Source: a virus
Strand: one strand, 5' to 3'
Virus record (IMG/VR): IMGVR_UViG_3300025128_000443
Span: 1-20,470 of that record
DNA length: 20,470 nucleotides
Shown: positions 1 to 20,470 of the stretch, one piece after another
Layout of the letters: every line of letters begins with the position of its first letter
Numbering within the stretch: position 1 is the stretch's first letter
Made by a program: the position numbers and the translations under genes
The notes under the pieces: model-generated
Told to the model about the DNA's origin: nothing
Seen by the model: the letters and a program-made list of their open reading frames with translations, nothing else
Database searches by the model: none

Positions 1-795
1 AGGTGTAGGCTTATGTGCCCTGAAGATACAGAGGGATCTAAAAGACCTTCAGTAATAAAGGGTGAGAAGGCGACCAAGATAATAGCATGGAAACCAATAA
101 CAAATGAAGATCTAAATACAGGAAAAACACATGAGATTTTCATTCCAATAGTGTGGAATGTATTCAATTCAGAACAAATAGACTGGAAAGAGTTCCCTCA
201 AGAGCAGTTCAAAGAGACAGGCGGGAAAACATATGATACAAATAAAGAAACAGATGAAGTAAAAATTATACATGATTTTATAAATGCGTATCTTAATGAA
301 TACAAAATTGATTTCTATACTAAAGGACAAGAGGCTTACTATAGTCCATCCCATGATCATATATACCTACCAGATATAAAGTATTTTAAAAACGGTATTG
401 GATATGCTGCAACAGCGGCGCATGAAACAGTACACAGTACCGGACACTCCACGAGACTCAAAAGAATAAAGAAAGGACACGGAAGAGATAAAGAAAAATA
501 CTCTCAAGAAGAGCTTGTCGCTGAAATGGGAGCGGCTGCTATCATGGCAGAGCTAGGACTCGTAGACATAAAAAACAATAAGAACACCATAGAATATCTC
601 CGAGGCTGGAGCAGTATACTTAAAGATAAGAAGGATTGGCTTATCTATGCAGGGCAACGAGCAGGAAAAGCGTTAGACATGATCAAGAAATCACTAGAGA
701 AAGCAACAAAAGCAGGGAAAGATTACAGCATTACTTCTATTGCTGAGTCTAAAAAAATAGTTCAAAAATTAACGGAGAAATTAAATGACAAGTGA
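1..795 (+). CDS. ArdC-like antirestriction / zincin metallopeptidase protein, 5'-partial
   Basis: The frame is open from the first base of the window, so the gene almost certainly begins upstream; the ATG at 13 is probably internal. The N-terminal stretch KGEKATKIIAWKP matches the end of the ArdC N-terminal (DUF1738-type) domain, whose earlier part would lie outside the window. The C-terminal half is a zincin-like metallopeptidase. Counting from the ATG at 13, HETVH spans residues 137-141 with another His at 145, and SQEELVAE at about 165-171 supplies the downstream acidic ligand. A conserved GWSSILK...A...A helix region follows. In ArdC of plasmid pSA this family protects incoming DNA from restriction, and similar proteins occur in phages as ejected or early products. 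The gene overlaps the next one by 11 bp. The family is clear; the antirestriction role here is inferred. Confidence 0.82.
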   Translation, partial: RCRLMCPEDTEGSKRPSVIKGEKATKIIAWKPITNEDLNTGKTHEIFIPIVWNVFNSEQIDWKEFPQEQFKETGGKTYDTNKETDEVKIIHDFINAYLNEYKIDFYTKGQEAYYSPSHDHIYLPDIKYFKNGIGYAATAAHETVHSTGHSTRLKRIKKGHGRDKEKYSQEELVAEMGAAAIMAELGLVDIKNNKNTIEYLRGWSSILKDKKDWLIYAGQRAGKALDMIKKSLEKATKAGKDYSITSIAESKKIVQKLTEKLNDK

Positions 796-1009
796 AAACA
801 ATTCAAAGGAAGCCATATCCAAGGAGCTACCCATCGAGGAGTTGATTGGGCAATTATTGCAAAACCATGCAGTACTTACATATCAATTAACAACAGCGAT
901 TGCGGCAAAGCTGTTAGTTCATAATGAAATGAAGGGTGGCATTAAAACAGTAGAAGATTTTCTTAAAGAAGTACAAGGAGAAAATGAAGATGCAACCACT
1001 GAAGTGTAA
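785..1009 (+). CDS. small hypothetical protein (74 aa)
   Basis: Unrecognised acidic protein of 74 residues. The ATG at 785 lies inside the end of the ArdC-like gene (11-bp overlap) and is preceded by GGAG at 774-777, a good ribosome-binding site about 7 bases away. The middle (LIGQLLQNHAVLTYQLTTAIAAKLL, roughly residues 20-45) looks like an amphipathic helix, followed by a charged tail. There are no catalytic motifs, cysteines or signal peptide. The overlaps on both sides suggest it is translated with its neighbours as part of an early operon. The function cannot be assigned. Confidence 0.6.
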   Translation: MTSENNSKEAISKELPIEELIGQLLQNHAVLTYQLTTAIAAKLLVHNEMKGGIKTVEDFLKEVQGENEDATTEV

Positions 1010-1229
1010 GACATGCAACACTAAAGCCAACGCAGCAGCAGAAGTAATAGTAACTATGTTTGCTACCATAGCTAACAGAGATAACTTTGAATGCATGAAA
1101 TGTTTCCAAAAAAGATCTGAAAAAGAGAAACTTGCTGAAGAGGAATCAAAAGATTATAGACAAGAAGAAACTATGAGAGGAATGGAAGACTATGAATCGG
1201 AATGTACCTATCGGGAATCACAAAGGTAA
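990..1229 (+). CDS. small CxxC/CxxC putative zinc-binding protein
   Basis: Small protein with two CxxC pairs, CKTC near the N-terminus and CMKC about 25 residues later, a spacing that suggests a zinc ribbon or treble-clef-like knuckle. The stretch between them is unusually hydrophobic and Ala-rich, and the C-terminal third is highly charged (Lys/Glu). An ATG at 984 sits only 3 bases after AAGGAG (975-980), while the ATG at 990 has a better 9-base spacing, so 990 is preferred; the two differ by two residues. It overlaps the gene before and the gene after in other frames. Zinc binding is inferred from the cysteines alone. No family was recognised. Confidence 0.55.
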   Translation: MQPLKCKTCNTKANAAAEVIVTMFATIANRDNFECMKCFQKRSEKEKLAEEESKDYRQEETMRGMEDYESECTYRESQR

Positions 1230-1680
1230 AAGCTATAGAGAATTAAAATCAGAAGAACTTGAAAGTATTGCATTGGATTTAGAATCTAATTCAATGAGCC
1301 TGGATGAGCAGGAGAATTTAATTAGAATGCTTAAAAGATCTGCTATGAACTTAATCGAAACTGATAACAAATGGATGCTAAAAGAAAAAACATTAAATGA
1401 AATGACTGAGAGTTTGACTGAAGCATTCTTTCACTTACAAGATGTCCTTGAATTAATAGACGAGGATGGATTTAAAAACGAATGGAGGTGTGATTTCAGT
1501 AACAGAATAATGCATAAGAGTATGAGATTACAGAACTTTAGAAAGACTTTAATTCAAGTACAGAAATCTCTTTACAATTTACTAGGAGAATTGGTAGACG
1601 ATTCATTCTTATATATCGTAGAGAAATCAGGAAGGGAAATGGATCTCAAAGACTTTAGGTTCTATGTAAAATTAAATTAA
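1192..1680 (+). CDS. hypothetical protein with short GxxKGKxYxEL motif and helical body
   Basis: A 162-residue protein. Near the N-terminus, PIGNHKGKSYRELKSEEL (about residues 6-23) resembles the short G-K-Y-K-G-K motif of DUF3820-type phage proteins; this is a weak match. The rest appears mostly helical, with conserved-looking hydrophobic spacing and a pair of Leu-rich helices around residues 70-145. The start at 1192 lies inside the preceding zinc-knuckle gene and has GGAAG about 5 bases upstream. Codon use is AT-rich like its neighbours. The function is unknown. Confidence 0.6.
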   Translation: MNRNVPIGNHKGKSYRELKSEELESIALDLESNSMSLDEQENLIRMLKRSAMNLIETDNKWMLKEKTLNEMTESLTEAFFHLQDVLELIDEDGFKNEWRCDFSNRIMHKSMRLQNFRKTLIQVQKSLYNLLGELVDDSFLYIVEKSGREMDLKDFRFYVKLN

Positions 1681-1693
1681 TAGAAAGAAATCA

Positions 1694-2050
1694 ATGCTGG
1701 AATGGAAAAAGAACTGGTTAAGCACGCATGAAATGGTAATGGAATATCTAAAGAGAGAAGAGATGGATCCTATAGAACTGGGTCTGCCCTTTAATTGGAT
1801 AATGGATATGATATCTACTGTAGAGAAACATTTTAAAAAAGAAAAAGAGAAGGAGAATCCAGTGGAACTCAAAGAAGAATTCGAATTTAAAAGAAGAGGA
1901 CTTCAAGAATACCCAGCGACGGAAAGGTACGCCAAGCTACTCAAGGAGAAGGAGGAGCTTGGAGAGTACCCATACGACCCAGCTGTCTATGAGCCTGGAC
2001 CAGAACCATATGAGCCAAACCCATACGATGGAACATACTCGGAGGAGTAA
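1694..2050 (+). CDS. hypothetical protein with Tyr-Glu/Asp-Pro repeat tail
   Basis: A 118-residue protein, unrecognised. Residues 1-90 are charged and probably helical (a Lys/Glu-rich stretch is at about 45-90). The C-terminal 28 residues are low-complexity and rich in Tyr, Pro and acidic residues, with Y-[D/E]-P at residues 94-96, 99-101 and 106-108 and a degenerate copy at 111-113. A flexible acidic tail of this kind could be a docking or mimic peptide, but that is speculation. The gene starts 13 bases after the preceding stop with an AAGAAA-type weak ribosome-binding site. Its last codons contain the strong GGAGGAG used by the next gene. Confidence 0.6.
   Translation: MLEWKKNWLSTHEMVMEYLKREEMDPIELGLPFNWIMDMISTVEKHFKKEKEKENPVELKEEFEFKRRGLQEYPATERYAKLLKEKEELGEYPYDPAVYEPGPEPYEPNPYDGTYSEE
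1967..2041 (+). repeat. Tyr-Pro-acidic repeat in protein tail
   Basis: Degenerate tandem units near CCATACGAC, CCATATGAG and CCATACGAT encode spaced Y-D-P / Y-E-P tripeptides. The repeats are visible at both DNA and protein level but are short and imperfect. Confidence 0.5.
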
Positions 2051-2052
2051 CA

Positions 2053-2400
2053 ATGAGTGAAGAAGAAGAAAGAATGAGCAAAGTGAGACTGCACTGGAAA
2101 CTCGTTGCTTATAGAGAATGGAAAGAACTTGGTGTTCAGCTAGAATTGTTAGCTGAAATGGTACAGACTCAATCAGAGAGAGGGTATGCGCTACAAAAGA
2201 CATTAAAAGAACTAATAAAAGAACAAAGTGAAACTCATACCTTGTTATTTATACAAGCAGATAAATTGAGAGATAGATTTAATATTAAATCTGAACAACT
2301 TGAAGCATTGATAGGAGATGATTGGGACAGGGTAAGTGAAATGCCAATAGACAGCAGTGGTGAAGAACTACTCTCATGTGCAATGAAAGAAGAACAGTAA
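2053..2400 (+). CDS. hypothetical helical protein (115 aa)
   Basis: A 115-residue charged protein that appears almost entirely helical. The heptad-like pattern through LGVQLELLAEMVQTQ, LQKTLKELIKEQ and LFIQADKLRD suggests a coiled coil over residues 25-85. There is no signal peptide, catalytic motif or cysteine pair. The start at 2053 is well supported by GGAGGAG at 2041-2047, one of the strongest ribosome-binding sites in the rightward block. Its TAA stop overlaps the ATG of the next gene (TAATG at 2398-2402), indicating coupled translation. The function is unknown. Confidence 0.6.
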   Translation: MSEEEERMSKVRLHWKLVAYREWKELGVQLELLAEMVQTQSERGYALQKTLKELIKEQSETHTLLFIQADKLRDRFNIKSEQLEALIGDDWDRVSEMPIDSSGEELLSCAMKEEQ

Positions 2401-2627
2401 TGGAATACGTACCGAACGAAATTCTGTATGAGAAAGCATTAGCTATCTTTAAAGAACTAAAGACATTAGACAAGTGGAGGTCGAGTGGTACTAAAAATCT
2501 AAAGAAAGACATAGATAAATTGAAAGATGAATTAGATTCAATGATATCCATACAGCGTTCATCAGAGAGAGTAATAATGACTAAGATACATGCTATCATG
2601 GATCAAACAGATCCGGAAGGACTATAA
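2400..2627 (+). CDS. small hypothetical protein (75 aa)
   Basis: A 75-residue Lys/Glu-rich, probably helical protein. The ATG at 2400 shares one base with the stop codon of the upstream gene (TAATG), the same coupling seen elsewhere in this phage. It is preferred to the ATG at 2376, which lies deeper in the upstream gene and would add eight residues. AAAGAAGAA just upstream is a weak ribosome-binding site. No family was recognised. Confidence 0.55.
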   Translation: MEYVPNEILYEKALAIFKELKTLDKWRSSGTKNLKKDIDKLKDELDSMISIQRSSERVIMTKIHAIMDQTDPEGL

Positions 2628-2957
2628 ATGACAGAACAAAACTCAGACCCAGCGTTCGCCTACGGTTGGAGAATCACTGGAGCAGAACTTGACAACCTTG
2701 TTGCAGACGGACTTGATATCAATGCTCGCAAAGAGATAGGAACAGGTGTGAACTTATTTTCCGAAGAAACTATCGGAGACCAGAACAGAGAATTCTGGAG
2801 AGTACTTGACGATGATGGGTATGAATATTTTAGAGGAGTTATTTGGGGAGACCATTTCTCTATAGAACCTCTAGAGGATTGGGCCATGGCTGACTCTGGG
2901 TGTACCAGGATCGAATGCCGATCCGCCGTAACCGAAAAATGGAAGCCAGTCAACTAA
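2628..2957 (+). CDS. conserved-looking phage hypothetical protein (109 aa)
   Basis: A 109-residue acidic, Trp-rich protein. The order FWRVLDDDGYEYFRGVIWGD, then EPLEDWAMADSGCTRIECR, recalls small accessory proteins of phages and plasmids that carry a D-D-G-x-x-Y-x-G strand followed by an 'xPLDxxxxxxAGCTxI' segment; the resemblance is from memory and unverified. The ATG directly abuts the previous stop and has AAGGA at 2617-2621. G+C content is markedly higher than in the flanking genes (34 of 60 bases in 2881-2940 against 20 of 60 in 2401-2460), which suggests a separate origin. No role is assigned. Confidence 0.6.
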   Translation: MTEQNSDPAFAYGWRITGAELDNLVADGLDINARKEIGTGVNLFSEETIGDQNREFWRVLDDDGYEYFRGVIWGDHFSIEPLEDWAMADSGCTRIECRSAVTEKWKPVN

Positions 2958-2972
2958 AAGGAGAAAGATTAA

Positions 2973-3179
2973 ATGACAATATGGAAATTAATATACGAAC
3001 ATGATCATAGTATTGAATACTATACAACCAAGAAGAATCTGCTTAAGGATCTTAACAGAAAATCTAATGCAAAGAGAGCAGAAGAAGGTCACAAAGTACA
3101 GAAAGTATTAGTAAAAAATTCAGATGATCTAGTATTTCAATTGAAGATTGCTCAAAGATCTTCTCCAGGTATCTGGTGA
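2973..3179 (+). CDS. small hypothetical protein (68 aa)
   Basis: A 68-residue basic protein. The N-terminal half (WKLIYEHDHSIEYYTTKKNLLKDLNRK) looks like a beta strand-strand-helix start, and the C-terminus is short and hydrophilic. The start at 2973 is well supported by AAGGAG at 2958-2963. The stop overlaps the GTG start of the downstream regulator by 4 bases (GTGA), so the two are probably co-translated. No family was recognised; a small accessory partner of the regulator is possible but unsupported. Confidence 0.55.
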   Translation: MTIWKLIYEHDHSIEYYTTKKNLLKDLNRKSNAKRAEEGHKVQKVLVKNSDDLVFQLKIAQRSSPGIW

Positions 3180-3793
3180 ATCTTTCTAAGGGAGAGCGGA
3201 TCACATTAGGCGACCTTGCCTGTGTGGTTCGCTCTGCTTTCCATCCTATTAGAAAATTAAGATTACTGAAAGGCTATACTTTACGGTCATTATCTGCTAA
3301 AACAGGTCTTACTTGGATAGGCATTCACTACATAGAAATCCAAAAACGTAACCCACTTCCTGAAACTGTATATAAATTAGCAAAGGCATTAGGGGTAAAC
3401 CCTGCTGAGTTATATGTTAAGTGTTTGGAGTACAATATGGAAACCGTAAGCCATGCTAGTAAGAAAACATTAAGAATAGTAGCAAAGAAAGGAGAGACAC
3501 CTAACCAAATGCTGGCAAGATTGGTACATAGACAACTACATCCTTTTAATATACACCTAGATAAGACAGGGAAATCTGCTGCTGATTTTCTTAAAGAGAA
3601 TAATGTAAGTCGAGCGACATTAAAAAACTGGCTTGATATGAAGAATACTCCTAGTGCAAAAGCATTAAGAAAAATATCAGAGGGATTTGGGATCACCTTG
3701 GATGATCTGCTCTATAGCATTGAAGAATGGATGAGTGAGGATCTTTCTGATTCAGTTGGTTACATTGAACAGAACATTAATAGATTGGATTAG
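3176..3793 (+). CDS. regulator with two helix-turn-helix domains
   Basis: A 205-residue putative DNA-binding protein with two XRE/Cro-type helix-turn-helix segments. The first spans about residues 25-80 (IRKLRLLKGYTLRSLSAKTG, then PETVYKLAKALGVNPAELY). The second, more divergent, spans about 129-180 (SAADFLKENNVSRATLKNWL, then SAKALRKISEGFGITLDDLL). A basic linker of about 45 residues joins them. The start is a GTG at 3176 overlapping the TGA of the preceding gene. The exonuclease gene begins 2 bases after its stop, so it is co-transcribed with the recombination genes and may regulate the early operon. A tandem-HTH monomer could read asymmetric or bipartite operators. Its targets are not visible in the window. 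Confidence 0.75.
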   Translation: MNLSKGERITLGDLACVVRSAFHPIRKLRLLKGYTLRSLSAKTGLTWIGIHYIEIQKRNPLPETVYKLAKALGVNPAELYVKCLEYNMETVSHASKKTLRIVAKKGETPNQMLARLVHRQLHPFNIHLDKTGKSAADFLKENNVSRATLKNWLDMKNTPSAKALRKISEGFGITLDDLLYSIEEWMSEDLSDSVGYIEQNINRLD

Positions 3794-3795
3794 CG

Positions 3796-4707
3796 ATGGC
3801 TTTAACTGAGAAGCAGAGAACGGCAAGGCAACGATCAGTAGGTGGATCAGATATCCCTGCGATCTTAGGAATATCACCCTTCAAATCTGCTGCCGATGTA
3901 TTCCTTGAGAAGACACACTCAATGGAAAACCAAACAACTGTAGCGATGGAAGCGGGCCACATGCTTGAGCCTGCCGTCATTGACTGGGCAATAAAGAGAA
4001 TAAGTCCTGAATTCACTTGGTCTAGTGTTAATGTAAGACGTACTAAAACATTAGAAAGTTCTAGTGGGATAATTCTACCAGCCCATGCTAATTTAGACTT
4101 CATGTTTACAGCGTGGGTTGATGGAAAGATCGAATCCCGATGTGCTATTGAGGCTAAAACTACTGGTATGCCTCAGTACTGGGGGAAAGAAGGGAGTGAC
4201 GAAGTACCTGATCATGTTCTTGTTCAATGTTTATGGCAAGCATTGGTTGCTAATCTTGATATAGTACACGTTGCTGTATTATTTGGTGATCGAGGATTTA
4301 CTTTAAAGATGTATGAAATAAAAACAACTGAATACGAAGAACAAACAAAGGAGATCATTGATAGGGTAGCAGAATTCTGGAATAAAAATGTCATGGAAGG
4401 AGTTGCACCAACAGAGACAGCCCCTAAAATAGACACGATCAAGAAGGTGATTCGTGTCCCCAAGAAAAGTGTGGAGATGCCTGATATAATGGTTCAGTCT
4501 TGGTTGACTGCCAAAGAGGAACTTTCTACAGCTAGACGCAAAGAAGCAGAACTTAAAGCAAAAATACTTTCAAATCTTTCAGACGCAGAAGAAGGTAAAG
4601 CTGCCAGTGGTACTGTAACTTACTACAAATATGACCGTAGAGAATACACGGTACCTACTACGAGTTATAGACAAATGAAATGGTGCCCCAGAAAGGACAA
4701 ACCATGA
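3796..4707 (+). CDS. YqaJ-like (lambda exonuclease family) recombination nuclease
   Basis: A 303-residue protein of the YqaJ/lambda-exonuclease group (PD-(D/E)XK fold), which resects double-stranded ends to expose single strands for an annealing protein. The motifs occur in the expected order: GGSDIPAILG at residues 16-25, GHMLEP at 54-59 (Glu58), a metal-ligand Asp101 in ANLDFMF, the E-x-K core Glu119/Lys121 in AIEAKTTG, and Gln144 in LVQCLWQALV. The key residues appear intact. The C-terminal 100 residues (AEFWNKNV onward) are helical and lysine-rich, usual for this family in phages. The stop codon overlaps the recT start (ATGA), the classic exonuclease/annealase pair, implying coupled translation and a working complex. 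Confidence 0.92.
   Translation: MALTEKQRTARQRSVGGSDIPAILGISPFKSAADVFLEKTHSMENQTTVAMEAGHMLEPAVIDWAIKRISPEFTWSSVNVRRTKTLESSSGIILPAHANLDFMFTAWVDGKIESRCAIEAKTTGMPQYWGKEGSDEVPDHVLVQCLWQALVANLDIVHVAVLFGDRGFTLKMYEIKTTEYEEQTKEIIDRVAEFWNKNVMEGVAPTETAPKIDTIKKVIRVPKKSVEMPDIMVQSWLTAKEELSTARRKEAELKAKILSNLSDAEEGKAASGTVTYYKYDRREYTVPTTSYRQMKWCPRKDKP
4692..4697 (+). promoter_or_regulatory. ribosome-binding site that sets the recT start
   Basis: AAAGGA lies 6 bases before the ATG at 4704, which overlaps the exonuclease stop as ATGA. This favours 4704 over the in-frame ATG at 4680, which has no comparable site. Confidence 0.6.
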
Positions 4708-5783
4708 CGGAATCTTCTGTCCCGGTTACAATTGAAACATGGTTGGAATCTAAAAGAGATGAGTTGTTCGGCTTACTGCCCAGCAATATCCATAAAGAAA
4801 GATTCCTCCGTAACATTATCATGCAAATCAAAATGAATGAGAACTTAAAGAACTGCTCAATCACTTCGATAGCCAAGGCTTGCGTCCAGGCTAGTACATT
4901 GGGCCTTGATATCGGAGTGTTAGGATCTGCCTATCTTGTACCTTATGGTAACGAAGCCCAGCTATCTGTCGGGTATCAGGGATACATAGATCTGGCCTAC
5001 AGATCAGGTATGAAAGCACTACATACTGGTATCGTCCGGGAGCTTGATTCCTATAAGGCTACTCATGAAGACTTTAAACATGAGTATGATCCCTTTGGTA
5101 CTGAAGAAGAGCGTGGCCCTGTAGTGGGCGTGTATGCCCTTATAGTCCTCCCGACTGGTACGTCCTACTCCGAGCTCATGTCTGTCTCTGAGATCGATCA
5201 GATCAGGCGTGGGAGCCGTTCAGCCAACTCACCAGCATGGCGTGACCACTGGGGAGAAATGGCTAAGAAGGTAGTGATTCGTAGAGCGTTGAAGAGAGCT
5301 CCAATGTCCACTGAGACCAAGGAGATTATCCAGAGCAGTGACAATGCAGAGTTTGGCTTTAACACACCTTCTAAGCCACTGGGTAAAGAAGGACTGATGA
5401 GCTCCCTGGAGGCCACCAAACCAACCATTGAAGCGAATACAATCAGCAAAGAGCTAAGTTCAGTCTGGGATAAACATAAAGAGTACGCCAATAAACTTGC
5501 CAATATTCTTGTTGTGCCTAAATGGAACAAGATTTCGAACCTTCGCCAGTCTCTATTGATCCGAAGAATAAAAGCAGAATCCTTCACGATTGATCAGGTT
5601 GAAGAATTCTGGAATCAAACATTAGATATCTTTAATTTACAAGAAGATAGCTGGAAATCGACAATGCCTGAGCCTCATACCCTGGAAGAATACTTAAAAT
5701 TCCCAGCAGACGAAGGCTATGACTACTACGAAGCAGCGAGCCGACACCTTCTTGAAGCAACAAAAGAAAAAAGTAAAGACTAA
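4704..5783 (+). CDS. recT: RecT-family single-strand annealing protein with C-terminal extension
   Basis: A 359-residue RecT-type recombinase that anneals single strands produced by the neighbouring exonuclease. Family landmarks are LGLDIGVLGSAYLVPYG (from residue 66), the VGYQGYIDLAYRSG core (from about 89), and WRDHWGEMAKKVVIRRALK (from 179). The first 215 or so residues cover the usual RecT core. About 140 extra residues follow, against a typical total of about 270. Part of this tail (VPKWNKISNLRQSLLIRRI through QVEEFWNQTL and DSWKSTMP) resembles the C-terminal domain of phage replication proteins; this is a pattern match only. The gene is richer in G+C than its neighbours (34 of 60 bases at 5161-5220). 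The ATG at 4704 is chosen from the ATGA overlap and AAAGGA site. Confidence 0.9.
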   Translation: MTESSVPVTIETWLESKRDELFGLLPSNIHKERFLRNIIMQIKMNENLKNCSITSIAKACVQASTLGLDIGVLGSAYLVPYGNEAQLSVGYQGYIDLAYRSGMKALHTGIVRELDSYKATHEDFKHEYDPFGTEEERGPVVGVYALIVLPTGTSYSELMSVSEIDQIRRGSRSANSPAWRDHWGEMAKKVVIRRALKRAPMSTETKEIIQSSDNAEFGFNTPSKPLGKEGLMSSLEATKPTIEANTISKELSSVWDKHKEYANKLANILVVPKWNKISNLRQSLLIRRIKAESFTIDQVEEFWNQTLDIFNLQEDSWKSTMPEPHTLEEYLKFPADEGYDYYEAASRHLLEATKEKSKD

Positions 5784-5784
5784 A

Positions 5785-5985
5785 ATGCAAGGATCCAGAA
5801 AGCAATTTACCCTAAAGCCCGGACAATACTTCCAAGCATTTCGTGGAGAAATGGAACTGGATGTTTACCATGGCGACGGACAATGGAAAATCGTTACCGA
5901 CCAAGAAGTCATCCTCCTACAAGAGAAGCAAATTAGAACTAAAGGCTGCAACTGCGCTAAAAAAAGCGGGGCTGAAACAGTATGA
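5785..5985 (+). CDS. small hypothetical protein (66 aa) after recT
   Basis: A 66-residue basic protein starting 2 bases after the recT stop; the reading frame also extends upstream inside recT, but the ATG at 5785 fits the gene spacing. The central part (PGQYFQAFRGEMELDVYHGDGQWKI) reads like two or three beta strands and ends with a CNC cysteine pair. Its last 116 or so bases overlap, in another frame, the presumed N-terminus of the nuclease gene, so one of the two proteins has little freedom to vary there. There is no clear ribosome-binding site. No family was recognised. Confidence 0.45.
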   Translation: MQGSRKQFTLKPGQYFQAFRGEMELDVYHGDGQWKIVTDQEVILLQEKQIRTKGCNCAKKSGAETV

Positions 5986-6286
5986 AGAAGAGTATAGATT
6001 TTGCGAACGTAGGTGGAGATTCGATTTTGCTTTTGTAGAAGAAAAGATAGCCTTGGAAATAGAAGGTGGTATCTGGAAAGGCAGTGTCGGAGGACACACC
6101 TCTGGCACAGGGTACACAAAGGACTGTGAGAAATACAACACAGCTCTAGTGCTAGGCTGGAAAGTTGTAAGGGTAGTTCGATCTCAGATAGACAGTGGAG
6201 AAATGGTCAATTGGGTAAGGGATCTTCTTGGATATCACAATGAAGAAGATCCCTTCCCAGTTGATAACCCTATTGAATTTATTTAA
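5870..6286 (+). CDS. DUF559/Vsr-like phage endonuclease
   Basis: A protein of about 138 residues with the small restriction-like nuclease fold found in Vsr and DUF559 proteins. The sequence SKLELKAATALKKAGL begins the homologous part; it is followed by EYRFCERRWRFDFAFVEEKIALEIEGG, giving the D-x(n)-E-x-E catalytic pattern, then a Gly-rich loop with His (VGGHTSGTGY), DCEKYN and LGWKVVRV. Phage members often sit in recombination/replication clusters and may process branched or mismatched DNA, but the substrate here is inferred. The frame opens with GTG at 5843, ATG at 5861 and ATG at 5870. The homologous part begins only near 5930 and no start codon lies close to it, so one of these must be used and overlap with the preceding gene is unavoidable. 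It is the last gene of the rightward operon. Confidence 0.78.
   Translation: MATDNGKSLPTKKSSSYKRSKLELKAATALKKAGLKQYEEEYRFCERRWRFDFAFVEEKIALEIEGGIWKGSVGGHTSGTGYTKDCEKYNTALVLGWKVVRVVRSQIDSGEMVNWVRDLLGYHNEEDPFPVDNPIEFI
6217..6255. terminator. 13-bp perfect inverted repeat at the convergent operon end (possible bidirectional terminator or processing hairpin)
   Basis: AAGGGATCTTCTT at 6217-6229 is exactly complementary to AAGAAGATCCCTT at 6243-6255, with a 13-base loop. One mismatch outward, two further G-C pairs (6214-6215 with 6257-6258) extend the stem. It lies inside the 3' end of the nuclease gene, about 30 bases before its stop and 32 bases past the stop of the last leftward gene. Neither side has a uridine run directly after the stem, so a standard intrinsic terminator is not proven. 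A processing site or a barrier to opposing transcription is possible. Confidence 0.4.
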
Positions 6287-6469
6287 TTACTTATTACTTA
6301 GACCATTATCATGGATAGCACGACCTAGAATGTAGGCCATGAGACCCTCTGCGGTAAGCGTAACCTGATCGCCTGTCAACCCGACCCGATCACCAAGAAG
6401 AACTACAAAGACAAGGAGCAAGAGCCCCTGTGCCTTACGACTAGCAAAAATATCTTGAATAAAACTCAT
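6287..6469 (-). CDS. holin-like small membrane protein
   Basis: A 60-residue protein with an N-terminal basic patch (ASRKAQ), a hydrophobic segment at about residues 13-26 (GLLLLVFVVLLGDR), and a second moderately hydrophobic helix at about 40-52 (GLMAYILGRAIHD). This SRK-TM-GD-x-A-Y-I-x-G layout is common in small phage membrane proteins annotated as holins or of unknown function. It starts with an ATGA overlap on the preceding lipoprotein gene, and AAGGAAGA lies just upstream. It ends exactly where the rightward operon ends. A holin or antiholin role in membrane permeabilisation is inferred from size, topology and context. Confidence 0.6.
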   Translation of the reverse strand: MSFIQDIFASRKAQGLLLLVFVVLLGDRVGLTGDQVTLTAEGLMAYILGRAIHDNGLSNK

Positions 6470-6717
6470 TCTTCTTTTCCTTTTCTAGTAGCAGCGGACC
6501 ATCCTGTAACACCAGAGATCAAAGCAATCAAGATCTCCTTCCAAGGTGAAGGAAAGAAATCTACACTATCAACAACAGCATAACCAGCAACCTCACCAAC
6601 AGACTCAACTGTAACTGTTGCTGATGACTCTCCTCCAGATAACCCCCTTGTAAATCCATCCCAGAATGCACAACCTGAAAGAGTAACAACCAACACTGCA
6701 ATGAAAACAATTCTCAT
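6466..6717 (-). CDS. lipoprotein with C-terminal hydrophobic segment (spanin candidate)
   Basis: An 83-residue protein beginning with a lipoprotein signal peptide: MR, a hydrophobic core, and the lipobox LSGC with Cys at residue 16. Ala follows the Cys, consistent with outer-membrane sorting. A short Ser/Gly/Val-rich linker follows. Near the C-terminus is a second hydrophobic stretch (WKEILIALISGVTGW, about residues 59-73) ended by the basic RKGK. A lipid anchor plus a C-terminal membrane segment with basic inner end is the layout of unimolecular spanins, which join outer and inner membranes in the last step of lysis; this one is short for that class. It could instead be an o-spanin paired with the upstream gene. 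ATGA overlaps occur on both sides. Confidence 0.6.
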   Translation of the reverse strand: MRIVFIAVLVVTLSGCAFWDGFTRGLSGGESSATVTVESVGEVAGYAVVDSVDFFPSPWKEILIALISGVTGWSAATRKGKEE

Positions 6718-7019
6718 TTTTTCCTACAATCTTGGACAGCATCCTTTATCTGCTGCCTCGTTTCTGTGACATCATACTGTATTTTATGCAGTACGTTTGT
6801 CATGGTTTGTGTGTTTTGATTTATTGTATGGGTAAGTTTTTTAATAGATTCTGATAAACTTATTAAACTTTTCTCGACCTCTGTCCAGCGTTTGATGTCG
6901 GTGTACTTCACGCCGTTACTATCTACCTTTCTATCTCTCACGAAAGAAAATACTTCCCTGAGAATCAGTAATACTAACGCCGTGGATGCTAACCCGGTTT
7001 CGAAAATAGGCAAGTCCAT
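6714..7019 (-). CDS. TM plus coiled-coil protein, probable lysis-cassette member
   Basis: A 101-residue protein with one N-terminal transmembrane segment (about residues 7-25, TGLASTALVLLILREVFSFV), a basic stretch RDRK, then a charged helical region (residues 40-98) with heptad-like spacing. The ATG at 7019 overlaps the stop of the giant gene (TAATG) and has GGAG just upstream; a longer frame from 7118 would run inside that gene and is not favoured. Place and size suggest an i-spanin or a holin accessory. However, the basic residues after the TM argue for a cytoplasmic C-terminus, which is opposite to Rz-type i-spanins. The function is unresolved. Confidence 0.55.
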   Translation of the reverse strand: MDLPIFETGLASTALVLLILREVFSFVRDRKVDSNGVKYTDIKRWTEVEKSLISLSESIKKLTHTINQNTQTMTNVLHKIQYDVTETRQQIKDAVQDCRKK

Positions 7020-10000
7020 TATTCTCCAGCCATTCTTTGTTGGATAGTTTTGAAACCAGAAGGAGATTCTCCTTTGGCAAAGTAATTTCCTTCTCCCATT
7101 AGAGTTGTATCTATCCAACTAGGTGCAACATCGAAAAGGAGTTTTGTCCAGATAAGATTCTGTGCTGGAATCATTCTTCTTAAAGCACTGAGCTCCCCGA
7201 CTGTAGGTTCTAAAGGATGCTTTAATGTTCTTAATGATTCAATAGCACTGAAGACACCACCAACTGTAGGGCCACCAACCAAGTCAACAGCAGACCTAGC
7301 CTTATATTTAGTATCTAAATTTCCAGCAAGCAAACTATGGAAACCGAAACCAAATATTCTTTCAAAGGTATTCTGTGCTTCAAATAGTAATGCAAACATT
7401 CCTGCTCTATCCATACCCTGCGTTAACATTACTCTTGACCAATGGACTTCATCAACATTGCCGTCGTCATCAGTAACCTTTTTGTTTTCAAAAGGATTGA
7501 TACCTTTCATAGTTTCATAGATTGCATAAGACATAGATCCCAGTAATGCAGTCATAAGAACTTGCATGGCTTGATTGGGATCTTTATACAGCACTCCACG
7601 TTGAACAAACGGAAGAAATGTCATATCAAATGAAGCAGATAGGAAAGATTTAAACTGCCAGAAGTGATTAAGATAAGGATTAGATGTCCATTTAGGATTA
7701 CTACCAGCACCAGGAGTCACAATAATTGAATCTACTGTACCCTTTATGCGAGCCTGATAATTAAAAGCAAACAAATCATCAGTCCATCTTTCTGATTGTG
7801 CTAAGTAAAACTCTCTACCAAATATTGAATCCTTCTTGCCACCAAAACGCTCATGCATTTGACCAATACGAATCAGGTCACTCTCACCGAAGCCCATTGA
7901 CTGAGCAATGCCACGGTCCCGCTCGCTGATTTCCCTTGGTTTGCCCCCACCATTCCATCTGGCAATGCCCAATTCAGCAACCATATCTTCAACACCCAGA
8001 GTTACGATTCTCTTTTGGAATCCATTCCACTTGTTCAACATATGCCCGATATTAAACGCACCCATTAGTTTGCTATCTGAGTTTGTCCATCTGTCTATCG
8101 TTTTAAGTTTGCCTTGAGGACTTGTATCAACTCTTTGTTGAGTGATTGGATCATAAACATCCTGTTCGAAATCCAAGCCACCGTATTTGTTCGCACGATT
8201 CTCCAAAGAAGCAACCTCAAAAGCATCATTAAGCCTAGAGAAATGACTTAGGTTCTTCCTGTCGGGTGTACCCAGGTACGTCCACATAGTCCTGACATAC
8301 CGAGCCATACCAAGTGTACCAATAGCATTACCAAGATCAGACAACGAGGCAATCGTCACCATGCCCATGTAACGCATGAAGTTCAAGTTCTTTAGAATGC
8401 TAATAGCAGTCTGGACTCCATGCTGATCACCTGCCCATACGTTCCTGTTGAGCAATTGGTTGTAAATGTATGTGATATCCTTCTTTACTTCTTCGAATTC
8501 TTTTTTGCTACCCACTTGATTTGGATCTTCAAGATTTCTTTTAGCTTCCGATATCACTTGAGCAGGATCAGTAGCAAAGTAGGCAGCATTCTTTCTTGAT
8601 CTTTCAATTCTGAGCATGGCATATTCATACTCACTCATATAATTCTTACGTTCAACTACTCTATCTATCCTATCTGCCCCAATAATCAATCGGCGATAAG
8701 GATTGTACTTGAGTCTTCTTCTTTCAAATAAACTATTTGTAGAACTGAAACCAATAAAGTTAGAAGGTGAATCACCCTCCTTCATATTATCTATATGATC
8801 CTTAGCAAGATGTTCCCACCCACTATACTTGTGAGTCTTTATAGTTATATCTTTGGCAATTCCATTTAGGTTGTCTGTTAGCTTGGAGAATGTAGCCTCT
8901 TTATCTTTGAACTTTTTATAAGCCTTCAGTGTTTTGTCGTTCATCTCTCTAGCTCGGCTCTGATTTTCAATAGAGGGATCTGTACCTCTCCCTCTCATCA
9001 ATTCTTTCATGTCGTCTATTTCTTTTACAATCAATTCATTTAATTCTCCAAGTCTTTTCTTTGCCAGAGCCTCCCGTCTAGCTTCATGTTCTTTAATTCT
9101 TTCTTTGAACATGACCATCTCCCCCTTGCCGGGGACTATTGGAGGAACGTTAGTCTGTTTAATTGCATCATGTAATTTATTTAATTCTTTAATTGCTTGT
9201 GGTGTTAACTTAGTTCTATCCCAATCAAATGATTTTATTTCTGTCTTCCCACCTTCGGTAGATACAACCATATCCGAGCGGGTTCCTGCCACTCTTTCTT
9301 TATTTATTGCTAGTAATGATTTCTCTTTTATTTCTACAGGATTAATCCAGAGGAATTTATCTTTGATTTGTAAGTAGGTTCCCTCTCTGCCAGTTTCTTC
9401 TTCGAACTTGATTACTTCCCCTTCAGAATTCTTTGCTGTCTTGACTTTCTTTATTGATCCCTTACCAGTAGCACCACTCAGTATATGAACATAGAGTTTA
9501 CCTTTTTTGTTTATTCGGTATTCCCAATCAATCTTACTAGCTTGCTTCTTTGAGAACTCTGAGAGGGCATAGGATTCTTTTCCAGGTTCAGCTTTCTTAT
9601 ATGTTATCTGTTCATATTGACTAAATCTTTTTCCGGCAGTCCAGTTATCTTTCGCTGATTTTGTATCATAACCTTCTAGTCTCGCCCATTCAGTAGGGGT
9701 TATCGTGTTTGCTTTTCTTTTCCCAGTGACAATAACATTTACTTCCCCCCCCTTCCCATTTGTAAAGGTTATCATATCACCAATGTTTATATTTTCTAAT
9801 TGTCCTGGATTTCTGCTTGTTGCTGTTCTTTCCCCAGCCAAGATTGCATCAAATGTATTTTTAGATTTAACATTCTTACCAGCAGGTAGCGCACCTCCCC
9901 GTCCATAAACAAATGTCATTGGTAAACTTGCTTTTGGTTTAGTAGGTGTTGCGGTTGCCCCTCTTGGTTTATATATAATGCGTTCACCCTTGGCACTTAC

Positions 10001-12598
10001 TGGGGTGAAGTCCTGACCCTTTAATACTGTATCGTAATTGAGTTCCCTCGATGGCACTCCATATATATCACCGTATAAAATAGCATTGCGTTGATAGGAC
10101 AATGACAGAAATCGTGTACCTTCTATCCACATTCCCGCTTCATCTAAATGATGAATATCCCATGTAGACATTTGGAAATCGCCGAGTGCTTCATCTTGTT
10201 CAGATCGGATCCGTTCACGAGAGCTTACCGTCTCATGAATCCAATCATTTATATCTTCAATTGTTTCAAATATTTCAGAACGACCTGCATCCTTTTCCGC
10301 CTGTGTTATTGGTCTTTTTATTTGGTGTCCGGTATCGCCTTCTGTTCTGTTTGTATCAATGAGCCTTAGCTGTGTTGTTACATCTGATTCATCAGCAAGA
10401 TCTATAGCTCTATCTTTTGCCTTTCCCCAGAGTTTCAAATCATTCCATTCTTTATTTTCTCCGTCGGCATTTTCTAATTTCTTTTTCAATTTCTCAATAT
10501 GAGCAGCAGCATTTTTCAATCTCAGTGTAAGATTAAACTTCTCAAAGTTATCAATCTGCTTTGTTGCCATTACAATTTGCGGAATCAAATGCGTTTGCAT
10601 CTGCTTGCGTATTACAATTATGTTCTTCTCCATTAGAGGAGCAAGGAACCTATCATCTATGAATACCTTACGAGACATTAATTCTTTTGCGCTACTGGTA
10701 TGTACTGCTCCACCATGCGCTTGGCTATCTATTCTCCTGTACTGGTGATCAAGTCGTTGTGCTGTAGTAAGTCTTGCTTTTTCCCAGTCGTCACCTGTTT
10801 TTGAGAAGTCTTCTAGCATATCATATGCAGCATCACGCCTTTCTTTTGCAACTGCCATCTCCCATTCTGCTTCTCTTTTTACACTCCGACTGGTAGTACC
10901 TTTTAATTTTCTTTCTGCAAGAGCAATAGCCTCATCTTGCTCACGAACTATCGCACCAAACAAATCCAAGTTAGCTTGCTTACCATGCTCAAGTCCGTCC
11001 TCTAAACCCTTTATAACCAGACTCGTACCGTCTGTAGCAACAGCAAGATCAGCCCTCTCGTGGTTCACAAAGCGAGGTAGGTGTGCTGTTTGGTCTATGG
11101 TCTTCTTAACAATATGAAGTAGATCTGATTGCTTTGTAGTGAATCCAGCATCGTCCAGGGCTTCCTTAATAATTTTCCCTGTCAGCCTACTCTCTGCTGT
11201 CATAGCCTCAATTGTTTTTACAGTTTCGGGATCATTCCTTATAGCAAGGAAGGGATCTTGATATTCAAACCCATGAGATTCCTCTGAAGGAGAGACCCTA
11301 AATGTATCATCAACTTCAGCAATGGTGCGCTTGCCAGTGATATATAAATCACCAACTAATCTATACAAATCATCGTCAGGCAGCTTCTTCTCTAGAGTTG
11401 TTTCAACTTCTTTACTGTTATATTTCTTTTTCATATCTACTAATACTTTGTTACTCATAGTTAATCTTTGTTGAACAACCGCTAGTACTTCCTCAACAGC
11501 AGAGTCACCCAATCCTATCTCTCGAACCAGATTGTTTCTTAATAACATTACCCCGATTGATTTCACATTGTCATTAGGGTGTGTAAGTATTCTTTGAGTG
11601 GGATTAAGAACAAGCCAGTTGGCTAGGTACTTACCAAATTTGTTATCTTTTGCTATGCCAAGGATTACAGAAGAACCCTCTTTGACTTCTTCCATTGCTC
11701 TACCTAAGTAAGTACTCTCCTTAGTGAAATCACTAGGCATTGGAATTAACTTAGGATTCTTTATACGATCAAAGACTGCTGCGGCTTCAGGATCTTCCGC
11801 TATCTGTCTATTCATGCTTTTACTTAATGCATCTGCATGAAGTTCTACAAAATCCTCTGGAGTCTTCCCACCAAGTATCTTCTTTGTTGTACCAATCTTT
11901 GCCTTATTCACCCCCTTCTTTATCACAGCACCCACACCCGGCATTATCCCACCTAGCAGCATTGAACCAATCATGTCCGCTGTAGTGTGGGCGGATGTCC
12001 TAGTTAAATCGTGGTCCCTCATAAGAGGTTCTACTACTCCAGTAAGAACTAGATTCTCCAAGGAGTTCAACGCCATTCTTGTCTTAACTAATTTCGCAGT
12101 TGCTCTTGTCATTCCACCAGCCTTGAAGAGAGGGCCAGCAAAAGGAATAAAGTTTACAGGATCAAACAAGGCAGCAGGTATAGCAGCGAATATATTTCCG
12201 ACCAGGCCACCCTCTTGGAGAGTCATGTTTACGGAATGATTCTCTATGATTCGGTTAATCTTACGAGCAGATGAAAGAGTACTGGTAGATTCTTGAATAC
12301 TGTCCCAAGATTGAGGATAGAAATCTTTTATCCATTCATTTTCAAGTACATAGTTATCCGCTGAAGGAGTGTAACCTGCTTCTATATACCCCCATGCATT
12401 TGGGTCTTCACCAAATAAAGAACCATTAGCCAACCTTAAAGTATTAAAGTTCCATGCCATTGTCCCAATACGAGTAAACCAATTAGAACCCTTGGGATCT
12501 ACAGGAGCACCGGGTATTGGAGAATCCATAAAGGCAATTCTCTCACCCGGAGTCATGTGTCGAAGGGCTTTAACCGTACCAGAAGAAAGATCAATCAT
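7019..12598 (-). CDS. giant internal virion protein (T7 gp16-like position) with embedded ASCH domain
   Basis: A protein of about 1859 residues, in the slot of T7 gp16 (1318 residues). Such proteins are packaged in the head and ejected to help form the DNA channel across the envelope. The N-terminal part has the hydrophobic stretch GLVGNIFAAIPAALFDPVNF near residues 131-150 and another Gly/Met-rich segment near 200-225. The middle is charged and coiled-coil-rich and contains an ASCH/PUA-like domain at about 909-1000. The C-terminal 500 residues are rich in aromatic helices and end with LRRMIPAQNLIW and GNYFAKGE, a style typical of podoviral ejection proteins. No lytic transglycosylase motif was recognised. 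The ATG at 12598 overlaps the upstream stop by 8 bases and is preferred to the TTG at 12619. Confidence 0.82.
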   Translation of the reverse strand: MIDLSSGTVKALRHMTPGERIAFMDSPIPGAPVDPKGSNWFTRIGTMAWNFNTLRLANGSLFGEDPNAWGYIEAGYTPSADNYVLENEWIKDFYPQSWDSIQESTSTLSSARKINRIIENHSVNMTLQEGGLVGNIFAAIPAALFDPVNFIPFAGPLFKAGGMTRATAKLVKTRMALNSLENLVLTGVVEPLMRDHDLTRTSAHTTADMIGSMLLGGIMPGVGAVIKKGVNKAKIGTTKKILGGKTPEDFVELHADALSKSMNRQIAEDPEAAAVFDRIKNPKLIPMPSDFTKESTYLGRAMEEVKEGSSVILGIAKDNKFGKYLANWLVLNPTQRILTHPNDNVKSIGVMLLRNNLVREIGLGDSAVEEVLAVVQQRLTMSNKVLVDMKKKYNSKEVETTLEKKLPDDDLYRLVGDLYITGKRTIAEVDDTFRVSPSEESHGFEYQDPFLAIRNDPETVKTIEAMTAESRLTGKIIKEALDDAGFTTKQSDLLHIVKKTIDQTAHLPRFVNHERADLAVATDGTSLVIKGLEDGLEHGKQANLDLFGAIVREQDEAIALAERKLKGTTSRSVKREAEWEMAVAKERRDAAYDMLEDFSKTGDDWEKARLTTAQRLDHQYRRIDSQAHGGAVHTSSAKELMSRKVFIDDRFLAPLMEKNIIVIRKQMQTHLIPQIVMATKQIDNFEKFNLTLRLKNAAAHIEKLKKKLENADGENKEWNDLKLWGKAKDRAIDLADESDVTTQLRLIDTNRTEGDTGHQIKRPITQAEKDAGRSEIFETIEDINDWIHETVSSRERIRSEQDEALGDFQMSTWDIHHLDEAGMWIEGTRFLSLSYQRNAILYGDIYGVPSRELNYDTVLKGQDFTPVSAKGERIIYKPRGATATPTKPKASLPMTFVYGRGGALPAGKNVKSKNTFDAILAGERTATSRNPGQLENINIGDMITFTNGKGGEVNVIVTGKRKANTITPTEWARLEGYDTKSAKDNWTAGKRFSQYEQITYKKAEPGKESYALSEFSKKQASKIDWEYRINKKGKLYVHILSGATGKGSIKKVKTAKNSEGEVIKFEEETGREGTYLQIKDKFLWINPVEIKEKSLLAINKERVAGTRSDMVVSTEGGKTEIKSFDWDRTKLTPQAIKELNKLHDAIKQTNVPPIVPGKGEMVMFKERIKEHEARREALAKKRLGELNELIVKEIDDMKELMRGRGTDPSIENQSRAREMNDKTLKAYKKFKDKEATFSKLTDNLNGIAKDITIKTHKYSGWEHLAKDHIDNMKEGDSPSNFIGFSSTNSLFERRRLKYNPYRRLIIGADRIDRVVERKNYMSEYEYAMLRIERSRKNAAYFATDPAQVISEAKRNLEDPNQVGSKKEFEEVKKDITYIYNQLLNRNVWAGDQHGVQTAISILKNLNFMRYMGMVTIASLSDLGNAIGTLGMARYVRTMWTYLGTPDRKNLSHFSRLNDAFEVASLENRANKYGGLDFEQDVYDPITQQRVDTSPQGKLKTIDRWTNSDSKLMGAFNIGHMLNKWNGFQKRIVTLGVEDMVAELGIARWNGGGKPREISERDRGIAQSMGFGESDLIRIGQMHERFGGKKDSIFGREFYLAQSERWTDDLFAFNYQARIKGTVDSIIVTPGAGSNPKWTSNPYLNHFWQFKSFLSASFDMTFLPFVQRGVLYKDPNQAMQVLMTALLGSMSYAIYETMKGINPFENKKVTDDDGNVDEVHWSRVMLTQGMDRAGMFALLFEAQNTFERIFGFGFHSLLAGNLDTKYKARSAVDLVGGPTVGGVFSAIESLRTLKHPLEPTVGELSALRRMIPAQNLIWTKLLFDVAPSWIDTTLMGEGNYFAKGESPSGFKTIQQRMAGE
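9599..9874 (-). other. ASCH/PUA-like domain inside the giant virion protein
   Basis: This part of the reading frame encodes NVKSKNTFDAILAGERTATS, a short loop, INIGDMITFTNGKGGEVNVI and then PTEWARLEGY followed by QYEQITY. The F-x-x-I-x-x-G-[E/K]-[R/K]-T-x-T-x-R signature, the G-D-x-I-x-F strand, and the W-x-x-x-E-G segment are the hallmarks of ASCH-superfamily beta-barrels. ASCH domains bind RNA or modified nucleosides in characterised members. Domain assignment is by eye and fairly strong; its activity here is unknown. Confidence 0.7.
9745..9752. repeat. 8-base poly-C/poly-G tract in coding sequence
   Basis: Eight consecutive C on the plus strand (G in the mRNA) lie within the ASCH-coding part of the giant gene, encoding part of Lys-Gly-Gly-Glu. 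The frame is intact at eight bases. A run this long is out of place in this AT-rich genome and could slip during replication or sequencing. Confidence 0.6.
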
Positions 12599-15500
12599 TA
12601 CCCGACCCCTTCTTACCAACTAAAGACCAAAGGAACTTAGAGAACCTGCTATCTGACATTGCAAAGACAAGATACTCATCATCTTCATGGAATAGATCCA
12701 TACTTGCAGCTCTCACCAAATCAAATAATTCAATAGGAGTAGAAGAGTACTCATCACTGAAAGCGTAAATACTTTTAATTAGTTTTGATTTCGGTATAGG
12801 CTTGAAATCATTCTGCCTATAGAGCTCTCTGAGATTAAACCATGGTCCTTCAGCCTCATTAAAATCAATTGGTTCTTTTATTCTATCAGCAATTGCATCA
12901 TTGCTAAAAAATGCGGGGAGTTGTTTAGTGCCCCCAACCAATTCGAAGTAGTGCCTGTTAGGATTCTTCTTATCTCCCACTGGAGACATAGTACCATTCA
13001 GCTCGGGTCGGTTTTTTCTTTCTTCGATGATACTTAAGACTTCCTCTATTACTTTATGATCATTTCCCTGTGTAGAAACAGGAATTTCTATACCCATTTC
13101 TACAGAAGAAACCACTCTCTTGATAATACTATCTGTAGTAAAAGATCCATAATAAAGATCTTCAGTCTTGAACTTTGTTGTTCCTTCTCTTATCTCTTTT
13201 AACAGTGCTCCTCTATCGAAAGAAGTTGAAGGTTTACGTTCTCTACCTTCGCCGACTTTATTAACTCTTTCGTCAAGGAATTTTTCTCTTGCACGATTGT
13301 AAGCAATTGCTACATCTTTTTCACTCCATATAGAAACTGGTCTTTCATTGTCAGACCATACTGTATTTCCAACAATTGATCGTTGTGATTCTATTCGAGC
13401 CTTGTTTTCTTCTGCTATATTCCTAACTTCTTTTTCGAAATATGGTCTAGTAACAGGGTTCCCAATAAACGAAGGCTGACTTACTTTGTCTTGATAATTT
13501 GCAACAAGTTGTTTAAGAACCACAAGTCTATCTTCATCAGGAAGGTCATTGAATCCTTTTAGTTCAGTGATGCTAGATAACGATTCTTCGCTAAGAGGAT
13601 TAGGATCTCCTGTTCCAGAGATAAGGAAATCTTCAATAACCTGGATCTGTTGAGGTACAGGAAGACCCGCATAGTATCCTGTATTATCTGTAGCAAGGAT
13701 ATCCCCAATATGGTACTTACCAGCCTCTAGTATATCTCCATTAGAAAGGTTCTCGGGTCGTGCTGTAGCAATCCTCATTACTTCATCTGCATCGGCCACT
13801 TCATCTGAATGGATTTTATATACAATAGCCTGATTGAAATTGAAATAAATCGGGTTGCCTGATCTATCTCTAGCAACCTTAAGTACATCATTCTCCATTA
13901 TTCCTATTTGATAAGTGCCACCACTCATTGGGATAAGTTTACCATTTGCAGCCAGCTTGTTAATCCATCTCAATGGTGTAGCCTTTTGAGTATCAGGAAG
14001 TTCAACATCAGTAAGAACATCTCTTATAAGATCAGGTACATTAGGATTTAATTTAATAGATTCATTCTTGGAATTCTTAATGGTTAAGTCTTGTGGACGT
14101 ATTAACCATATCTTTACTTTATCTCCTCTGTCATCTACAACCATAGATGCCTTTAGATTATTAATAGCTGGATTGTAAACCATACCAAATGCTTCCTGGT
14201 CGGTTACAGTCTTATCTTTCAATGTTAAGCTCTTGGCTAAATATCCAAATTGCTTTGATAGTGCATTCGCTATTGTTTGTTTATCTTCTTCGCTAGGTTC
14301 TTTGAAACTTTTCGATTCGGTGAGTGGTAGTGCCCAACGCATTGCTCGATCTTTTGCCGCCCCAGTCTTCCTTGATCCTTCGGACCACCAAGAAGCACTG
14401 GGTAGCAATTCAGTCCATTGTTCTGGACCCCAACCATTTACCATTGCCTTAACTTGACTCGAATACTCGGCTGTATCAGTAAAATAACCAGAGCCATCAA
14501 TCTCTACCTCAGCAGTTGTAGAAAACTCAGCAGGGTTTACCACTTCTTCACTAGAAGCATTTATTAAAGCCGCCGTTGGATTCCTAGTTCCAAGATTAAA
14601 TTCAGTAAGGAAGTTCTTTAGTTTTGTTTTATACTCTTTACTTATACCCTCTACTTCTAGATTGTTCTGGATATAAAGTTCTGCAACTTTCGCAAAATGA
14701 TTCCACTCTTGGCCCTCATGGGTATTCGTCTTCAAGTAGTTAGAAAGTATCTTCCCAAACCTAGGAGGTACTTCAATACTATTGTTTAATGTACTGTAAG
14801 TTGAGAACCATCTCCAAATACCCTCTCCTTTAATATTATTATAAGAACCTGAAGCAAAAAGAGACTTATCTATCTGATCAATACCTGCTTTACCTATATC
14901 TTTATCCGATAATGCTTCTAATTCTCGATGGAAATCTTCTTCGGTTATAGCATCCTGAGCTGATATTGCTTCAGCAGCAGTACTACTCATTTTATTATCA
15001 GCAGTTCTTTTGTCATAAGCAAACTGTATGTGAGGTTTTAAATCTTCTGGTGCTAAAAGTTTTAATTCTTCAAGCATTTCAAATTGTTCTGGGGTAGTAG
15101 CTTGCATTGAGTTAATAATGGATTCGCTTGAGGATTTAGCAGTGGAACCCCCTGCCGAAGAGGTACCAGATAGATTCCCGACAACTACATCAAGTGTATT
15201 CCTTAAGGCGGGTGTTGACTCCCCCATAACTCCACTAACAATATCTAAAGAAAGTTCTAGTTGACCTTCAGTGCTTCTCGGATAGGAAGAAACCCAAAGC
15301 CTTCTTGCCTCGTTAGTCCTAGACCGTGCTTTTGATATTAGTTCTGGATCATTTAATTCTTCAGATGCCCTATCTCCTACAAAGACTGCTTGTTTTATTA
15401 AATTCGAACCTTCGCCAGCAGATACCTGCTGGAGGCCGTCCTCGATCATTTGAAGAAGCTCTTTATAGAAGTAGTTATCTCTTTCTATTCTTTCTACAGC

Positions 15501-15956
15501 AATTTTGTTAGACTTATCTGTAACATATTCATCCATCTGACCCATGGAAACTGAGAGTAGGGAAGATTTAAGTTTATCATTTACTGGCAAACCATTAATT
15601 AATTGTTGAATTTCATTTGCAGCAATAGGAACAATGGTATCCCAACTGGAACGTATAGTATCTGATTTCTCCATTGAAGCATTGTAATCTACAGACCCAT
15701 CTTCAAGAGTTACCATTGAATTAAAGTAGTTATCAAGTATGCCTTCTATTTGCCCCGGTAGGTTTAACCTGGACAGAGTTTCCATATCTTGACGTTCATT
15801 CTCTTTCTCTTCAAATTTAGCATACTCTTTAAGAGCAGTGCCTAAGCCACGAAGAGCAAGACCTACATATTCAGAACTATCAGGAGTGGGACTCTCTGGT
15901 GAGTCTTGGATATATCCAATTGCAGAACCAGATCTAGGTAGTTTTATCTTTGCCAT
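12591..15956 (-). CDS. large internal virion protein (T7 gp15-like position)
   Basis: A 1121-residue protein between the gp14-like and gp16-like genes, the slot of T7 gp15 (747 residues). It starts with a flexible, Pro/Ser-rich N-terminus (about residues 1-30), followed by YVGLALRGLGTALKEYAKFEEKENER and a mainly helical, acidic body. There is no signal peptide and no clear TM segment. Proteins in this slot form the internal core stack and are ejected with the DNA. Assignment rests on order, size and composition rather than on a recognised motif. The start at 15956 follows the previous stop by 9 bases with AAGG further upstream. Its 3' end overlaps the giant gene by 8 bases. Confidence 0.72.
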   Translation of the reverse strand: MAKIKLPRSGSAIGYIQDSPESPTPDSSEYVGLALRGLGTALKEYAKFEEKENERQDMETLSRLNLPGQIEGILDNYFNSMVTLEDGSVDYNASMEKSDTIRSSWDTIVPIAANEIQQLINGLPVNDKLKSSLLSVSMGQMDEYVTDKSNKIAVERIERDNYFYKELLQMIEDGLQQVSAGEGSNLIKQAVFVGDRASEELNDPELISKARSRTNEARRLWVSSYPRSTEGQLELSLDIVSGVMGESTPALRNTLDVVVGNLSGTSSAGGSTAKSSSESIINSMQATTPEQFEMLEELKLLAPEDLKPHIQFAYDKRTADNKMSSTAAEAISAQDAITEEDFHRELEALSDKDIGKAGIDQIDKSLFASGSYNNIKGEGIWRWFSTYSTLNNSIEVPPRFGKILSNYLKTNTHEGQEWNHFAKVAELYIQNNLEVEGISKEYKTKLKNFLTEFNLGTRNPTAALINASSEEVVNPAEFSTTAEVEIDGSGYFTDTAEYSSQVKAMVNGWGPEQWTELLPSASWWSEGSRKTGAAKDRAMRWALPLTESKSFKEPSEEDKQTIANALSKQFGYLAKSLTLKDKTVTDQEAFGMVYNPAINNLKASMVVDDRGDKVKIWLIRPQDLTIKNSKNESIKLNPNVPDLIRDVLTDVELPDTQKATPLRWINKLAANGKLIPMSGGTYQIGIMENDVLKVARDRSGNPIYFNFNQAIVYKIHSDEVADADEVMRIATARPENLSNGDILEAGKYHIGDILATDNTGYYAGLPVPQQIQVIEDFLISGTGDPNPLSEESLSSITELKGFNDLPDEDRLVVLKQLVANYQDKVSQPSFIGNPVTRPYFEKEVRNIAEENKARIESQRSIVGNTVWSDNERPVSIWSEKDVAIAYNRAREKFLDERVNKVGEGRERKPSTSFDRGALLKEIREGTTKFKTEDLYYGSFTTDSIIKRVVSSVEMGIEIPVSTQGNDHKVIEEVLSIIEERKNRPELNGTMSPVGDKKNPNRHYFELVGGTKQLPAFFSNDAIADRIKEPIDFNEAEGPWFNLRELYRQNDFKPIPKSKLIKSIYAFSDEYSSTPIELFDLVRAASMDLFHEDDEYLVFAMSDSRFSKFLWSLVGKKGSGND

Positions 15957-15965
15957 TTGTAATTA

Positions 15966-16472
15966 TTACCTTAACTCATACGGAGACTTTTTGGAGATTC
16001 CGCTTTGATAGGTGAAACTTGTAGTGGGATCATACGCTGTTGGGTTGCTACCAAATCCCTTATACTTTGCAGGTGCTGTTCCATAACCAAGAGCAGCCTC
16101 CCCAACATTCAAAACCATACCAAGATCCGCTTCTTTGATAGAAGTCCTCCTTGACTGTCTTGCTTCTTTGATTGCTGAGTCTTCCCACTGCAATATTCGT
16201 TCTCTTCTCATTCCGTATTTGTCTTGTTCGTTTTCGGTAACAGAACCTACCGAACTGCTACCCATCCTCATTCCAGTTGCACCAACATTACCAAGAATGT
16301 CACCTATTAATGTCTGTGTTTCCAAAAGGAGATCCTCCTGGAGCGCACCAGAACGCTGTCTGATATTCTTTTTGGCTGCCCTGTAAGCTCTCTTGGCTGC
16401 TTTCTTTTTACCATAGCCGCCAATGATGCTACCTATTGTTTGTAATGCAAACGCTGTTTCTGCTAACACCAT
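15966..16472 (-). CDS. small internal virion protein (T7 gp14-like position)
   Basis: A 168-residue protein. The N-terminus has a hydrophobic/Gly stretch (FALQTIGSIIGGYG, residues 8-21) followed by a very basic helix (KKKAAKRAYRAAKKNIRQR), a charged middle, and a Ser/Thr/Tyr-rich C-terminus. T7 gp14 (196 residues) has a similar size and place and is thought to insert into the outer membrane during ejection. The ATG at 16472 lies 1 base after the tail-tube-B stop, with GGAG at a good distance, and is preferred to the in-frame ATG at 16523, which would lie within the previous gene. Confidence 0.75.
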   Translation of the reverse strand: MVLAETAFALQTIGSIIGGYGKKKAAKRAYRAAKKNIRQRSGALQEDLLLETQTLIGDILGNVGATGMRMGSSSVGSVTENEQDKYGMRRERILQWEDSAIKEARQSRRTSIKEADLGMVLNVGEAALGYGTAPAKYKGFGSNPTAYDPTTSFTYQSGISKKSPYELR

Positions 16473-16473
16473 G

Positions 16474-19400
16474 TTAATCTCCAAAATCATATTCGGCGTT
16501 ATAGCCGCTAACTTCAAAACCATACGGTGCGCTTTGAGTTATGTTTATTGTAGGTTGGGATCCGAATTCACCAACAACGGGAACAGAATAGAAACCAGAA
16601 GCCTCTGGGATTACTGCGTATGTAGGTATATCAGGGACAGCCAATATATCGTAACCTGCTGCCTTGGCACCCCTAGCCTGATTAAAAAGAATCCTTAACC
16701 TACTTATATTTTTATTCCTACCAAGCGTAGATCCCTTACCAGGAACCATAAGTTCAGGAATATTAGGAGCCAACGTCATAGCATAAGGATAACCAACAAC
16801 CACCTTCGTTGGAGCATCTTCAAAGGTATGCCCAAAGGCCACGCTTGTACCAGAAACAGTAATATCGCCAATATAAACTTCGTCACCACTGTCGAGAGTT
16901 AATATCACTGAAACTGATTTAGTATCAAAGGAAACAGGAACAGTACAACCACTCGTAGTAATAGAAGTACCATCAACAGCACCATCTACATGGTAATTAT
17001 CTCTAGTATCATCAGAAGTAATCAAGACAGCGTTCGATGCAGAAGTTTTTACCCATAATGCTGGATTACCAGAAGAATCTGAGGTTGCAACAATGTCTTT
17101 AATGGCTGTATATTCTGGATTGCTCCACTCATTCCACCCAAATACTGCATTACCTTCATTTATAGTTAAACAATAGAGTTTCCCAGCAGTAGTAAGAGCA
17201 AAAAGTCTCTGTGTGGAAGTACCAATTACTTCAACTCTCTTTATTGTATCATTTTTTGTTAAATGTCTGGCGAATTGAAGTAGATCTCTACTCTCAAATC
17301 TATTCCCACGCTCTGAGAAGTTCATCCCTCGTACTGTTTTGCCATCTGCTTGCACATATACGATCATACTACCAAATGAAACGGAATTAGCACCAGCTCT
17401 TCCACCATATTCAGATTGAATAGATATATTTATAGAAGTTGGTGTAATTGGAGTGTCAGTTATTACAAATTCTTCTTCTTCTGAACCAAGAAAGAGTGTA
17501 TTGAATTGACTTTTTACCCATCGGATCATGCCACCCTTCTTTGAAGAGATCTGGAAGGAGATGCCATCGTCAGATGAAGCATCGCCTGGATCAAAGTTGG
17601 TAGTAGATCCAGTCTTGCTCATGAATACAGTAAGACCTAAATTCTGAGCAGATGGTAAGAACCTAAGACTACTACCAGCAATATCAGAATTCAATCCAGC
17701 AATAACAACTCTCTCCTGGTGGACTGTAACTCTTTCAGGGATAACTATAACATTGGGAGTTTCACCTTCTGGAGCAATTGGATCTATTGCCTGACCAGTC
17801 AATTTCCAATAAGCAGAAGGTCCAGGACTAGCAGTTGAAGAAGAAGTGATATTATTTTCACCACTTATTTCATCTGCACCAACACGGAACACCGTAGAAT
17901 CCTCTATAGGATTAGTATCTCCAACAACCCTTGTATGTCTAACGGTATTGGTAAAAGAAGTTGTAGCAGTAACAAGGGCACCAGGGACAAAAGTTGGTTT
18001 GTAACTTGTAATATCTGTAGAAACACCAGGACAACCAACCATTCCTACACGTTGAACATCGTCCGACCCACTACGAACTAAAAGCTCTGGTAGCCATCCT
18101 TCTTTAGATGCTGACCTTCCATCTGAAAACAGTTTTGCATCTGTTACTATTGTGGGTTGTGCTTCACTAGAAGCCAACTCCATAATCAATACGTTTTCAT
18201 ATGTACAATCATTATCAGTAGGTGATGATGCGCCCACTAAAGGATTACCCATTACAGGACAAATATAAACGGGGTTACTTCCAGAACCAGAAGTAGTTCC
18301 ATTACTTAAATATTTATCTACAACATAAAACCATGTAGTTCTATAAAGTATTCCATCTCTGTAATGTTTGAATCTTCCAACCTGCCCTAGATCTAATCCT
18401 TTTGTATGATCGGACTCCCAATCAGCACTAACGCCAGAATCAAGAGTAACCACTTCTCCCAAGGCAACTGCATTCCAAGTTGCATCTTCGATCATGCCTG
18501 TAACAGTACTAGCACTTGTCTTTAAAGCCTTGCCTACCTGTGTCCAGTTTTTATAGGGACCAACCCAATCACTCGATGGGCTGTCATATACAAGATCATC
18601 TCTTTGTACTTGAGTCTGGAATAAACTAAGATCACTAAAATGTTCTCTACCTAAATCATACCAGGCACCATCATCTGGATCTTGATTCGAGTATCCTCTA
18701 AATTCAAAGGTATATCTTGTATCTTGTGTTCCACTAATTGTAACTGTCGCCCCGGCTTCAGTTTTTAATTCTATTACATTAGTCCCAGCATCATACAATC
18801 TAACTATATCACCATCATTTATAGTTGGAGAGAAAGATAAAGTATCTGCCCCATTAAAATTTATCTTTGCAAAAACAGGCAGAGAAGGAGAACTCAATGT
18901 CAGACCGGTAGTATTTAATTCAGTACTACTTGGTAAGGCCCCTCCATCTATGTATCCTAATTTTCCATATTCCTCAAAGACATCCACTCTTGTCTCACTA
19001 ATAACATTTGGAATATAACTAAAAAACGGAATATTCTTTGTGTCATCTTCTGTGCCAGTATAATTCGGTTGTCTTATTTTCCAAATTGAATCAGTAAAGA
19101 GGGTTGGTATATCTTTCCACTCATCTGGAACGGTAGTAGTTGATGACATTGGTACCAAATTGTAATCTTGATCATCTCGTTTATTCCAAAATGGAGCATT
19201 TGAAATAAACTTGTACTGCCTATTTACAACTTCTCCAGATTCAATAGTTATAGAAACTGGAGGAGTGCTAGTTATCAAGTCAGCATTAATACGATCAAGT
19301 TTCCTTCTAGTAATTCCGTATGAGTTATCTAATTCCTTGCTAAATGTATGGATATACAATCCATCTCTAGTAAGTAAGATTAATTCATTGCCAGTACTTG

Positions 19401-19728
19401 CTGCGTCTTTTAATTCAATACCTTCAGGAACTTCTGGAGAAGTATATAAAACAGTACCATTTTGAGTAATGGTATATTTAGTAACATCTCCTAGCACAAG
19501 AAACGTATCACCGTATCCATTAATGAATTCAAAGGCTTTATCTGCTATCGCCCCAGGAGACGCTGTATCAAAGATTGAACCCCACCGCTTCTCAGCAGAC
19601 CCAGTATCAGACAATAGAGCATTAGAGAGCGTCCTACAGCCCCTCTGGTACTGCTGAGACTCATACTGTGCCCTGAGATTAGGGTCGATTTCTCCGAAAC
19701 CAAAGGATTGTTGTGCTATATAAACCAT
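16474..19728 (-). CDS. tail tubular protein B / nozzle (T7 gp12-like)
   Basis: A 1084-residue protein starting MVYIAQQSFGFGEIDPNLRA, then QQYQRGCRTLSNALLSDTGSAEKR, which matches the well-known opening of T7 gp12-type nozzle proteins (G-E-[I/V]-x-P ... GC-R-T-L-x-N). Gp12 forms the beta-rich hexameric nozzle at the end of the short tail. The body is rich in Ser, Thr, Gly and Val, as expected for beta-propeller/barrel domains. It is longer than T7 gp12 (794 residues), and the extra length could carry added surface domains in the middle. The TAATG overlap with the upstream gene and AGGA at a good spacing support the start. Confidence 0.88.
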   Translation of the reverse strand: MVYIAQQSFGFGEIDPNLRAQYESQQYQRGCRTLSNALLSDTGSAEKRWGSIFDTASPGAIADKAFEFINGYGDTFLVLGDVTKYTITQNGTVLYTSPEVPEGIELKDAASTGNELILLTRDGLYIHTFSKELDNSYGITRRKLDRINADLITSTPPVSITIESGEVVNRQYKFISNAPFWNKRDDQDYNLVPMSSTTTVPDEWKDIPTLFTDSIWKIRQPNYTGTEDDTKNIPFFSYIPNVISETRVDVFEEYGKLGYIDGGALPSSTELNTTGLTLSSPSLPVFAKINFNGADTLSFSPTINDGDIVRLYDAGTNVIELKTEAGATVTISGTQDTRYTFEFRGYSNQDPDDGAWYDLGREHFSDLSLFQTQVQRDDLVYDSPSSDWVGPYKNWTQVGKALKTSASTVTGMIEDATWNAVALGEVVTLDSGVSADWESDHTKGLDLGQVGRFKHYRDGILYRTTWFYVVDKYLSNGTTSGSGSNPVYICPVMGNPLVGASSPTDNDCTYENVLIMELASSEAQPTIVTDAKLFSDGRSASKEGWLPELLVRSGSDDVQRVGMVGCPGVSTDITSYKPTFVPGALVTATTSFTNTVRHTRVVGDTNPIEDSTVFRVGADEISGENNITSSSTASPGPSAYWKLTGQAIDPIAPEGETPNVIVIPERVTVHQERVVIAGLNSDIAGSSLRFLPSAQNLGLTVFMSKTGSTTNFDPGDASSDDGISFQISSKKGGMIRWVKSQFNTLFLGSEEEEFVITDTPITPTSINISIQSEYGGRAGANSVSFGSMIVYVQADGKTVRGMNFSERGNRFESRDLLQFARHLTKNDTIKRVEVIGTSTQRLFALTTAGKLYCLTINEGNAVFGWNEWSNPEYTAIKDIVATSDSSGNPALWVKTSASNAVLITSDDTRDNYHVDGAVDGTSITTSGCTVPVSFDTKSVSVILTLDSGDEVYIGDITVSGTSVAFGHTFEDAPTKVVVGYPYAMTLAPNIPELMVPGKGSTLGRNKNISRLRILFNQARGAKAAGYDILAVPDIPTYAVIPEASGFYSVPVVGEFGSQPTINITQSAPYGFEVSGYNAEYDFGD

Positions 19729-20375
19729 TAGTATCCTAAAGATCTAACGCCCAAGAGGCTGGTATTACCAAACATCTGCGGCGTACCCTCCTGACCGTCT
19801 ACGCCCTTTGCCGCCAAAATAGCATCTTTAGCCATACCTTCAAGTTGTGCTATCTCACTTGTAGATTTCCCGAAATTCGTTGCTACATAGACTGCTAAAG
19901 AAATCCCCATAGCATGTTGAGTTAACGGTCCCAGCAAGTCAAGATTACTACCTACGTCAAACGCATATTCTATAGTTGCAGAACTTTGATTTGTAAGCAA
20001 GGTTCTATGATTAACTGAAGAAATACTAAGGATCTCGATTTCCCATAGATTTGTATAGATATTAGGATTGCCACCAATGTGGTCTGGCCTATTCTCTAAT
20101 CCATTTAATCGCCAAACTCTCAATACATCACTAGGTAATTGAAATGCCTTATCCCAACGATCCAGAACACAATTCTCAGTAGCATCTGTACTGAAAGCAG
20201 TAAGACAGGCAGTCTTCTTTGCCCCATTCCACATATGGTCCGCTAAGAATTGTTGTCTGAATAAAGGGAATATGTTTGAAAGTAATGTTTGCTGGGGATT
20301 ACTTCCTTCTGTTGTAGTAAGGGTGCTAATCCCCAGAGTATTTAATGCCGTATTCCATACATCTAAAATTGCCAA
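19728..20375 (-). CDS. tail tubular protein A (T7 gp11-like adaptor)
   Basis: A 215-residue protein. LDVWNTALNTLGISTLTTTEG followed by LFPLFRQQFLADHMWNGAKK fits the N-terminal helices of gp11-type gatekeeper/adaptor proteins that ring the portal and join it to the nozzle. The W-x-x-x-F-Q-L-P-S-D-x-L-R-x-W segment near residue 75-90 is also typical. The start used is a TTG at 20375, which has a strong ACGGAGGT site 7 bases upstream (20383-20390). The same frame stays open to the right edge of the window, so a longer N-terminus starting outside cannot be excluded. Confidence 0.85.
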   Translation of the reverse strand: MAILDVWNTALNTLGISTLTTTEGSNPQQTLLSNIFPLFRQQFLADHMWNGAKKTACLTAFSTDATENCVLDRWDKAFQLPSDVLRVWRLNGLENRPDHIGGNPNIYTNLWEIEILSISSVNHRTLLTNQSSATIEYAFDVGSNLDLLGPLTQHAMGISLAVYVATNFGKSTSEIAQLEGMAKDAILAAKGVDGQEGTPQMFGNTSLLGVRSLGY

Positions 20376-20470
20376 GGCTTGTACCTCCGTTAAAAGTTCT
20401 GAGGAAACCGTACCAATTCCTGGAATCGTTAGGTCTAGTCCTCTAGTTGTTGCTGTAGAAACAGAATCAC
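20376..20470 (-). other. right edge: leader of tail tube A or end of an upstream gene
   Basis: In the tail-tube-A frame the 95 bases to the edge are open (31 codons, ending with LLTEVQA before the TTG). The other two leftward frames hold stops, a TAG at 20437-20435 and a TGA at 20469-20467, either of which could end the preceding gene. It cannot be resolved from this window. No promoter or hairpin was noticed. Confidence 0.35.
20383..20390 (-). promoter_or_regulatory. strong ribosome-binding site before tail tube A
   Basis: Read leftward, ACGGAGGT at 20390-20383 lies 7 bases before the TTG at 20375. It is the longest anti-16S match noticed at the start of a leftward gene and argues for the rare TTG start. 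The bases also read as Thr-Glu-Val in the open upstream frame, so coincidence is possible. Confidence 0.5.

Follow-up and report, generated by a model that had tools for sequence, protein, structure and literature searches.

The window, the whole 20,470-base stretch of DNA analyzed here, is IMG/VR record IMGVR_UViG_3300025128_000443, and the phage is known only from this fragment of ~20 kb. The gp16-like gene is the last of a gp11-12-14-15-16 block arranged in T7-like order (Table 1), as assigned from PHROG and Pfam matches, with the gp15 slot assigned by position. Pfam and PHROG scans gave no family match for the gp15-position protein. The probable start of the gp16-like gene is the ATG at 12598, which yields 1859 amino acids and is equivalent to the ATG at which the protein of a close relative, L006 (IMGVR_UViG_3300031800_000008), begins. 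This agrees with the length of ~1859 residues given in a preliminary description of this DNA.

Table 1. Features of the virion gene block and of the gp16-like protein (positions in the window; residues numbered in the gp16-like protein)
Feature	Position	Strand	Basis or remark
gp16-like internal virion/ejection protein	7019..12619	-	ORF; 1866 aa from TTG 12619
gp16 C-terminal region, residues 1354-1828	7136..8560	-	phrog_342 E 4.1e-42
ASCH cassette, residues about 887-1012	9584..9961	-	missing in frame from L006 (protein and DNA alignment)
ASCH domain core, residues 901-1007	9599..9919	-	alignments, AlphaFold2 model, Foldseek PDB
WARLEG motif, residues 978-983	9671..9688	-	E982 invariant in 15/15 members covering it
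ASCH octapeptide GERTATSR, residues 929-936	9812..9835	-	fits GxKxx[ETS]xR except Lys to Arg
Other cassette slot, residue ~573, empty in the window	10900..10903	-	ART-like modules or others fill it in L054-L057
Hydrophobic hairpin, residues 118-230	11930..12268	-	aligned with T7 gp16 305-400
gp15-position protein, 1121 aa	12591..15956	-	gene order only
gp14-like internal virion protein	15966..16523	-	PF24072 T7_gp14 E 1.7e-4, under its cut-off
Nozzle / tail tubular protein B-like (gp12 position)	16474..19728	-	phrog_376 E 3.4e-50; PF25675 Phage_nozzle 7.8e-5
Tail tubular protein A-like (gp11 position), truncated by window end	19728..20468	-	phrog_394 E 5.9e-24

On the strand opposite the virion genes, positions 1-795 (+) match phrog_7245, an 'anti-restriction protein' (2e-42), and positions 3796-5783 (+) encode a RecE-like exonuclease and a RecT-like annealing protein (phrog_434, phrog_148), a recombination pair that co-occurs in this phage with T7-type virion genes. 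Past the gp16-like gene, at 6287-7118 (-), lie three small ORFs with hydrophobic stretches, one of them lipoprotein-like. These ORFs are possible candidates for lysis genes; two were scanned for families, and neither matched.

Homology to T7 gp16 is found in two blocks that are colinear with the T7 protein. The C-terminal block matches a PHROG family labeled 'internal virion protein with endolysin domain', and residues 1569-1832 align with T7 gp16 1023-1307 (HHalign probability 97%, E 2e-11). At the hairpin, HHalign pairs residues 118-168 with T7 gp16 305-353 (E 3.3e-4), a BLAST comparison of L006 with T7 gp16 extends the match to T7 311-400 (E 0.002), and hydropathy peaks in both the window protein and T7 gp16. 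Together with the gene order, this homology bears out the T7 gp16 position that had been proposed for the protein, which on these comparisons is very probably a divergent T7 gp16 homolog. There are also clear differences. The window protein is longer (1866 versus 1318 aa) and has ~700 extra residues from the hairpin to the C-terminal match, ASCH included. It starts ~120 residues before the hairpin and shows no Pfam match to the N-terminal transglycosylase end, which is present in T7 gp16 and absent in P22-like proteins.

The ASCH domain and its motif residues

The preliminary description had placed an ASCH domain, a fold that acts on RNA or on modified nucleosides, at positions 9599-9874. A plus-strand reading of this interval was rejected, as it contains in-frame stops and is meaningless; the coding strand is the minus strand, on which the interval encodes the ASCH core within the gp16-like ORF. 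All of the motifs cited earlier are present there: TFDAILAGERTATSR, which holds the octapeptide, GDMITF, and EWARLEG, which holds W978 and E982.

Neither Pfam nor NCBIfam reports ASCH in the window protein or in the isolated segment, and thus the single sequence fails the profile test that the preliminary description itself had suggested. PDB sequence searches, by segment or by family profile, returned only noise, and a search for related loci seeded with the single window segment found none, whereas an alignment-seeded search succeeded. Homologs identified by tblastn are located in the crAss-like phages cr272_1 (9e-7) and cr114_1 (2e-3) and in two stand-alone plasmid proteins of 116-125 aa. 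Alignment-based scans recovered 10 IMG/VR loci and 11 genome loci with this ASCH subfamily, and the subfamily alignment has 18 members (the window and 17 relatives). At the family level, profiles point toward ASCH. Half of the members (9/18) individually match Pfam ASCH (PF04266), with a best E value of 4.8e-4 that does not reach the Pfam cut-off. Moreover, an HHalign comparison of the subfamily with 13 bona fide ASCH sequences from genomes scores 29.9; the highest score among 150 column-shuffled alignments is 15.3, and the reversed alignment scores 10.1.

An AlphaFold2 model of the window domain, built from a 17-row alignment, has a pLDDT of 88.5 and a pTM of 0.81. When this model is compared to the PDB by Foldseek, hits 1-7 are all ASCH or PUA-like ASCH proteins. 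The top match is E. coli YqfB, with and without ac4C (1.7e-5, probability 1.00), followed by PH0355, L. crispatus ASCH, and PF0455, with ZmASCH at rank 10. Among viral structures, the best match is the cr272_1 giant protein (4.3e-9). A model of residues 780-1130 made from a two-sequence alignment had a pLDDT of 33 and was not used. Structure prediction, also proposed at the outset as a check, therefore returns a PUA-like ASCH fold, and on the combined evidence of family alignments and the model, the feature is almost certainly a genuine ASCH domain.

The ASCH octapeptide has the consensus G-x-K-x-x-[ETS]-x-R (PMC9599836). In all 17-18 subfamily members, the window included (Arg931), the Lys is replaced by Arg. 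The 18-member alignment reveals that G-[EQ]-R-x-x-T-x-[RQ] is invariant or near-invariant, as is a W-[SA]-x-x-E-G motif. For YqfB, alanine mutants of Lys21 (K21A), Thr24, and Arg26 are inactive, and Glu74 is used as well (PMC6972931). The counterparts of the first three residues in the window are Arg931, Thr934, and Arg936, and it is possible that E982 is equivalent to Glu74. The YqfB arrangement of a Lys21-Thr24-Glu74 triad plus Arg26 is thus incomplete, with Arg931 in place of the lysine.

These residues weaken the parallel that had been drawn with YqfB and its action on N4-acetylcytidine. If the domain were a YqfB-like amidohydrolase that deacetylates this modification in host nucleosides or tRNA, then the top rank of YqfB among PDB matches and the correspondence of Thr934, Arg936, and possibly Glu982 would be readily explained. 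But the essential Lys21, whose mutation to alanine abolishes activity, is Arg in every member, and YqfB-type deacetylation is therefore most improbable. We dropped this reading on account of the Lys-to-Arg change. The sequence pattern makes it more likely that the subfamily is involved in binding or in some other reaction.

With a branch of 3.67, the window copy diverges more than any other member, and this long branch prevented its placement in a tree of the subfamily. It lacks one Arg and one Trp that 16 of the 17 aligned members, all but the window copy, have kept. Given this divergence and the loss of two otherwise kept residues, the window copy may have drifted or become inactive. Despite the long branch, it retains the octapeptide, WxxxEG, and the Q and Y of the domain. 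Compared to the ASCH superfamily (PF04266; YqfB, ZmASCH, PH0355), the domain is similar in its predicted fold, in the octapeptide pattern Gx[K/R]xxTxR, and in a WxxxEG motif that stands where other ASCH proteins have an EGEGD / QEN motif. It is distinguished by the octapeptide Arg, by falling short of the Pfam cut-off, and by its embedding in a virion protein.

Cassettes in gp16-like proteins and the wider ASCH subfamily

The ASCH domain is carried by an in-frame cassette of ~123-126 aa. The L006 protein is 81% identical over its length, and the domain is missing from it exactly. Where the window reads IIYKPR/GATATP...AEPGKESYALSEF, the empty site in L006 reads IIYKPR/KGKGEQPYAISEF, and the DNA on each side of the cassette is 81-83% identical to that of L006. 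No ASCH was found elsewhere in the 34.7 kb L006 record, and a search for further close relatives of the whole protein returned L006 only. The survey of gp16-slot proteins proposed in the preliminary description was carried out with 80 gp16-like IMG/VR loci, including the contig of L006 (L051). ASCH is present in none of the 80 proteins, and in no six-frame ORF of these loci. Because none of them carries ASCH, the simpler reading of the sequences is that the cassette was gained in the window lineage, although all lacking relatives except L006 are unalignable across the site. The preliminary description missed this clean presence/absence cassette, as well as the crAss-like giants and the exchanged cassettes in gp16 relatives that are described below.

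A slot distinct from that of the ASCH cassette holds ART-like cassettes in other gp16-like proteins. In L054, L055/L056, and L057, the DNA is 97-99% identical on either side of one point, and yet the inserts differ. L054 has two modules, one of which is DUF3990-like (5.5e-5, under its cut-off), L055/L056 have a DUF3990-like module alone (4e-5), and the insert of L057 is unrelated to these. DUF3990 belongs to the ADP-ribosyltransferase clan. The point of insertion is proline-rich and lies near residue 555 of these proteins. L058, another gp16-like relative, has an ART-PolyVal match over the cut-off (2.4e-7). Since near-identical L054-L057 hold different inserts at one point, these sequences indicate that gp16-like ejection proteins swap effector-like modules at a minimum of one slot. 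The L054-L057 slot looks to be a hypervariable effector slot.

The same ASCH subfamily occurs in giant proteins that are homologous to crAss001 gp50 (E 3e-11 to 3e-66). These include L007 (3e-11), L008 (3e-66), cr114 gp021 (1e-22), and cr272 gp23 (3e-18), as well as L013, L014, L016, and L025, and the ASCH giant of L011 matches crAss001 gp49 (6e-7). The crAss001 proteins gp47, gp49, and gp50 have been found in virions by mass spectrometry (PMC10172136). Furthermore, the L016 giant matches phrog_16227 'virion structural protein' (5.8e-147), and also Flavobacterium phage structural proteins, where the match ends at the point at which ASCH begins. ASCH is on the N-terminal side in L008 and past the gp50-like region in most other giants, and these differing places in the chains argue that it moved more than once. 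No ASCH was found by tblastn in crAss001 itself.

Several subfamily members are fused to NADAR (L001/cr272_1, 4.6e-8; L014, 1.2e-12; L022, 2e-22; weakly in L025), and L023 is fused to Macro (5.7e-8). Other fused neighbors are DprA/SLOG-like and DUF1848. According to a published report, NADAR enzymes undo guanine ADP-ribosylation (PMC11125620). This collection of fusion partners suggests that the ASCH subfamily may be linked to ADP-ribose or NAD chemistry.

In L014, L025, and L002/L050 (the cr114_1 giant), ASCH is apparently circularly permuted, such that the WSxxEGWS helix and the last strand precede the N-terminal half. By BLAST, L013 1428-1476 corresponds to cr114 4075-4125, upstream of the segment (4127-4202) that corresponds to L013 1356-1431. 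L022, a Rhodovibrio protein with NADAR, and L013, a phage giant, share ~35% identity over ~280 residues covering ASCH and the upstream portion (L013 1169-1449, L022 60-393), which is possibly a SLOG-ASCH module. Stand-alone members reside on alphaproteobacterial plasmids or contigs (L017-L021, L024, L003; Microvirga, Sphingosinicella). The stand-alone gene of L004 has an AAA ATPase directly 3′ and a metallophosphatase nearby, and that of L024 has a HAD_SAK_2 protein directly 3′; no conserved partner gene beside the stand-alone copies was established.

Proposed function and relation to known systems

The T7 gp16 residues that follow the hairpin (411-1118) have been modeled as a cytoplasmic hub (PMC8954989). 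ASCH is located C-terminal to the hairpin in the corresponding stretch, and thus it can fairly be inferred that the domain is delivered to the cytoplasm. By analogy to T7, it is likely that the protein as a whole is packaged and ejected in the manner of gp16, and there is a reasonable likelihood that its ASCH segment reaches the cytoplasmic side.

Our favored explanation, which we consider fairly probable, is that the Arg-type ASCH domain is an exchangeable cassette in a T7 gp16-like ejection protein and serves as an effector delivered with the DNA. The domain is probably a pre-loaded effector, since it is precisely missing from a close relative and recurs in crAss-like virion RNA polymerases. 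If this is true, ASCH would be packaged in the virion as part of the gp16-like protein, which would be extruded partly unfolded, with the post-hairpin part entering the cytoplasm alongside the first DNA. There ASCH would refold and bind or alter a nucleotide, modified nucleoside, or nucleic acid ahead of phage gene expression, most likely for counter-defence or host takeover. The balance tips toward a conflict effector over structural filler, and the 'simply structural' role that had been offered as one option is less likely. The chances that the ligand is a nucleotide or modified nucleoside are about even.

Other explanations also can account for parts of the data. ASCH could belong to the ejectosome as a passive component or as one that handles DNA, helping gp16-C to grip or read the phage's own, possibly modified, DNA during entry, with no target in the host. 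T7 gp16-C binds DNA in the cytoplasm (PMC8954989), and ASCH has been proposed as a modified-base reader in restriction and BREX settings. However, ASCH is not a core ejection part because an 81%-identical phage manages without it, and the same subfamily is found in unrelated giants and in stand-alone plasmid genes, which leaves this explanation unlikely. We find it more doubtful still that the cassette is neutral or decaying, a mobile domain that recombination brought in and that a flexible linker tolerates. Such an origin would suit the long branch, the two lost residues, and the great variation in length of the host protein, but not the intact ORF, the retained motif residues, the confident predicted fold, or the repeated recruitment of ASCH by virion giants of several lineages. 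That there is no ASCH domain at all, its motif being due to chance or to a chimeric assembly, is extremely unlikely. Although Pfam does not match the window sequence itself, the family-level profile, the shuffle control, and the fold search all speak against chance, and an in-frame insert with a G+C content of 0.394 (flanks, 0.400), both of whose flanks are homologous to one relative, speaks against a chimera.

A broader proposal combines two claims: that gp16-like proteins are a general platform of hypervariable cargo slots through which rotating effectors are delivered ahead of gene expression, and that the targets of the Arg-type ASCH are nucleotides or nucleic acids that are ADP-ribosylated or derived from NAD. 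It draws on the NADAR, Macro, and DprA/SLOG-like fusions and on the ART-like cassettes in sister gp16-like proteins. As a combination it is speculative and rather unlikely, although if it is correct, ASCH would counter NAD-based or DarT-like defences.

If the delivered-effector explanation holds, then exchangeable effectors can be loaded onto the podovirus DNA-ejection machine itself, and the window offers a well-delimited domain, with a naturally empty site as the control, for asking which activity phages send into the cell before gene expression. The presence of ASCH in virion polymerases of crAss-like phages, which are abundant in the gut, hints at one target common to two unrelated delivery machines. 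This idea is open to test using the purified ~110-residue domain.

Injected multidomain effectors are already known as a concept. Searches of the literature for ASCH in ejection proteins found nothing relevant, which does not prove absence elsewhere, and the same outcome was obtained for polyvalent together with ejection proteins and for ART together with internal virion protein. Within the literature searched, two features look new: an ASCH cassette in the ejection protein for which a relative supplies the naturally empty site, and the presence of exchangeable cassettes in gp16-like proteins. One parallel is crAss001 gp50, a virion RNA polymerase cargo that is packaged and for which extrusion into the cell has been proposed. 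Some gp50 homologs carry the same ASCH subfamily, but the scaffold is unrelated to the window gp16-like protein. Polyvalent proteins (Iyer et al. 2017, PMC5512222) likewise are large injected multidomain chains with exchangeable effector domains, and the gp16-like relative L058 carries ART-PolyVal. The main text of that study does not name ASCH, gp16, NADAR, or macro domains. The polyvalent class is characterized by several disparate effector domains in a single large injected chain. One effector-type domain is recognized in the window protein, and related gp16-like proteins carry ART-PolyVal or DUF3990-like modules. With T4 Alt, too, an effector travels in the phage head and enters the cell before expression (PMC5512222), but Alt is a separate ADP-ribosyltransferase protein rather than a cassette within the ejection machine.
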